Positions 1 to 64,000 of a stretch of DNA of 64,000 bases are shown here, piece by piece. A model generated the notes under the pieces. It worked only from the letters and a program-made list of their open reading frames with translations, was not told the DNA's origin and did no database searches. The DNA is from Planctomycetales bacterium (GTDB lineage: Bacteria; Planctomycetota; Planctomycetia; Isosphaerales; Isosphaeraceae). Where the stretch lies: assembly GCA_027449865.1 (NCBI GenBank), contig DAIDKV010000025.1:1-64000 (forward strand), written 5' to 3'. Position numbers and translations under genes: made by a program. The stretch's first letter is position 1. Every line of letters starts with the position of its first letter.

Positions 1-26
1 TACGACCAGCGCGGGGCCGGGCGGCC

Positions 27-434
27 TCACGGGACATAGAGCCGCCCGGTCCCGCGGAAGTCGTCGATCGCGATGAGTTTTTCCAGAATTCGCAGAGCGA
101 CCGTCTCGGCATACTCGCGATCGCGCGCGATCCGACGGGGATTCGCGAGCGTCAGAACAGGCAGGCTCTCCGGCCGGTTCTCCTCGCGGATCACGACTTC
201 GAGCGAGTCGGGCGATTCGGCGTTGCGATTCCCCGTGATGAGGACCAGCCCTTCCCTCTGGCACGTTCGCCAGACGTCGGCGTCCGGCGAATCCATCGCA
301 AGGCCCAGCGTCGTGAAGCTCTCCACAACCACGTTCAGGTCGTGCCAGAAGTCGCGCCACCGATCGGAGAGCCAGACGGCGTGCAGGAGATGCACATAGC
401 CCCCGACGTCATTGTCCGCCAGGATGCCCCTCAT
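27..434 (-). CDS. DUF5615-type PIN-like protein, probable toxin
   Basis: This 135-residue protein has the look of the DUF5615/PIN-like family, which are small putative nucleases usually paired with DUF433 proteins. It opens with ILADNDV, the typical acidic first strand, and has an internal VLITGNRN strand that matches the second acidic/TxNxxD-like block, though here the block is degenerate. The start at 434 is preferred over upstream alternatives because GGGAGG sits about six bases before this ATG. The reading frame overlaps the upstream DUF433 gene by 26 bases, so the two are almost certainly translated together. Role as the toxin of a type II toxin-antitoxin pair is inferred from family and pairing. 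Confidence 0.7.
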   Translation of the reverse strand: MRGILADNDVGGYVHLLHAVWLSDRWRDFWHDLNVVVESFTTLGLAMDSPDADVWRTCQREGLVLITGNRNAESPDSLEVVIREENRPESLPVLTLANPRRIARDREYAETVALRILEKLIAIDDFRGTGRLYVP

Positions 435-762
435 GGGCGACCTCCCGGCCGTTCGCCCGGCATCGGTCGCGGACCATCGTTTCGAGGCGATCTCGGGCCG
501 ACTCGATCCGCTCGGAAAGCTCCGGGGAATTGCCCCGATGAATCCGATCCAGGATCGTCGCGTATTCGGATCGAACCTCGTCCTCATGGGCCTCGATGTA
601 CCGAATCGCGGCCGAGACCTGATCGCCCGTCAGCCCTAGCCAGAAAGCGATCTCATCCGGACGTGCACCGTCCTGGAGATGCTCCCAGATCGTGTAGACG
701 GTGATCCGTGTCCCCGCGATCTTTGGGTTGCGGCCGGACTCGATGATCCTCGCCTCGGTCAT
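409..762 (-). CDS. DUF433 protein, probable antitoxin
   Basis: A protein of about 117 residues with a clear DUF433 domain in the first half: a PKIAGTRITVYTIWEHL segment followed by a helical DEIAFWLGLTGDQVSAAIRYI segment resembling a winged-helix DNA-binding fold. DUF433 proteins are found next to DUF5615 PIN-like proteins as presumed antitoxins. The C-terminal third is charged and helical and may bind the partner. Start is uncertain: ATG at 762 has GGAGG about eleven bases upstream, while the in-frame ATG at 771 and GTG at 789 have no usable spacing. The gene overlaps the PIN-like gene by 26 bases. Confidence 0.75.
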   Translation of the reverse strand: MTEARIIESGRNPKIAGTRITVYTIWEHLQDGARPDEIAFWLGLTGDQVSAAIRYIEAHEDEVRSEYATILDRIHRGNSPELSERIESARDRLETMVRDRCRANGREVAHEGHPGGQ

Positions 763-861
763 GATTGCCATTCCCTCCGACCGGTCCACTTCAGTTCTCT
801 CTGACCATTCTACCGCAAGTCGCCCGGCATCGATAACGGCGGGAGTCGGCTGGATCGCCGA

Positions 862-1605
862 TCAACGTGAGCCAGGGCCGATCGCTTCCGGCCTCATGCC
901 CGACGCCATCGCCGCCAGCCCCACCGCGTTGACGGCCGCATGAAGCAGGATCGAGGCCAGCAGCGACCGCCGCCAGACGCAGAAGGCGCCGAGGATCAGC
1001 CCAGCCACCATCGCCACGACCATCCCCGCCGGCCCGAAGGCATGACCAAGCCCAAACGCAACCGCCTGAATCAGCATGGCAAGAAACGCCGGCATCCACC
1101 GACGCAGGACCCCGTAAACGAGGCCGCGGTACATCGTCTCCTCCGCGATCGGAGCCGCGATCACCGCCATCCCGATCATCGCCCATCGATCGATCGGATC
1201 CCGCGCGTTCACGATCGGCTCGAAGATCTGGCCGGGAGTCATCGCGTCGCCGAGCCATCGCCTCAGGGTGTCGAGGAGTTGGCCCATGAGGAGAAAAAAG
1301 AGGGGCGCCGCCAGGATCGCGAGCACCCCATCGATCGCAATTCGACCAGGACGAGGAAGGTTCGGCCAGTTGCCCAGCCGCCAGCGGGCCACCCCGATCG
1401 GGAACCCGAACATCCAGCCGAGCTGGAGCAGTGAGACAACGACCCAGGCCCTCGGGATCGGTCCAACGATCCGATAGACCTCGTCTGGCGCCAGTCGCAG
1501 GACGATCAGCGGCGCCAGTGCGATCAGCAGGTCGCCCCACCGCCACGAGACACGACGAAAGTAAGGGCCGGGCCTTTCGGGCCCGGCCAGGTCGAGCGCC
1601 TCCAT
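862..1605 (-). CDS. CPBP family intramembrane metalloprotease
   Basis: A 247-residue polytopic membrane protein of the CPBP (CAAX protease and bacteriocin-processing) family. Motif 1 is EETMYRG with Glu155, Glu156 and Arg160. Motif 2 is FGLGHAF with His188. Motif 3 is LLHAAVN with His222 and Asn226. All expected metal-binding residues are present, so it is probably active. Several hydrophobic helices surround these motifs. The start at 1605 is supported by CGGAG about eight bases upstream and by the fact that residues further upstream in the frame are arginine-rich shadow sequence of the preceding gene. It lies 31 bases downstream of the PVC dehydrogenase gene. The substrate is unknown. Confidence 0.85.
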   Translation of the reverse strand: MEALDLAGPERPGPYFRRVSWRWGDLLIALAPLIVLRLAPDEVYRIVGPIPRAWVVVSLLQLGWMFGFPIGVARWRLGNWPNLPRPGRIAIDGVLAILAAPLFFLLMGQLLDTLRRWLGDAMTPGQIFEPIVNARDPIDRWAMIGMAVIAAPIAEETMYRGLVYGVLRRWMPAFLAMLIQAVAFGLGHAFGPAGMVVAMVAGLILGAFCVWRRSLLASILLHAAVNAVGLAAMASGMRPEAIGPGSR

Positions 1606-1636
1606 CAGGTCGCTCCGAAATCCTCCCGTTCCCGCG

Positions 1637-4600
1637 TTACTTCGACGCGGGGGGACGGTCCGAGGGCTCGCGATGCGAGAGGAGGAACGCCAGCAGCCGG
1701 TCGAAGTCCTCGGGCGCGATCTGCTCGGCGAAGTTGGCCGGCATCGGCGAGAGCGGCGAGACCTTCCGCTCGACCACGGTATTCTTCGGCACCCGAACCT
1801 CCTTCCCCTGCGCATCGGCCAGCACGAGGATTTCCCCCTCCTCACGCAGTAAAAGCCCCGAGATCACACGGCCGTCGTCGGTCGCCAGGGAGGTCATCCG
1901 AAACGCCTGGTCGACGTTCCGGTTCGGGTCGAGGATGTCCTCGACGAGCCGGTCGACGCCCCGGCTCCCGATCCCGTCGAGCTGCGGGCCGATGCGCGCG
2001 CCCTTACCGCCCATCTGATGGCAGACCGCACAGTTCTTCTCGAAGACCGAAGCGCCCTCGTCGGCCCGGTGCGACCGCGAGGCCGATCGATACTCGGCGC
2101 GTCGGCGATCCATCAGGGCCGCGAGCTTCGCGTCGGCCGGGGGCAGTCCGGCCAGGAGCGACTTCAACCGCTCGTCGAGCCGGGGCGGGTTCGATTGCTT
2201 CAGGGCCAGGGCGACGGGCTGCTCCTGGAGGAGCCTCGCCGATGCCTTCCCCGTCGCGATCGCGTCGAGCAGGGCCTCGGCCCCTCTTCGGGTGCGTGCG
2301 AGCCCCGCGGCGATCGACGACTGCAACCGCCCCGGCGCCTTCGGCATCGCGTCGACCAGAGCGTGGACCGCCCTCGGCCGGTTGTTCGCCGCCAGTAGCG
2401 TTGCCGACGTTTCGCGGAGAGTCATGGCCGCCGAGGCATCCGAGAGAAGCCCGCCCAGCATCATTTCGCTGCCGGCCGGATCGATCGCCGCCATCGCGGT
2501 CAGCGCGGCGGTCCGCTGCTTCGGCAAGGTCTGGGCACTCTCAGCGAGCCGCCGCAGTTCGGGCTCGACGCCGGTCAGCTTCAGTCCCACCGCCAGCTCG
2601 ATCCCAAGGTCGACCTCGCCGCCATTCTTCGAGTGGAGCAGGGCCAGGGCGTGCTCCCGGGCCATCGCGTGCAGCGCGACGCTCGGAGCCTGGCCCCGCT
2701 CCTGGAGTCCCTGGTGGATCTCCTTGACGAGCCGGGCCTGATCGCGGACACCCAGGCCCGAGGCCCGGCGAACCAGGCCCGCCAGCTCATCAAGTCGGTC
2801 GGGCGCGGCATATCGGGCGATCTGATGAACATAGCTCGCCCAGTTCTGCGGAGACTCGTTTGCCTTGCCGAGGTACTTCAGCAGGTAGGCCGCCGACTCG
2901 GCTGTATGGACGCCCGGCGCAATCGATGCGATCTCCCGACGCTCCGCGTCCGAGGGCCGCATCCGCTCGACGACACCCCAGCTCTCAGGGTCGCGTAGAA
3001 GGTCGCGCACGGCGATCCGAACGACCTGGATCAGGTGGGTGTCGTCAGACGAGGTCGAGCGGAGCAGGGCCAGGAGCGGACGGATTGCTGACGCGTCGGC
3101 ATGCGAGGCGATCGTCGCGGCCGAGGCTCGCCGGACGAACGGATCGGGATCGGCGAGGGCGTTTCGGGCGACCTCGTAAAGCGCCGCGGTCCACTCTCCG
3201 CGCTCGCGGAGGGCGCGGAACGCCTGGACCCGCAGCTCCCGATCCCCGTCGCGGAGGCAGCCCTGCAACGTCTCGTCGTCGAGGCTCCCGAGCCGCTCCA
3301 GCACCCACATCGCGTGGACGCGCGGCCGGGCCGGGCCCTTCGCCGCCATCACCCGGCGAGCGGCCTCGCGGGCCTCGTCCCCGCCGCGCTCGGCGAGCTG
3401 ATTCGTGGCCGAGGTCCGGACAGCCAGGTTCGGATCGCCGAGATCGGCAATCAGGGCAGGAATCGTCGATCGGGTCCGGTCGACCGAAGACGGCGGCGGG
3501 GCCTGCTTCGCGTCGCCCTTGTAGACAATCCGCCAGATCCGCCCGCTGGTCCGGTCACGGCCGGGATGGGTCAGTGGGACCTCGTAGTGGCCGATGATCC
3601 GGTTGTAGAAATCGGCGATGTAGAGTGCTCCGTCGGGGCCCAGCTCGATGTCGACCGGACGGAACCAGTTGTCCTCGCTCCAGACGAGGTCGGGCTGCTC
3701 GACTCCCTTCGGGCTCGATCCGTGCCACTCGATCCGGTCGCGGTTGATCCGGTTGGTGACGACGTTACCAATGTAGGTATCGCCGCGATATTCCGCGGGG
3801 AACTGGTCGGCGGCGTAATAGCTGATGCCGGCGATCCCCGTCGACCCGTGGTCGTGCGTGACCATCTCGGGCCCAAACCCGAGGCCGTCGTGCGGCTTGC
3901 CGAAGCTCGGATACCAGGCGCCCCGGATAAGCTGGTAGACCGGCCGGCTGTGGCAGTCGCACGAGTAGAGGTTGCCCAGCGGATCGAACGCCAGCCCAAA
4001 CGGATTCACCTGACCGTGCGTGACATATTCGGCGTGGGAGCCGTCCGCACGCATCCGGTAGGTATTTCCCGACTGCATCACGATCGGATGTTTATCCTTC
4101 CCCTCGATGCTCGACGTGTTCGAGAAGCCGTGGCAGGCGTAGATCCAGCCGTCGAGACCCCAGGTAAAGGCGTTGGTCATCCCGTGAGTGTCTCGGTGGC
4201 CGAAGACGCCGTAGAGTACCTCGCGACGATCGGCGCGGCCGTCGCCGTTCGTATCGGTCATCCGGTAAATGTTCGGGATACTGTGGACGAGCACCTCGCG
4301 GCCGTTGGGATAGGGAAGCAGACCGATCGGGATGTTCAGGCCGTCGGCAAACGTCTCAACCTTTCGGGCGCGACCGTCGGGACTGAAGTCAGAGAGAATC
4401 TTGACGGTATCGCGTCCAGGTGTGCCCTCGGGCTTCGGGAAGGGGTACTCGATCGTATCGGTAACCCAGAGCCGGCCTCGGTCGTCGAAGGCGATATTGA
4501 GCGGCTTCTGAATTTGCGGTTCGGCGGCGACGAGCTGGATCTCAAAGCCGGGGGGCAGGTGCAGCGCCTTGCGCTCCTCCTCGGGCGAACGGTGGGGAAG

Positions 4601-4711
4601 CGTCGAGACATTCTCGACGGGTGCCGGCTTCTGGGCCCGCGCCGGGCCGGCGAGGGCAATCGCCAGGATCACCGGGAGCCATCGACCCGAAGGGAAGCGA
4701 TATCCGAGCAT
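1637..4711 (-). CDS. PVC-type heme-binding dehydrogenase with HEAT repeats and C-terminal cytochrome c
   Basis: A 1024-residue exported protein of the planctomycete membrane-bound dehydrogenase family. A signal peptide spans residues 1 to about 26, ending GPARA. Residues about 45-440 form a beta-propeller of the sorbosone/glucose dehydrogenase type, with repeated GLAFDPLGNLY and GPDGALYIADFYNR strands. About 470-880 is HEAT-like alpha-helical repeat. A c-type cytochrome domain carries CAVCH at residues 894-898 and a downstream Met-rich segment. ATG 4711 is chosen because GGAGG lies nine bases upstream and the signal peptide begins there; the in-frame ATG at 4741 lacks a ribosome site. The family is thought to oxidise sugars or alcohols at the cell surface; the actual substrate is unknown. 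Confidence 0.9.
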   Translation of the reverse strand: MLGYRFPSGRWLPVILAIALAGPARAQKPAPVENVSTLPHRSPEEERKALHLPPGFEIQLVAAEPQIQKPLNIAFDDRGRLWVTDTIEYPFPKPEGTPGRDTVKILSDFSPDGRARKVETFADGLNIPIGLLPYPNGREVLVHSIPNIYRMTDTNGDGRADRREVLYGVFGHRDTHGMTNAFTWGLDGWIYACHGFSNTSSIEGKDKHPIVMQSGNTYRMRADGSHAEYVTHGQVNPFGLAFDPLGNLYSCDCHSRPVYQLIRGAWYPSFGKPHDGLGFGPEMVTHDHGSTGIAGISYYAADQFPAEYRGDTYIGNVVTNRINRDRIEWHGSSPKGVEQPDLVWSEDNWFRPVDIELGPDGALYIADFYNRIIGHYEVPLTHPGRDRTSGRIWRIVYKGDAKQAPPPSSVDRTRSTIPALIADLGDPNLAVRTSATNQLAERGGDEAREAARRVMAAKGPARPRVHAMWVLERLGSLDDETLQGCLRDGDRELRVQAFRALRERGEWTAALYEVARNALADPDPFVRRASAATIASHADASAIRPLLALLRSTSSDDTHLIQVVRIAVRDLLRDPESWGVVERMRPSDAERREIASIAPGVHTAESAAYLLKYLGKANESPQNWASYVHQIARYAAPDRLDELAGLVRRASGLGVRDQARLVKEIHQGLQERGQAPSVALHAMAREHALALLHSKNGGEVDLGIELAVGLKLTGVEPELRRLAESAQTLPKQRTAALTAMAAIDPAGSEMMLGGLLSDASAAMTLRETSATLLAANNRPRAVHALVDAMPKAPGRLQSSIAAGLARTRRGAEALLDAIATGKASARLLQEQPVALALKQSNPPRLDERLKSLLAGLPPADAKLAALMDRRRAEYRSASRSHRADEGASVFEKNCAVCHQMGGKGARIGPQLDGIGSRGVDRLVEDILDPNRNVDQAFRMTSLATDDGRVISGLLLREEGEILVLADAQGKEVRVPKNTVVERKVSPLSPMPANFAEQIAPEDFDRLLAFLLSHREPSDRPPASK

Positions 4712-4769
4712 CTGCAAGAACCTCCACTTTCCGATATCCATGGATGATGCCTGTCGCGGCCGGGCTGTG

Positions 4770-5204
4770 TCATCGTGCGAAGGCGAGGGCCCGAGCCGGG
4801 TCGTCCCAGGCGAAGAACCGGAGGCTGTAGCCCTCGGGATCCTGGAACCGGATCTCTCGGTAGCCCTCATCGTGATTCTCGATCGGCTCGCCGACGTCGA
4901 GGCCGGCGTCGAGCAAGCGATTGCGCTCGCGGTCGAGGTCGTCGACCTGGAAAACCAGGCGCACTCGATTACGAGCCGGGGTCATTTGACCCTCCTTGAC
5001 CCCTTGCAGCCCGACCCGTCCGCCGCCGGCCGAGAGCAGGGCGAACTCGTGAGCCTCGTCGAGCAGCACCGGCGCCAGGCCGAGAATGTCGATGTACCAC
5101 CGGACCGTCGACGGCCACCGCGCAACCCGGATCACGGTCATGAACAGCTCGATGCGAGACGGCCCGGGGGCCGCGGTCGGGGCGGGGTCGGTCGGTTCGA
5201 TCAT
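4770..5204 (-). CDS. VOC family (glyoxalase/bleomycin resistance fold) protein
   Basis: A 144-residue protein with a single vicinal oxygen chelate unit: an N-terminal TVIRVARWPSTVRWYIDILG segment and a C-terminal segment ending EIRFQDPEGYSLRFF, the classic VOC closing strand. A His in the usual first metal position is not obvious, so activity as a dioxygenase or lyase cannot be assigned. The frame stays open for another 1.1 kb upstream, but that part is GC-rich shadow sequence that would cross an intergenic region and the antisense of a Uma2 gene. The start at 5204 begins the VOC-like sequence. It lies 58 bases upstream of the PVC dehydrogenase in the same direction. Confidence 0.75.
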   Translation of the reverse strand: MIEPTDPAPTAAPGPSRIELFMTVIRVARWPSTVRWYIDILGLAPVLLDEAHEFALLSAGGGRVGLQGVKEGQMTPARNRVRLVFQVDDLDRERNRLLDAGLDVGEPIENHDEGYREIRFQDPEGYSLRFFAWDDPARALAFAR

Positions 5205-5603
5205 ACAACTTGCCTGGTTGCGACGGCTCGAATCCTGGGCAGGGGCCTCGTCATCATTTTGACAGGTCGACGTTGCCGTCGCGAGGGGGCGCCGTCCCGC
5301 GAGCGGCCCGGTTCGCCCGCATCCCGACTCCATCATGAAGGGGGCCGGTCGACAACGCCCTTTTTCGTATCCGTCGCGAATCGCGGGAAAGGGAAAACGC
5401 AGAAGATGCCGTTTTCCCTTGACGCCTGGCGAAAAGTGGGCGAACAATGGCCTCCGAGGTAAAGGAGCAGGGATGGCGCCTCGACCGGATCGACGGCCGG
5501 CTGGAGGCGATGGGTAAGCCTCATGAAATTCTCGTGGGCCGGGGCGCAACGAGGTAAACCTACCGGGGCCCTGAGCAGACCCATCGAGTAGAGGGCATGA
5601 GCC
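5205..5603. other. intergenic region between divergent genes, with strong hairpin
   Basis: About 400 bases separate the minus-strand VOC gene from the plus-strand Uma2 gene. No convincing gene is seen; short frames here have no ribosome site and read as shadows. The main structure is the 11-bp hairpin at 5389-5420, listed separately. Promoters for both flanking genes should lie here but I see no clear consensus hexamers. Confidence 0.5.
5389..5420. repeat. perfect 11-bp inverted repeat (hairpin)
   Basis: AAGGGAAAACG at 5389-5399 pairs perfectly with CGTTTTCCCTT at 5410-5420 across a ten-base loop. It lies between divergent genes, so a simple terminator role is not expected. There is no U-tract after the stem on either strand. 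It could be a regulatory hairpin, a protein-binding inverted repeat, or the remains of a small mobile element. Confidence 0.6.
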
Positions 5604-6257
5604 ATGTCTACGATCGCAACGACGCCGACGGTCATCCCCGGCGCCCCGGACTGGATTCCACCGCGGCTCCGCCGTATGAGCGTTGAGGAATATGAGCGGC
5701 TGGCTGCCTCGGGAATTATCCCTTCGAGCAACCAGTTTCATCTCATCAACGGCTTCCTGGTCGAAAAGATGACACACAATCCTCCCCACGCGAATTCCTT
5801 CCAGCGCACCGGGGCCGAACTCGGGCGCGTTGTCCCGGCTGGTTGGCACGTTCGCCCGGCGCTGCCCGTCCGGCTCCCGGGCCAGGCGAGCATGCCCGAG
5901 CCGGATCACTGTGTCGCCCGGGGATCGATCGACGATTACGCCGAGCGCCATCCCGACCCCGGCGACATCGCCCTGGTCGTGGAGGTCTCGGACTCCACGC
6001 TCTCGGAGGACCGGGAGCTGGCCGCCTGGGTCTATGGCCCGGCCGGAATCGCGGTCTACTGGATCGTGGACATCAACAGCCGCCGGATTGAGGCCCACAC
6101 CGACCCGAGCCCGCAAGGATACCGGGCGACCACCACCTACACCGACAGAGAATCCATCCCCCTGGTTATCGACGGGCGCGAGGTCGGCCGGATCGCCGTC
6201 GCGGACATGCTTCCCCCGTTGCGTCCCCAGGCGCCGGCGGTTGGCGGCGAGGCGTGA
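5604..6257 (+). CDS. Uma2 family protein with catalytic lysine replaced
   Basis: A 217-residue protein of the Uma2 (DUF820) family, a PD-(D/E)XK restriction-endonuclease-like fold greatly expanded in planctomycetes and cyanobacteria. Family signatures are visible: an N-terminal MSVEEYERLAASG segment, HLINGFLVEKM, a PEPDHCVARG strand with the catalytic Asp, LVVEVSDS with the catalytic Glu, and the closing GIAVYWIVD strand. The lysine that normally lies four residues before the Tyr of the Y-A-x-A-G motif is Ala here (ELAAWVYGPAG), so the nuclease may be inactive. Start supported by GAGGG eight bases before ATG 5604. The biological role of the family is not settled. Confidence 0.85.
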   Translation: MSTIATTPTVIPGAPDWIPPRLRRMSVEEYERLAASGIIPSSNQFHLINGFLVEKMTHNPPHANSFQRTGAELGRVVPAGWHVRPALPVRLPGQASMPEPDHCVARGSIDDYAERHPDPGDIALVVEVSDSTLSEDRELAAWVYGPAGIAVYWIVDINSRRIEAHTDPSPQGYRATTTYTDRESIPLVIDGREVGRIAVADMLPPLRPQAPAVGGEA

Positions 6258-6287
6258 TCGGGTCGATTCAAGTCCGCGAGACGCGTG

Positions 6288-7031
6288 ATGTCGAGGTTCG
6301 CCGTTCAATCGTCCTTCTCAATGTTCCGCCGACTCTTCCCGGTCCGGCCGCCAGACCCGTCCGAGCCGCCGCTCACGGACGAGGAGCGGAAGACCTTTCA
6401 TCGCTGGGAAATGGCCTCCATCATCCCGATCTTCCTATTCACCGCGGCTTTCGGTTCCCTCTGGTATCTCGCGATGAAAGAAGCGGCGGGGCTCTGGCCG
6501 ACCGCGACACCCGCGACGCGATTCCTCTTGCGGCCCGAGCCGATATCGTTTGCGGCCCCCGCGCTGATCCTGGGAATTCTCAGCTCGGCGCTCCCGATCG
6601 ACGGTCTGTACCGCTTGCTGCTCCGTGAGCGATACAGGCGGTTCGAGCGCGCCTGCCACGAGCGCGTCGGATTCGACGGCGACCGTGCCCTGATTCTGAT
6701 CGCGGTGGTCTTCCTTCCATCGATCGTCGCCCTCTTTTACCTGATCGCGGCGAATGCGGTGCGCTTCACCGATTCCGGGATCGAGATCGCCCGGCCAATC
6801 CCGTTCCGAAGCCGCTCCCACGCCTATCGGCAGGTCCGGGCGATCGAGCACTGGATGAGCTTCCGGGCACCTTCCGGCAACATTGTCCACCGGCCGTATT
6901 ATGCGATTCTCTTCGACGACGGCGATTCCTGGACCACCGAGGACATTTGCCAGCCGTCCCCTCGCGTGGCCGAGGCGGTCATCCGACTGGTCGCGGAGAA
7001 GAGCGGGCGGGATGTCGTCGAGCGGCCCTGA
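6288..7031 (+). CDS. membrane protein of unknown function
   Basis: I do not recognise a family. The product of about 247 residues has at least three hydrophobic segments: MASIIPIFLFTAAFGSLWYL, then a stretch around PISFAAPALILGILSSALPI, then ILIAVVFLPSIVALFYLIAA. A soluble C-terminal half of about 95 residues follows (VRFTDSGIEIARPIPFRSRS onward), which resembles a PH-like small beta domain that would face the cytoplasm, but this is only an impression. Start is uncertain: GTG 6285, ATG 6288 and ATG 6321 are all possible and none has a strong ribosome site. The gene begins 30 bases after the Uma2 stop and ends facing the PIG-L gene. Confidence 0.55.
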   Translation: MSRFAVQSSFSMFRRLFPVRPPDPSEPPLTDEERKTFHRWEMASIIPIFLFTAAFGSLWYLAMKEAAGLWPTATPATRFLLRPEPISFAAPALILGILSSALPIDGLYRLLLRERYRRFERACHERVGFDGDRALILIAVVFLPSIVALFYLIAANAVRFTDSGIEIARPIPFRSRSHAYRQVRAIEHWMSFRAPSGNIVHRPYYAILFDDGDSWTTEDICQPSPRVAEAVIRLVAEKSGRDVVERP

Positions 7032-7093
7032 GCGCTTGATGACCGGCAATTCCGCGCTCTCGACGGCGCCGAGGCGAGAGGGAGCCGGTGGTC

Positions 7094-7852
7094 TCAGGGC
7101 CGATCGACGAGCGGGAGACCAAAATCAGGGCTCTGGATATGGCGGACATAGGCCTCGGCGTGTCGATGGCCGCTCTCGATCCCTCGCATCCGCGTGGCCT
7201 GTTCCTGCAGGGCGTAATACCTGTCGGGGGTCTGGCTGGCGTGCGCGTAGCAGGCCCGGCGTTTCCGCGGCTCGGTCCCGGTGATGTCGACGTAGTGCGT
7301 CGGCGCGAACTGCACGGTGTCCTCGCCGGGCGACACTTCGTAATAGTACAGGGCGAACGTCTTGCCGAGCTTAAGCCAGGCGTCGTAGACGAGCATCGAG
7401 ATGGCGCGATGATCGGCGTGGTTGTCGATCGGCCAGTGGGTGAAAACGACATCCGGTCGCTCGGCCTCCAGGTTCTTCCGGAAGGCGGCGTAGTGGTCGG
7501 CATCGACGACGGCCTTGCTGTTGGCGTGGCCGGCGTAGAGGGGACGTGCCTTGAGGATGCCGCAGGCCGCCTGGGCCTCGGCCATCCGTGAGGCGCCGGC
7601 GTGGGGTTCGGTGCTGGGCGGCCATTCGCCCCGATTCAGGTAGAGCAGAGCGACGTCGTGGCCGAGGTCCGCGTACCTTGCGATCGTGCCACCGCAGCCG
7701 TACTCGGGATCGCCGGGGTGGCCGCCGGTCACGAGGATCTTGAGCCGGGCCGGCGGCGTCCGCTCGTCGGCGGTCATGGCCAGGCCCGGTGCCAGCGCGG
7801 CCCCGAGACCGCCCGCCACCGTCAACACCTGCCGTCGAGTTGGGATATTCAT
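7094..7852 (-). CDS. PIG-L/LmbE family deacetylase, exported, with altered active-site motif
   Basis: A 252-residue PIG-L (LmbE) family protein, zinc-dependent deacetylases acting on N-acetylglucosamine-type substrates. The N-terminus RRQVLTVAGG followed by an Ala/Gly-rich stretch resembles a Tat-type signal. The first family motif, normally AHPDDE, reads GGHPGDPE: the zinc-binding His and second Asp are kept, but the first Asp, the general base in characterised members such as MshB, is Gly. The second motif DNHADH is intact. The ATG at 7852 lies only 18 bases from the left hairpin of the TnpB element and no ribosome site is visible in that gap, so the element may have separated the gene from its original promoter. 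Confidence 0.85.
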   Translation of the reverse strand: MNIPTRRQVLTVAGGLGAALAPGLAMTADERTPPARLKILVTGGHPGDPEYGCGGTIARYADLGHDVALLYLNRGEWPPSTEPHAGASRMAEAQAACGILKARPLYAGHANSKAVVDADHYAAFRKNLEAERPDVVFTHWPIDNHADHRAISMLVYDAWLKLGKTFALYYYEVSPGEDTVQFAPTHYVDITGTEPRKRRACYAHASQTPDRYYALQEQATRMRGIESGHRHAEAYVRHIQSPDFGLPLVDRP

Positions 7853-7870
7853 AAAACTGGCGGCAGGAGA

Positions 7871-7890
7871 CCCTCTCCTTCAGGAGAGGG
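7871..7890. repeat. left-end hairpin of the TnpB element
   Basis: CCCTCTCCT at 7871-7879 and AGGAGAGGG at 7882-7890 form a perfect nine-base-pair stem with a two-base loop. Its core CTCCTTCAGGAG closely matches the right-end hairpin core CTCCTTTAGGAG, which is good evidence that both mark the ends of one element. Confidence 0.75.
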
Positions 7891-7963
7891 AGGAATGCCG
7901 CTCCGTTCGGGTTCGTCCGTCGGATGCCTTGGCCGAAGGAATGAATTCTGCTACACTTAAGAC

Positions 7964-9100
7964 ATGAAGCTCACGATGCAACTCCAACTGCTGCCGACCG
8001 CCGACCATAAGGCTCAACTCCTGGAGACGATGGAGCGGTTCAACGAAGCTGCCACCTTCGCCGCGAAGGCCGGTTTCGAGCACAAGGTCTACGGCCAGGT
8101 TGCGATCCACGGGCTCGCTTATCGCGAGATCCGGGAGCGGTTCGGTTTGTCGGCGCAGATGGCCGTGAGGGCCATCGCCAAGGCGGTGGAGTGCTTCCAG
8201 CGGGACAAAACGGTCTGCCCGACCTTCAAGCCACGGGGAGCCATCTGCTATGACCAGCGTGTCCTGAGCTTCAAGGGCCTGACGGCCGTCAGCCTGTGGG
8301 CGATGACGGGGCGACTCCTGATCCCGTTCGTCTGCGGCGGCTACCAGAAGGAGCGGCAAGGGCGGATCAAGGGGCAGGCCGATCTCGTCTATCGCGGGGG
8401 TAAGTTCTACCTGCTCTGCACGATCGAGTTGCCGGAAGGCTCCCCGATCGAGCCGACCGACGTGATTGGGGTCGATCTCGGGATCGTCAACGTCGCCACC
8501 GACTCGACCGGCGAAGTCTTCTCGGGGGCCGAAGTCCAGAGGAACCGGCGTCGCCGCGCGACGGCCCGCAAGCAGCACCAGCGGAAGGGGAGTAAGAGGG
8601 CCAAGCGGAAACTCAAGCAGATGGCCGGGCGGCAACGCCGCTTCCAGGCCAAAACGAACCACGAGATCAGCAAGAAACTGGTGGCCAAGGCCAAGGCACT
8701 CGGCGTCGGCATCGCGATGGAGGATCTCTCCGGCATCCGCGACCGCGTCGAGCCAACGGTTGGCAGGCGATTCCGCCGCCAGTTCGGGAATTGGGGCTTC
8801 GCCCAACTGGGCCTGTTCGTGGAGTACAAGGCCAAACTCGCGGGTGTGCCCGTGATCCAGGTCGATCCTCGGAACAGCAGCCGCACTTGCTCGAAGTGCG
8901 GCCACTGCGAGAAGGGCAACCGACCCGATCAGGCTACGTTCCGTTGCAGGCACTGCGGATACTCCACGAACGCCGATCTCAACGCCGCCGAGAATCTCCG
9001 GATTCGAGGCTTGGGGCACCTTGTAAACGGCCCCGAAAAGTCGCCGGTCGGTCCGGTTCTTCCGGTCCGTCGAACCGAGCGGCAAAGCCCCCTCCTTTAG
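7964..9100 (+). CDS. tnpB: TnpB, RNA-guided nuclease of IS200/IS605 family
   Basis: A complete 378-residue TnpB (OrfB). The split RuvC domain has all three catalytic acids: Asp171 in GVDLGIVNVAT, Glu253 in MEDLSGI and Asp338 in NADLNAAENL. A zinc finger is formed by Cys309, Cys312, Cys328 and Cys331 (CSKCG and CRHCG). The N-terminal HTH-like region and a basic RRRRATARKQ segment around 195-220 fit RNA binding. TnpB proteins of this family cleave DNA guided by an RNA from the element's right end. The TAG stop lies inside the right-end hairpin. There is no frameshift or missing motif, so the enzyme is probably functional even though no transposase accompanies it. Confidence 0.93.
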   Translation: MKLTMQLQLLPTADHKAQLLETMERFNEAATFAAKAGFEHKVYGQVAIHGLAYREIRERFGLSAQMAVRAIAKAVECFQRDKTVCPTFKPRGAICYDQRVLSFKGLTAVSLWAMTGRLLIPFVCGGYQKERQGRIKGQADLVYRGGKFYLLCTIELPEGSPIEPTDVIGVDLGIVNVATDSTGEVFSGAEVQRNRRRRATARKQHQRKGSKRAKRKLKQMAGRQRRFQAKTNHEISKKLVAKAKALGVGIAMEDLSGIRDRVEPTVGRRFRRQFGNWGFAQLGLFVEYKAKLAGVPVIQVDPRNSSRTCSKCGHCEKGNRPDQATFRCRHCGYSTNADLNAAENLRIRGLGHLVNGPEKSPVGPVLPVRRTERQSPLL

Positions 9101-9107
9101 GAGGAGG
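8950..9107 (+). ncRNA. putative omega RNA (reRNA) of TnpB
   Basis: In characterised TnpB elements the guide scaffold overlaps the 3' end of tnpB and the right end, and the guide is the host DNA immediately past that end. Here the interval holds GC-rich self-complementary stretches (for example GGTCGGTCCGG and CCGGTCCGTCG) and ends in the right-end hairpin. The 5' boundary is a guess. The predicted guide would begin near 9108 with sequence ATGTTTACGACC or slightly upstream of it. Confidence 0.35.
9091..9104. repeat. right-end hairpin of the TnpB element
   Basis: CCTCCT at 9091-9096 pairs with AGGAGG at 9099-9104 around a two-base loop. The tnpB stop codon TAG at 9098-9100 is part of the hairpin, as is common in compact elements of this group. 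Confidence 0.7.
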
Positions 9108-9194
9108 ATGTTTACGACCGGCGGTCCTCTTCCGACGCCCGAGATTCGGCAGGGCATCCCGCCGCGGCGGATCGGGCGAACGCCGCGGTATCGA

Positions 9195-10331
9195 TCAATA
9201 AGAATCGGCGCTGATGACTTCGCCCTGGGCCCGCGAGCCGAGCCCCCAGAGCGTGAGCTGGCTGACCGAGTTCTTCAGGAACCGGGCCGAGCCGTCGGCC
9301 ATCAGGATGTTGCAGCCTCCAGGATGGTGGCTACTCAGACCGAAGTAGCCGTAGTCGTCGTCGGTGTCGCCCAGGCCGTACATATCGGCACCACAGTTCG
9401 GGTAGGGGGGATTCGGGCCCACCAGAGTGTTACCCAGAGTATGGAAGAAGAGGCCGACGCACCAGTCCTGGCCCAGCTCATTGTAGGGATTGCCCTGCGA
9501 GTTCGCCGACGGAATCTGCTGGGCGCATTGCCGGAGCCACTGGTTGAAGCCGTAGCCGCCCGCCGGCATCAGCAACAACGGCGAGCCGGGGGTCGCTCCG
9601 GTCGGGAGTGTGGGTCCCATCGGAACAGCATCCTGCGGCAGCGTCAGGGTATTCTTGTTCGAACCCGTGATCCATTCGCCGAAGGCGATCGTATTCGAGG
9701 TCCCGTCGGTCACCGACTGAATGCCGATCGCGGGACCGAAAACCTGGAACATTCCATTCGGCGCCGCCGAGCCGACCGGCAGTTCGGCATACGGACTGTT
9801 GCCATACTGGTTCATCCCCGAGCCGACCGAGGCGAAATAGGTGTTGCCCGGGAAGAAATACGAGACCGACGAATATTGCGAGTACAACTGATTCTGGTTC
9901 GAGGGGCAGAGAAACGCGCTGATCGCCTGCGTGGTCGCCGTGGTCTGGGCCAGGTCGTCGCCATTTCCATTGTCCTCGGAGACGAGGCTGAAGTTGATCG
10001 AATTGTAGGTCGTCGTCTGCTCCATGAACGAGAGCAGCATCGACTGGGCACTCCAGCATCCCCAACCCTGGGCGACCTGCCCCGAGAGGTTGCTCGTGTT
10101 CGACCCGCCAGGGGGAAAGCAGTTGTTGGCGGAGTGATAGTTGTGCATCGCCAGGCCGATCTGCTTCAGGTTGTTGGTGCACTGGGCCCGCCTCGCTGCC
10201 TCACGCGCCGCCTGGACCGCCGGCAGCAAGAGCGCGATCAGGACTGCGATGATGGCGATGACGACCAGCAACTCGATCAGGGTGAAGCCACTCGCCGGAC
10301 GACGCCGGGACGCCGAGAGAAGAATGCACAT
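9195..10331 (-). CDS. DUF1559 pseudopilin-like protein
   Basis: A 378-residue member of the large planctomycete DUF1559 family. The N-terminus carries a type IV prepilin/pseudopilin signature, [20 protein letters not shown], with the cleavage Gly before Phe and the conserved Glu at +5. This helix is followed by [18 protein letters not shown], typical of the family. The C-terminus has the H-X9-DG motif, [12 protein letters not shown]. It is probably processed by a prepilin peptidase and anchored in the cell envelope; precise function is unknown. Ribosome site AGGAG is six bases upstream. It follows a small lipoprotein gene by 85 bases, so the two are likely cotranscribed. Confidence 0.93.
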
Positions 10332-10416
10332 GGGTTGCTCCTAACGAATGCTCGGACAGAGATGAGGAATGTCGCCGTTCAGGGAGCCATCAAGCCTGAT
10401 CAAGGTCGCGGGGCGA

Positions 10417-10629
10417 TCAGGGCTGGGCCGTCTTCGATCGCGGCGGCGACCCAAATTTGGGACGAGGTGGCAGACGTCGAGCCGCCGACTTGCCGCCGGC
10501 TGACACCTGGGGAGGTGGCTGCAGCTCGGCAAGGTCGGTCTGTCCGCCCTCGCTGCCCCCACAGCCAGCCGACGAGGTGAGTGCCACCCCCGCCATCAGC
10601 AACGCCAGCAGAGTCTTTTTGGGCTGCAT
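10417..10629 (-). CDS. small lipoprotein
   Basis: A 70-residue protein with a lipoprotein signal: MQPKKTLLALLMAGVALTSS followed by lipobox SAGC, so the mature protein would start at a lipidated Cys near residue 23. The mature part is short, rich in Pro, Gly and Ser, and has no recognisable domain. AAGGAGG lies eight bases before the ATG at 10629. Small lipoproteins encoded next to DUF1559 genes are common in planctomycetes, but no function is established. Confidence 0.7.
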   Translation of the reverse strand: MQPKKTLLALLMAGVALTSSAGCGGSEGGQTDLAELQPPPQVSAGGKSAARRLPPRPKFGSPPRSKTAQP

Positions 10630-10832
10630 CTCGGTCCCTCCTTGCCTTCTTCGGTGGAGTCGCACGACCGGGAATGGAGAATGGGGATGTCTTCAGATCC
10701 ACCGATCCTAGCAGATCCTTATCGACGCCCCTCAACGGTTCCCGCCCCGTTCCGCAGAGAAGCCGCGTTTGCTACGATGCGGAGTTATGCGTACAACTGC
10801 CTCTTCACGCAATGCTGGGGGAAGGCCCGTCC

Positions 10833-11897
10833 ATGTCGATGCGTGACAGTCCTTCCGAATTCTGGGTCGAGCTGATGCGTCGCACCGGCGAACTGCATCA
10901 CAACGAGTCGTGGCTGGCACGTCGGTTGGGCGTCCCGGTGCAGACGCTCTCGTCCTGGAAGCAACGTAACCAGTTCCGCCGCTCGTGCCTGCCGGCGACC
11001 GCGATGCTGCTGCACTGGGACGGCCTTGACGAGGAATCCGCCGCCCGGCTCGGCGTCGGACTCATCGAGGGACGCGTACCCGAAAAGATCGAATCGCACC
11101 CGACCGAGGAGGCCCTGCGCCGGGTCAACCGCGAATATCGAGTCGCGGAGAAGGTGTTCCGTCGCTATGCCGGGCAGACAGTCCGCGTCCTCCAAACCCT
11201 GGGCGAGAATTGCTTCTATGCCTTCACCGCTCCGACCAACACGCCTTATGAGTTCGAGAACACCCCGGATGGGCACGGCATCGCCCTCTCGCTGGCTCAG
11301 GCGCTCTGCCGGGGGACCTTGTGCCTCTATATCCGGCCGAATGAGGAGGGAATCTCGTACTACCGCGATATCTGGGGTTACGGCCAGCTCGTCTACAAGG
11401 ATCACGCCCGTGTTGAGATGGAGGCGTTCCGGTCGCTGCTGGGAAACTGGATGGTCAGAGGCGAGGTGCCGGGCCAGCCGAAGCTCTCCGTCGCCGAGGC
11501 CGATCGCATTCTCCACGAGCGGCTCGACCAGTGCTATGTCAGTCGGTCGCCGATGTGGATGCCGGGCGTCAGCCTGAGCATGATCGGCTGGACCCACGCC
11601 CGGGAATTGAAGTCGCGGATGACAATCAGCCTTCCAGGTGCCCGTTTCGGCGGAATGCTGGTCTACCCTCGATACCTGACCCTGGAGTTCCGCTTCATGC
11701 GCTTCCTCCGCGCCGTCGTGCTTGAGGGTTGCAAGGAGATCGAATCGGACCGGGAAAGCCGGAACGATGGCAAGGTTCAGGTCGACGCTCTCAACGACGA
11801 GCGTCACCTCCGGGCCCGCCATCGCTTTTACCAGAAGTATTCTCAGCTACTCCGGTCGGTCTACAGCATCGAGCCGCCCGAGGGCGCACTAACCTGA
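10833..11897 (+). CDS. orphan protein with HTH-like N-terminus
   Basis: A protein of about 354 residues that I cannot place in a named family. Residues about 10-60 look like a helix-turn-helix: NESWLARRLGVPVQTLSSWK resembles Cro/C1-type domains. The remaining 280 residues are a soluble alpha/beta region with no signal peptide or membrane segment; it includes FENTPDGHGIALSLAQALC and a GISYYRDIWGYGQLVYKDHA segment. It may be a transcription regulator with a ligand- or partner-binding domain. ATG 10833 is chosen because GGAAGG lies about seven bases upstream; ATG 10812 and 10839 are alternatives. It is monocistronic and diverges from the lipoprotein-DUF1559 pair. Confidence 0.65.
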   Translation: MSMRDSPSEFWVELMRRTGELHHNESWLARRLGVPVQTLSSWKQRNQFRRSCLPATAMLLHWDGLDEESAARLGVGLIEGRVPEKIESHPTEEALRRVNREYRVAEKVFRRYAGQTVRVLQTLGENCFYAFTAPTNTPYEFENTPDGHGIALSLAQALCRGTLCLYIRPNEEGISYYRDIWGYGQLVYKDHARVEMEAFRSLLGNWMVRGEVPGQPKLSVAEADRILHERLDQCYVSRSPMWMPGVSLSMIGWTHARELKSRMTISLPGARFGGMLVYPRYLTLEFRFMRFLRAVVLEGCKEIESDRESRNDGKVQVDALNDERHLRARHRFYQKYSQLLRSVYSIEPPEGALT

Positions 11898-12107
11898 CCG
11901 TCGCGAGCCGCCAGACGGATCGCCTCAACGGTCTTGCGAGGATGGGCCTATCCCTTCGTTGTTCGGCCCCGAGGAATTCCGCCCCCTCCGAACAAATTCG
12001 CTTGCAACCCACGCGCGGAATCGACTACAAGTGTCTTACTCTCCGGCCGGATGGTCGATCGACCGCCCCGGGGATCGCGGCTTCCGACCACGTACAGGAA
12101 GAGCCTG

Positions 12108-14222
12108 ATGCGTCTGGCGATCGCGATGCTCGTCATGTTGATGGCTCCCTGCCTGGCGATCGGCCAGACCGGGACGGATCCGAAGGACCCGAACAAGGTC
12201 TCCAACGACGACCCGGCGCGTCCGCTCCAGATGCCGCCCGCCTCGACCGAGACCAGGGAAGCTCTCGGGGACTTCGACCGCTTCCAGCGTCGGGGGGCCT
12301 GGGAACGCGCGCTGAAATCGCTCTACACCATTCCCGATGATCAGGCGCGGCGGTTTGTCGATGGCGAGAAAGGCTTCATCATCCCGGTCGATCGCCGACG
12401 CCGGGCGGTCCTGGCGGCACTCCCGGCGGCCGGTCAGGCGGCCTGCCGGCTCTTCCACGACGCCGACGCGAAAAAGCTGCTGGATGAGGCCGACGGCCCG
12501 GACGAGCTGAAGAAGCTGGAACGGGTCTACTCGGCGTATTTCATCACGACGGTCGGCGACAATGCCGCCGATCGCCTGGGAGACCTCTACTTCGAACAGG
12601 GACGGTTTGACCGCGCCGCCGATTGCTGGCTCGACGTCCTGCGCGAGCGGCCCGACACCGACCTCGCCCCGGCGATGCTGGCCGTGAAAGCCGCGCTCGC
12701 CCTCGATCGCGCCGGACGATACTCGGAACTCGAGCAGCTTCGCGGCGAGATCGCCGAAAAATACCGCGACGAACCCATCACCATCGGCGGCCGATCGGGG
12801 TCCGCGGCCGAGGTGCTGGCGAAGCTTCTCGGCGAGGTCGCGTCCGGAGCCGAGCCGGCTGGACCCACCGCCCAGACGCCGGGGCCTCATGTCTCCGGGG
12901 CGATCGAGCCAGGCTGGCAGCTTCGGATCGGCGATTCCATCGAGGCCGGCATGCAGCCGATCGAACGGAACCAGTGGCGGTCGAACGCGCTGAGCGTCGC
13001 TGTCCCGACCGTCGCGATCCACGGCGATAAGCTCTACGTCAATTATCTGAGCCACGTCCTGGCTCTCAACATGGACAACGGTAAACTGCTTTGGCGAACC
13101 GGCTCCTTCCACAACATCGAACTGATCGCGATGCAGCCCGTCGGTCAGATGCTCGATCCCTCCCGGTTCGCGGTCGTCGCCTCGGGCGAGTACGTCTGGG
13201 CGCTCTCACGTGACGTAAAAGACCAGAACATGATGGCGCCGTTCCAGTTGATCTGCTATCGGGCGGAGAACGGCGAGGTGATCTGGAAATCATCCGACGG
13301 GGCCGACTATGCGAATTTCGAGCTGGTCGGCGTGCCGGTGCTGGCCGAGGGGAAACTGTTTCTCGCCGCGAAGACCGGGGGGCCGAACCGCCGGATGATG
13401 GGGATGCAGCAGCAGCCGCAACAGTTCGCGCTGGCAATCCGGCCCCACGACGGCAAGATCCTCTGGAAGACCGAGATCGGAGCTTTCCGCCAGGGAGAGC
13501 GGTATTACTTTTATTACTACATGAAGGATGACGCTCCCCAGCCGAGGCTGGTGTATCGATCAGGAGCGATTTATGTCGATACGAACGTCGGCATTCTGGG
13601 CCGGCTCGACGCTGAGACCGGAACACTCGACTGGGGCTTCGGCTACAAGACCGAATCGTTCTCGGCGAACTCGTGGATGTCTTACTACTACAATCGGCCC
13701 GAGCCGGGGGCTGGTCCTGCGGTGCCCATCTCGATCGGTTCGTCGATGCTGGTCAAGGGGATGCAGTCGGATCGTCTCACGGCGATCGATCCGGACCGAA
13801 TGAAGGTGCTCTGGGACCGGCCGATCGCCAGGAAATCGCGGCTGCTGGGAATCGTCGGCGATACCATGATTCTTGGCGGGGCCGAACTCTCGGCGGTCGA
13901 TCTGAAGACGCGGTCGATGCTCTGGTCGACACACCTTCCGGGCGAGAGCCTGGATTGTCGAGTGCTGGTCCGGCCCGACGGGATCTGGCAGTTGACGCCG
14001 AGAGGAATTTTTGAGGTCGATCCGGCCTCGGGCGAGGTGCGCCGGATCTTTCGTGGGAACGACCTGGGCTCGGCCGGCGGCGACCTGGTGCTGACCGACC
14101 GTTGGCTGCTCTCGATCTCGAACCAGACGATCACCGCCTACCCGCGCCGGGAGGGCGGAGCCGCGGCGCCCGCCACCGCGAGCACCGTCCACGACACCAT
14201 GAAGGAGAAGGCTTCGCCATGA
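12108..14222 (+). CDS. exported PQQ-like beta-propeller protein with TPR-like N-terminal region
   Basis: A 704-residue exported protein. A signal peptide covers residues 1-20 (MRLAIAMLVMLMAPCLAIGQ). Residues about 45-260 are helical and include a TPR-like unit (ADRLGDLYFEQGRFDRAADC). From about 300 onward are PQQ-like propeller blades, with repeats such as LALNMDNGKLLWRT, YRAENGEVIWKS, RPHDGKILWKTEIG and GRLDAETGTLDWGF. No PQQ-ligating residues can be claimed, so it may be a structural propeller of the BamB type rather than a dehydrogenase. AGGAAGAG precedes the ATG. It overlaps the SIMPL gene by four bases (ATGA), making it the first gene of the 12-23 kb cluster. Confidence 0.85.
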   Translation: MRLAIAMLVMLMAPCLAIGQTGTDPKDPNKVSNDDPARPLQMPPASTETREALGDFDRFQRRGAWERALKSLYTIPDDQARRFVDGEKGFIIPVDRRRRAVLAALPAAGQAACRLFHDADAKKLLDEADGPDELKKLERVYSAYFITTVGDNAADRLGDLYFEQGRFDRAADCWLDVLRERPDTDLAPAMLAVKAALALDRAGRYSELEQLRGEIAEKYRDEPITIGGRSGSAAEVLAKLLGEVASGAEPAGPTAQTPGPHVSGAIEPGWQLRIGDSIEAGMQPIERNQWRSNALSVAVPTVAIHGDKLYVNYLSHVLALNMDNGKLLWRTGSFHNIELIAMQPVGQMLDPSRFAVVASGEYVWALSRDVKDQNMMAPFQLICYRAENGEVIWKSSDGADYANFELVGVPVLAEGKLFLAAKTGGPNRRMMGMQQQPQQFALAIRPHDGKILWKTEIGAFRQGERYYFYYYMKDDAPQPRLVYRSGAIYVDTNVGILGRLDAETGTLDWGFGYKTESFSANSWMSYYYNRPEPGAGPAVPISIGSSMLVKGMQSDRLTAIDPDRMKVLWDRPIARKSRLLGIVGDTMILGGAELSAVDLKTRSMLWSTHLPGESLDCRVLVRPDGIWQLTPRGIFEVDPASGEVRRIFRGNDLGSAGGDLVLTDRWLLSISNQTITAYPRREGGAAAPATASTVHDTMKEKASP

Positions 14223-15109
14223 GCAAGTCGGCAATCGCGGCCCTCGCCCTGGTGATCGCGGCGGCCGGGTCGGCCCGGGCGCAGATCTACTACGGGCCGT
14301 ACTACGCCGCCGCCGCCAGCGGGGGCCCTTCCGGAAATATCGAGGGGTTCACGGTCGTTGGCAAGTCGACCGTGTTGACCCGCCCCGACGTCGTGGAAAT
14401 CGACCTCTCTGTCTCGGCCGGAAGCGAGTTGACGGCCGACGCCATCGTGAAATATCGGGACGCTCGGAGGAAGCTCAGCGAGGCGTTCGCCGGGCTCAAG
14501 CTGGCCAACGTCAGCCTGGAGGAGCGCGGGCTGAAGGTCAACCAGAAGGGCAACGACAACAGCGGATACTTCTTCGGCTACCAGCCGAACCAGCGGACGC
14601 GGACCGAGGTTCAGCTCTCGCGCCGGCTGGTCGTCCGTGGCAAGGACCTCCGCAAGATGGACGAAGACGCCGTGCTTCAGCTTGTCGCCAAATTGCTCGA
14701 CGTCGCGCAAGATGCGGGCGGGCACGTTGGACCGCAGCAGGAGCAGAACGATTACTACTCCTGGCGGTTCGGCGGCGGGTCGAGCAACAGCCTGGTCCGG
14801 TTTGTGGTCGAGGACTTCGACAAGCTTCAGGAATCGGCCTACGAAAAGGCGGTCGCCGACGCCCGTTCTCGGGCCGAGCGGCTGGCCCGGCTGAGCAAGG
14901 TCGAACTGGGGCCGATCGTCGCGGTGCGCGAGGTCATCGTTCCCGGAGATGCCGGAGCCGGGCCAAACTCGACCGCAAAGGACGACGACCACCCTCGCAA
15001 GCGGCTGGAGACCAGCGGATACCAGGAGATCCCGGTCCACGTCGAGCTGCTCGTGCGGTTCGAGATCCGGACCCCGGCCGACTCCAAGATACGGGCGACC
15101 CAGCGATGA
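14219..15109 (+). CDS. SIMPL domain (DUF541) exported protein
   Basis: A 296-residue protein with a signal peptide ending AAGSARA near residue 21 and a SIMPL/DUF541 domain. The family signature is visible in FTVVGKSTVLTRPDVVEIDL at the N-terminal strand and in the later AYEKAVADARSRAERLARLS helix. SIMPL proteins are periplasmic or outer-membrane beta-rich proteins, named after a mouse kinase-interacting protein, and the bacterial function is poorly known. Start overlaps the upstream stop by four bases and the downstream gene overlaps this stop in the same way, so three genes are translationally coupled. A Tyr-rich YYGPYYAAAASGG segment follows the signal peptide. Confidence 0.87.
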   Translation: MSKSAIAALALVIAAAGSARAQIYYGPYYAAAASGGPSGNIEGFTVVGKSTVLTRPDVVEIDLSVSAGSELTADAIVKYRDARRKLSEAFAGLKLANVSLEERGLKVNQKGNDNSGYFFGYQPNQRTRTEVQLSRRLVVRGKDLRKMDEDAVLQLVAKLLDVAQDAGGHVGPQQEQNDYYSWRFGGGSSNSLVRFVVEDFDKLQESAYEKAVADARSRAERLARLSKVELGPIVAVREVIVPGDAGAGPNSTAKDDDHPRKRLETSGYQEIPVHVELLVRFEIRTPADSKIRATQR

Positions 15110-16230
15110 CCAGCCATCCGATCGAATCCGGGGCGGGCCGGTCGTTCACGCGGCCGGATCGCCGGGCTTTTCTGAAACGATCCGGGGCCGCAATGGCCGG
15201 CGGGCTCGGCCTGCTCGAGTTTTTGTCATGGCTTTCGAGATCAGTCCTTGGTGCCGACGGCAAGGAAGTTCTACCAAAGCACGTCACGCCCGAGACACTC
15301 CGCGCCGTCGTGAAGGGGATGGATTTCCTCGCGGGCCGGCAGAGCGACGACGGCTCGTGGATCGTCGGTGGAGGCGAGGCCTACCCTGTGGCGATGACCG
15401 GCCTTGCGGGTACAGCGATGCTCGCACACGGTAACTCGCCGACCCGCGGGCACTACTCGAAGAACGTGCAGGGAGCGGTCGAGTTCCTGGTCCGGTGCGG
15501 GACGCCTAACGGCCTGATCACCGGCCCAACGCAGGACAGTGGCCAGCCGATGCACGGCCACGGCTTTGCGCTGATGTTCCTGGCGTGTGTCTACGGAATG
15601 ATCACCAAGGAGTCGCTTCGCAACCAGGTTCGGAGCGTGATCCGGAAAGCGATCACCCTGACCAGCCAGGGGCAAAGCGTCGACGGCGGGTGGACCTACG
15701 TCCCCGGCGGCGGCGACGAGGGATCGGTCACGGTCACGCAGGTCCAGGCCCTCCGCGCCGCGCACAACGCAGGGTTCCTCGTCCCTCGCTCGGTGATCGA
15801 GGAGGCAACCAGGTATCTCGAACGCTGTCGAACTCCCGAAGGCGGGATCGAGTACTCGCTCCGCTCCGGCGGAGGGCCCCGTCTCCCGATCTCCGCCGCC
15901 GCCGTCGCCACGCTCTACAACGCCGGGCAGTTCGACAGCACCATCGCCACCGACTGCCTGAAATACGTCTGGGACCAGTTCCGAGCCAACGAGGGATTCA
16001 ACAAGGGCGGACATGCTTTTTACACGCATCTTTATGCGTCACAAGGTTTCTACATGGCCGGCGACCAGTACTGGGACGCCTATTTCCCCAAGACCCGCGA
16101 CCAGTTGATCGCGATGCAGCAGCCCGACGGATCCTGGCAGGGAGACGGCATCGGCCAGGTCTATGGAACCGCGATCGCCGCGATCATCCTGCAATTGCCG
16201 TTCAAATATTTGCCGGTATTCCAGCGCTGA
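15106..16230 (+). CDS. Tat-exported prenyltransferase/squalene-cyclase-fold repeat protein
   Basis: A 374-residue protein with a twin-arginine signal (DRRAFLKRSGAAMAGG) and several repeats of the prenyltransferase/squalene oxidase type: LAGRQSDDGSWIVGG, SQGQSVDGGWTYVPG, CRTPEGGIEYSL and MQQPDGSWQGDG. These form an alpha/alpha barrel. I see no DCTAE motif of true terpene cyclases, so it is probably not a cyclase; related proteins in planctomycete clusters are thought to be structural or carbohydrate/peptide binding. It is coupled to the SIMPL gene by an ATGA overlap and lies 36 bases before moxR, which links the exported proteins with the MoxR/VWA genes. Confidence 0.85.
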   Translation: MTSHPIESGAGRSFTRPDRRAFLKRSGAAMAGGLGLLEFLSWLSRSVLGADGKEVLPKHVTPETLRAVVKGMDFLAGRQSDDGSWIVGGGEAYPVAMTGLAGTAMLAHGNSPTRGHYSKNVQGAVEFLVRCGTPNGLITGPTQDSGQPMHGHGFALMFLACVYGMITKESLRNQVRSVIRKAITLTSQGQSVDGGWTYVPGGGDEGSVTVTQVQALRAAHNAGFLVPRSVIEEATRYLERCRTPEGGIEYSLRSGGGPRLPISAAAVATLYNAGQFDSTIATDCLKYVWDQFRANEGFNKGGHAFYTHLYASQGFYMAGDQYWDAYFPKTRDQLIAMQQPDGSWQGDGIGQVYGTAIAAIILQLPFKYLPVFQR

Positions 16231-16266
16231 CCTGCACTTCAAGCCCGGTAAAACGAGGACGCGACC

Positions 16267-17316
16267 TTGAGCACCACCACGACCGAAGAGATCGACATCA
16301 CCGAGCTCGGCCAGTTGCGGGAGGCGCACGACCAGATCCGCGAGCAGATCGCCGGGCGGATCGTCGGGCAGGACGAGGTCGTCGAGCAGTTGCTCATGGC
16401 CGTCTTCGCCCGAGGGCACTGCATCCTCGAGGGCGTCCCCGGGCTGGCGAAGACGCTGATGGTCCACACGCTGGCCCAGTCGCTCTCGCTCGAGTTCAAC
16501 CGGATTCAATTCACGCCGGATCTGATGCCCTCCGACATCACCGGGACCGAGGTCCTCTACGAGGATCGGAATACCGGGGCCCGCGAACTCCGGTTCGTTC
16601 ACGGGCCGATCTTCGCCAACCTGATCCTCGCCGACGAGATCAACCGAACGCCGCCCAAAACCCAGGCCGCACTCCTCGAAGCGATGCAGGAGCGGCAGGT
16701 CACAGCAGGCGGACGAAGGCACGCGCTCCCCGAACCGTTCTTCGTCCTGGCGACCCAGAACCCGATCGAGCAGGAGGGGACGTATCCGCTCCCCGAGGCT
16801 CAGCTCGACCGATTCCTCTTCAAGATCTTCATCAACTATCCGACCCCCGACGAGGAGCGCCGGATCTACCGGCTGACGACCGGCGTCGAGGAATGCGAGA
16901 TCACCCCAATGCTCACCGGCGAGCGGATCGCCGAGCTTCAGCGGCTGGTCCGCCGAGTGCCGGTCTCGGATCACTGCATCGACTACGCGATGGACCTCGT
17001 TCGCGCGACCCGCGGGCCGAAGCACGGCGGGCCGAACTACATCGGCGAGTATGTCTCGTGGGGCGCGGGTCCGAGGGCCGGGCAGGCGCTGATCCTCGCC
17101 GCCAAGGCCCGCGCTGCGCTCGCGGGGCGGCCGAGCGTGTCGACCGACGACATTCGGGCCGTCGCGGCGCCGGTGCTGAGGCACCGGATCGTGGTGAACT
17201 ACAACGCGCAGGCGGCCGGCGAGTCAAGCGACTCGATCGTCGCCCGGCTCCTCGACGATATCCCGATTCGGAAGGGGGCCAACGATGCCGCCGTCGCGCA
17301 AGTATTCCGATCCTGA
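16267..17316 (+). CDS. MoxR family AAA+ ATPase
   Basis: A 349-residue MoxR-type AAA+ ATPase. Walker A is GVPGLAKT at residues 56-63, Walker B LILADE at 119-124 followed by INRTPPKTQAALLEAMQE, and sensor 1 ATQNP at 162-166 followed by IEQEGTYPLPEAQLDRF, all canonical for the MoxR subfamily. MoxR proteins work with VWA-domain partners as chaperone-like remodelling machines. The frame has no ATG before the domain; the likely start is TTG at 16267, with GAGG about eight bases upstream. It overlaps the DUF58 gene by 32 bases, the usual tight coupling of this pair. Confidence 0.93.
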   Translation: MSTTTTEEIDITELGQLREAHDQIREQIAGRIVGQDEVVEQLLMAVFARGHCILEGVPGLAKTLMVHTLAQSLSLEFNRIQFTPDLMPSDITGTEVLYEDRNTGARELRFVHGPIFANLILADEINRTPPKTQAALLEAMQERQVTAGGRRHALPEPFFVLATQNPIEQEGTYPLPEAQLDRFLFKIFINYPTPDEERRIYRLTTGVEECEITPMLTGERIAELQRLVRRVPVSDHCIDYAMDLVRATRGPKHGGPNYIGEYVSWGAGPRAGQALILAAKARAALAGRPSVSTDDIRAVAAPVLRHRIVVNYNAQAAGESSDSIVARLLDDIPIRKGANDAAVAQVFRS

Positions 17317-18196
17317 GGCGATCGCCCGAATCGCCGACCTTGTCCTGCGGTCGCGGCGGCTGGTCGAGGGGGCGATCAATGGGATGCATCGAAGCCCGTT
17401 CCACGGGTTCAACATCGAGTTCGCCTCGTACCGCGAATATACCCCGGGCGACGACCTCCGCCGGCTCGACTGGCGCGTCTTCGCCCGGTCGGATCGCCAC
17501 TACATCAAGCAATATGAAGAAGAGAGCAATGTTCGTGTCACGTTTCTCGTGGATGCGAGCGCCTCGATGAAATATCGGGGGAAGGCGACGGAGCTATCGA
17601 AATTCGACTACGCGTCGACGCTGGTCGTGGCGCTCTCGATGCTGCTGACCCGGCAGCAAGACCCGGTCGGGCTGGTTCTTTTCGACGAGGCGGCCACCAC
17701 CGTATTGCCACCGAGCGCCACTGAGTCTCAAATCGCCGTGATCGCCGACCTCCTCGAACGGTGCGAGCCGGCCCGCAAGACCGAGCTAGGCGATCTGCTC
17801 CACTCGGTCACTGGCCAGCTCCGGCGCCGGAGTCTACTCGTCATCGTCTCCGACCTGCTCACCGACCTCGACTCGGTCTACGATGGCCTCAACCGGCTCC
17901 GGTTCCACGGGCACGAGGTGCTGGTGATGCATGTCCTCGACCGCGACGAACTGGAAATTCCGTTCGACGGCCCGACCATCTTCCGCGATATCGAGGGCGA
18001 GGAAGAAGTCTTCGCCGAACCGCAGGGCTTCCGACGCGCCTATCGCCAGGCGATGGCCGAGTTCGTCGAGGGCGTCCGCAAGGAATGCGGCAACCGCGGA
18101 TACGATCACGTCCGGTTCCTCACCGACGAGCCGCTCGGCGAGGCATTGAGCCTGTTCCTCCACTCGCGCGAGCAGGTTACGCGAGTCGGGCGATAG
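17285..18196 (+). CDS. DUF58 domain protein (VWA-like), MoxR partner
   Basis: A 303-residue cytoplasmic protein with the DUF58 signature YREYTPGDDLRRLDWRVFAR around residues 45-64 and a VWA-like core containing a DASASM metal-ion-dependent adhesion motif (LVDASASMKY). DUF58 proteins are encoded next to MoxR ATPases across bacteria and are thought to recruit or be remodelled by them. AAGGGGG precedes the ATG, which sits inside the 3' end of moxR. The product has no membrane segment, unlike the next two VWA proteins. Confidence 0.92.
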   Translation: MPPSRKYSDPEAIARIADLVLRSRRLVEGAINGMHRSPFHGFNIEFASYREYTPGDDLRRLDWRVFARSDRHYIKQYEEESNVRVTFLVDASASMKYRGKATELSKFDYASTLVVALSMLLTRQQDPVGLVLFDEAATTVLPPSATESQIAVIADLLERCEPARKTELGDLLHSVTGQLRRRSLLVIVSDLLTDLDSVYDGLNRLRFHGHEVLVMHVLDRDELEIPFDGPTIFRDIEGEEEVFAEPQGFRRAYRQAMAEFVEGVRKECGNRGYDHVRFLTDEPLGEALSLFLHSREQVTRVGR

Positions 18197-18240
18197 CCGG
18201 CTTCCAGTGCTGAACTCGTGAAAGGGACGGGCCCGCGACG

Positions 18241-20391
18241 ATGACCTTCCTGACTCCACTCCTGGCCTGGGGAATGCTGCTCGGCTCGATCCCCATCATC
18301 ATCCACCTGCTGAATCGGCGACGGTTCCGCCGGGTGGAATGGGCCCCGATGCGCTACCTCAAACTCACCATCCAACGCAACCGGCGACGAATCCAGATCG
18401 AGGAGCTGGTTCTCCTGCTGATGCGAATCGCGGCGATGGTCCTGCTGTTTTTCTTCCTGGCCCGCCCGGTGCTGAACCCGACCGGCCTGGAGCACTGGAT
18501 CGGGAGCGGGGGGCGGTCGAGCCAGGTGGTGGTGGTTGACGATTCATCGAGCATGGGCTATGCCTCGGCGTTCCAACGCGCCCGAGAGACGTCCGCCGCA
18601 CTGCTCGCCGCATCGAGGCCCCAGGATCGCTGCACGATCGCGACGACCTCGGCGCCGAAGGCGCCTGTGCTGCACGACATCGAGGGGAGCCGCCGCGACG
18701 AGTTGACCGCCGCGGCCCTCAGCCTGCCGATCACCGCGACACACGCCGCCTGGCCCTCGGTCCTTGAGGGGATCGACGAATTGCTCCGTTCCTGCACGTA
18801 TCCGACGAAGGAGCTCACGATCCTCACCGATCTCCGCCGGTCCGGCTGGGACCGCGGTGTCGCCGCGATCGCCGAGCGATGGGCAGAGCAGGGGATCCGC
18901 GTCCGGGTGGTCGACGCGGGCGACGACGAGACCCGAAACATCGCGCTCGAATCGCTCCTGCCGACCGACCGAACGGTCCTCGCCGGCGCCGAGAGCCGTT
19001 GGGAGGCTGTCGTTCGAAACAACTCCCCGCGTAGCCTCGCCGGAGCCAAGGCCGTGATGCGGATCGACGACAAGCCGACCGAGATCATCCTGCCCGAGAT
19101 CCCCCCACGCGGGTCGGTGAATGTTCCGCTGATCGCCCATTTCCCGAACGCAGGAATCCACGATTTCTCGTTCCAGCTTCCCGACGACGAGATGCCCGGC
19201 GACAACCAGAGGTGGGCAGCTGTCCCGGTCAAGGACTCACTCCTGATCCGGCTGGTTGATGGCGAGCCGTCGTCGGAGCCGTTTGCCTCGGAAATTGACT
19301 ACCTAGCGGCGCCGCTCTCGATCGGAGTTGGGGCAGCCGAGGCGTGGCGGGTCGAAGTCGCGAACGAGAGCGATTTTCTCTCACCGAGAAAGGAGACGCC
19401 CGACGTCCTCGTACTGGCGAATGTCGCCGCGCCGACGCCCGAGCAGGCCGAGCGACTCGGCCGACTGGTCCGCGACGGGATGGGGCTGATCGTCTTCACC
19501 GGGGCGAAGCTCGATCCCGGTCTCTACAACGAGTTGTTCTACCGGCAGGATACGAAACTTTTTCCCTGCGCGTTGAAGGGGCTTTCGGACGAGGGCTTCC
19601 GCGGTGTCATCGTTGAGCCGCTGCGCCCCTCTCCGCTGGAGAAGCTGCTGGAGCTGAAGACGACCGCGCTGGAGCGGGTCGCGGTCAAGCAGATCATGTC
19701 CGTTGATGAACCCGAGTCCGCCGAGAAAGACCAGGCGCGCGTTCTCGCCCGATGGAACAACCCGGCTCGATCGCCAGCAATCGTCGAGCGAATCGTCGGC
19801 GAGGGCCGCGTCCTACTCTGGACGACAACCGCCGACCGCGCCGCCACGGACTGGCCAATCGAGCCCAGCTTTGTCCTCGCGGTCCGAGAGGCCGTCAAGG
19901 GCACGGCCAGGCCAACATCAATGGCGCATACGATCACCGCCGGCGAGCCGATGCAGCGAGTTGTCCGCTCCGATCAGCCGGTCTCGAACGTCCGACTGCA
20001 TCCGCCCGGCGGTGGCGAGCCCCGCCTGATCGCCGCGAAGCCCCTCGACGAGTCACCCGGCGAGCGAGCCCCGGCCGTCGCCATCGACGTGGCCGATACC
20101 CGCCAGCCGGGCCTCTATCGACTCTCGTGGGACGAGGGCCCGCTCGGGAACCAGCAGGACGCCTACGCCGCCAACCCCGACCCCCGCGAAAGCCGCCTCG
20201 ATCGGATCTCAAACGACGACCTTCGGACGATGGTCAACCCGCTCGACATCGAGATCGCCTCAGCCCGATCGGGCGGCTCGAACCTGTTCTCGCCGGTCGG
20301 TCGGGAGATCTGGCGCGACCTGGCCTGCGGGCTCTTCGTCCTCCTGCTGGCCGAATCCATCTTTGCTACCTGGGCCGGCCGCTCTCGATGA
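18241..20391 (+). CDS. BatA-type VWA membrane protein
   Basis: A 716-residue membrane protein. The N-terminal BatA domain has two hydrophobic segments (LLAWGMLLGSIPIIIHLL and LLMRIAAMVLLFFFLARPVL) separated by a basic RRRFRRVEW loop. A VWA domain follows, with an intact DDSSSM motif at residues 100-105 and LTILTDLRRSGWDRG. A large beta-rich region then leads to a final helix near the C-terminus (LFVLLLAESIFATW). The VWA domain is therefore predicted to be outside the cytoplasm or at the membrane face, tethered at both ends. It is 44 bases after the DUF58 gene and belongs to the same cluster. Confidence 0.9.
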   Translation: MTFLTPLLAWGMLLGSIPIIIHLLNRRRFRRVEWAPMRYLKLTIQRNRRRIQIEELVLLLMRIAAMVLLFFFLARPVLNPTGLEHWIGSGGRSSQVVVVDDSSSMGYASAFQRARETSAALLAASRPQDRCTIATTSAPKAPVLHDIEGSRRDELTAAALSLPITATHAAWPSVLEGIDELLRSCTYPTKELTILTDLRRSGWDRGVAAIAERWAEQGIRVRVVDAGDDETRNIALESLLPTDRTVLAGAESRWEAVVRNNSPRSLAGAKAVMRIDDKPTEIILPEIPPRGSVNVPLIAHFPNAGIHDFSFQLPDDEMPGDNQRWAAVPVKDSLLIRLVDGEPSSEPFASEIDYLAAPLSIGVGAAEAWRVEVANESDFLSPRKETPDVLVLANVAAPTPEQAERLGRLVRDGMGLIVFTGAKLDPGLYNELFYRQDTKLFPCALKGLSDEGFRGVIVEPLRPSPLEKLLELKTTALERVAVKQIMSVDEPESAEKDQARVLARWNNPARSPAIVERIVGEGRVLLWTTTADRAATDWPIEPSFVLAVREAVKGTARPTSMAHTITAGEPMQRVVRSDQPVSNVRLHPPGGGEPRLIAAKPLDESPGERAPAVAIDVADTRQPGLYRLSWDEGPLGNQQDAYAANPDPRESRLDRISNDDLRTMVNPLDIEIASARSGGSNLFSPVGREIWRDLACGLFVLLLAESIFATWAGRSR

Positions 20392-20585
20392 GGAACCATC
20401 TCGAGAATTCACCACCGAGACAACATAACACAAATTATGATTAAATAATAAATTTTCTTAGATTAATTAAAAATCCATTTCTCCTCTGTGCTTTCTATGT
20501 TCTCTGTGGTGAATCGTCTTCGTGATATTCCCTGAGTTCATCCTGTGTCCTCCGTGGTGCATTCTCCTCGCGATGCGGACGTCCC
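20392..20585. repeat. AT-rich spacer with CACAGAG/CTCTGTG-type repeat
   Basis: Between the two VWA genes is a stretch strikingly poorer in GC than its surroundings; 20421-20480 is mostly A and T. It is bounded by inverted sequences: GAATTCACCACCGAGA at 20405-20420 is nearly the reverse complement of TCTCTGTGGTGAATC at 20501-20515, and a second related copy, CTCCGTGGTGCATTC, lies at 20550-20564. Also inside is CTCCTCTGTG at 20481-20490. It resembles short intergenic repeats of the CACAGAG type that occur in planctomycetes and some other bacteria. No coding frame is supported. Confidence 0.65.
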
Positions 20586-23033
20586 ATGAATAGGATCTGG
20601 CAATACCTTCTGGGGATCGATCGATCGACCGGCGCCATGCCCGGGGGAGGCTCCCGGTTGGAGCTCGCCGCCTGGCCGAAGGGAGCTGGGCCGATCATCC
20701 TCATCGCCTCAGCGATCGCAATCGCCTACCTCGTCTGGCGGCTCTACCGCTGGGAAGGCCGCGAGCTATCGCGGGCGAAGCGATCTCTGCTTGTCTCGCT
20801 CCGGATGCTGATCCTCCTTGCCGTCGCGGCGATGCTGCTCGAACCAGTCTGGGTCTCCTCGATCCGAGAAACGATTCCCTCGCACCTGGCGATCGTGCTG
20901 GACGACTCGGAAAGCATGCGCTATTCCGATCCCTACACCGACAACACCCGCGCCGTCGCCCTCGCAGCCGACATGAAGCTCGAATCGGCTGGCGGAAAAT
21001 CGCCCGTCGAACGGCTTCGCGAAACTCCCAGGCTGGGCCTCGTTCAGGAGCTTCTGGGCCGGCAGCTCGACGCCCTCAGCCGAGGCCGCGAACTCTACAC
21101 GTACGACCTCGAATCGGCGTCAAAAGAGGGCTCGGCAAAGGCAGCCCGCTCGCGGACGCTCGACGACGTCAAGCCAGGCCGGCCCATCTCGCCGATTGGC
21201 GACGCGATCAAGGGCGTTCTGGCCTCGCATCGGGGGCAGCCGGTGGCGGGAATCGTCCTGGCGACGGATGGGCGATCGAACACGGGCGAGGATCCCCTCC
21301 GCGCCTCCGAGGCGGCGATCCGACAGAACATCCCGATCTACACCATCGCGGCAGGGGGCGACGAGAGCCCGAGGAACGTCCGCCTGGCCGACATCGAGTC
21401 CAGCCCGGTCGTCTTCGTCCGTGACCCGATGACGATGGGCGTCGTTGTCGAGGCACGCGGTCTAAAGGACGCCGAGGCCACGGTCGTCCTCGAGCAGAAG
21501 ATCAACGACGGCCCCTGGGACCTTATCGGCAACCAGAAGGTGATCCTTGGCGAGGATGGTATCCTCAAGCGTTCGACGTTCCGGATCACGCCAAAAGTGG
21601 TCGGACAGTACGAGTACCGCGCCCGCGTCGAGGACGCCGGCCCGGAATTGACCACGGACGACAATGTCGCGACGACCGCGGTCCGCGTGGTCCGACAGCA
21701 GATTCGACTGCTCTTGATCGCTGGTGAGGCGTCGCCCGAGGTGCAATTCCTTCGCAACGCCCTTCAGCGCGACCAGCACGTTGACTTCGCCGCCTGGATG
21801 CAGCACGTTGATCCAGGCTTCCGCCAGCCGGGCGACCACCCGATCACCCGACTCCCGCACGACGCCGCCGAACTCCGGCGGTACGACGCGATCCTGATGG
21901 TCGACCCCGACCTGCGCGCCCTCGGCCCGCAGTGGCCCGAAATGCTAACGAACTTCGTCGGCCAGGAGGGCGGCGGACTCATCTACGTCGCGGGCGAGCT
22001 TTACTCGCAATCAATCTTCGAGGGCTCCGAGGCCGGTACGCCTGGGAGCGAGTGGACGAGAATTCTGCCGGTCGTCCGCGAGCCGGGACTGTTCCGAACC
22101 GAGGCCGAGGTCCGGCTCAACAGCCGCGATACCTACGCCCTGGAGCTAACTCCAGAGGGCCGAGGCGACCCCATCTTCGAGTTCCATCCCGACCCGATCC
22201 GAAACCGGGCGATCCTCACAAGCCTGCCAGGGATGTACTGGTCTTTCCCAGTGACTCGCGCCCGACCGGGCGCCGTGGTGCTGGCCCGGCACGGCGACCC
22301 CCGAATGCAGAATCAGTACGGTCGACACGTCCTGCTCGCCTCGCAACTCTACGGTCCCGGTCGAACCGTCTTTATCGGCTTCGACAGCACCTATCGATGG
22401 CGCTATCTCTCCGAGGATTTCTTCGATGGGTTCTGGGCGAGGTTGGTCGATCGAGTCGGGCGGAACAAGGCCCTCGGTGGCCGGTTCCCGTTCCAGGTCA
22501 ATCTGGGTAAGAACGTCTACCGAGTAGGCGACCGGGTGGACGTTTCGATCCGATACACCGACCCAGCCGCGATCGCCGAAGCCGCCGAGCTCTCGGCCGA
22601 GCTGGAGATCGCCGGCCAGCCGCCTGATCCCATCCGGTTCGACAAGGTCCCCGAGGATCCGGGCCTGTTGACCAGCAGCTTCCCAGCCGAGCGGGCGGGC
22701 GCGTACACGTTGCGGGTCATCCCCGCGACGGCCGCCGATCTGGGATCGGGAATCCGCGTCTCGACAACGACTTTCCGCGTGGAGCCCCCTCGACGCGAGG
22801 TCGACGAACCCTCGCTCAACCGCCCGATGCTGGCCGACCTGGCACGGGTCACCGGCGGCAAGGTCATCGAGTTCTCGCAAATCGACCGGCTCGACGAATT
22901 CATCCCGATGCGAGAGGTCACACGGACCATCGAAACCCGAGACGAACTCTGGGACGGCCCCTGGCTTTTCTCAACAATCGTCCTGGCGATCACCGCCGAG
23001 TGGATACTGCGCAAGGTCTTTCGGCTCATATAA
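20586..23033 (+). CDS. large VWA membrane protein of the glutamine-amidotransferase-like family
   Basis: An 815-residue membrane protein. Two N-terminal transmembrane helices (GPIILIASAIAIAYLVWRLY and LRMLILLAVAAMLLEPVW) lead into a VWA domain with the adhesion motif VLDDSESM and a GIVLATDGRSNTGEDP loop. A central region of about 200 residues resembles the class I glutamine-amidotransferase-like fold found in such planctomycete proteins (RYDAILMVDPDLRALGP, FVGQEGGGLIYVAG), without a visible catalytic Cys. A final helix, WLFSTIVLAITAEWILRKVF, anchors the C-terminus. The start ATG 20586 has only a weak ribosome site. It ends the 12-23 kb cluster. Confidence 0.87.
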   Translation: MNRIWQYLLGIDRSTGAMPGGGSRLELAAWPKGAGPIILIASAIAIAYLVWRLYRWEGRELSRAKRSLLVSLRMLILLAVAAMLLEPVWVSSIRETIPSHLAIVLDDSESMRYSDPYTDNTRAVALAADMKLESAGGKSPVERLRETPRLGLVQELLGRQLDALSRGRELYTYDLESASKEGSAKAARSRTLDDVKPGRPISPIGDAIKGVLASHRGQPVAGIVLATDGRSNTGEDPLRASEAAIRQNIPIYTIAAGGDESPRNVRLADIESSPVVFVRDPMTMGVVVEARGLKDAEATVVLEQKINDGPWDLIGNQKVILGEDGILKRSTFRITPKVVGQYEYRARVEDAGPELTTDDNVATTAVRVVRQQIRLLLIAGEASPEVQFLRNALQRDQHVDFAAWMQHVDPGFRQPGDHPITRLPHDAAELRRYDAILMVDPDLRALGPQWPEMLTNFVGQEGGGLIYVAGELYSQSIFEGSEAGTPGSEWTRILPVVREPGLFRTEAEVRLNSRDTYALELTPEGRGDPIFEFHPDPIRNRAILTSLPGMYWSFPVTRARPGAVVLARHGDPRMQNQYGRHVLLASQLYGPGRTVFIGFDSTYRWRYLSEDFFDGFWARLVDRVGRNKALGGRFPFQVNLGKNVYRVGDRVDVSIRYTDPAAIAEAAELSAELEIAGQPPDPIRFDKVPEDPGLLTSSFPAERAGAYTLRVIPATAADLGSGIRVSTTTFRVEPPRREVDEPSLNRPMLADLARVTGGKVIEFSQIDRLDEFIPMREVTRTIETRDELWDGPWLFSTIVLAITAEWILRKVFRLI

Positions 23034-23161
23034 TGGCGTCGGTCTGCCGTTCAGTTGTGTCGGACCTGGCAACGAGACTGTCGCCCGGCGGTATCAGGTG
23101 GCGTGTTGTGTTCTGAGACCAGAACACCCTCCGGCTCAATCAATCCCTACTTTCAAGGAAA

Positions 23162-23181
23162 GCTCGGGCCATGGCCCGAGC
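23162..23181 (-). terminator. hairpin terminator for the polyferredoxin operon
   Basis: GCTCGGGCC at 23162-23170 pairs perfectly with GGCCCGAGC at 23173-23181. Read on the minus strand the stem is followed by TTTCCTT, and it lies 20 bases past the stop codon of the Fe-S gene. It is also between convergent genes and may serve the plus-strand gene weakly. Confidence 0.65.
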
Positions 23182-23201
23182 CCCCCAAATCGACCCACTG
23201 A

Positions 23202-24884
23202 TTAGACCGAGACCCATTCCTGCCCCTCTCCCTCGACCAGCGAAAGGAGCAATGAGCGTTCCTTGCTCCGACTCTCTCCAATCGCCGTGACATAGACCGC
23301 GGGATCATCCTTCACAGGACACTCGTGCTCGCAGATCCCGCAACCGATGCACTTTACCGGATCGATGAACGGACGCTTGAGCTGGATCGTGGCGCCCCAG
23401 CGATCCGTCACCTCGACGTTTCGGGTGAAGATCGCCTTTGGACTGACCGGGCAGACTTCCTCACAGACCACGCAACTGGTGTCCATCGCCCACGGGAGAC
23501 ACCTTCCCTGATTGTAAAACGCGGTTCCGGTCTTGACCGGCCCCTTCCCCTCGAACGGCCCAATCCCCAGCTTCTCGACGATGGAAATCTCTCGGATGGC
23601 TCCTGTCGGGCAAACCTGACTGCAAAGCGTACAATTAAGCTCACACCAACCCATCTTCGAGATCATGATCGGCGTCCAGAGCCCTTCCAACCCCGCCTCG
23701 AAAAGCGCGGGCTGAAGAACGTTTGTGGGGCAGACGCGGATGCACTGGTCGCACTTGATACAGCGACGGAGGAATTCGTCCTCGGCAACGGAGCCCGGCG
23801 GCCGGATGACTCCTCGCTGCCAGTTCTTCTTGACCCCGCCCGAGAGCCGAGCCATCGGGAAAAAGAAGACCCCAAATAGCCCGGCAAGGACCAGCTCTCG
23901 GCGGCCGACGGCCGGGTTCGTCACCTCGCTGGCCCGCCTCGGGAGAAAGCGGAACGAGAGAGCATCGTGCGGGCAGTCCTCGATGCAGTTCAGGCAGACG
24001 AAGCACTCACTCTTGCGGAGGTCGGTGTGCGGGTCGCTGGCACCCTCGCAGCTCTTCAGGCAGAGGTCACAGTCGGTGCAACGGACCGGGTCCCGGTCGA
24101 TCCGCCAGAGCGCGAACCGGCTGAAGACCCCCAGCAGCGCTCCCAGAGGACAGATCGCCCGACAGAAAAACCGGGGAATCCACCAGTTCGCCAGCAGGAA
24201 TCCCAGGAAGATCAGCCCGACGACCCACGCCTGCCAGTATTCGCGAGGCTCGGTGTAGATGCTCTCGGTCGCGTTGTGGACGGTCGGCAGGACACTCGTC
24301 GTCATCGAGCGGACCGTCAATGCGATCGGGTCGAGTAGGCCGATTTGCAGTGTGCTACCGCCCCGCTTGTGCTCCTCGGCGGCCCGGGAGATCCCCGTCC
24401 CGATTGCCGCGAAGACGCGCGAAACGCCAGTCTGGGACAATTCGACACCGTTGTAGGTGTGCCAGATCTCAGTGGGGGCGTCGATCGCGGTCGGAACCAC
24501 CCAGAACGCCGCCATCACCAGCATCACGGCGAGGATGTAGTACTTCAGAGCATAGATCTTCCGGTATCGGTTCACCTCGATCATCTGCTTGGTGTTCCGA
24601 CGGTTGCCGATCCAGCCGAAGAAGTGGTGCAGAATCCCGAACGGGCACATCCAGTTGCACCAGACCCGGCCCAGCATCATCGTCACCGCGATGATGAAGA
24701 GCCCCCAGACCAGGTTGCGGTAAATCGTGTGCGTTGTTAGTGCCGTGGCAACCGCAACCAGCGGCGTGGCCTCCAGAAACAGGGAGACCGGCCACCCCTT
24801 CAAATAGCGGAGGTCGGTGATCACCAGGAAGAACAGGAAGAGTCCCAGGAAGAGGACTTCATAGGCGCGTCGAATCTTAACCAT
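23202..24884 (-). CDS. membrane polyferredoxin, NapH-NapG-like fusion
   Basis: A 560-residue membrane protein with many iron-sulfur ligands. The N-terminal 310 residues resemble NapH: several membrane helices, two CxxxCP motifs (Cys76/Cys80 and Cys241/Cys245) and two ferredoxin 4Fe-4S sets at 269-279 and 294-304. Residues 328 onward resemble NapG/MauM: a GRRELVLAGLFGVFF stretch looks like an internalised Tat-type signal, then 4Fe-4S sets at 375-385, 414-425 and 512-522 and a CVVCEEVCPV group at 471-478. It probably carries electrons across the membrane between quinol and an exported partner. Start at 24884 has GGAGG five bases upstream and overlaps the Uma2 stop by eight bases. Confidence 0.88.
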   Translation of the reverse strand: MVKIRRAYEVLFLGLFLFFLVITDLRYLKGWPVSLFLEATPLVAVATALTTHTIYRNLVWGLFIIAVTMMLGRVWCNWMCPFGILHHFFGWIGNRRNTKQMIEVNRYRKIYALKYYILAVMLVMAAFWVVPTAIDAPTEIWHTYNGVELSQTGVSRVFAAIGTGISRAAEEHKRGGSTLQIGLLDPIALTVRSMTTSVLPTVHNATESIYTEPREYWQAWVVGLIFLGFLLANWWIPRFFCRAICPLGALLGVFSRFALWRIDRDPVRCTDCDLCLKSCEGASDPHTDLRKSECFVCLNCIEDCPHDALSFRFLPRRASEVTNPAVGRRELVLAGLFGVFFFPMARLSGGVKKNWQRGVIRPPGSVAEDEFLRRCIKCDQCIRVCPTNVLQPALFEAGLEGLWTPIMISKMGWCELNCTLCSQVCPTGAIREISIVEKLGIGPFEGKGPVKTGTAFYNQGRCLPWAMDTSCVVCEEVCPVSPKAIFTRNVEVTDRWGATIQLKRPFIDPVKCIGCGICEHECPVKDDPAVYVTAIGESRSKERSLLLSLVEGEGQEWVSV

Positions 24885-25569
24885 CGATCCCTCCGGCGGG
24901 GGGAGTAGGCTTGCGGGTTCGCTTGGGGCGCTTCCACTTGTCGGACTTCTCAAAGAGCTTCGAGAGCGGTAGCTCGAAGCCCGGGAGCAACTCAGTGCGG
25001 TAGGTCTGACCCTCGGGGATGACCTCGGTCCGAACCTCGCCGGCCTCGTGGCGGTAGACCGTCATCATGCGGCGGAATCGGTCGATAACCCAGTAAGCCA
25101 GCACGCCGGCGGCGAGATACTCGTCTCGCTTGACTTCATAATCGCGGAGGACATCCCGCCGCCGCTTCGAGACGAACTCGATGACAATGGACGGAACATC
25201 GACCTCGGGGTCGGGCACGCGTCCCAGGCCGGTCCAGATCACCCGATCGGCTCGTCGGCGATTGATTGGCGTGACAATTGTTTGTTCGGCGACCGACTCA
25301 TCGAGGGCCGACCCGCTCGGATGAGTTTCTTTATAAACGTAGAGCAGGTTGCTCAGATAATCGTTCGGGCTACGTTCGCCGATACCCGGAGCTGGACTCA
25401 CCACAAGGACTCCGTTGATTAGCTCGTAGCGGTTCCCGCGAGCGAACTGCCACGACCGGAGCGCATCGAACTCCTCCGGCGTCATTTGGAGGCCAGCCGA
25501 GCCCGGACCGATCCGGAGTCGCCCCCGTCGAGTCGTCGTCGTCCGTCCTGGTCTGGCGATCGTCGACAT
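24877..25569 (-). CDS. Uma2 family endonuclease
   Basis: A 230-residue Uma2 (DUF820) protein. Visible are MTPEEFDALRSWQFARGNRY with ELINGVLVVSP, the RRADRVIW strand with the catalytic Asp, IVIEFVSKRRRD with the catalytic Glu, and KRDEYLAAGVLAYWVID with the catalytic Lys four residues before Tyr, so the PD-(D/E)XK site is complete. A basic tail (KWKRPKRTRKP) follows. It overlaps the polyferredoxin start by eight bases and follows another Uma2 gene by 39 bases. Its presence inside a redox operon has no obvious explanation. ATG 25569 is chosen over 25593. Confidence 0.85.
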   Translation of the reverse strand: MSTIARPGRTTTTRRGRLRIGPGSAGLQMTPEEFDALRSWQFARGNRYELINGVLVVSPAPGIGERSPNDYLSNLLYVYKETHPSGSALDESVAEQTIVTPINRRRADRVIWTGLGRVPDPEVDVPSIVIEFVSKRRRDVLRDYEVKRDEYLAAGVLAYWVIDRFRRMMTVYRHEAGEVRTEVIPEGQTYRTELLPGFELPLSKLFEKSDKWKRPKRTRKPTPPAGGIDG

Positions 25570-25608
25570 GATCGTGGGTCTCCGACGAACCAACAGCCCG
25601 GCCCCAGC

Positions 25609-26256
25609 TCAATCGAACAGAATCCCTTTAAGGTCAAGGACGAATCCGGGCAGAACATCTTCTCCGGAGAGCGTGGCGGGCCTGTCGAGCCGCTCCACCG
25701 GCCTCCCGGGGCGATAGACCTCGACCGTCGCGTCCCTTGGATCGATCAGCCAGCCAAGCCGGACGCCCTGCGCGAGGTACTCTTCCATCTTCGCCCGAAG
25801 CTGATTCCGATCGTCGCTTGGAGAGGCGAGCTCGGCGACGAAGTCCGGGCAGATGGGGGAGAAGCCGATCTCCCTCTGTGTCGTCGTCAGGGCGAGCCAG
25901 CGGTCGTTGTGTATCCACGAGGCATCCGGAGAGCGTACCGCACCGTTGGGCAGCGTAAATCCCGCCGAGGAGTCGAAAGCCGTGCCCCTACGCTCCTCGA
26001 TCGACCAGAGGACCACCTGAGCCGTCAATCTCCCGTTCCGGGCGCCTGTCCCACCGCTCGCCGGTGGCATGGCCTCGATGGCTCCCTTCGCGGTCCGCTC
26101 CAGTCGGAGCTCCGGATTCGCCGCGCAGAGCCGACCAAAGCCTGGCGTCGAGACGAACAGGCGGACGTCGATCGGCAGCCGCAGCGCGATCTCGGCCGGC
26201 TCGCCCTTGCGCGAGCGTCGACGTCCGCTTGGCCGGCTCTTGACCCCTCGGCTCAT
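25609..26256 (-). CDS. Uma2 family endonuclease, divergent
   Basis: A 215-residue protein whose core matches Uma2: FTLPNGAVRSPDASWIHNDR with the catalytic Asp, ICPDFVAELASPSDDRNQL with the Glu, and AKMEEYLAQGVRLGWLIDPR with the Lys in the expected position. The N-terminal 40 residues are basic and less typical. It overlaps the stop of the upstream DUF362 gene by four bases (ATGA), indicating translational coupling. The protein is only distantly similar to the neighbouring Uma2 by eye, so the two are not a recent tandem duplication. Confidence 0.8.
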   Translation of the reverse strand: MSRGVKSRPSGRRRSRKGEPAEIALRLPIDVRLFVSTPGFGRLCAANPELRLERTAKGAIEAMPPASGGTGARNGRLTAQVVLWSIEERRGTAFDSSAGFTLPNGAVRSPDASWIHNDRWLALTTTQREIGFSPICPDFVAELASPSDDRNQLRAKMEEYLAQGVRLGWLIDPRDATVEVYRPGRPVERLDRPATLSGEDVLPGFVLDLKGILFD

Positions 26257-27353
26257 ACGGTGATCTCCTGGGTCCACTCCGGACGCCAGTCGCGGCCCAG
26301 GCCGCGGGCAATCACCTTGTCGAGGTAGATGATCTGATCCCGAGGCTTCTCCAGCAGTTTCGAGACGCACCAGCTATCAACCGACGTGTGATCCGTCCCC
26401 ACCACCATCGTGTCGCCTCGCTTGACGTCGTTGAGGCTCCCTCCGGTCGGCCCGTTGCGCATCAGGAGTTTCCGGCCATCGGCGATCACCAGCGTCGGCT
26501 TCATCATCAACGCGAAATCAGAGATGATCCCGTGGATGTTCTGATGAAACTGGTTTCGAGGGTTGCCCAGCAGACCGTACCAGTTCTTCATGGTGACCGT
26601 CGCCTTGCAAAGGTTGTGATCCTTCACCGGCGAGATGCCAATCACCTTGGTCGCCTCGCGGAACGGGCGGTAGAACATCCGCCAGGTCCCGACGATCGTC
26701 TCGCCGCCGACGTACAGATCCTCAAAGTAGCTGTCCTTCGGCAGCATCAACTCGGCCCCGGCACGGACCGCGGCTTCACCCACCTTCGTCTTGTAAAAGC
26801 AGCTTTCCGGATTATTAATCGGATTATCGGCGACGATCACCTTGCGGGCCCCGTGGCCGAGGCAGAGCCTCGTGACGGCCGCTACTGTGTCGGGCTGGGT
26901 CGTCGCGGCAAGGTCTGGGTTCTTGTCGAAGGCGACGTTCGGCTTGATGACGACCACATCACCCGGCCGAATGAAGTGCTCAACGCCTCCCATCGTCTCA
27001 AGGGCGGCCTTGACCATCGCGAGGGCCTGGTCTTCGCGTGCCTTCAGCTCCTCCTCACGACTCGCATGATCCTCGGCACGGATCGACTGTGACCGGACGA
27101 CCACCACGTTGGGCCGGCCGACGCCCAGCGCGATCGAGTAATCCTTGAGCCGGACTGGGGGCGGCGGCTTCACGCCTTCCATCCCCCAGGGGTCGCGAAT
27201 CAGGGCACCTGCCCCGACGGCGGCACCCGCGGCCAGGGCGTAACCCCCAACCTGGGCAGCAAACTGCCGGCGCGAGAACGGCTGGTCGGCCGGGTTCACG
27301 CCGCCGAACTTCTCCAGATTCTTCTGCTGGGTCCGGGTCAGCTTCTCGCTCAT
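26253..27353 (-). CDS. Tat-exported DUF362 protein
   Basis: A 366-residue protein with a twin-arginine signal at residues 26-55 (SRRQFAAQVGGYALAAGAAV) and a DUF362 domain. Family features are DVVVIKPNVAF, PDTVAAVTRLCLGHGARKVI, a KDHNLCKATVTMKNWYG block and the closing VVGTDHTSVDSWC. DUF362 proteins are often linked to iron-sulfur proteins; some members carry ferredoxin domains but this one has none. GAGGGG lies seven bases before the ATG. It is 43 bases after the DUF6599 gene and is coupled to the first Uma2 gene, in an operon that ends with the polyferredoxin, suggesting a redox enzyme acting outside the cytoplasm. Confidence 0.87.
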   Translation of the reverse strand: MSEKLTRTQQKNLEKFGGVNPADQPFSRRQFAAQVGGYALAAGAAVGAGALIRDPWGMEGVKPPPPVRLKDYSIALGVGRPNVVVVRSQSIRAEDHASREEELKAREDQALAMVKAALETMGGVEHFIRPGDVVVIKPNVAFDKNPDLAATTQPDTVAAVTRLCLGHGARKVIVADNPINNPESCFYKTKVGEAAVRAGAELMLPKDSYFEDLYVGGETIVGTWRMFYRPFREATKVIGISPVKDHNLCKATVTMKNWYGLLGNPRNQFHQNIHGIISDFALMMKPTLVIADGRKLLMRNGPTGGSLNDVKRGDTMVVGTDHTSVDSWCVSKLLEKPRDQIIYLDKVIARGLGRDWRPEWTQEITV

Positions 27354-27396
27354 GGATTCGCCCCTCGTGGGTCGTTTGGGGGATACGGGTCCAGCC

Positions 27397-29070
27397 TCAG
27401 TTTGAGAGTGGCGGCACCTGCGACGGCAGCGACTTCGCCAGGCCACGGGCAAACTGCTCGGGAGGGCCGCCCGCCGTCCCGCCGTTGGCTCCGGCCACGG
27501 TGTTCCCCTTGCGGAAGACGACGTCCACCAGCCCGATATTCGAGCTAATAACCATCTCGTCCGCACCTTCGGCCTTCACCGCCTTCACATCGGCTCCGTC
27601 TTTTTTTGCGCCGTCCAGATACTTCTGGTAGACCGCCTTCGCCTCGGCCTCATCCTTGTAAGGGCGGAGGAAGCCCTGCCAGGAAACCTCGCCTTCCTTG
27701 TAGTCGGCCATGAAGACGTCTGAGAGAAAGCTATAGCCGAAGGCGTCCTGGGCAACGTACTTCGCCTCGCCCTCTCGCCCCTTCGTCGGAAGCATCCCGA
27801 AGTAGGTCGAGGGCGTGACGGCCGCCGCTCCCGGCTTCGACTCCTCGGCTTTCGCCGAGACGACCGAGCCCGTCGCCTGCGACGGCGATTGTGCTCCGCC
27901 TCCGGCCGGCTTCTGCTTCGCGGCGACCCGCTTTGCCAGCTCCAGCGCGAACGAGGCGAACTTCTCGTCCTCGGAGGTCGATACGATCTGCGTGTAGTAT
28001 TTCCCCGCGTGAAAGAGCGTACTGCCGGCCGCGGTATACCCCTCGTCGCCGATCGCGACCGCCTGAGACTCCTCAGGCTTCTCCGAACCATACTTGCCGA
28101 GCGCCTTGAGAGGGTCCGCCATCTCGAAGATGTAAAGCTGGACATCGTTATCCGTGTTGCCAGCCGGGTGATACGAAGCGTAGGCCATTCCCTTGACGCC
28201 ATACTGGACGAAGCTTTCCGCCCGGCCGTCGATCTTCTCGTAAAGGTTCTCGGCGTTGAACGTCTCCAGGTGCTTGTCGCCGGGCTTGGCGACCGTCCAT
28301 CCCGCCGGGATTCCCGCGAGAGGGAGCATCGCGGCGATCGGACGCTGGGGTTCAGGGACACTCGCCACCTCGGCTTCGGCCTCCGCCGGGCTCAGCCCGG
28401 CGCCTGGGGCTGCCGGGGTGACGCTCGCGGGCGAGGCATTCACCGCCACGGGGACCATCACGGAGGCCGGCACGCTCGCCTCAGCCGTCCTGAGGTCCAC
28501 CGGCGGCGCGGTGAAGTCCATGAGCTGCTGCGGACCATCAAGCCCAACGCTCCTCCGCACCCCGGCGAGCGCCTGAAGCACCCCCGGCACCCGCTGCGCC
28601 ACGGGGACTGACGTCCCCGCGACGGCTCTCAGTGCGAGCATCTGCTCATCGAGCTTCTTCACATTCTCGACCAGATTCTTTCGCTCGGTCGCCAGCCGCT
28701 CCATCTCCTGCTTCACGGCGGCGTCGGCATCCTGGACGTCCTTCAACGATCGCCCCTGCTCCAGCACCGACCACCGCTTGTTCGGGTCGTACTCGTACCG
28801 ATTCTTGTCGAATGACCGGCTCTTCAGAACCATCGCCGAGAAAATTGCCGGGATCCCCATGACAAGGAGCATCCCAACGATGATCGAGGCGAATGTCGGC
28901 CGCTGGAGAACCCGGCCTCGTCTCGCCTGGAACCATTCCATCCGTCCAAGGACCGCGAAGGCGATTGGCGTCATCGCCAGGGCCGCCAGGGCTGCGGTCA
29001 GGGCCAGCGCCAGCATCGGATCATTCGCCACCTCGTGGCGATACTGGTCCCAGAGACTTGTCTCGTTCAT
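27397..29070 (-). CDS. DUF6599-type membrane protein
   Basis: A 557-residue protein with two N-terminal membrane helices (about residues 19-40 and 60-82), a coiled-coil stretch around 105-145 (AAVKQEMERLATERKNLVEN), a long Ala/Pro/Val-rich linker, and a C-terminal soluble domain of about 310 residues with the DUF6599 look: FNAENLYEKIDGRAESFVQY and VQLYIFEMADPLKALGKYGS. Proteins of this type are often encoded beside DUF362 and ferredoxin genes, as here. It probably sits in the membrane with the large domain outside. It has its own likely promoter at 29138-29166. Confidence 0.75.
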   Translation of the reverse strand: MNETSLWDQYRHEVANDPMLALALTAALAALAMTPIAFAVLGRMEWFQARRGRVLQRPTFASIIVGMLLVMGIPAIFSAMVLKSRSFDKNRYEYDPNKRWSVLEQGRSLKDVQDADAAVKQEMERLATERKNLVENVKKLDEQMLALRAVAGTSVPVAQRVPGVLQALAGVRRSVGLDGPQQLMDFTAPPVDLRTAEASVPASVMVPVAVNASPASVTPAAPGAGLSPAEAEAEVASVPEPQRPIAAMLPLAGIPAGWTVAKPGDKHLETFNAENLYEKIDGRAESFVQYGVKGMAYASYHPAGNTDNDVQLYIFEMADPLKALGKYGSEKPEESQAVAIGDEGYTAAGSTLFHAGKYYTQIVSTSEDEKFASFALELAKRVAAKQKPAGGGAQSPSQATGSVVSAKAEESKPGAAAVTPSTYFGMLPTKGREGEAKYVAQDAFGYSFLSDVFMADYKEGEVSWQGFLRPYKDEAEAKAVYQKYLDGAKKDGADVKAVKAEGADEMVISSNIGLVDVVFRKGNTVAGANGGTAGGPPEQFARGLAKSLPSQVPPLSN

Positions 29071-29137
29071 CTTGCCTCTGCGGGGGTTGGGTCATCGGGG
29101 GCTCATCGAGGTCGTCCGGCCGCCGGATCACCAAAGA

Positions 29138-29166
29138 ATTATACCGGTACAGAAAAGGAGCGTCGA
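29138..29166 (-). promoter_or_regulatory. sigma70-type promoter of the DUF6599-DUF362-polyferredoxin operon
   Basis: On the minus strand TCGACG (29161-29166) and TATAAT (29138-29143) are separated by exactly 17 bases. The -10 is a perfect consensus match and the -35 matches at four of six positions. It is in the 133-base gap between ftsY and the DUF6599 gene, about 70 bases upstream of the latter's start codon. Confidence 0.5.
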
Positions 29167-29203
29167 TCATCTCGCGACCGGACATCGATTCTTTCCCGAG
29201 CGA

Positions 29204-30109
29204 TCAGGCGAACAGCGATTCGACGAACGTCTCCGCGTCGAACGGTTGCAGGTCTTCGAGCCCCTCGCCGACTCCGATAAACTTCACCGGCAGGTTCATC
29301 GACTGTCGGACGGCCACCACGACGCCTCCCTTCGCGGTTCCGTCGAGCTTCGTGAGGATCACACCGGTGCAGCCGATCGATTTGGTGAAGACGTCGGCCT
29401 GTCGGATCGCATTCTGGCCGTTGGTCGCGTCGATCACGAGCAGGACCTCGTGAGGCGCACCAGGGATCATCCGGTGGATGACCCCCCGAATCTTTTCCAG
29501 TTCGCGCATCAGGTGGCCCTGGGTGTGGAGTCGGCCGGCGGTGTCCACAATCAGAACATCCACCCCCCGGGCGAGCGCGCGCTGGCAGGCGTCGTGGGCG
29601 ACGCTGGCCGGGTCCGCGCCTGGGGCGCCTCGGACGATTTCGCAGCCCGCTCGATCGGCCCAGATCGCAAGTTGATCGGCGGCGGCAGCGCGGAAGGTGT
29701 CGCAGGCGCCCAGTAAAATCGACCGGCCCTCCTCCTTGAGCCGCTGGGCCAGCTTGGCGATCGAGGTCGTCTTTCCCGACCCGTTCACGCCTGCGATCAG
29801 GTAGACGCTCGGCTTCTTGCTAGCGACCGCCAGCGAACCCGGCCGGATGTCCACCAGGAGCGCCTTGAGCTCGCTCTTGAGGAACGCGAGCAGTTCCTCG
29901 TCGGCGGTCCTGTCGGCAAAGCGCTCCTTGACCCGTTCGATCAGTCGGCCGGTCGAGGCAACGCCCACGTCGGCCTGGATCAGCCGGCTTTCCAGGCGTT
30001 CCAGGAATTCCTGATCGACCTTGCTGCCAAACCACGATCGAACGTCGAAAAGCTTCGCCGTCCGCGCAAGGCCCTTCTTGAACCGCTCCAACAATCCGGA
30101 AATCGCCAT
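29204..30109 (-). CDS. ftsY: FtsY, signal recognition particle receptor
   Basis: A 301-residue FtsY with the NG domain only; the acidic A domain of E. coli FtsY is absent, as in many bacteria. The G1 loop GVNGSGKTT is at residues 107-115, the family-specific DTFRAAAADQL at 137-147, DTAGR at 189-193 and TKLDGTAKGG at 253-262, followed by the GVGEGLEDLQPFD tail. It binds GTP and docks Ffh-ribosome complexes at the membrane for cotranslational insertion. It is 43 bases after the PHP gene in the same direction. Confidence 0.96.
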   Translation of the reverse strand: MAISGLLERFKKGLARTAKLFDVRSWFGSKVDQEFLERLESRLIQADVGVASTGRLIERVKERFADRTADEELLAFLKSELKALLVDIRPGSLAVASKKPSVYLIAGVNGSGKTTSIAKLAQRLKEEGRSILLGACDTFRAAAADQLAIWADRAGCEIVRGAPGADPASVAHDACQRALARGVDVLIVDTAGRLHTQGHLMRELEKIRGVIHRMIPGAPHEVLLVIDATNGQNAIRQADVFTKSIGCTGVILTKLDGTAKGGVVVAVRQSMNLPVKFIGVGEGLEDLQPFDAETFVESLFA

Positions 30110-30152
30110 CGCCTCGCCTTCTCTTCGATGCCGGGTCTCAAGGATCTCCGAG

Positions 30153-31037
30153 CTATTCTAACCGTCCACTGGCCCTGGCGCGCAGTCGCTCCAGCATCTC
30201 GGGGTCGGTTGCTATCGCGCCGACCCATCGCCCGGGTCGATCGGCGGCGTGAAAGTCGCTCCCTGAGAGGCCGATCAGTTCTAGCCGCTGGGCGATCTCC
30301 GCCAGACGACGACCCAGCGAGGTCGAGCAGCCTGGTCCCTCGATCTCGATCGCCTTCAATCCGGCATCGGCCAATCCACGAATCGACGACTCGCCGAAGT
30401 CGTGAGGAGGGTGAGCCAGTGCCGCAACACCGCCCGCCCGGTGGATCAAATCGATCGCATGAACGGCGTCGAGCCGCGTCTTCTCAACGCAGGCGGGTCC
30501 TCCATCGCCGAGGTACCGGGCAAAGGCCTCTCGGGTCGCCGAAACCTGCCCTGTCTTCCAGAGGTAATCCGCGAGGTGCCGACGCCCAAGCACCGCGCGC
30601 GGATAGGACCGCCGGACCGTTTCCAGATTCACCAGAAGTCCCAGCGTGCGCAGTCGGTCGGCCATCGCCTCGATCCGATGGGCCCGCCCCTCGCAAAGCC
30701 TTCGCAATGCGGCGAGCAACGGACCATCGTCCTCGCGGAAGAAGTAGCCGAGGATGTGCGGCTCCCGCCCGCGATGCTCCGACGTCAGTTCGACGCCCGC
30801 GATCAGTTCGACGCCCCAGTGGACAGCCTCGGGACGCGCCACCGCGAGCCCTGTGGTCGTGTCATGATCGGTGATGGCGATCGCCGAGAGACCGACCCGC
30901 GCTGCCGCGACGACCACCTCACACGGCGAGCAGGCTCCATCGGAGTGGGTCGTGTGGACATGCAGATCGGCCAGGCCTTGCCGGGTTCTCGATCGCTCGG
31001 AAGGCTTTCCCGGTCGATTATTCGGCCGCCGGCGCAT
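30153..31037 (-). CDS. PHP domain phosphoesterase (YciV/TrpH type)
   Basis: A 294-residue PHP-family protein. Metal-binding motifs are DLHVHTTHSDG (His26, His28), AITDHDT, a GVELTSEHRGREPHILGYFF region, ALAHPPHDFG and the closing GLSGSDFHAAD. This is the pattern of the YciV/TrpH subgroup, which includes the 5'-3' exonuclease/3',5'-nucleoside bisphosphate phosphatase RnaAM. The start at 31037 has GGAGG nine bases upstream and overlaps nusB by 20 bases; the frame upstream of it is the arginine-rich shadow of nusB. Confidence 0.87.
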   Translation of the reverse strand: MRRRPNNRPGKPSERSRTRQGLADLHVHTTHSDGACSPCEVVVAAARVGLSAIAITDHDTTTGLAVARPEAVHWGVELIAGVELTSEHRGREPHILGYFFREDDGPLLAALRRLCEGRAHRIEAMADRLRTLGLLVNLETVRRSYPRAVLGRRHLADYLWKTGQVSATREAFARYLGDGGPACVEKTRLDAVHAIDLIHRAGGVAALAHPPHDFGESSIRGLADAGLKAIEIEGPGCSTSLGRRLAEIAQRLELIGLSGSDFHAADRPGRWVGAIATDPEMLERLRARASGRLE

Positions 31038-31488
31038 CGATCGGCGCCTCCGGGGCCTCAGCTTCGGCCGTGCCCACGGCTGTCGTTTGCGACTGAAAGA
31101 GGCGGTCGAGGATGCCGTTGACAAACCGGCTGGACTGAGCCGTGCTGTATCTCTTGGCGAGTTCCAGCGCCTCGTTGATGGCGACTCTCGGCGGGGCGTC
31201 CTGGGCGAACATCATCTCGAAGGCGCCCAGGCGAAGGATATTGCGATCGATGGCCGCCATCCGGTCGAGTCGCCAGTTTTCAGCAGCCTCCGAGATCATC
31301 GCATCGATCCGGGGCTGGTGCTCCTTGACACCGGAAATGAGGCCCTCGGTAAACTCAACGAGCTTGCGGTCGTTGAGCAATCGCCGCTGGATGAACCGGC
31401 GGACTTCCGTCTGCGGCATCCCGGCGTTCTGTTCCAGCTGGTAGAGGACCTGGAGGGCGACCTCGCGGCCTCGGGATCGTCGCGTCAT
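31018..31488 (-). CDS. nusB: transcription antitermination factor NusB
   Basis: A 156-residue all-helical NusB. Characteristic stretches are RRSRGREVALQVLYQLEQN at the N-terminus, AAENWRLDRMAAIDRNILRL in the middle and RVAINEALELAKRYSTAQSS followed by RFVNGILDRL near the end. NusB binds boxA RNA with NusE (S10) and promotes rRNA transcription antitermination. An acidic Ala/Glu/Pro tail follows the core. It is first in a row of minus-strand genes with the PHP protein and ftsY. Confidence 0.95.
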   Translation of the reverse strand: MTRRSRGREVALQVLYQLEQNAGMPQTEVRRFIQRRLLNDRKLVEFTEGLISGVKEHQPRIDAMISEAAENWRLDRMAAIDRNILRLGAFEMMFAQDAPPRVAINEALELAKRYSTAQSSRFVNGILDRLFQSQTTAVGTAEAEAPEAPIDAPAAE

Positions 31489-31771
31489 GGTCGGGGGGTT
31501 CTCGCACCGCGCGGGGAGACGCGGTCGTCGGTGGCGTCGGGCGGATCACTGTCGAATGATACGCGAGGCCGGTAGGGGTCGAAAAGGCCCTTTCTCCGCC
31601 CTTCCGATCTCCAGTCGTCGGCACAGGCCGTGCATGGGGGACGAACAAAAGGTAGGCATCCATGGTCAGAAGCCCCCAAGGCCCAGCAAAATAACGGGGA
31701 GCGTTCCATCCAGTGATCCCGAATGACGACGAATGACCACCCTCTGCCCACCGATCCTGGGAGAATGAGCC

Positions 31772-32803
31772 ATGCCCCTCAAATACCGGCAAACCCTTGG
31801 CGGGCTCCTGATCGCCCTCTCGGCGACGGGAATGAACGCGTGGGCTCAAACGCCCTCCAGTGGAGATTCATTACCGACTCCACCAGATCCGCAAGCCCCA
31901 CCCGCGCTCTCCGCCCCACGGACAGACCAGAAGCCCGAGACGACCGAGCTCGCCCCAATCTCACAGCCCGAACCGGCGAATGAGGTGCGGGTGCCCGCGG
32001 TGACAACTCCCAGCCCTGCCAGGGTTTACATCTCAGAGCAGCCGCCACCTCCGGTCGCCGAGCGTCGATCGAAGCCGCGTCCTGATTCGGAAACGGTCTG
32101 GACGCCTGGATACTGGGAGTGGGACGAGGCTGACGTTCGGTTTGTCTGGGTTGCGGGAAGCTGGCAAAGGCCGCCCTCCGGAATGACCTGGCAGCCGGGC
32201 CGGTGGGAGCATGAATCGCGGGGCTGGTATTTTGTCCCGGGTCAGTGGGCAAGATCGGTCGAAGTCACGCCGGCCGATGGGACAGTTCTCCCAGCCTGGC
32301 GAACAACCGGCCCGCCCGCCGACCACCCCGAGGACATTCCACCGCCCGCACCTGGGAGGAATTTCTTTTACATCGCGGGACACTACGCTCCAGACCGGGA
32401 GGGCGACCGACTGACCTGGGTCCCGGGCTTCTGGGCGGCCGGGCAGCCGGGCTGGGATTGGCTCCCCGCGCGTTGGGTGCGTCGCGGAGACGGATGGGAC
32501 TACCGCGCCGGCCGGTGGGTCCGCGACTCAGGCCCAGTTGTGGTCGATCGACTTTCGCCACGCGACCGTAGAAGACTCCGCCGCCAGGGAGTTGCGACGG
32601 AGGTGATCACCAGGGACCCGATCTCCGGCGCCGAGGTGGACGTGATCGCCCCCGGGGAACCGGTCCCGGTCGGAGCGGTGGGGGGTGGGATGATGTACAA
32701 TGTCATCCGCCCGCCCGGCGGGATTTACGGCCCAGGTGGCGTCGTCGTCCCGGACACCGTCCCTCCGTTCGTCCGTCGGATGCTCGACCGCGTCCTTCCC
32801 TGA
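31772..32803 (+). CDS. exported WxPGxW-repeat (YXWGXW-type) protein
   Basis: A 343-residue exported protein. A signal peptide ends near residue 25 (GMNAWA). A Pro-rich low-complexity linker follows to about residue 105, then at least five repeats of a WxPGxW type: WTPGYWEWD, WQPGRWEHE, FVPGQWARS, WVPGFWAAG and WLPARWVRR. This is the YXWGXW family seen in planctomycetes and proteobacteria; function unknown, probably envelope associated. GGAGA lies seven bases before the ATG. Confidence 0.8.
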   Translation: MPLKYRQTLGGLLIALSATGMNAWAQTPSSGDSLPTPPDPQAPPALSAPRTDQKPETTELAPISQPEPANEVRVPAVTTPSPARVYISEQPPPPVAERRSKPRPDSETVWTPGYWEWDEADVRFVWVAGSWQRPPSGMTWQPGRWEHESRGWYFVPGQWARSVEVTPADGTVLPAWRTTGPPADHPEDIPPPAPGRNFFYIAGHYAPDREGDRLTWVPGFWAAGQPGWDWLPARWVRRGDGWDYRAGRWVRDSGPVVVDRLSPRDRRRLRRQGVATEVITRDPISGAEVDVIAPGEPVPVGAVGGGMMYNVIRPPGGIYGPGGVVVPDTVPPFVRRMLDRVLP

Positions 32804-32820
32804 ATTCCCATTTCACTGTT

Positions 32821-32846
32821 TTCGACCGCGGCAACTGTCGGTCGAA
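32821..32846. terminator. hairpin between convergent genes (first of two)
   Basis: TTCGACCG at 32821-32828 and CGGTCGAA at 32839-32846 form a perfect eight-base-pair stem with a ten-base loop. It lies 18 bases past the stop of the WxPGxW gene. It is preceded by TTTT rather than followed by a U-tract on the plus strand, so it is a weak intrinsic terminator at best. Confidence 0.4.
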
Positions 32847-32862
32847 CCGGAGGAGACAGGTT

Positions 32863-32893
32863 CTCGCCGATCCGGATGACCAGGCTCGGCGAG
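32863..32893. terminator. hairpin between convergent genes (second of two)
   Basis: CTCGCCGA at 32863-32870 and TCGGCGAG at 32886-32893 form a perfect eight-base-pair stem with a 15-base loop. Together with the neighbouring hairpin it fills the gap between the WxPGxW gene and the APC permease gene, which end facing each other. No U-tract is seen. Confidence 0.4.
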
Positions 32894-32947
32894 AGCGTTG
32901 TACCTCTCCCAGGCAACCCTCTGAAAACACCTCGACTGGGACCGATC

Positions 32948-34537
32948 CTAGTCGATCGCCGCTGCCGCTGAAGGGGCGAGGTTGCTGATCTGCGGAGCGG
33001 GTTTGCCGGCGCCCAGAACACTGTTCCGGCGGCCGTAGACGAAGTAAATGACCAGTCCAATCGCCATCCAGACAACCAGCCGAATCCAGGTATCGCCTGG
33101 TAGCGTCGCCATCAGGCAGAATGAGGTGAGTACACCCATCGGCGCGGTGAACCAGATCGCCGGCGCCCGAAACGGACGCTCGACCTCAGGTTCCTTGATC
33201 CGAAGGTAGAGCACGCCTCCAGATACGACCGCGAAGGCAAACAGCGTCCCGATCGAGGTCAGTTCCCCCGCGACCGAAAGAGGAAGGACACCGGCCGCAA
33301 TCATCACAATCAGCCCCGTGATGATCGTCGTGATGTAAGGCGTGTGGAACCTCGGGTGAATTCGGGCCACGACCGGCGGGAGCAACCCGTCCTTCGCCAT
33401 CGAATAGAAGATTCTCGGCTGGCTCATCAACATGACCAGGATCACCGACGAAAGGCCCGCAATCGCCCCGATTTTCACGTAGAACGAGAGCCAGGGCTTT
33501 CCCATCGCATCGGTCGCCACCGCAACCGGATCGGGAACGTACAGTTGTTTGTAGTTCACGACGCCGGTCAGTACCAGCGCCCCGACACAATACAGGATCG
33601 TGCAGATGATCAGCGACCCGATGATGCCGATCGGCATGTCTCGCTGAGGATTCTTCGCCTCCTGCGCCGTCGTGGAGACCGCGTCGAAGCCGATGTAAGC
33701 GAAGAAGACCATGCCGGCGCCGCGGAGAATCCCACTCCATCCGAGGTGGAACCACTTGTCCGATTCGGGGATGAACGGCCCGCCCCAGTTCTCGCTATTG
33801 ATCATCGGCAGGCCCAGCGCGATCAGCAGGACCAAAATCGAGACCTTCACGAAAACGATCACATTATTGACCCGGGCCGACTCCTGCACTCCTACTATCA
33901 GAAGCGCTGTCACCAGCACGACGATCAACATGGCTGGCAAGTTGATCAGGGCCGTAACCTGAGGGAAGCCCGAGAAATCGACGTGCGCCTCGGCGAGCCG
34001 GGCCTGGACTGATTCGAGCATCGACCAGCCATGCCGAAGATGCAATCGACTCGCGATCTCGTCGGGTACCTGAACCATCGCTGTCCCGGGCGACGAGAGG
34101 AATTGCGGCGGGATCTCGATCCCGCGGTCGTGCAAGAAACTCGCGACGTAGCCCGACCAGTTGATCGCCACCGTCGTGGCGCCCACCATGTATTCCAGAA
34201 TCAAGTCCCAGCCGATCAACCAGGCAATGAACTCCCCCATTGTCGCATACGCATAAGTATACGCGGATCCGGCCACAGGTACGGTCGAGGCCATCTCGGC
34301 GTAGCAGAGCCCCGCGAAGGCACAGACGATCCCACCCAGGACGAAGGAAATCGAGATCGCGGGACCTGCGTACCTGGCCGACGCTTCACCGGTCAGACCG
34401 AAGAACCCCGCCCCGATAACCGCCCCGATGCCAAGCAGGATCAGGTTCGTGCCAGTGAGCGTCCGTTTCAGGCCCGCGCCACCGGCCGCCTCCGCTTTGA
34501 GGTCGGCAATCGATTTCTTGACCCACAGATTGGCCAT
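32948..34537 (-). CDS. APC family amino acid permease (cationic amino acid transporter type)
   Basis: A 529-residue permease with about 12-14 hydrophobic helices. The first helix has [15 protein letters not shown], the substrate-binding glycine motif of APC transporters. [25 protein letters not shown]-like sequence follows (seen as [16 protein letters not shown]), characteristic of the CAT/YfnA subgroup, and [14 protein letters not shown] is the conserved loop. The length and the C-terminal two-helix extension fit that subgroup. It probably imports amino acids by proton coupling; the substrate is not predictable. GAGGGGAG precedes the start. Confidence 0.9.
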
Positions 34538-34658
34538 GCACTCCCCTCGATTCGCACAAGAACCTGGCGATGTCCTGCGTCGTTATCCGGCGCCCTCGGG
34601 GACCGAACGGCCGTCGGTCCCGGGGCATCCTCGTCGTCTCGCTGATCCAGCGGTCACT

Positions 34659-35297
34659 TCACTTGCCGTGCTGATCCAGTTCCATGACCTCGACCTTCCG
34701 AATATGCACCTTGCTACCCGGATCGTGGTGCTGGAAGGCGAAGTGGCCATGATCGAAGGCCTTGGTATACTCGATCAGTTCGTAGAGAACCTCGCCGTTG
34801 ATCGAGACCTTGATGTGCGGCACTGTCTTGCCGCGCCAGTTCTTATCGACGACCTCGACCTCGTAGGTGAACCAGGTGTCCGGCGGGACGTAGGTCTTGT
34901 AGACGTGGGCAAATCCGTAGATCGAGCCCGTCCGAATGGGGTCGCGATGGGTGCTGTCGACCTGCGCCTCATAGCCTTCCGAGAAGCTTCCATTGGGCCT
35001 GGGGCAGCGAAAGTACATCCCCGAGTTACCACCGTCACTGATCTTGATCTCGGCCCGGAGCTTGAAGTTTCGATAGTCCCCCTTGGGGCTGTACAGCATC
35101 GAAGACTCGCCCGAACCGCTCAGGGCCCCGTCCTCAACGGTCCACTTGCTGGAATCAGGATGGCCGCCCTGGACCCAGCCGCTCATTGACTTGCCGTCGA
35201 ACAGCGAAACCCATTCGCCAGCCGAGGCGGCCGGGGCGAGCCAGCCCAGCGCGACAACCGCCAGGCTAATGGAGAGGCGATCTCGGAAACTCTTCAT
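34659..35297 (-). CDS. exported DUF1080 (3-keto-disaccharide hydrolase-type) protein
   Basis: A 212-residue protein with a signal peptide ending APAASA at about residue 26 and a DUF1080 domain: GEWVSLFDGKSMSGWVQGG at the start, the central FKLRAEIKISDGGNSGMYFR and the closing GHFAFQHHDPGSKVHIRKVE strand. The fold is a concanavalin-like beta-sandwich; some members hydrolyse 3-keto-disaccharides, others only bind sugars. It stands alone, 122 bases upstream of the permease start in the same direction. AGGGA lies about nine bases before the ATG. Confidence 0.9.
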   Translation of the reverse strand: MKSFRDRLSISLAVVALGWLAPAASAGEWVSLFDGKSMSGWVQGGHPDSSKWTVEDGALSGSGESSMLYSPKGDYRNFKLRAEIKISDGGNSGMYFRCPRPNGSFSEGYEAQVDSTHRDPIRTGSIYGFAHVYKTYVPPDTWFTYEVEVVDKNWRGKTVPHIKVSINGEVLYELIEYTKAFDHGHFAFQHHDPGSKVHIRKVEVMELDQHGK

Positions 35298-35831
35298 GGA
35301 TCGTGGTCCCTGGTGATACGGTGAAATCCGGCGACGATGATTCTATCGATCGCCGCGAGGCCGGCGGACCCTGTCCGGTAGGGCCTCTCCACCTTGTTTG
35401 CGAGTGACGGACTCGGGAGAGACCAAAGAGTCTAAGCAACACCGAGACGCCCCGCCAGGGGGAACTTCCGGCCGTCGTAAAGCCAAGAGCCGTCAGGGTT
35501 GCCCTCAGTCCCGGCAACTGATACCCTGTCGCTTTGAGAACGATGAGACGATCTTCATCGGTCAAAAAACTATAATATGCTTCATGTAACAGACTCATAC
35601 GGGATGACCGATGTCGTTCTGAACTCTCCTGAGAATGACATCCGTCGAATGAATCGCGACTGCTGGTGATCGATTGACCATCGTGAGAATCCCGGTTTAC
35701 ACCCCGATTCGCGAAACACAACCTCCGAGACGCTCACCGCTTCCCGCCTGGCGATCGAATCGCAACCAGCCGTCTTCTCCTGCTTCCGGCTTCCCCCAAA
35801 AACTGTTCATGGTAGGGATCGAGGGGATTCG
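35298..35831. other. intergenic region between divergent genes
   Basis: About 530 bases lie between the DUF1080 gene and the large DUF1592 gene. The part around 35520-35610 is poorer in GC and holds TATAAT at 35571-35576, a perfect -10 box on the plus strand without a clear -35 at proper spacing; it could drive the DUF1592 gene with a leader of about 250 bases. A minus-strand frame through the region lacks a ribosome site and family features and is not accepted. Confidence 0.4.
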
Positions 35832-38800
35832 ATGATTTCGACCACCCGCACTGCGTGCCGACAAGCGGCGAATCGCTGGGTCTTTCGCCTGTTCGGCATC
35901 GCCGTTCTGGTCGCGATCGGCCCGCAATGGATCCTTGCGAGCGAACCGAAGACGCCTGAGTTCGAGGCGCTGGCCAGACGGTACGAGTCCAAGACCCGGC
36001 CGCTTATCTCCCGGTTTTGCCTGAAATGCCACTCCACCGAGGAGCAAGAGGGCGAGCTCGACCTCGAACGGTTCGCGACTCTAGCAGACATCCGGCGCGA
36101 CCTGGCGGTCTGGCAGAAAGTGGCCGAGATGATCGACCATGGCGAGATGCCACCGAAGCGAGCCGAGCCGCTTACGACGGTGCAGCGAGAGGAACTTCGG
36201 GGTTGGGTCGAGCAATTCCTGAATGCGGAAGCGTTGGCCCATGCGGGAGATCCGGGGCCGGTGGTCCTGCGCCGCCTGAGCAACGCCGCGTACACGTACA
36301 CCCTGCGCGACCTGACCGGACTGGAATCGCTCGAACCCGCACGTGAGTTTCCCGTCGACGGGGCTGCGGGCGAAGGCTTCACCAACACCGGCAACGCTCT
36401 GGTCATGTCTCCCGCCCTACTAGCGAAGTATCTGGCAAGTGCCAAGCAAATCGCCGCGCACGCGGTCCTCCTCCCTGACGGCTTTCGATTCGCGCCCGGC
36501 CTGACCCGCAGTGACTGGACGAATGAAATCGTGGGGAAAATCCGGGATTTCTATCGGCCCTTCAGCGACGCCAGGGGCAGCAACACGGTGAACCTGCAAG
36601 GCATCGTGTTCAACACCAATGATGGCGGGCGGCTGCCGCTGGAAAAGTATCTCGAGGCGACCCTTGCCGAACGCGAGGCCCTTCAAAAAGGGCGCCAGAC
36701 CATCGACGCGGTCGCACGAGACCGGATGCTCAACGCGAAGTATCTTGGCATCCTCTGGCGAAGTCTGACCAGCCAGGAACCCTCGTTGCTTCTTGATGGC
36801 GTCCGTGCCCGTTGGCGCGCCGCCCGATCCGATGAGGCGACCCAACTGACCGCCGAGATTGCTGCCTGGCAAAACGCGCTCTGGCAATTTCGATCGGTGG
36901 GACACATTGGAAAAGTCGGTGGCCCCAGGCGATGGCTAGAGTCGGTCGATCCGCTCGTTTCCCGACAGAACCTACGTTTCCAGATTCCGGCCGTGCCCGA
37001 GGGCCAGGACATCGTGCTCTCGCTCGTGGCCTCGGACGCCGGCGACGGCTCCGCGCACGACTTCGTCGTCTGGGAACGCCCGCGACTTGTGGCGCCAGAC
37101 CGGCCAGAACTGCTGCTCCGCGATCTCCGCGGGATCACCAGCGAGTTGATGCGGCGCCGCGAGCAAATCTTCGCCCGGTCCGCCCGTTACCTCACCGCGG
37201 CGGAGGAAGTGGCCACCCATCCCAGCCGGTCCAGTATCGAAGCCCTCGCCAAAAAGCATGATGTAGACGCCGACGTACTTCGTGCATGGCTCGATTACCT
37301 CGGCGTCGGCTCGGGTGAGCCGGTCCAGTTGCAGGGTCATCTTCCAAGGCCGATCACCAATGTCTCAAACTATTCCTTCATCAACGGCTGGGGATTCCCC
37401 GATCTGCCCCAGTTGCTCGCCAACTCGTCCGATAAGGCGGTCCGCGTCCCAGGGACGATGAAAGCGCACGGTGTCGCGGTCCATCCAACGCCGACCCTCC
37501 GCGTGGGCGTTGGATGGCGCAGTCCTGTCAGCGCCGGCTTCCGCCTGAGCGGCGCGGTGACGCACGCACATCCGGAGTGTGGAAACGGAGTGACCTGGTC
37601 GCTGGAGCTCCGACGTGGGCAGACTCGCCAGCGCCTGGCAAATGGCGTCTCTCGGGGAGCCGAAGAGATCAAGATCGGGCCGATCCAGGATCTCGCGGTC
37701 CAGGCGGGCGACCTGATCTCACTCCTGATTGGTCCCCGGAACGGAAACCACTCCTGTGATCTCACGGCCATCGACCTGACACTCGCGAGCCTCGGCAGCA
37801 CTCCTCAGACGTGGGACCTCGCTCACGACGTCTCGGGCGATGTCCTCAGCGGTAACCCTCACCGAGACCGATTCGACAACAAGGCTGTCTGGCACTTCTA
37901 TGCCGAGCCAGATCAAGGCGGCGTGCCTGGACCCGCGATTCCCCGGGGCTCGCTGGTCGCCAGATGGCAGGCCACAACGAATGCCGGTGATCGTCGCGAG
38001 CTTGCCCGGCAAGTCCAGGTGCTCCTGACCACGGAACCAGCCCCGGCCGGGGGAAGCCCTGACGCCGCACTCTACCGGCAACTCACCTCGATGGGCGGGC
38101 CGATCCTGGGGCCACTCCTTCGAGGCTCCACGGTCCGCGGGGGGAAAACCGCCTCGAATCACTCAGGACGTCCGACGCCTGAATGGGGACTCGATCCTTC
38201 GCTTTTCGGCAATCGTACCGGCCAAACCACCGCCCTGATCGACGAGGCCAGTCTTTCTGTCCAGGCCCCATCGGTCATCACGGTCCGAATCCCCGCGGAT
38301 CTGGCCTCGGGCGGCGAGCTGGTGGTCGGCGGCCAGCTCAACCAGACCGCCGGCGCCGAGGGAAGCGTGCAACTCCAGGTGATCGCCGGACGGCCGGATC
38401 GGCCGCCTGGACTCCATCCGGGAACCCCGATTCTGGTCAACGAGGGGCGTTCAACGAGGAAGCGAATCCAGTCCGCGCTGGACGAGTTCCGTGCCCTCTT
38501 TCCCTCGGCACTCTGCTACACCAAAATCGTTCCGGTCGATGAAGTCATCACACTGATGTTGTTCTATCGCGAGGACGACCATCTGGTCCGGCTGATGCTC
38601 GACGAAACGCAGAAGGCGGCACTCGATCGTCTCTGGGAAGAGTTGCACTTTGTCAGCCAGGATGCATTGACGCGAGTCGACGCGTTCTCTCAGTTACTGG
38701 AATATGCCTCGCAGGACGGAGATCCCTCCGTATTCACTCCCTTGCGGAAGCCCATCCTGGATCGGGCGGCGGCCTTTCGAGAGCGGCTCAAGTCGAGTGA

Positions 38801-40046
38801 GCCGATTCAGATCGACGCACTCATGAAATTCGCCGCCCGCGCCTATCGCCGGCCGCTGGTATCCTCCGAGGAACAGAACCTGCGGACGCTGTACCAGTCC
38901 CTGCGCGGCGAGGGGCTGGACCATGACCAGTCCTTCCGACTAACGATGGCGCGAATCCTCGTGGGATCGCCGTTCCTTTACCGGATCGAAACGCCCGGCT
39001 CCGGTCCCGATCCCAGGCCGATCTCCGACCACGAGCTGGCCAGCCGGCTCAGCTATTTTCTCTGGTCCTCCGAGCCCGACGACGAGCTTCGCCAGATCGC
39101 CGCGGCCGGCAAGCTTCACGAGACCGATGTGCTCGTCACGCAGGCCCGCCGGATGCTCCAGGACAGGAAAATCCGGCGTCTCGCCACCGAATTCGCCTGC
39201 CAGTGGTTGCAAATCTACGATTTCGATCAGCTCGACGAGAAGAGCCCGCGAACCTTCCCGACCTTCGGCAAACTTCGCGGCGCGATGTACGAGGAGTCAA
39301 TCCAGTATTTCACCGATTTCTTCCAGTCGAATCGTCGCGTGGCTGAGATCGTCGAATCCGACGAGACATTCCTCAACCGGGATCTGGCCGAGCACTACGG
39401 AATCCCTGGAGTGACCGGATCGGAATGGAGGCGAGTTTCCGGCGTGAGGAAGTTTCAGCGGGGCGGCGTCTTGCGCCAGGCGACCACCCTTTCCAAGCAA
39501 TCAGGCGCTTCGCGGACCAGCCCAATACTCCGAGGGAACTGGATCAGCGAGGTCCTGCTGGGCGAACGCCTGCCCCGGCCGCCCAAGGGCGTCCCACCGC
39601 TGCCGGATGACGAAGCAGCCACCCAGGGACTCACCGTCCGGCAACTTGTCGAAAAGCACGCGAACGACGCCAGGTGCGCTGTCTGTCACCGCCGGATCGA
39701 TCCTTTTGGCTTCGCCCTGGAGAATTACGACGCGATCGGTCGATGGCGCCAGAAAGACCTCGGAGGCCGGCCGATCGACGCCCAGACCCGCACCCCGGAC
39801 GGACGGCCGATCGACGGAACCCTCGGCCTCGAACGCTATCTGTTGAGCGACCGACACGATGCTTTCGAACGACAGTTCTGTCGAAAGCTGCTGGGCTACG
39901 CCCTTGGACGTGCCGTTCAGCTCTCCGACCAACCGCTTCTCGATCAGATGAAGGCCGAGTTGAGGTCCAGAGACGATCGCGTCGGCGCTGCGGTCGAGGC
40001 CATCGTTCGCAGCCGACAATTTCGCGAAATTCGTGGACGCTCATGA
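35832..40046 (+). CDS. large exported DUF1587/DUF1592/DUF1595/DUF1588/DUF1585 cytochrome-like protein
   Basis: A 1404-residue exported protein typical of planctomycetes. A signal segment ends near residue 36. A cytochrome c-like domain has CLKCH around residue 62. DUF1587 follows with RRLSNAAYTYTLRDLTGLE. A long middle section (about 280-900) includes a carbohydrate-binding-like beta region (NGWGFPDLPQ to DLTAIDLTLA). The C-terminal third has DUF1595 (FAARAYRRPLVSSEE), DUF1592 (ELASRLSYFLWSSEPDDEL), DUF1588 (RTSPILRGNWI, with CAVCHRRIDPFGF) and DUF1585 (FCRKLLGYALGRAVQ). It probably binds heme and acts in surface polymer breakdown with the next gene. GAGGGG precedes the start. It is longer than most family members. 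Confidence 0.92.
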   Translation: MISTTRTACRQAANRWVFRLFGIAVLVAIGPQWILASEPKTPEFEALARRYESKTRPLISRFCLKCHSTEEQEGELDLERFATLADIRRDLAVWQKVAEMIDHGEMPPKRAEPLTTVQREELRGWVEQFLNAEALAHAGDPGPVVLRRLSNAAYTYTLRDLTGLESLEPAREFPVDGAAGEGFTNTGNALVMSPALLAKYLASAKQIAAHAVLLPDGFRFAPGLTRSDWTNEIVGKIRDFYRPFSDARGSNTVNLQGIVFNTNDGGRLPLEKYLEATLAEREALQKGRQTIDAVARDRMLNAKYLGILWRSLTSQEPSLLLDGVRARWRAARSDEATQLTAEIAAWQNALWQFRSVGHIGKVGGPRRWLESVDPLVSRQNLRFQIPAVPEGQDIVLSLVASDAGDGSAHDFVVWERPRLVAPDRPELLLRDLRGITSELMRRREQIFARSARYLTAAEEVATHPSRSSIEALAKKHDVDADVLRAWLDYLGVGSGEPVQLQGHLPRPITNVSNYSFINGWGFPDLPQLLANSSDKAVRVPGTMKAHGVAVHPTPTLRVGVGWRSPVSAGFRLSGAVTHAHPECGNGVTWSLELRRGQTRQRLANGVSRGAEEIKIGPIQDLAVQAGDLISLLIGPRNGNHSCDLTAIDLTLASLGSTPQTWDLAHDVSGDVLSGNPHRDRFDNKAVWHFYAEPDQGGVPGPAIPRGSLVARWQATTNAGDRRELARQVQVLLTTEPAPAGGSPDAALYRQLTSMGGPILGPLLRGSTVRGGKTASNHSGRPTPEWGLDPSLFGNRTGQTTALIDEASLSVQAPSVITVRIPADLASGGELVVGGQLNQTAGAEGSVQLQVIAGRPDRPPGLHPGTPILVNEGRSTRKRIQSALDEFRALFPSALCYTKIVPVDEVITLMLFYREDDHLVRLMLDETQKAALDRLWEELHFVSQDALTRVDAFSQLLEYASQDGDPSVFTPLRKPILDRAAAFRERLKSSEPIQIDALMKFAARAYRRPLVSSEEQNLRTLYQSLRGEGLDHDQSFRLTMARILVGSPFLYRIETPGSGPDPRPISDHELASRLSYFLWSSEPDDELRQIAAAGKLHETDVLVTQARRMLQDRKIRRLATEFACQWLQIYDFDQLDEKSPRTFPTFGKLRGAMYEESIQYFTDFFQSNRRVAEIVESDETFLNRDLAEHYGIPGVTGSEWRRVSGVRKFQRGGVLRQATTLSKQSGASRTSPILRGNWISEVLLGERLPRPPKGVPPLPDDEAATQGLTVRQLVEKHANDARCAVCHRRIDPFGFALENYDAIGRWRQKDLGGRPIDAQTRTPDGRPIDGTLGLERYLLSDRHDAFERQFCRKLLGYALGRAVQLSDQPLLDQMKAELRSRDDRVGAAVEAIVRSRQFREIRGRS

Positions 40047-40111
40047 CCCCGCCCGACGTCCGTCCGTCGCGTTTCGAGTTTTCTTACTCACCCATCGATC
40101 AGGAGAGTCCC

Positions 40112-41416
40112 ATGCCCATTCACCGTTTCAGCCGCCGGACGATGTTGCGTGGATTGGGCGTCTCCATGGCCTTGCCGTGGTTGGAATCCCTGAACGTCTG
40201 GGGCGACGAGGCCCCCGGCACTCGGACGGCTAGTGAACCCCCGGTCCGGCTCGCTGTCCTCTTCGCCGGCAATGGCTTCCACAGCAAGGAATGGTGGGCC
40301 AGAGGCGAAGGGAAGCGTATGGAACTGGGGAAGGTCCTCACTCCCCTGAACGACCTGCGCGAGAAAATGATTTTCATCCGAGGGCTTTACAACGCCGAGG
40401 CCCTCAAGGGGAACATCCATAGCTCGCAGACAGGCAACCTTCTCTCGGGGGCGCCTCTCGCCTCAGGCGGCGAAATCCGATCAGGAACCAGTTTCGATCA
40501 GGTGATCGCCCAGCGCCTCAGCCGATCAACCAAGGTGCCCAGCCTGGTCCTCGCCTGCGAGAAATCCAATCCCTCTGTACATAAAAACTACTCGATGCTG
40601 TACAGCTCGCACATTTCGTGGACTTCACCGACAACCCCGACCCCGCTCGAGTTGTATCCGGCACTTGCGTTCGATCATCTCTTCAAGAATGAAGTCCAGC
40701 ACGGCGACGAGAGCGTGCTCGACTCCGTTCTCTCCGAGGCCAAATCACTCCGGAATCGAATCAGCACCAACGATCGACGCAAACTGGACGAGTACCTGGA
40801 CTCGGTGCGCGACGTCGAGCAGCGCATCGCGGGCGCTGGCAAGAACGGCGAGCTCCAGGGATGGCGGCCCACCCTCGACAAGCCGAATCTCCAGCGCCCG
40901 GCGGAGGGAGTTCCGCAAAACATAGCCGATCACATGCGGCTGATGTCCGACATCCTTGTGCTCGGCTTCCAGACCGATACGACCCGGGTCACCACGTTGA
41001 AGCTGAACAACGACCACTCGTCGTTACGCTTCCCAAACCTGGGTGTGGATTACATGATCCACCACCTCCTCTCGCACTCGGACACCGCCGACTGGCTGAA
41101 GGTCAACCAGTTCTTCGTGGAACAACTGGCGTACATCGCGCGCCGGCTGGATGCCATCCAGGAGGGCGCCCGAACCGCGCTGGACAACTCGATGATTCTG
41201 TTCTGTTCGAGCATGCTCAACGGCGGCCACGATGCCACCCAGTTGCCAGTCATTCTTCTGGGTCGTGGCGGAGGCCGAATCCAGACCGGCCGCGTGCTCG
41301 ACTATCGCGACAAGCCCGATCGCCAGATGTGCCGGCTCTATCTCTCCATGATGGACAAGATGGACGTTCATCTTGAGCAATTCGGCGATGCCACCACGCG
41401 GCTCTCGGAGATTTAG
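40112..41416 (+). CDS. Tat-exported DUF1552 protein
   Basis: A 434-residue DUF1552 protein, the invariable partner of DUF1592-type cytochromes in planctomycetes. The N-terminus FSRRTMLRGLGVSMALPWLE is a twin-arginine signal and family signature. Core segments include LAVLFAGNGFH, NIHSSQTGNLLSGAPL, a coiled region with YLDSVRDVEQRI, and the C-terminal SSMLNGGHDATQLPVILLGR of an alkaline-phosphatase-like fold. AGGAG lies seven bases before ATG 40112. The frame remains open about 440 bases upstream but that part is inside the DUF1592 gene in another frame. Confidence 0.92.
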   Translation: MPIHRFSRRTMLRGLGVSMALPWLESLNVWGDEAPGTRTASEPPVRLAVLFAGNGFHSKEWWARGEGKRMELGKVLTPLNDLREKMIFIRGLYNAEALKGNIHSSQTGNLLSGAPLASGGEIRSGTSFDQVIAQRLSRSTKVPSLVLACEKSNPSVHKNYSMLYSSHISWTSPTTPTPLELYPALAFDHLFKNEVQHGDESVLDSVLSEAKSLRNRISTNDRRKLDEYLDSVRDVEQRIAGAGKNGELQGWRPTLDKPNLQRPAEGVPQNIADHMRLMSDILVLGFQTDTTRVTTLKLNNDHSSLRFPNLGVDYMIHHLLSHSDTADWLKVNQFFVEQLAYIARRLDAIQEGARTALDNSMILFCSSMLNGGHDATQLPVILLGRGGGRIQTGRVLDYRDKPDRQMCRLYLSMMDKMDVHLEQFGDATTRLSEI

Positions 41417-41449
41417 ATCCGTTTTGGGCCTCGACTCGACGAATGTTTT

Positions 41450-42091
41450 TCAGGCAACCGGCCGTGACGACGACGGCACCACAACCTGATTCATCGCCGT
41501 GGCCGTCCATCGGCGCCCCTCGAATCGCAGGTCGTTCACCGAGGCAAACTCGATCTGGATCCGATCAAAGTCCGCCGGGGTCAACCCCGTCACGAGCGAA
41601 ACCATCGCAACCCGAATCACCACTCCATGCGCGACGACAGCAATCGTCTCGCCGAGATGACGATCCGCGAGGCGTTCCAGGATCGGAACCACGCGCCGGC
41701 GGATCTCGGTGAACGACTCGGCGCCGGGGTGAGTCGCTTCCAGATCACCCGCGATCCAGCGTTCCTTCACGGCCGCGTAGGTCGCCCAGCCTTCTTCACG
41801 CGAGGCGCCGCTGAGACTGCCGATCTTCCGCTCGTGTAGTTCAGGGATGGCGATCGGTTCCAGTCCGCAGGCGCGTCCGATCGGACCCGCGGTGTCGACG
41901 GCCCGCCGCATCGTCGAGCAGTAGAGCGCCGAGGGGCCCTCTCCGGCCATCCACTCACCCAGCCGATCAGCCTGCTCTCGGCCCAGGACACTGAGGCCGA
42001 TATCAGACTCAGCGCCGTGAAATCGATTCGGATCCGAGGTCTCGGCGTGGCGGGCGAGCAGGATTCGGGTCGTTGGCTCGTCTCGATGCAT
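41450..42091 (-). CDS. histidine phosphatase family protein (phosphoglycerate mutase-like)
   Basis: A 213-residue histidine phosphatase. The catalytic motif is LARHAETSDPNR (Arg14, His15), where the common RHG is RHA. The second catalytic His is in VVAHGVVIRVA. The family's middle block is present as SALYCSTMRRAVDTAG and ELHERKIGSLSGA. It probably hydrolyses small phosphate esters, such as alpha-ribazole phosphate or phosphoglycerate-type compounds, but the exact substrate is unknown. AAGGAG lies nine bases before ATG 42091. The gene ends facing the DUF1552 gene, 33 bases away. Confidence 0.9.
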   Translation of the reverse strand: MHRDEPTTRILLARHAETSDPNRFHGAESDIGLSVLGREQADRLGEWMAGEGPSALYCSTMRRAVDTAGPIGRACGLEPIAIPELHERKIGSLSGASREEGWATYAAVKERWIAGDLEATHPGAESFTEIRRRVVPILERLADRHLGETIAVVAHGVVIRVAMVSLVTGLTPADFDRIQIEFASVNDLRFEGRRWTATAMNQVVVPSSSRPVA

Positions 42092-42335
42092 CGGTCGTGG
42101 CTCCTTGAATCCAATAGCCGACCAGCGATGATCGGGGCGGCACTGGCCTGCGCTGAGGACATTCGATAAGCTGTCGGGTGCCCTCAATCCCGGCGCCTGG
42201 GGTGCTGGCGTTCATCTCGCGGGGACGTTTTTCCCGCTCGGCCCCCGTCCGGACGATCCCGGGGGATCGATTCGAGACGGTCGCGACGCTCGCGGCCCGA
42301 ATCGGTTCTCTGTGACAGTTGGAGAAGTGCTCGCG

Positions 42336-42941
42336 ATGGCCGAAGGCAAGAAATACAAGACGATCCTCCTCTTCGGGATGCCCGGCAGCGGCAAGGGGAC
42401 CCAGGGCGCCATCCTCAACGGGCTCCCCAGCCTGATCCATGTCTCGATGGGCGACATTTTCCGCAGGATTCCGAGATACGGCAAGTTCGGCCTGGAGATC
42501 GAGCAGTATACCAGCCAGGGACTGATGGTGCCCGACGACCTGACCTTCCGGATCTTCGAGCGGCACCTCCTGATCATGGAGATGCAGGAGTTGCTGATGC
42601 CCGAGATTCATTCGCTCCTACTCGACGGCCTGCCCCGGACCTTTACCCAGGCCGAACGGCTCGACCCACTCCTGGACGTGATCCAGATTTTCCACCTGAA
42701 GATCACCGACACCAAGCAGGCCATGGAACGCCTCCGGGCGCGAGCCCTCAGCGAGAATCGACTCGACGACATGAGCGACGAGGTCATCCGCCGCCGCTTG
42801 CAAACTTATTACGATGAGACGTTCCAGACTCTCAGCTTCTACCGAAGCGATCTGATCTGCGACATCGACGCAAGCGGTCGTGCCATCGACGTCCTGCACG
42901 ACATCGTCCGCCGCCTCACCGAGATCCTCCCGAAGAAGTGA
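42336..42941 (+). CDS. adenylate kinase-like nucleoside monophosphate kinase
   Basis: A 201-residue P-loop kinase of the adenylate kinase family. The P-loop is GMPGSGKGTQG at residues 14-24, and DGLPRTFTQAERL contains the conserved DG-x-PR motif. The NMP-binding segment reads VSMGDIFRR where typical Adk has STGDMLR. The lid is short and lacks zinc cysteines, with RARALSENRLDDMSDEVIRR instead. It may be the housekeeping Adk or a variant NMP kinase. ATG 42336 is chosen with GGAGAAG nine bases upstream; an in-frame GTG at 42312 is possible. Confidence 0.85.
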   Translation: MAEGKKYKTILLFGMPGSGKGTQGAILNGLPSLIHVSMGDIFRRIPRYGKFGLEIEQYTSQGLMVPDDLTFRIFERHLLIMEMQELLMPEIHSLLLDGLPRTFTQAERLDPLLDVIQIFHLKITDTKQAMERLRARALSENRLDDMSDEVIRRRLQTYYDETFQTLSFYRSDLICDIDASGRAIDVLHDIVRRLTEILPKK

Positions 42942-42963
42942 GCGACGCCCTCAGCCTGAGAGG

Positions 42964-43078
42964 TTGTGAAAGAATCGATTCAAGATGACAGATTTCAGAT
43001 GGATGTAAGTCTCAGGCCACCAGGGCATTCCGTTTATGGAATCTGGAATACGGAATCTTCCATCGGATTCTTTCACAA
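42964..43078. repeat. 115-base segment bounded by a perfect 13-bp inverted repeat
   Basis: TTGTGAAAGAATC at 42964-42976 is the exact reverse complement of GATTCTTTCACAA at 43066-43078. The interior is less GC-rich than its neighbours and contains short repeats of GGAATCT/CGGAATC. The segment lies between the adk-like gene and the OPT gene. The layout resembles a miniature inverted-repeat element or an intergenic repeat that could fold into a long stem. Confidence 0.55.
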
Positions 43079-43139
43079 ACTCGGAACGGATCTAACCCGA
43101 TCCAGCACCAAGAGCCCTCCGCAGGAGTACCGAGAGCCC

Positions 43140-45377
43140 ATGGCAAGTACCCAGGCCAGCGAGGCAAAGTCCGGCACGCAGGCGGCCGGCTTTCGGCCGT
43201 ATGTCCCCGATGCGGAATCGCCGCCCGAACTGACCCTGACCCCCGTCGTGATCGGGACACTCCTCGGCATCCTCTTCGGCGCCTCGTCGCTGTACCTGTT
43301 CCTCAAGGTCAGCATGACCGTCTCGGCCTCGATCCCGGTCGCGGTCCTCTCGATCACGATCTTCCGCGGGCTCTCCCGGGCGTTCGGCATTCGTCGGGCC
43401 ACCATCCTCGAAAACAACATCGTCCAGACGGCCGGGTCGGCCGGCGAATCGATCGCTTTCGGCGTCGGCGCGACGATGCCGGCGCTGATGCTCCTTGGCT
43501 ACGAGCTGGAATGGACCCGCGTGATCCTCGTCTCGGTGCTGGGCGGACTGCTCGGCATCCTGATGATGATTCCACTCCGTCGCGCCTTCATCGTCAAGCA
43601 GCACGGGGCCTTGCCGTATCCCGAGGGAACCGCATGCGCCAAGGTCCTGATCGTCGGCGAGCAGGGGGGTTCCAACGCCCGAACGGTCTTCCTGGGATTC
43701 GGGATCGGATTCCTCTACCAGATCCTGATGCAGGCAACCAGGTTCTGGTCTGGCGAGTGGAAGATGCCGATTACAGGGATCGCCGGATACAACAAGGCCA
43801 TCATCGCGCTCGAGCCGTCCCCGGCGCTGCTCGGAGTCGGCTACATCATCGGGCCAAGGATCGCCTCGGTCATGGTTGGCGGCGGCCTGCTCACATCCCT
43901 TCTGCTCGTCCCGATGATTGCCTACTTCGGCGAGGGACAGCCTGGACTCCTCCCGCCGGGTCAGCAGCCGATCGCCTCGATGGAGCCCGGCGCGATCTCA
44001 AGCCAGTACGTTCGCTACATCGGGGCGGGGGCCGTGGCCGCCGGCGGCGTCCTTAGCATGATCAACGCGCTGCCGCTGATCTGGTCGTCGATCACCGGAA
44101 GTCTCCGAGACCTCCGATCGGGGCGGAAGGCAGAGCAGGGGGGGATCCCCCGGACTGAACGCGACCTGCCGATGGCGCTTGTCTTCCTGGGCGCTCTCGG
44201 GCTGGTCCTCGCCGTGGCCGCCTCGCCGCTGATACCAACCGACGCTCCCGGCCGGCTCGCCGGCGGCGCGATGGTCGTCCTGTTCGGATTTCTGTTCGTA
44301 ACGGTCAGTTCACGGATCACCGGCGTGATCGGCTCGTCGTCCAATCCCATCTCGGGAATGACCATCGCCACACTTCTGCTAACTTGCCTGATCTTTGTCA
44401 TGCTTGGCTGGGTCGGGCCGCAGTATCGCTTGACGGCGCTCTCGATCGCCGGGGTGGTCTGCATCGCTTCCTCGAACGGCGGAACGATCTCGCAGGATCT
44501 CAAGACGGGCTTCCTCGTCGGCGCCACGCCCTGGAAGCAGCAGGCGTCGATCCTGGTCGGTGCACTGGTCTCGGCGGTGGTGATGGGCGGGACGCTCCTG
44601 CTGCTGAACTCCGCCTACACGACAATCTCGGAGAATCCCGACGATCTTCCGAAGGTCGCGGCACCGGCCGACGAGCTGAAGGAAACGCGAACAGGCCCCG
44701 ACGGCAAATCGTACAAGGTCTGGTGGGTGACGAGCCCCAGGGCCGGCGTACAGGAAGGCCAGTACCTCGTCGACGAGTCAGGGAAAGCTCGATACCTTGT
44801 CGACGCTGGAATTGGCGGCCGGATGACAAAGACCGCTTCGGGGACCCCCATCCAGAAGTTTAACCCAGCCCAGCCGAGGCTATTCGCAACACTGATCGAG
44901 GGGATCATGTCGGGGAGGCTTCCCTGGGGGCTGGTGATCCTGGGAGTAGTTCTGGCGGTGGTGATGCAACTGGCCGGTGTCTCGGCACTGGCTTTCGCGG
45001 TGGGTGTCTACCTGCCCCTGGCGACGACTCTGCCGATCTTCATCGGCGGAATGCTCCGTGGTCTGGTCGACCGACTCCGAGGATTCAGCACCGAGGAGGG
45101 CGAGACCAGCCCCGGAACCCTGATGTCCACCGGCCTGATCGCGGGAGGCTCTCTGGCCGGGATTATCATCGCGCTGCTGGTCGTGTTCGAGGAATTCGGC
45201 AAATCGATCGACTTCTCCTGGAAGGGGCCGAAAGACGAGCTTGAGCACATGGTTCCCGCGATCGTCGCTTTCGGGGCGATGGCCGGGGTCCTTCTGCTCG
45301 TCGGGCTTTTCGGCAGAAGACCCATCGCGAGCGATCCCGGCAAGGGCGAGGAGGCCCGTGTCGGCGAAATCGCTTGA
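43140..45377 (+). CDS. OPT family oligopeptide transporter
   Basis: A 745-residue membrane protein with about 15 or more hydrophobic helices. Family hallmarks: VVIGTLLGILFGASSLYLFL near the N-terminus, NNIVQTAGSAGESIAFGVGA, QHGALPYPEGTACAKVLIVG and GAVAAGGVLSM. A hydrophilic loop of about 80 residues around 500-580 is followed by more helices. OPT proteins move oligopeptides or metal chelates by proton symport. ATG 43140 is chosen since CAGGAG lies about 13 bases upstream and the family sequence begins there; the longer frame would run through the inverted-repeat segment. Confidence 0.92.
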   Translation: MASTQASEAKSGTQAAGFRPYVPDAESPPELTLTPVVIGTLLGILFGASSLYLFLKVSMTVSASIPVAVLSITIFRGLSRAFGIRRATILENNIVQTAGSAGESIAFGVGATMPALMLLGYELEWTRVILVSVLGGLLGILMMIPLRRAFIVKQHGALPYPEGTACAKVLIVGEQGGSNARTVFLGFGIGFLYQILMQATRFWSGEWKMPITGIAGYNKAIIALEPSPALLGVGYIIGPRIASVMVGGGLLTSLLLVPMIAYFGEGQPGLLPPGQQPIASMEPGAISSQYVRYIGAGAVAAGGVLSMINALPLIWSSITGSLRDLRSGRKAEQGGIPRTERDLPMALVFLGALGLVLAVAASPLIPTDAPGRLAGGAMVVLFGFLFVTVSSRITGVIGSSSNPISGMTIATLLLTCLIFVMLGWVGPQYRLTALSIAGVVCIASSNGGTISQDLKTGFLVGATPWKQQASILVGALVSAVVMGGTLLLLNSAYTTISENPDDLPKVAAPADELKETRTGPDGKSYKVWWVTSPRAGVQEGQYLVDESGKARYLVDAGIGGRMTKTASGTPIQKFNPAQPRLFATLIEGIMSGRLPWGLVILGVVLAVVMQLAGVSALAFAVGVYLPLATTLPIFIGGMLRGLVDRLRGFSTEEGETSPGTLMSTGLIAGGSLAGIIIALLVVFEEFGKSIDFSWKGPKDELEHMVPAIVAFGAMAGVLLLVGLFGRRPIASDPGKGEEARVGEIA

Positions 45378-45467
45378 ACGGTCATCCCCGATCGGTCCAG
45401 GATTCGTAAGGCGGTTCCCCACTGGGAGAGGCTCGACCTGGATCGACACATCCACGGGAGACTCATC

Positions 45468-46535
45468 ATGCGATATCGATTGATGGTCGTGCTGAGCCTG
45501 GCGATGGCCCTGCACGCAACAGCGGACCGCGCCGGAGCCCAGCGGTATTATCCCCGCGGCTACGGCGCCTACGGGATGGCTGGCTGGGGTGGCGACCCCG
45601 CTGCAGCCTTCATGACCGGCCTCGGCTCCTACGCCCGAAGCGCGGGCGTCTACCAACTGGATCGCGCGAAGGCCAACGCGATCAATACCGACACGGCCAT
45701 CAAGTGGAACAAGGCCCTGCGCGAGCGGCAGCGAGCCCTCCGCGAGGAGCAGAAGAAGCGCTCGGCCGAGCAGGAAAAGGAGCGTCGCCAGCAAGAATCG
45801 CGGACTCGACTTGAATCAGGCGCGGCCCTCAACGACCTCCTCGACCAGATTTTCGATGCGGATCCGGGCGTCGCGAAGGTCGGCCGTTCCTCGGCCCCGA
45901 TCAGCCCCGCCGCGATCCGCGAAATTCCCTTTGAATGGAACTCCGAGGCTCTATCCGCCTGCCTCGACGAACTAACCAGCACAGGCTCGGCCATCCCGGA
46001 TATCCTCAGCGGTCCGAAGTATGTCCAGGAGCGGAACGCGGTCCGATCGGCCGTCGCCCGCGCCTTCGAGGAGGATAGTCACGGAGAGGTCTCGCTCGAG
46101 ACCCGCAAAACCATTCACGACGCCGTCTCCCATCTCCGCGCGAAGTTCCTGAAAGAGGAGGCTGAATACAATCCCGGCTACCACGAGGGGCTGAACTACC
46201 TGACAACCCTCGCCGCCGTGAATCGGATGCTCAACGATCCGAGCATGAAACAACTCCTGGCCGAGCTTCAGCAAGGGAAGGAACGAACGGTCGGGGATCT
46301 GATCACCTTCATGAACGCCTACAACCTCCGCTTTGGGCCGGCTGAGTCGGATCGTCAGCGGGAAATCTATGCGAGGCTGGAGCCCACACTGGTCGCGATC
46401 CGCGACGAGATAAGTCCCGGAGCCGCGCAGGCCCCCCAACTCGATCGGTCTGGAGCGAATCTTCGGTCGGCGGCGAAGTCCGCCTTCCGGGGAATGAACT
46501 GGAGCGACATTGAGGCTCACTCAAAGGCCCAATGA
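45468..46535 (+). CDS. exported coiled-coil protein of unknown function
   Basis: A 355-residue protein with a signal peptide ending near residue 24 (TADRAGA), a Tyr/Gly-rich start of the mature protein (QRYYPRGYGAYGMAGWGGD) and a strongly charged coiled coil around 70-115 (KALRERQRALREEQKKRSAE). The rest is helical without known motifs. I do not recognise the family by name; similar Gly/Tyr plus coiled-coil proteins are frequent in planctomycetes. GGGAG lies seven to eight bases before ATG 45468. It overlaps the AI-2E-family gene by four bases (ATGA). Confidence 0.75.
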   Translation: MRYRLMVVLSLAMALHATADRAGAQRYYPRGYGAYGMAGWGGDPAAAFMTGLGSYARSAGVYQLDRAKANAINTDTAIKWNKALRERQRALREEQKKRSAEQEKERRQQESRTRLESGAALNDLLDQIFDADPGVAKVGRSSAPISPAAIREIPFEWNSEALSACLDELTSTGSAIPDILSGPKYVQERNAVRSAVARAFEEDSHGEVSLETRKTIHDAVSHLRAKFLKEEAEYNPGYHEGLNYLTTLAAVNRMLNDPSMKQLLAELQQGKERTVGDLITFMNAYNLRFGPAESDRQREIYARLEPTLVAIRDEISPGAAQAPQLDRSGANLRSAAKSAFRGMNWSDIEAHSKAQ

Positions 46536-47845
46536 TCGGTCAATCGCACGGCGCGTCGGCTCGCACGGACCTGACGGGCGCACCGGCCGACGCGTCCCGA
46601 CCACTCGGAGAACCTGCCGCGATCATGAGGAGTCGAAGGAGCGAATGTGGCCCGGACCCCGATCACGGAGTGGCACAGATCGTGGATCGACGGTCGAACG
46701 GGCCGACTCGGGCGCTGGTCGTGCTGGCCATCGTCGCGGCCCTCTCACTCCTCAAGGCCATTCTGATCCCGATCGCCGTCGCCCTGGTGGTCGCTTGCAT
46801 TCTCTCGCCGGCCGCCCGGCTGGTCCGCTCACACCGACCGTATGGGCCTCTCGGGGCACTCCTGCTCTTCCTTCTGATGATACTCGGCGGGCTCTACCTG
46901 GCCAGCTTGATGGCCGAAGGGCTGGTTCGGGCGACGTACACCCTCCCGACCGACATCGAACGACTCGCTGGGCAGGTCAGTCGGCGGATCACGGAGCTGG
47001 TCCGAGACCAGCCCTCTCTCCGCGCCGTGCTGCCCGAGCCCGGAACCATCGACCGCCTCGGTGACACCAACCGCGCCCTGCTGATCGACAAGCTCAGTTA
47101 CGGCCTCACGGATTTCACGACATGGGTGATCCAGGGTTTTATCGTGATGGTCCTGGCGATCTTCCTCCTGATCGAGAGCGAGATGCTCACGATCAAGGTG
47201 GTCCGCTTTTTCGCCCGGACGCCGAATGAGGCGCTCGTCGCCGGGGAATTGCTCACCCAGATCACACGAAAGATCCGAGCCTACCTGGTCGCCCGGTCGC
47301 TCCTGAATGCTGGCCTGGGAATCGTCCTTGCGATCGGTCTCTGGGCGATGGACGTCCATTTCGCCCTCATGCTGGGCGTTGTCGCGGCTCTCACGAACTT
47401 CGTTCCGTACATCGGCCAATTGATTGGCGGGGCGCTGCCGACGTTGATTGTTCTGGGGCAGAGCGGCTCGATCGGCGACGCGATGATCGTGGCCGCGATG
47501 TACCTCGCGGTCCTCGGCGTCGAGGAGTACGTAATCACACCCTTGGTGATGGGGCGGTCCCTGGATCTGAACGGGACAACCGTGCTGATCGCCTGCCTGT
47601 TCTGGGGTTACCTTTGGGGACTGGTCGGCCTGGTGCTTGCCATGCCGATCACGGTGAGCCTGAAGGTCGTCTTCCAGGCCATTCCCGAGCTGAATCGGTG
47701 GGCCGAGCTGATGTCGCTCGACTGGCAATCCCCCGAAGGCCCGGTCGCACCTGAAACTCCGTTCGACGGCCGGCAAACCGCCGCAACCACCCCAGAAAGC
47801 CCCATCGCTTCCAGGGGCGAGCTCGAACCCGATTCCGTCCCGTGA
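46532..47845 (+). CDS. AI-2E family transporter
   Basis: A 437-residue membrane protein of the AI-2E/TqsA-PerM family. Helices include LVVLAIVAALSLLKAILIPI, PLGALLLFLLMILGGLYLAS and VIQGFIVMVLAIFLLIESEM, with the conserved ALTNFVPYIGQLIGGALPT segment and a VEEYVITPLVMGRSLDLNGT block. Members are exporters of small molecules or sodium/lithium-proton antiporters; the signal molecule role is proven only for few. ATG 46532 overlaps the previous stop; ATG 46625 is a possible alternative that would remove about 31 residues. Confidence 0.87.
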   Translation: MIGQSHGASARTDLTGAPADASRPLGEPAAIMRSRRSECGPDPDHGVAQIVDRRSNGPTRALVVLAIVAALSLLKAILIPIAVALVVACILSPAARLVRSHRPYGPLGALLLFLLMILGGLYLASLMAEGLVRATYTLPTDIERLAGQVSRRITELVRDQPSLRAVLPEPGTIDRLGDTNRALLIDKLSYGLTDFTTWVIQGFIVMVLAIFLLIESEMLTIKVVRFFARTPNEALVAGELLTQITRKIRAYLVARSLLNAGLGIVLAIGLWAMDVHFALMLGVVAALTNFVPYIGQLIGGALPTLIVLGQSGSIGDAMIVAAMYLAVLGVEEYVITPLVMGRSLDLNGTTVLIACLFWGYLWGLVGLVLAMPITVSLKVVFQAIPELNRWAELMSLDWQSPEGPVAPETPFDGRQTAATTPESPIASRGELEPDSVP

Positions 47846-47870
47846 CCGGCCTGAGTGGAGTCCAAAACGA

Positions 47871-47923
47871 GACGGGCGGAACATCCCGAGGGGCCAGAGC
47901 CACCCCGAAACATCCCGCCCGTC
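47871..47923. terminator. hairpin between convergent genes
   Basis: GACGGGCGG at 47871-47879 pairs perfectly with CCGCCCGTC at 47915-47923, with an inner GGGG/CCCC pairing possible. It lies between the ends of the AI-2E-family gene and the PEP-CTERM gene and is a likely bidirectional terminator, though without U-tracts. Confidence 0.45.
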
Positions 47924-48008
47924 CACGAACCTTATCCTCGTTGGAAGTCCATCGAAGCGCAAACGAAGTCAACTTCTGGGGTCGTCTTCGATCGGGCTGG
48001 ATACAGGA

Positions 48009-48530
48009 TCAGTGCGGCCTACGCCTGGCAACGCGGCGGCCGAGGATCAAACCCACCGCGCCCATGCCCAGCAATGCCAGCGAGCTCGGCTCCGGCACGG
48101 CGAAGGTCCCGATCGTCCCGCTGCCAGGCGGATCGGTGCTGGGCGTCTCGATCCAGTTGATCGGACCAAGTGTCGTATCGCTGTTGGTCGTGGTGAACTG
48201 GAAGAACAGGAGCGTGTTCGACATCGAGATCGGCTGCGAGAACGAGATCATCAGGTTCGTCATGCCGGAGGCGGTGGTCGGTGTGCCGAAGGTGACGCCT
48301 GGAGTGTCAACAAAGGAACCGGTAGACGTGTTCAGGGCACCGTTCCACTTCAGGTCGGTCATCGAGCCATTCGAATTGCCGAACGTCACGTCGACAGTAT
48401 AGCCGGACTGAACTCCGATGTTCTGGAGCGTGATCAGGTTGATATACGATCCCGCTTCAGACCTCGTCGAGAGGCCCGAGCTACCGACCACGGCAATCGC
48501 AATGGCCGCAGCCAAGCTTCGAAATTTCAT
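48009..48530 (-). CDS. PEP-CTERM sorting domain protein
   Basis: A 173-residue exported protein. The signal peptide runs to about residue 26. The mature region is Ser/Thr/Gly-rich beta structure. The C-terminus is a textbook PEP-CTERM signal: VPEPSSLALLGMGAVGLILG followed by a basic RRVARRRP tail. It should be processed by an exosortase, encoded elsewhere, and displayed at the cell surface or in exopolymer. GGAGG precedes ATG 48530. Confidence 0.88.
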   Translation of the reverse strand: MKFRSLAAAIAIAVVGSSGLSTRSEAGSYINLITLQNIGVQSGYTVDVTFGNSNGSMTDLKWNGALNTSTGSFVDTPGVTFGTPTTASGMTNLMISFSQPISMSNTLLFFQFTTTNSDTTLGPINWIETPSTDPPGSGTIGTFAVPEPSSLALLGMGAVGLILGRRVARRRPH

Positions 48531-48679
48531 CTTTCTCCTCCAAGAGTAAGAATACACACATCCAGTTGATTGCGGCGGCTCTTGCCCAGCCAGTAAGGCC
48601 AAGCGATTGCGGCCGAGGAGAGACGTTGGGAGTCACCGAGACTGAGGCGTACCTCAATCTCCATCCCAGACCCCGTGAA

Positions 48680-48700
48680 GGCTCGGTCAGCAACCGAGCC
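48680..48700. repeat. 8-bp hairpin in gene-free region
   Basis: GGCTCGGT at 48680-48687 pairs perfectly with ACCGAGCC at 48693-48700 around a five-base loop. It is followed by CGGGCCC on the plus strand, so it has no U-tract. It may be part of a structured RNA or a protein-binding site. Confidence 0.4.
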
Positions 48701-49253
48701 CGGGCCCTCCCAGTTTCGAGAGGGGCCGCGTGGATCGGACCATCACCGGCAAATTCGTTTCAGACGTGGGGGAGGAACGTCCTCGCGTCTCAACGGCTCA
48801 CGAGTCCTCCCTCAGGACGAAAAACCGTCCCTTGGCGGCTCGATCGTTCCTCAGCACGGGTCTCGATCAACGAGGCTCATCAGGGAACTCTGACGACAAG
48901 ACGCCGGGCATGCGTCCAGGTGCTTCATCTCAGGAAAATGGCCGACGCCCATCGGCCCTTACCGACAGCAATCGTCTCGGCGGTCACCGCCTGATCCGGT
49001 TGCCTACCACTCCCGCAGGCGCCGCCGAGAGACGAGGAAAGGTTCGACCAAACCGCGGTCAATGAACCGGCTCGAGGAAAACACCGAGGCCGATTCGCTT
49101 CGAGCAACCATGCTTTTCCGCACACAGAATGTCAATCTTATCAGGACTTCCTGCCAAACGGCTTGAAAGACCGCACGTGATTCGTAGTCGGTCATCTGAA
49201 ATGTGATACCACTTCTCGAAAGCGACTTCAACCGAAAAAATAGAGAATCCCGA

Positions 49254-49271
49254 GACTCTCGCGACTCTCGC
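49254..49271. repeat. short tandem repeat GACTCTCGC x2
   Basis: GACTCTCGC occurs twice directly adjacent, at 49254-49262 and 49263-49271, followed by a partial third unit GAC. It lies about 75 bases past the end of the sulfotransferase gene on its 3' side. Confidence 0.5.
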
Positions 49272-49345
49272 GACGAGGGGGGGCCTTCTCCATCATCGCA
49301 AAAGTGTGCGCCTGACTGGTTGGTCGTTGCAATCGCATCGGATGA

Positions 49346-51538
49346 TTACTTGCTTTGTATCCGGGTAGGGAGTGCGACGAAAAGATCGTGTAGTTCTGAT
49401 TCGTAATTCTTCCAGCGTGCCACTGATCGTTTGTAGACCGGCTGGCGGACCTGCGTGACGCTGGCTGTCCGGATCGGCCGTTCATTGCGGTGAAATTCGA
49501 GGCAGGCCGGCTCCCAGGCCAGACCAGCGGCCTCGACGAGCCTGCGAGCGACGGATTCGAGATCCTCGACCGTCTCTTCATAATCGACCTGGTGGATCGG
49601 CACGCGGACGTTCGATTCCCAGTGGTCCATCACGCGGCGATACTGTTGGAACCGAGAGGCAAGGTGATCCGGATCGTTGGCCCAGCGGATGCTACGGAAG
49701 TCCGTCATCCAGCACGAGACCGCGATGTCACGGAAGTCGCGGCGGCAGTGAATGAAAGTGGCGCGGGGGAAGACCAGGGAGAGAAGTCCGAGATACATGT
49801 AGTTGTCGGGCATCTTGTCAGCGACGCGGTCGGCTCCGTCGCCGACCAGGGCATGCAGCTTCTCCAGGTGCCGCTCGCCGAGTCGGTGGAGGGCAGGGCC
49901 GTCCAGCATCGTGGCCGACTCCAGCGGCGGGCCGCCCCGGTCGAGCACGGAAGGGATCGACTCGAAGGTCTGCCGTGCCAGCCTCAGCTCGCCGGCCCCG
50001 TGGATCGCCGAATGGCTCGATAACACCTGCTCGACCAGCGTCGTCCCTGACCTCGGCAGCCCGAAAATAAAGATCGGCCGGCGCGAGTCGTGACCGTTCC
50101 CGGCGTGGCGGGTCAGGAACTCGGAGTCGAACGTCGCGATCAGATTGCCGACAAATCGCTCGTGCTCGGCCGGAAGGTACTCGTGGCTTCCTCCCTTTGC
50201 CATCTCCTGACTTATGGCGTTGGCTTCGCGAAGGCAAGCGGCGGCTCTCGCGTGGTCACCACGTGCGTCAAGGACATGGGCAAATCCAAAGAGTAGCCGG
50301 GCACGTGGACCCTGGGCCAAACTGGGATCCTCCAGGCGACGCTCCAGCGCCACGAGGTCCTCCTCGGTGAACTTGCCACGAAGCAAGGTGGCAAGCCTCG
50401 CGTGAGGGATGGGGAACAACGGTTGAAGCCGAAGCGCTGTCCGGAAAGCCGCCTCGGCGTCTTCCATCCGGCCTTGCTCCTCGGCCAGCCCGCCGACGTT
50501 CAGGTAGGCCGCGGCCGAGTCAGGCTGAATCCGAAGTGCCTCCTCATAATGGGCCCGTGCCTCAATGAGCCGGCCCTCCTCCTGCTTGGCCCAGCCGAGC
50601 GAGAGCAAGACTCCTGGCCGGGGCTCGGTTGACAACTCCAGAACCCGCTCAAAGTGCGGGATGGCCTCGGCGGGCTCCTCTCGCTCCATGTGAACTTCGG
50701 CCAGGATCTCGCGGAAGTCCGTATCGTTCGGGTCGAGCTCGACGGCCCGGCGAACCCAGGGAAGGGCCTCCTCGGCCTTTCCCTCGCGAATCATGGTCAG
50801 GCCAAGGTGAGCGTGGGCTGTCGCCAGCTCGGGCTCGATCCGGAGGGCTTCCAGGTAGGCGGCGCGGGCCTCGACGTACCGCTCCAGCGCCCGGAAGGCG
50901 TTACCGAGATTGTGATGCATCGCGGCGGTGTCCGGCTGAAGCCGAACCGCCTCCTGGCAGTGGGGCAGAGCCTCCTCGGCCTGGCCACGATCCAGGAGCA
51001 TCTGGCCCAGATTCGTCCGCGCTGGCGGAAAGTTGGGATCAAGTTCAACCGCCCGGCGAAAGTGTTCCATCGCCTCGTCAAGCCGGCCGAGGTCGCGGAG
51101 GACAATCCCCAGGTTATTGTGCGCCGTGGCGAATTCCGGGCGTAACTCCAGGGCACGGCGAAATTGGCCAACGGCCTCCTCCCGCTTGCCGAGCCCCTGA
51201 AGCGCCAGTCCCAGGTTGCAATGGGCCTCGGGATAGTCAGGCCAGAGGGCCAGCGCTGCCCGGCAGCATCCCGCGGCCCGGTCGAGTTTGCCAACAGCCC
51301 GATAAGCCTCGGCCAGGTTCGCGTGGAATGCGGGAACATTGGGTCGGATGGCAACCGCCCGGCCAATCAGCTCGATGGCCCGGTCGTGTTCGCCCCGCTG
51401 GTGGTGGAGCACACCCATCAGATGGAGCGCGATCGGGTTTTCCTTCTCCTGGGTCAAGACCTTCTGATAAAGCGTGGCGGCTTCGCCGAGCCGGCCACCC
51501 TGGTGCATCTCGATGGCCGTCGTCAGAACGTCTTGCAT
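49346..51538 (-). CDS. TPR-sulfotransferase fusion protein
   Basis: A 730-residue protein. Residues 1 to about 385 are tandem tetratricopeptide repeats, roughly ten units, for example PEAHCNLGLALQGLGKREEA and ATAHNNLGIVLRDLGRLDEA. The C-terminal 250 residues are a sulfotransferase domain with the 5'-phosphosulfate loop FGLPRSGTTLVEQ (about 492-504) and a 3'-phosphate-binding CRRDFRDIAVSCW. It would transfer sulfate from PAPS to a carbohydrate, tyrosine or other acceptor, with the repeats probably recruiting the acceptor. No signal peptide is seen, so it acts in the cytoplasm. It is encoded downstream of the GntR/LacI regulator in the same direction. Confidence 0.9.
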   Translation of the reverse strand: MQDVLTTAIEMHQGGRLGEAATLYQKVLTQEKENPIALHLMGVLHHQRGEHDRAIELIGRAVAIRPNVPAFHANLAEAYRAVGKLDRAAGCCRAALALWPDYPEAHCNLGLALQGLGKREEAVGQFRRALELRPEFATAHNNLGIVLRDLGRLDEAMEHFRRAVELDPNFPPARTNLGQMLLDRGQAEEALPHCQEAVRLQPDTAAMHHNLGNAFRALERYVEARAAYLEALRIEPELATAHAHLGLTMIREGKAEEALPWVRRAVELDPNDTDFREILAEVHMEREEPAEAIPHFERVLELSTEPRPGVLLSLGWAKQEEGRLIEARAHYEEALRIQPDSAAAYLNVGGLAEEQGRMEDAEAAFRTALRLQPLFPIPHARLATLLRGKFTEEDLVALERRLEDPSLAQGPRARLLFGFAHVLDARGDHARAAACLREANAISQEMAKGGSHEYLPAEHERFVGNLIATFDSEFLTRHAGNGHDSRRPIFIFGLPRSGTTLVEQVLSSHSAIHGAGELRLARQTFESIPSVLDRGGPPLESATMLDGPALHRLGERHLEKLHALVGDGADRVADKMPDNYMYLGLLSLVFPRATFIHCRRDFRDIAVSCWMTDFRSIRWANDPDHLASRFQQYRRVMDHWESNVRVPIHQVDYEETVEDLESVARRLVEAAGLAWEPACLEFHRNERPIRTASVTQVRQPVYKRSVARWKNYESELHDLFVALPTRIQSK

Positions 51539-51744
51539 GGGAGAAGCATCCCCGATCGAAGGGGTCGCGGCCTCGTTTCTGGTGCCGGACCAGGGGCCAA
51601 TGACATGGCCGGACGCCGTTCAGGTCCCGACACATCGGAGCGTCGAGACGATCTGCGTCCATATGATATCACGTCCTCCAACCCTTGCGAATCCCCGCGT
51701 CCGGAGTCCGGAGGTTCATGGTTCCGACCCGGAGAACGCGACCA

Positions 51745-52908
51745 TTACCGGCCGGAATTCGACCCATCCCCCAGGGCCCGACGGTGCGGGCCGCTACTCT
51801 CGCGGATAATCAGCCGGCCAGGAACGAGAACCTTGAGCGCGGGCGCCGAGGGTTCCTCGATCCGTCGCCGCATCAGACGAAGAGCCTCCTCGGCGATGGC
51901 CTCGGCAGGCGGGGCAAATGTCGTCACACCAAGCGCGAATGAGTCGCCGATCGGTAGGTCGTCGAACCCGGTCAACCCAATCTCGCGAGGGATGCGAGCC
52001 CCCCGCGTGAGCAGTTCAAGAATCAGCCCGATCGCCGTGTAGTCCTGGAAACAGACGACACCATCGACGCGATCGGCGAGGATTCGGTCGGCAAGGCGCT
52101 GGTAGGCCGCTTTCAGGGGGATCTCCGTGTCCTGCTCCAGAACCAGGGGCCGAGGCGTATTCCGCTCCTGATCTCCGATGGCGTTCAGGGCCGCCAGGTA
52201 GCCGGCAAGCCGTCCCTCGTGACTGCTCGTCGGCGAGCCGGTCACGAACGCAACTCGACGCCTCCCCTGATCGAGCAGGTGCCGGGTACATCGGAAGCCG
52301 CCGTCCACGTCGTCCATCGCCACCAGGTCGTATTCGAGCGGACGGTTCGGCCCCCGGAGATTCCGCTCGACGAGGACCACCGGCAGTCCCGCATCCCGAA
52401 ACAATGACAAAATCGCCTCGTCCTCACTCGCCGATGCCCCGCTGACGCGTGATGGAAGGAAGAACAGACCCGAGACCCCAGCCGCCACCGCCCGATTGAC
52501 CCGGCGCCGAAGCTCGACGGGTCCGCCGACCGCCCCCTCTGCCAAGGACTCGGTGTCCAGCTCCATACCATGCCTCCGGGCCATCTGCTGAAACCCCGCC
52601 CGCGTGGTCGAGAGCGTAGCCTGGTGCCATGGGCCCGGCGTCACGCGGAAGCAAAGTGCCCAACGGGCCGTCGAGCCCTCCACCGGCGCCGTCGGCGCCA
52701 GGTAACTGCCCAGCCGATCGAACGTCCGGATCAGGCCCTTGTCCCGAAGAACCTGCAACGCTCGCGAAGCCGTCACGGGCGAGACCTGATGCTCCTCGGC
52801 GATTCCCCGCGAGCTCAGCAACATCCCATCCTGCCAGAGTCCTCTTCGGATCTGGTCCTCGATGAGTCGCGAGATCGTCAGATACTTCGGCCGTCGCTCG
52901 GTCGTCAT
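51745..52908 (-). CDS. AraR-type transcription regulator (GntR HTH plus LacI sensor)
   Basis: A 387-residue regulator. Residues 1-70 form a GntR-type winged helix: RLIEDQIRRGLWQDGMLLSS, then SRGIAEEHQVSPVTASRALQ and KGLIRTFDRLGSYL. The rest is a LacI/periplasmic-binding-like domain, with DVDGGFRCTRHLLDQGRRRV, GYLAALNAIG, GVVCFQDYTAIGLILELL and the closing IGLTGFDDLPIGDSFALGVT. This combination, as in Bacillus AraR, responds to sugars. It is divergent from the DUF1559-lipoprotein-sulfatase-phosphoesterase operon and may control it. Confidence 0.9.
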   Translation of the reverse strand: MTTERRPKYLTISRLIEDQIRRGLWQDGMLLSSRGIAEEHQVSPVTASRALQVLRDKGLIRTFDRLGSYLAPTAPVEGSTARWALCFRVTPGPWHQATLSTTRAGFQQMARRHGMELDTESLAEGAVGGPVELRRRVNRAVAAGVSGLFFLPSRVSGASASEDEAILSLFRDAGLPVVLVERNLRGPNRPLEYDLVAMDDVDGGFRCTRHLLDQGRRRVAFVTGSPTSSHEGRLAGYLAALNAIGDQERNTPRPLVLEQDTEIPLKAAYQRLADRILADRVDGVVCFQDYTAIGLILELLTRGARIPREIGLTGFDDLPIGDSFALGVTTFAPPAEAIAEEALRLMRRRIEEPSAPALKVLVPGRLIIRESSGPHRRALGDGSNSGR

Positions 52909-53266
52909 CCGGTGTCACCATCCCAGACAAGGGCCATCCAGCAGGGCTGACTACCCCAGCACTATAGCCTTACCACAGACTATCGACCAGGCTGAATAGC
53001 GCAGCACTCCCGCGAACCGCTCTCCTCACACGGGTTTCATCAGAAATACATGGAGAAATGACTTGCGAGAGCGACACGCCCTCTGCATAATGCAGGTCTC
53101 TGAGAGAAGTTTTCAGATCTTGCGATCCTGTTTTATTCAGAGTCGATCCAACGAGTAGCGCAGCCCCGGCCGCGCCGTCGCACCTCTGACGTGGGGACGT
53201 CAACGGGTTCGCTGGCTCGCCGTCCCCTCATTCCCCGAGATCGGCCCAGGCCGAGGGAGGTGCCCC
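52909..53266. other. divergent promoter region of regulator and DUF1559 operon
   Basis: About 360 bases separate the AraR-type regulator from the DUF1559 gene. It holds the palindrome at 53083-53095 and moderately AT-rich stretches at 53040-53150. No gene is seen. Transcription of both flanking genes must begin here. Confidence 0.5.
53083..53095. promoter_or_regulatory. candidate operator palindrome
   Basis: CTGCATAATGCAG is a perfect inverted repeat, six bases each side of a central A. It is located in the divergent region between the regulator and its presumed target operon, 171 bases before the DUF1559 start. Size and symmetry fit a GntR or LacI family site. Confidence 0.45.
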
Positions 53267-54274
53267 GTGCGTACAGTGCATGCCTCAGCTTCCGGACGTC
53301 GCGGATTCACGCTGATCGAACTCCTGGTCGTGATCTCCATCATCGCCGTGTTGATCGCCCTGTTACTGCCTGCCGTGCAATCGGCCCGAGAGGCGGCCCG
53401 CAAGGCCTCTTGCTTCAACAATCTCAAGCAGATGGGCCTGGGGATGCACAATTACCTCAGCTCCAACGACTGCTTCCCTCCCGGTTCGCTCTACGGCGAC
53501 GACGCCCTCTACCAGACGCGGGGCACTCCGCTTTTCTCCAACTACGTCGGCTGGGGCGTCGCCATCCTTCCCTACGCCGAGCAGCAGCCGCTGTACAACG
53601 CCTACAACACACTGATGCACAACTGGGATCCCACGAATTCAACAGTGATCTCGACGAAACTGGCCATGCAGATATGCCCCTCGGATATCAACGGTGGAAC
53701 GACGTATCCAACCAACGTCGTGATTAACCCCGGCGTCGGTGCCATCTACGTCAATGTGGCCGAGAGCTCCTACAAGGGAATGGCCGGTAAGTACAGCACA
53801 CCGTCTCCAGGTTTCGACCTCTTCTGGGATTATGCATCCTTTGTACAGTTTCTCTCGCCTTACATGCTCTCGAGCTCGCGCGGCATCCTGTCCGTAGTGG
53901 GGGTGGGTAGCGCAGGTCCGGTGAGCATCGCGACGGTGACCGACGGAACCTCGAACACCTTACTGGTGGGCGAGTACACCACGACCGTATCCGGAGAAAG
54001 CGAAGCAATGTGGGGGGCGAGCTGGGGCTTCCTTTCACTCGGATCGGCTGGCCCGAGCCAGGGTGTCCGGGGAATCCCCAATCTCTCCGTCTGCGAAACC
54101 TACATCGCCTTCAACCGATGCAACCGGGCCTTCGCCAGCCTCCACCCGAGCTCGATGAATTTTCTGATGGCTGATGGGCACGTCAAGTCGATCGGCACCT
54201 ACATCGATTCGAGTGTCTACCTGGCTCTCGCCACGATGCAGGGGAACGAGGTCATCAGCAGCGATTCCTATTGA
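53267..54274 (+). CDS. DUF1559 pseudopilin-like protein
   Basis: A 335-residue DUF1559 protein, with prepilin-like N-terminus [20 protein letters not shown] and [18 protein letters not shown], and the C-terminal H-X9-DG motif [12 protein letters not shown]. It starts with GTG at 53267, with GGGAGG six bases upstream; ATG 53279 would be a poorer choice. It heads an operon with a lipoprotein, a sulfatase and a phosphoesterase, an arrangement suggesting surface binding or uptake of a sulfated or phosphorylated polymer; this is inference. Confidence 0.92.
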
Positions 54275-54332
54275 GGCACCCGGCCCCGACGGGAATGACC
54301 CGGGTCGGGTCCGCGTCGAAGGGAGACTCGAC

Positions 54333-54857
54333 ATGGTCCGCCACCAGTTGGCCAACGTTCTGCTCGCCCTCGTTGCCCTTGGCACGATCGGCGGGTGCAG
54401 CTCGGATCCTTATGTCCTCGCCCCGGTCTCGGGGCGCATCACGGTCGATGGCCAGCCCGTGGGCGAGCTGCGGATCAGCTTCGAGCCTGTTGGCTCCGCG
54501 GAGCGGAAAAACCCAGGGCCCGAGTCCGTCGGGATCACCGATGACGACGGCCGATACAGTCTCAAAACGATGGCCGAATCTCCCAGACGAGGCGCCGTCG
54601 TCGGCAAGTGTCGGGTCCGGAGCTCGTCGCTCCCCTCAAAACAGCGACAGGAAATTGCCGACATCCACGCCCCAGGATACGACCCAGTCAAAGAAGTCAA
54701 GGATCTCCGCGAGCAATTACGTCGGCCGACCCGCAAGCAACCAGCCAGAGAGTCCATCGGCGCGATCCCCCTACGCTACAACGACAACACCGAGTTATCC
54801 TTCGACGTGCCGCCGGATGGTACTGACAAGGCCGATTTCGCCATCTCGGCAAAGTAA
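54333..54857 (+). CDS. lipoprotein with carboxypeptidase-regulatory-like domain
   Basis: A 174-residue lipoprotein. Signal MVRHQLANVLLALVALGTIG leads to lipobox GGC. The mature part has a beta-sandwich signature, VSGRITVDGQPVGELRISFE and GITDDDGRYSLKT, as in the carboxypeptidase-regulatory-like proteins that planctomycetes encode directly after DUF1559 genes. GGGAG lies seven bases before ATG 54333. Its stop codon overlaps the sulfatase start by one base. Confidence 0.87.
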   Translation: MVRHQLANVLLALVALGTIGGCSSDPYVLAPVSGRITVDGQPVGELRISFEPVGSAERKNPGPESVGITDDDGRYSLKTMAESPRRGAVVGKCRVRSSSLPSKQRQEIADIHAPGYDPVKEVKDLREQLRRPTRKQPARESIGAIPLRYNDNTELSFDVPPDGTDKADFAISAK

Positions 54858-56374
54858 TGATGATGCGATACTTTTTTCTGATCCTCGGCATGGCTCTGGC
54901 CACGGTGCCATCGGCGCGGGGGTCGGGATCTCCCAATATCCTGGTCTTGCTGGCGGACGACCTGGGATACGGTGACCCGGGATGCTTCAACCCAGACTCG
55001 AAGGCCCCGACGCCCCGGATCGACCGGCTGGCCCGGCAGGGCCGACGTTTCACTGACGCCCATTCGCCCTCATCGGTCTGCTCGCCAACTCGGTACGCCA
55101 TCCTGACCGGCCGATATGCCTGGCGGTCTCGCTTGAAGCTCGGCGTGTTGAATCCCTGGGATCCCGCACTGATCGAGCCGGGGCGGTTGACATTGCCCGC
55201 CCTGCTCAAGCGACACGGCTACCAAACAGCCGCCTTCGGCAAGTGGCATCTCGGCTGGACCTGGGCGACCCAGGGCGACCAACCTCTCCCCGCCGACGGT
55301 CGCACTTTTCCGGCCGGTGTCGACTTCACCCGCCCGATCACGGAAGGACCAGCTTCCCGCGGCTTCAACTTCTTCTTCGGGATGGCCGGGAACACGGTGA
55401 TGTCTCCCTGCCTGCTCGAAGGCGACCGACCGATCTTCACCGGCAGTCGGCCGCCCCTCAATCGCCCGACGAAGATCGAGGGCCTCCCTCATTCGCTCCT
55501 CGATCCCTGGGATGAACGAAACAGCCTGCCGATCCTGACCGATCGGGTCGTCTGGTATCTCGATTCTCTGGGCTCCCGTCCTGATCGATCACCGTTCTTC
55601 CTCTACTTCGCCATGACGGCTCCGCACGCTCCGATCATCCCCCAGGGTCGATTTCGCGGCCTCACCGGCCACGGAGGAGCCTGCGATTTCGTCGCACAGC
55701 TCGACGATACCATCGGCCGTGTCCTCGACGCGATCGACCGAAACGGAATGGCGGAGAACACCCTGGTCATCCTGACCAGCGACAACGGCTCACCTGGCTT
55801 TGCCGACGAGGGGAAGCCAACAGCCTCGGTGATCGCTCAGTACGACCATCGGCCCAACGGTCCATGGCGAGGGATGAAGGGCGATATTCACGAGGGCGGC
55901 CACCGCGTCCCGATGGTCGCCCGATGGCCAGGGCACGTCCCGGCCGGAACGACCTGCAACGAAACCGTCTGCCTGGTCGACCTGATGGCCACCTGCGCCT
56001 CCATCATCGGCGAGAGCTTCCCGGACCAGGCGAGTGAAGACAGCCACGACATCCTGCCCGCGATCCTGGACCAGCCTCATGCAAGGCCGATCCGCGAGGC
56101 CACCGTTCACCACGCCCTCATCGGGATGTTCGCGATCCGGCGCGGGGACTGGAAGCTGATCCTCGGCCGAGGCTCGGGCGGGTTCACGCTCCCTCAGTCC
56201 ATCCCGCCGAGGGCAGGGGAGCCGGCCGGCCAGCTCTACAACCTCCGCGACGACCCCGGCGAGACCCGCAACCGCTACACCGATCGGCCCGAACTCGTCG
56301 CGGATCTGACGGCGGTCCTGGAGACTTACCGACGCACGGGTCGGAGCGCCCCGAAACGATCCTCCACGCCCTGA
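54857..56374 (+). CDS. exported sulfatase (arylsulfatase type)
   Basis: A 505-residue sulfatase. The signal peptide ends near residue 20. Metal ligands are in LLADDLGYGD (Asp34, Asp35). The formylglycine signature CSPTR is at residues 75-79 in the context SSVCSPTRYAILTGRY, and FGKWHLG, TAPHAPI and TSDNGS follow as expected. Cys75 should be oxidised to formylglycine by an anaerobic or aerobic maturase encoded elsewhere. The substrate, probably a sulfated polysaccharide, cannot be predicted. Start is one base into the lipoprotein stop; ATG 54857, 54860 or 54863 are all possible. Confidence 0.93.
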   Translation: MMMRYFFLILGMALATVPSARGSGSPNILVLLADDLGYGDPGCFNPDSKAPTPRIDRLARQGRRFTDAHSPSSVCSPTRYAILTGRYAWRSRLKLGVLNPWDPALIEPGRLTLPALLKRHGYQTAAFGKWHLGWTWATQGDQPLPADGRTFPAGVDFTRPITEGPASRGFNFFFGMAGNTVMSPCLLEGDRPIFTGSRPPLNRPTKIEGLPHSLLDPWDERNSLPILTDRVVWYLDSLGSRPDRSPFFLYFAMTAPHAPIIPQGRFRGLTGHGGACDFVAQLDDTIGRVLDAIDRNGMAENTLVILTSDNGSPGFADEGKPTASVIAQYDHRPNGPWRGMKGDIHEGGHRVPMVARWPGHVPAGTTCNETVCLVDLMATCASIIGESFPDQASEDSHDILPAILDQPHARPIREATVHHALIGMFAIRRGDWKLILGRGSGGFTLPQSIPPRAGEPAGQLYNLRDDPGETRNRYTDRPELVADLTAVLETYRRTGRSAPKRSSTP

Positions 56375-56398
56375 GAATCCGCCATCGGAGCCTGCCCC

Positions 56399-57802
56399 AT
56401 GGACCCGATCCGTCGCCGATCGTTCTTCCAGTCGATGGCTGCACTTGGCCTGGCACCTGCCAGCCAGCCGGCGCCGGCGGTCCCCGGCCGTTCGCTCCTG
56501 CGCCCGGTCGAGTCGACCGGCGAGCTGAGGCGCGGGCCCTATTTGCAAGCCGTCGGCCCCGATCGTGTGGTCGTCCGATGGCGGACCGACAGCGGCGCCA
56601 GGGACGGACGCCTCCGATACGGCGACGCCCCCGACTCCCTCAATCGCCTTGTCCCGGCCCAACTCGTGGAGACAGGCTTCACGGGAACCGAGGACTGGTC
56701 GGCGGTCGTCGAGGGCCTGCAACCCGGGCACACCTATTACTACGCGATCGAAGCCGCGACCGCGGTGCTCGCGGGTGCTGATGAGTTCCATTCCTTCCGA
56801 ACAGCACCCGTCCCCGGCCAGCCCTCGCCCTCTCGATTCTGGGTCCTGGGCGACTGCGGGACCAACCGCGTCGGCACCGGCAACCCGGGCAAGTCGATCT
56901 CGGCCCGCAATGGCTTCCGCCGTTTCGACCGCGGCCAGCCGCCGATCGACGGCATCCTTCTGCTCGGCGACAACGCCTACGGCCACGGGACCGACGCCGA
57001 ATATCAGACCGCTGTGTTCTCCGTCTACCGGGACGAACTGCGCCGGATTCCCGTCTGGCCCTGCATCGGCAACCACGAGCTGACCGACGACTATTTCGGC
57101 ATCTTCACCGTCCCCGAGAAAGGCGAGGCCGGCGGCGTCCCCTCGCGATGTTCGAATTATTATTCGTTCGAGCACGCTAATATCCACTTCACCGTACTGG
57201 ACCTCTGGAAGGCCGAGTGGAAGGATCCGTCGTCGCCGCAGCGTCGATGGCTGGAGCGCGATCTCGCCGAGGCGAGGGGCGACTGGCGGATCGTCGCCGA
57301 GCACTTCCCGCCGTATTGCGACGGTAAGTACGAGTCAGACACCAACGGATTTCTCGTTGATGTTCGCAAGAAGCTCCTTCCGGTGCTCGAGGCGCACGGC
57401 GTCGACCTGCTGCTCAACGGGCACGATCACACGTACCAGCGGTCGTACCTGATCGACGGCCACCACGGTCCCCGCTCGACCTTCGACCCGGCCCATCACC
57501 GGAAGCATGAGAGCGACGGCCGAACTTCGCCGATCGTGAAGGGCAGGGGACCGCATTCGGGGCTGGTCGTGGTCGTGACCGGAACGGCGGGCGCCGAGCA
57601 ACCGGCCGACCCCTCGAATCCACACGACAACCGGCTCGGCCACCCGGTGATGGTCGAACTTCCCGAGGGCGACCAGGACCGCCGCGGTGTCCGTCGGCTC
57701 GGAAGCTTCCTCCTCGAGGTCGACGGCCGGACGCTCGTCGGCACTCAGGTCGACCACCAAGGCGGCGTGGTGGACCGCTTCACGATCCTCAAGCGATCCT
57801 GA
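56399..57802 (+). CDS. Tat-exported metallophosphoesterase, purple acid phosphatase type
   Basis: A 467-residue protein. The N-terminus RRRSFFQSMAALGLAPAS is a twin-arginine type signal. A fibronectin-like purple acid phosphatase N-domain follows (PYLQAVGPDRVVVRWRTDSG, LQPGHTYYYAIEA). The catalytic domain has WVLGDCGT, LLLGDNAYG, CIGNHE, HFPPY and LNGHDHTYQR, the complete set of dinuclear metal-binding blocks. It probably removes phosphate from exported substrates. It is 24 bases after the sulfatase gene, fourth in the DUF1559 operon. Confidence 0.92.
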   Translation: MDPIRRRSFFQSMAALGLAPASQPAPAVPGRSLLRPVESTGELRRGPYLQAVGPDRVVVRWRTDSGARDGRLRYGDAPDSLNRLVPAQLVETGFTGTEDWSAVVEGLQPGHTYYYAIEAATAVLAGADEFHSFRTAPVPGQPSPSRFWVLGDCGTNRVGTGNPGKSISARNGFRRFDRGQPPIDGILLLGDNAYGHGTDAEYQTAVFSVYRDELRRIPVWPCIGNHELTDDYFGIFTVPEKGEAGGVPSRCSNYYSFEHANIHFTVLDLWKAEWKDPSSPQRRWLERDLAEARGDWRIVAEHFPPYCDGKYESDTNGFLVDVRKKLLPVLEAHGVDLLLNGHDHTYQRSYLIDGHHGPRSTFDPAHHRKHESDGRTSPIVKGRGPHSGLVVVVTGTAGAEQPADPSNPHDNRLGHPVMVELPEGDQDRRGVRRLGSFLLEVDGRTLVGTQVDHQGGVVDRFTILKRS

Positions 57803-57905
57803 TTCAAACGCCCGGTGAAGCTGTCTGCTCTGCGGAGAGAACGAGGCGGACGGCGATCAGGCTCCGGACCCGATCCCGTCTCGTCTGGTCTTTCTCCAGG
57901 CTTGC

Positions 57906-59594
57906 TCAGGGCGCCTCGCCAATGGCCCTGCGGAGCCGGAACTGGGCGCGGTTGTAGGTGATGACCGAATCGAGGTAATCGAGACGGGACTGGGCAAGCG
58001 CCTGAATCGGTTGGAGAACCTCGATGGGCCGGGTAGCGCGGGGCAATTCAGCCCCCTGGCGGATGTTGAGGAAGTTGAGCCGGAGCGAGTCGATGGCCTC
58101 GACGAGTGTCTCGCGGGCATCCTTGATCTCGCGGTCGGCCGCCTCGCCGACCTGGTAGGCCGAGATGATGTCGGCGGCGACCTGGGCCTGGACCCGGATC
58201 TTCTCCAGGCGGGCCGTCTCATGCTCGGCGGCCCGTGCACGCATGATGGAAACGTCCATTAATCCGAGCCCGCGCAGCTCCCAGAAGAGGCTGGCGATCG
58301 TGTCGTTCCGGCCGCCGAAGTTGCCGAAGAACGAGCCGGGGCCGCCCCCGAGGGCGCCACCCGCCTCGGTGACGGCCAGACTCGGCACGAACGGGCGGAG
58401 CCGCGCCTGCTTCAGGCGGATCCGGGCCGCCTCGACGAGTTCGCGGGCATTGGCGAGCTCGGGGCGGGCCAGCATGCCCCGGATCACCAGGTCATCGAGC
58501 GGGACGTCGTCCGGAATCATCCGGATGATGGTCTCGGGGGGCTCGACGGGCGCCATGACGAGGCAGGGATCCAGGACCAGCAACCGGACCAGGTTCGCCG
58601 AGGCGGCGAGCAACTGGCCGCTGTCCTGATGGATCTGGCGCCGTCGGTGCTTCAGCTCGGTAAGGGCCCGCCGATGGTCGGCCTCGAGGCCCTGGCCGAG
58701 CCGGGCGAAGGAGCCGGTGATCCGCGAGAGTTCCTCGGCGTTTGCGGCGGCCTCGTGCGAGATCGCGAGTCGTCCCGTGGCGACCTGGAGGTCGAAATAC
58801 GCCTCGGCGATCTGGAGAAGGGTATTATTGGTCGCGGCCTTCAGCCCGGCGCGGTCGGCGGCGACGACCCGCCGCTCGGCCATCGGCCCGAAGATCGCAT
58901 CGGAGAGCCGGAGCGTTCCGCTGAGGCTGTTCAGCGGCGGAGCGCCGGTCCCGGGCGACGGGGCCGGGAACGAGTTCGCGAGCGCTGCCGTCCCGCCCAG
59001 GAACAGCGAGCTACGCGAGACCGTCTGGACCGGCCCGTTGACGGTCTGCACCTGCCCATCCGCCCGATACCAGGTCGGCCCGTAGAACAGCGAGGGGAGC
59101 CACAACGACTGAGCCTGTCCCAGTTCGGCAATCGCCCGGTTGATCCGCTGTCGTGCGATCGCGATATCGATGGCCCGCGCCCCGCCCAGCCGGAGCGCAT
59201 TAGCCAGGTCGATCGGCTCGACCACCCGGCCCGGGATCAGCGTTGGATCGACCGGCAGCTTCGGCGGCGCCGCCGGTGTCTCGTCCGGAGCCGGCCTAGC
59301 CGAGGTCTCGGCCGATCTCGATCTCGCTGCGGCGGGCAACGCCTCGGGGAACGTTGGTGCCCCGACGACTCCCGGCGACACGATGATCGACGAGGAGGCG
59401 ATCGGGACCCGTCCCGACGGTGGTCCGCTCGCCACCGGAGGTCTCGGCGGCGGAATGAACGGCCTCGGCTCCGAGGCGGTTCCCGGGCCGGTCGCCTGGC
59501 CGCTCGCCGTCCCGGTCAGAAGGGCGACGACCAGAGGAGCCCCACTCCATTTCCACCTCGTTCCTGGCCTCGCCGGCATGCCTTCCTTCGCCAT
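57906..59594 (-). CDS. TolC-family outer membrane efflux protein
   Basis: A protein of about 562 residues. A signal peptide is predicted at the N-terminus (PLVVALLTGTASGQ), then a Pro-rich segment to about residue 120, then two long helical halves typical of TolC proteins: IDIAIARQRINRAIAELGQA with LQIAEAYFDLQVATGRLAI, and ARAAEHETARLEKIRVQAQV with AADIISAYQVGEAADREIKD. It forms the outer membrane channel of a tripartite pump. It is divergent from the adaptor gene. Start is uncertain: ATG 59594 or 59579, both with purine-rich upstream bases; the frame further upstream is arginine-rich shadow. Confidence 0.88.
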   Translation of the reverse strand: MAKEGMPARPGTRWKWSGAPLVVALLTGTASGQATGPGTASEPRPFIPPPRPPVASGPPSGRVPIASSSIIVSPGVVGAPTFPEALPAAARSRSAETSARPAPDETPAAPPKLPVDPTLIPGRVVEPIDLANALRLGGARAIDIAIARQRINRAIAELGQAQSLWLPSLFYGPTWYRADGQVQTVNGPVQTVSRSSLFLGGTAALANSFPAPSPGTGAPPLNSLSGTLRLSDAIFGPMAERRVVAADRAGLKAATNNTLLQIAEAYFDLQVATGRLAISHEAAANAEELSRITGSFARLGQGLEADHRRALTELKHRRRQIHQDSGQLLAASANLVRLLVLDPCLVMAPVEPPETIIRMIPDDVPLDDLVIRGMLARPELANARELVEAARIRLKQARLRPFVPSLAVTEAGGALGGGPGSFFGNFGGRNDTIASLFWELRGLGLMDVSIMRARAAEHETARLEKIRVQAQVAADIISAYQVGEAADREIKDARETLVEAIDSLRLNFLNIRQGAELPRATRPIEVLQPIQALAQSRLDYLDSVITYNRAQFRLRRAIGEAP

Positions 59595-59927
59595 CCTGCC
59601 GGATCTCCCGTCCCGAACCCCTCTTCGACGCAAAGGTCTCCGGCACCGCTCGCGCCTTCCGCCCATCCCCTGACTTCCGCTCTTCCCATATCGTCATCCG
59701 GATCGATCGGCTAAACACATCCGGACCAAAACTGGGAAGGTCTGATGGATTTTTCGAGAAGAGATTGTGAAGATAAGGTGAAATCGTCGCATGGGAACGC
59801 GGTGGGGACTGGGGTGGAAGCTCCGACCAACTGGGAATTTAAGATCAGCCATCCGGGTCGGCGAGCCCGAACTGAGTCGGTCGGTGCCATGCCCTCGCCA
59901 GGGGCGTCCCGCCGGGGAGTCTGGATC
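59595..59927. other. divergent region between TolC and adaptor genes
   Basis: About 330 bases hold the promoters of the tolC-like and adaptor genes. The adaptor frame stays open from 59745, but the part before 59928 lacks ribosome sites. The stretch 59700-59790 is less GC-rich and contains the repeat ATCCGGA at 59697-59703 and 59719-59725. No gene is supported. Confidence 0.45.
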
Positions 59928-61298
59928 ATGGGGGTTTTCCACAAACGGGGAGGTCGGACACCTCGGCGCTGGGCACGCCTGGTCGGCGTGGTTCTGGTGC
60001 TGGCGGTCACCGGCGCGGGGGTCTGGTTGTCGCGAAGGGGCGCGCAATCGAGGGAGATCTCTCCGCTCCCGGAGCGTCCCCGGAAGGCGGCGCCGAGGAT
60101 CGTGGAGACGGTGCGGCCTCAGGCTGGCGGGATCCAGCGGACGATCCAGCAACCGGCGACGATCCTAGCGTTCGAGACGGTAGACCTCTTCGCGATGGTC
60201 TCGGGCTATCTGAAGAGCCAGGCGGTGGACATCGGCTCGAGAATCCGGAAGGGGGACGTGCTGGCGGAGATTGACGTTCCGAGGGACGCGAAGGCGGTCG
60301 AGGAGGCGGCGTCGCTGGTCGAGCAGGAGCGGGCCCGGATCGTCCAGGCGAACGCGCAGATCAAGGTGGCCGAGTCGCAGCAGAGCGCCTCCGAGGCCGC
60401 CGCGAGCCAGGCCGCCTCGGACGTCGATCGCGTGAAGGCCGAGCGGATCCTGGCCGAGAAGCAACTGGCACGCATCTCCGGGCTGGTTGCGGAGAGAGCG
60501 GCCGACCTGCGGTTAGTCGATGAGCAGCAGAGCCGCCTCGATGCCGCCCGCGCCGCCGAGCGGACCGCGGAGATCGCCGTCCGGACGGCCCGGGCCCGCG
60601 CCCTGGCCGCCGCCGCCGAGGTGGAGAAGGCGAAGGCCGATGCCTCGCAGGCCCGGGCGTCGCTCGGCGTGGCCGAGTCGAGCCACGATCGCCTACGGGT
60701 CAACCTGCGATACGCTCGGATCGTCGCGCCGTTCGACGGCGTGGTCACTCTTCGGACCTTCCACCCGGGGGCCCTGATCCACTCGGCGACGGGAGGCGGC
60801 GAGGCGCCTCTGCTCACCGTCAAGCGGACCGACCGGATGCGGGTCGTGGTCCTGGTCCCGGACCGAGACGTCGTCTGGACCAAGGTCGGCGACCGGGCCG
60901 TCGTGAGTGTCGACGCCCTGGATGGTCGCCACTTTGACGGGACCCTTGCTCGGATCGCCCGGTCCGAGGATGCCGAGCGGATGATGCGGGTGGAGATCGA
61001 CCTGCCCAACCCCGACGACTCACTCTACGACGGCATGTATGGCAAGGCGACGATCACGCTCGGGCGGAACCCCAGGAGCCTCGCCGTGCCCCCGACCTGC
61101 TTCTTCGACCGGATCGGCCGCTCGCAGGGCATGGTCTACGTCGTGAGGGACAGCACCGCTCGTCGGGCCGAGGTCCGGATCGGCAGCGACAACGGATCCA
61201 TGGTCGAGGTCCTCTCGGGGATCGGAGTGGACGACCTCCTGATCAAGCGATCGGGGGCACCGATCGAGGATGGTATGCCCATCGCCCTGGCGAAATAG
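59928..61298 (+). CDS. RND efflux periplasmic adaptor (HlyD/MFP family)
   Basis: A protein of about 456 residues. An N-terminal membrane anchor (RLVGVVLVLAVTGAGVWLS) precedes the lipoyl-like and barrel-sandwich segments: VSGYLKSQAVDIGSRIRKGD with VLAEIDVP, a long coiled-coil hairpin of alternating Ala/Glu/Arg, then RYARIVAPFDGVVTLRTFHP and GALIHSATGG. It links the RND pump to the TolC channel. ATG 59928 is chosen because GGGGAG lies eight bases upstream and the anchor starts directly after it; ATG 59889 and 59745 are less likely. It precedes the pump gene by 109 bases. Confidence 0.9.
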   Translation: MGVFHKRGGRTPRRWARLVGVVLVLAVTGAGVWLSRRGAQSREISPLPERPRKAAPRIVETVRPQAGGIQRTIQQPATILAFETVDLFAMVSGYLKSQAVDIGSRIRKGDVLAEIDVPRDAKAVEEAASLVEQERARIVQANAQIKVAESQQSASEAAASQAASDVDRVKAERILAEKQLARISGLVAERAADLRLVDEQQSRLDAARAAERTAEIAVRTARARALAAAAEVEKAKADASQARASLGVAESSHDRLRVNLRYARIVAPFDGVVTLRTFHPGALIHSATGGGEAPLLTVKRTDRMRVVVLVPDRDVVWTKVGDRAVVSVDALDGRHFDGTLARIARSEDAERMMRVEIDLPNPDDSLYDGMYGKATITLGRNPRSLAVPPTCFFDRIGRSQGMVYVVRDSTARRAEVRIGSDNGSMVEVLSGIGVDDLLIKRSGAPIEDGMPIALAK

Positions 61299-61407
61299 CC
61301 CTCCTCACAGACCCTAGGATTCGCGGCCAAAGCCGCATTCCGTTTGACCACCCCGAATGGGTTCGCAGTGCCCGCTTTTTCACTGCCGGACCCGGAGAGC
61401 CAACTCG

Positions 61408-64000
61408 ATGGACGGACTGATCCGGGCCTCGTTGAAGAACCCGATCGCGGTGACGGTGATGGTGCTGGCCCTGGTGGTCCTGGGTGGCCTCTCCGCGTAC
61501 TCGATCCCGGTGGATATCCTGCCGGTCTTCAAGAGCCCGGCGGTGCAAGCGCTGGTGTTCTACAGCGGGATGCCCGCGGCCAGCATCGAGAAGAACATCA
61601 CGGCCCGGCTGGAGCGGGGCGTCGGCCAGGCCTCGGGAGGCCGGAAGGTTGAGTCTCGGTCGATCATCGGCATCAGCATCGTTCGCAACTACTTTCACAG
61701 CAACGTGGACCGCAGCGGCGCCCTGACCGAGGTCAGCTCGTACGCAGGTTGGGAGTATCCCACGATGCCGCCGGGGACCTTGCCGCCGGTCGTGCTCCCC
61801 TACGACCCGACCAGCGCGACCCCCGTCTGCCTCGTGGCACTGGACAGCCCGACCGAAGGCGAGGCGACACTCTACGATGTCGGACGATACCAGGTCCGGC
61901 CGCAGATCATGGCCCAGCCCGGCGCCCTGGCGCCGCTGGTCTATGGCGGAAAGGTCCGCGCCGTTATGGTCTATCTCGATCGGATCCGGCTCCAGGCTCG
62001 CCACCTCTCGCCGATGGACGTCCTGAAGGCCGTCGACGAGTTCAACGTCTTCCTGCCGACCGGCAGCGCCAAGTTCGGCACGACCGACTACGCGATCGAC
62101 AGTAACTCGATGGTCGACGTGGTCGGGCGGATGGGGGAGATTCCCCTGCACAACGAGCCGGGCAACGCGACGTTCCTCCGCGACGTGGCAACGCCCAAGG
62201 ACGCGAGCTTCATCCAGACCAACGTCGTCCGGGTGAACGGCCGGCGGCAAGTCTATATCCCAGTCTTCCGCCAGCTCGGATCGAGCACGCTCGACGTGGT
62301 CAACAACCTGAGAGGAGCGATTGACCGGATCGAGTCGCGCCTGACCAACTCGGCGATCCACCTCAAGATCGTGCTGGACCAGTCCATCTACGTCCGGCAC
62401 TCGATCGAGAGCCTGGTGGAGGAGGGGGTGCTGGGCGCGATCCTCTGCTCGCTCGTGATCCTGCTGTTCCTGGGCGAGTGGCGGATGACGTTGATCGCCG
62501 TGATGACGATTCCGATCGCCGTGTTGGCCTCGTTGATCGGCCTGTACGCCACCGGCAATACCATCAACGTCATGACGCTGGCCGGCCTCTCGCTGGCGAT
62601 CGGGCCGATGGTCGACAGCGCCATCATCTGCCTGGAGAACACCCACCGGCATCTCGGCATGGGCGCCACCCCCGAGAAGGCGGCGTTCCGGGGCGCCAGC
62701 GAGGTCGCGATGCCTGAGCTCGTTGCCAGTCTCTGCACGCTGCTGGTGCTCGCCCCTCTGGCCATGATGCCGGGGCTGGGCGAGTTCCTCTATCGGCCGA
62801 TGGCCGCCGGCGTGACCTTCGCCATGATCTTCGCCTACCTGCTCTCGCGGACGTTCGTCCCCTCCCGATCCGCGCAGTGGCTCCGGCCGCACGCTCCGCA
62901 CGGAGACGAGCGCCGCGAGGGGAATCCCAGGAAGGGGGGCGTTCACGAGCTGTTCGGCCCCGAGCCGGCACCGGCCACCGGCCGCGACCGCCGAGGCCAG
63001 ATCCGAGCCGCCTTCGGGCGGTGGGAGGCCCTGATCCAGCACGGAATCGGGTGGTACGTTCGCCAGCTCGACGGCGTCATGCGGCATCGCCTTGCCGTCG
63101 TCCTGGTCGCCGTCGGCCTTCTGGTCGCAACGATCGTCGGCCTGAGCGGTCGCCTCCGTCGCGAGTTCTTCCCCGAGGTCGATTCGGGCGCCTTCGAGAT
63201 CTACGCGAGGGCTGCCAGCGGCACCCGGATCGAGGAGACCGAGAAGAAGGTTGAGAGGGTCGAGCAGTACGTCCGCGAGAAGATCGGCAAGGACCTCCAG
63301 ATCATTATCTCCGAGCTGGGCGTGGTCGCCGACCTCTCCGCCGCCTACACCCCGAACGCCGGACCGATGGATGCCGTCGTCAAGGTCCAGCTCACGCACG
63401 AGCGTGAACACTCTTCGCAGGAATACGTGGAGCAACTCCGCGCCGGGTTCGCGGGCGATCCCCGGTTCCGCGACCTGGAATTCGCCTTTGATGCCGGCGG
63501 CATGATCCGATCGGCGATGAACGAGGGGAAGTCCTCGCCGATCAACGTCCGCATCGCGGGCAAGAGCCTTCCCCTGGGCCGCTCGATCGCCGAGGCGATC
63601 AAGGCCGACCTCGCCACGATCGAGGGCGTGGTCGACGCCCGGATCATCCAGCGACTCGACTATCCGGAGTACATCATCGAGGTGGACCGGGCCAAGGTCG
63701 CCGACCTCAAACTGAACCAGGCCGAGGTGATGAAGAACGTCGTCGCCGCGCTCAACTCGAGCATCCAGTTCTACAAGAAGAACTTCTGGATCGACCCGGT
63801 GACGAAGAACCAGTATTTCGTCGGCGTCCAGTATTTCGAGGAGGACATCGACTCGGTCGAGACCCTGCTCGACGTTCCGATCACCGGGCTGGGGCAGGAC
63901 AGGCCAATCCCGCTGCGGACCATCGCGACGCTCCGCCCCTCGACGGTGCCAACCGAGATCACGCGCAGCAACTTCCAGTCGACGATCGACCTGACGATGG
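61408..64000 (+). CDS. RND family efflux pump, 3' part beyond the window
   Basis: The first 864 residues of an RND transporter; no stop is reached by 64000. It begins MDGLIRASLKNPIAVTVMVL, the typical first helix, with GGAGAG nine bases upstream. The first periplasmic domain, then helices such as LGAILCSLVILLFLGEW and MTLAGLSLAIGPMVDSAIIC follow. In the helix-4 proton-relay position it has a single Asp (Asp403, MVDSA) as in metal-exporting (CusA-like) or divergent pumps, not the DD pair of AcrB. The second half starts with RHRLAVVLVAVGLLVATIVG and FFPEVDSGAFEIY. The substrate is unknown. Confidence 0.92.
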   Translation, partial: MDGLIRASLKNPIAVTVMVLALVVLGGLSAYSIPVDILPVFKSPAVQALVFYSGMPAASIEKNITARLERGVGQASGGRKVESRSIIGISIVRNYFHSNVDRSGALTEVSSYAGWEYPTMPPGTLPPVVLPYDPTSATPVCLVALDSPTEGEATLYDVGRYQVRPQIMAQPGALAPLVYGGKVRAVMVYLDRIRLQARHLSPMDVLKAVDEFNVFLPTGSAKFGTTDYAIDSNSMVDVVGRMGEIPLHNEPGNATFLRDVATPKDASFIQTNVVRVNGRRQVYIPVFRQLGSSTLDVVNNLRGAIDRIESRLTNSAIHLKIVLDQSIYVRHSIESLVEEGVLGAILCSLVILLFLGEWRMTLIAVMTIPIAVLASLIGLYATGNTINVMTLAGLSLAIGPMVDSAIICLENTHRHLGMGATPEKAAFRGASEVAMPELVASLCTLLVLAPLAMMPGLGEFLYRPMAAGVTFAMIFAYLLSRTFVPSRSAQWLRPHAPHGDERREGNPRKGGVHELFGPEPAPATGRDRRGQIRAAFGRWEALIQHGIGWYVRQLDGVMRHRLAVVLVAVGLLVATIVGLSGRLRREFFPEVDSGAFEIYARAASGTRIEETEKKVERVEQYVREKIGKDLQIIISELGVVADLSAAYTPNAGPMDAVVKVQLTHEREHSSQEYVEQLRAGFAGDPRFRDLEFAFDAGGMIRSAMNEGKSSPINVRIAGKSLPLGRSIAEAIKADLATIEGVVDARIIQRLDYPEYIIEVDRAKVADLKLNQAEVMKNVVAALNSSIQFYKKNFWIDPVTKNQYFVGVQYFEEDIDSVETLLDVPITGLGQDRPIPLRTIATLRPSTVPTEITRSNFQSTIDLTM

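What the first reader, a model, noticed from the sequence alone, without database searches (positions are those of the whole stretch)
7871..9107. Intact solo TnpB with paired hairpin ends and likely guide RNA
The RuvC acids (Asp171, Glu253, Asp338) and four zinc-finger cysteines are intact although no TnpA is present. Both ends have hairpins with near-identical cores, and the ends share TGCCGCTC-GTTCG in inverse orientation. The stop codon is in the right hairpin. The element should still express an RNA-guided nuclease, with guide sequence taken from host DNA just beyond 9107.
Basis: partly seen in the sequence, partly recalled or inferred. Interest (0 to 1): 0.55.

Follow-up and report, generated by a model that had tools for sequence, protein, structure and literature searches.

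The report
TnpB element sitting at start codon
A small transposon carrying an apparently intact RNA-guided DNA cutter (TnpB) has landed exactly in front of a gene's start codon, and related copies in other genomes do this unusually often, which suggests a way for such elements to live next to genes without breaking them.

Summary
The window holds one 1,263-bp solo-TnpB element of the IS200/IS605 (IS1341-like) kind at 7853-9115, with tnpB at 7964-9100 and RuvC D171/E253/D338 and Cys309/312/328/331 intact. Comparison with relatives puts the left end behind TTCAT (7848-7852) and the right end at GTTTAC (9110-9115), so the guide starts at 9116, not 9108. A pseudoknot pairing the last six bases with a loop about 80-118 nt upstream is complete in 28 of 28 related TnpB copies with a recognisable right end and covaries; it matches the published ISDra2 omega-RNA pseudoknot. 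The nuclease system is therefore ordinary and probably functional (not tested).

The unexpected part is the target. TTCAT is the complement of ATGAA, and the element sits between the native leader and the start codon of a PIG-L deacetylase gene. Of 19 related copies behind [TC]CAT, 14 abut the start codon of a Pfam-recognised gene, against 12-20% of non-coding ATGA/ATGG sites and 1 of 17 sister copies that use a TCAC-type target in one of the same genomes. Many left ends carry an outward Shine-Dalgarno-like sequence. A prospective check gave 1 of 3. I found no earlier report in the papers I could search.

The parts
7848..7852 (+). TTCAT: insertion target and inferred TAM; its complement ATGAA starts the PIG-L gene on the - strand
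   Evidence: sequence; [TC]CAT directly in front of the left end of 19 related copies, this one included
7853..9115 (+). whole element, 1,263 bp
   Evidence: joined flanks and comparison with relatives
7853..7963 (+). left end with hairpin CCCTCTCC-TTCA-GGAGAGGG (7871-7890)
   Evidence: conserved in L114, L115, L126, L127
7964..9100 (+). tnpB, 378 aa; catalytic D171/E253/D338, zinc C309/C312/C328/C331; last ~20 residues read through the omega-RNA region and are predicted disordered
9013..9034 (+). omega-RNA stem GGGGC/GCCCC whose loop holds GTAAAC
9023..9028 (+). pseudoknot 5' strand GTAAAC
9091..9104 (+). right-end hairpin CCTCC-TTTA-GGAGG, with the tnpB stop TAG (9098-9100) inside
9110..9115 (+). 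GTTTAC: pseudoknot 3' strand, last bases of the element and probable right cleavage site
9116..9131 (+). predicted 16-nt guide GACCGGCGGTCCTCTT; antisense to the native leader of the PIG-L gene
   Evidence: position; 16-nt length from ISDra2 (PMC10097598, passages)
7094..7852 (-). PIG-L (GlcNAc-PI de-N-acetylase-like) gene; its start codon (7850-7852) abuts the element
   Evidence: Pfam PF02585; homologues with similar RR-containing N-termini
9125..9130 (-). AGAGGA, Shine-Dalgarno-like sequence of the native PIG-L leader, now cut off from its start codon by the element
   Evidence: joined flanks; inference

Best explanation
A non-autonomous IS200/IS605-type (IS1341-like) element. Shown by sequence: it lies between TTCAT and the native leader of a PIG-L gene, leaves the ATG intact and replaces the leader with its own left end. 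Inferred: a TnpA acting in trans moved it; the 3' part of the tnpB transcript is the omega-RNA, folded through the GTAAAC/GTTTAC pseudoknot; TnpB with the guide from 9116 onward cuts the empty site (TTCAT + GACCGGCGGTCCTCTT) so that it is refilled by copying from an occupied chromosome. This lineage's target, [TC]CAT, is the complement of start codons, and copies are found in front of start codons far more often than the motif alone predicts. Many copies outside the planctomycetes also carry a Shine-Dalgarno-like sequence at the outward-facing left edge, which could replace the one they displace.
For: TnpB identity and catalytic residues. Ends: the copies L126 and L127 (338 bp, tnpB lost) share sequence up to [..CTTT|ATGAAT] on one side and [GTCAAG..] on the other and then differ. 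Removing the element from L115 and L063 restores a gene overlap at ATGA (joined sequences; the upstream frames were read by eye). Pseudoknot complete in 22 of 22 copies (132 of 132 pairs, 9 distinct pairings, 0 of 20,000 shuffles reach it) and in 6 of 6 more with a recognisable right end. Start codons: Pfam genes begin at the ATG in 14 of 19 copies. The mechanical coding test also gives 14 of 19, against 1 of 17 for TCAC-type sister copies (Fisher p = 4e-5) and 12-20% of non-coding ATGA/ATGG sites being start-like.
Against: 5 of 19 copies are not at a recognised gene start: L114, L065, L183, L184, and L060 (87-aa frame, no Pfam match). The prospective test gave 1 of 3. The five planctomycete copies, this one included, show no Shine-Dalgarno-like sequence in the left end. 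No TnpA with matching ends was found in this genome: six Y1 matches, one in an element with different ends, the rest not examined further. No expression data. The TAM is inferred from flanks only. No empty site of this exact insertion was found: homologous PIG-L genes lack the element, but their leaders are too diverged to show it.
Confidence: 0.75

Rival explanations
1. Plain solo-TnpB element; the start-codon position is a by-product of the CAT target plus removal of insertions that break genes.
For: [TC]CAT sites are often gene starts, and coding insertions are purged. The same-target copies L183 and L184 are not at starts.
Against: Only 12-20% of non-coding ATGA/ATGG sites are start-like, yet 14 of 19 copies are. 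Sister copies in the same genome with a TCAC-type target, under the same purging, score 1 of 17.
Confidence: 0.4
2. Domesticated RNA-guided repressor (TldR-like) controlling the adjacent gene, with the guide antisense to the leader.
For: The guide is antisense to the native leader; the element adjoins a host gene.
Against: All RuvC residues are intact, whereas TldR proteins are nuclease-dead (recalled). The guide targets the flank created by insertion, as in any TnpB element.
Confidence: 0.04
3. Decaying relic with no remaining activity.
For: Single full copy in the genome; no TnpA with matching ends found.
Against: Open frame, intact catalytic and zinc residues, intact pseudoknot. By contrast L060 has a stop and a damaged right end, and 4 of 4 short tnpB-less copies in G099 have no full pseudoknot pairing.
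Confidence: 0.2

Closest known systems
ISDra2 TnpB / IS200-IS605 family
   Same: TnpB with RuvC triad and CCCC zinc finger, subterminal hairpins, omega-RNA at the 3' end with a terminal pseudoknot, guide from the right flank (PMC10097598, abstract and passages; hairpins and flank guide recalled)
   Different: No TnpA in the element; target TCAT instead of TTGAT; right end TTTAC
IS1341-type solo TnpB elements
   Same: tnpB only, hairpin ends, moved in trans (family features recalled)
   Different: Targets [TC]CAT and is found in front of start codons
Cas12f (type V-F)
   Same: Best sequence and fold matches in the PDB are Cas12f
   Different: Shorter; lies between transposon ends. A CRISPR array was not searched for specifically

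Membership tests
IS200/IS605 family, IS1341-like group | TnpB with RuvC D-E-D and CCCC zinc finger | tested here: met
IS200/IS605 family, IS1341-like group | subterminal hairpins; insertion 3' of a short fixed target without target duplication | tested here: met
   no duplication at the joined junctions
IS200/IS605 family, IS1341-like group | no tnpA inside (solo tnpB) | tested here: met
   Y1 matches lie on other contigs
IS200/IS605 family, IS1341-like group | mobilised in trans by a Y1 TnpA | not testable with these tools
   tnpB-less copies exist (L126, L127, L013, L014), which implies a trans source; no cognate TnpA found in this genome
TnpB-omega-RNA guided nuclease | structured RNA at the right end with a pseudoknot to the terminal bases | tested here: met
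   28 of 28 recognisable right ends; 29th (L060) damaged
TnpB-omega-RNA guided nuclease | RNA-guided DNA cleavage next to a TAM | not testable with these tools
   needs biochemistry
TldR (nuclease-dead TnpB repressor) | loss of RuvC catalytic residues | tested here: not met
   D171, E253, D338 present
Cas12f | association with a CRISPR array | not tested
   repeats were listed only for 7700-9300

The most novel reading that the evidence does not exclude
A lineage of TnpB elements and their miniature derivatives homes to translation starts. The target/TAM is the complement of the start codon, insertion parts the Shine-Dalgarno sequence from the ATG, and the left end has evolved a portable outward Shine-Dalgarno sequence that restores expression, so the element can occupy genes, probably essential ones included (ClpB-like, topoisomerase I), while the guide RNA is antisense to the displaced leader.
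Probability: 0.35. Interest if true: 0.7.

Novelty: new variant of a known kind. Interest (0 to 1): 0.5.

Why it matters
If it holds, it shows how an RNA-guided transposon can use a dense, universal and nearly harmless class of sites (start codons) and swap gene leaders, which would make these elements movable regulatory parts. It also gives a bp-exact rule for finding guide starts: the terminal hexamer must pair with the omega-RNA loop.

Tried and rejected
A first reading of the L031/L126 copy as a 69-bp miniature ending in GTTTAC was wrong: the second copy L127 shows that it is 338 bp and ends in TTGAC. A first codon-usage rule for gene starts was too insensitive and was replaced.

A class of copies (L053, L058, L061, L062, L067, L071, L072, L075, L077) at first looked as if inserted at Shine-Dalgarno sequences; by eye L053 lies in a CoA-transferase-like and L072 in a MazF-like frame and their left boundary is not settled, so all nine were left out of the start-codon count. 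Also left out: L078, L080, L157, L167, L168, L177, L185 (other targets or not scored), L164, L073, L081 (no or too little left flank), L117, the archaeal loci and the TCAA-type planctomycete copies L013-L016, L029, L032. L170, L176, L178 and L179 repeat elements already listed. Three further matches (C128, C43, C39) lie at known copies.

Guide search: TCAT plus 12 guide bases has no exact match in the genome, one with 1 mismatch (C88), and at up to 3 mismatches 216 places against 141 for the reversed control, so no clear second target. Rfam gave nothing; promoter and terminator scans gave nothing. Close relatives are rare: at E <= 1e-75 1 of 392 genomes of the phylum, the window's own; at E <= 1e-95 1 of 41 in the set around G099, G099 itself.

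Full report
What is there. A 378-codon frame at 7964-9100 encodes TnpB: Pfam OrfB_IS605 and Cas12f1-like_TNB, NCBIfam guided_TnpB with 165 bits. D171, E253, D338 and C309/C312/C328/C331 are in place and conserved over 25 relatives. They correspond to D191/E278/D361 and the four cysteines of ISDra2 TnpB (PMC10097598, passages read; the residue-to-residue match is by motif). The AlphaFold2 model has mean pLDDT 84, with residues 358-378 disordered, and matches Cas12f and TnpB structures.

Where the ends are. The genome holds no second full copy. Relatives come from the same genus (L114 73%, L115 60%, L117 51% protein identity) and from an unrelated MAG, G099, with 27 copies at E <= 1e-60. Aligned, most right ends stop at TTGAC or TTAC, which in the window is GTTTAC 9110-9115; the left end follows TTCAT 7848-7852. 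Three facts fix the boundaries to the base. (i) Two 338-bp tnpB-less copies in two genomes, L126 and L127, differ outside exactly these points. (ii) Joining the flanks of L115 and L063 restores ATGA gene overlaps (upstream frames read by eye). (iii) The terminal hexamer pairs fully with a loop hexamer about 80-118 nt upstream in 22 of 22 copies, with 9 distinct pairings and 0 of 20,000 shuffles reaching it, and in 6 of the 7 copies not in that count; the seventh, L060, has a damaged right end. In the window GTAAAC 9023-9028 pairs with GTTTAC. The loop hexamers were picked by hand; a shuffled 40-nt stretch holds a fully pairable hexamer in 9.6% of cases. The published ISDra2 omega-RNA has a pseudoknot in a comparable arrangement. 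The pairing is complete in 3 of 4 planctomycete tnpB-less copies (5 of 6 pairs in the fourth) but in 0 of 4 short G099 ones, which suggests that it serves the RNA and not the transposase. The guide thus begins at 9116: GACCGGCGGTCCTCTT for 16 nt.

The target. TTCAT is the complement of ATGAA, the start of a PIG-L gene on the other strand (7094-7852). Homologous genes in the family, found without the element, have similar N-termini with a twin-arginine-like RR motif, which supports the ATG at 7850-7852 as the real start. Joining the flanks gives GGAAGAGGACCGCCGGTC|ATGAATATC: the element has parted a Shine-Dalgarno-like AGAGGA from the start codon.

Is that a pattern? I collected every copy in hand whose left end I could place directly behind [TC]CAT: 5 from planctomycetes (window, L114, L115, L126, L127) and 14 from G099 (L060, L063-L066, L172-L175, L180-L184). 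In 14 of 19 the ATG begins a Pfam-recognised gene: PIG-L, phosphodiesterase, CHASE3 histidine kinase, phosphonate-binding protein, AcrB-type pump, response regulator, SpoIIE phosphatase; PAC2, ring-hydroxylase beta, DUF2520, acetyl-CoA-synthetase-like, Clp, alcohol dehydrogenase; topoisomerase I. The others are L060 (87-aa frame, no match), L114, L065, L183 and L184. The last three read (L182-L184) were a test written down beforehand: 1 of 3 agreed. A mechanical coding rule also gives 14 of 19, with L060 in and L066 out. Background: 12-20% of ATGA/ATGG sites outside coding sequence are start-like in about 400 kb of G099 and 464 kb of this genome. Control: 17 sister copies in G099 with a TCAC-type target (15 TCAC, 2 CCAC) pass the same downstream test in 1 case; Fisher p = 4e-5 and binomial p between 3e-9 and 8e-5 depending on the background taken. 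These p-values treat insertions as independent, and the classes were drawn by my reading of the left ends. For nine copies the left boundary is not settled and they are in neither class (see Tried and rejected).

The left ends. Read outward, the G099 left ends at gene starts place GAGG, AGGG or AAAGGG about 5-8 bases before the ATG (listed for representatives). Those of L183/L184 (not at starts), of the TCAC class and of the planctomycete copies do not. L065 has such a sequence but is not at a gene start. A replacement Shine-Dalgarno sequence is my inference.

Mobility. The window element has no tnpA. Six Y1 matches lie elsewhere in this genome; the best, on contig C10, sits in an element with a TTAC-type target and different ends. 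L183 carries an intact-looking Y1 TnpA behind a CCAT-type left end, so such a TnpA exists for this target in G099.

Literature. Searches for TnpB with TTCAT, and for TnpB/IS605 with start codons (listings only, open-licence library), showed no report of start-codon targeting; many subscription papers are not held.

Noticed in passing
L013 (G000 C179) and L014 (G000 C230): Two copies in the window's genome keep a related left end and an omega-RNA-like right end, but tnpB is replaced by repeats of a GATCGCCGGCTGGAGCCGGCTCCTACAAGGG-type palindrome.
   Followed up: partly
L126 (G001), L127 (G003): tnpB-less 338-bp copies keep a complete omega-RNA scaffold and guide position: possible guide-only elements served by TnpB in trans.
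   Followed up: partly
L183 and L184 (G099 C161, C91): Elements with a CCAT-type left end and a Y1 TnpA (intact-looking in L183, apparently degenerate in L184) and no tnpB in the stretch read: a likely mobiliser of this target class.
   Followed up: partly
L008/L047 (G000 C10:49100-50593): TnpA+TnpB element in the window's genome; joining ATTAC with CAACCCCGG appears by eye to restore a reading frame, so its right end may lie before TCAAC.
   Followed up: no
window 9195-10331 -: Frame with a prepilin-like N-terminus ([17 protein letters not shown]) next to the element, of the kind common in planctomycetes (recalled).
   Followed up: no
window 7964-9100 (P0001): This TnpB is nearer in sequence and fold to Cas12f than to ISDra2 TnpB.
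   Followed up: no
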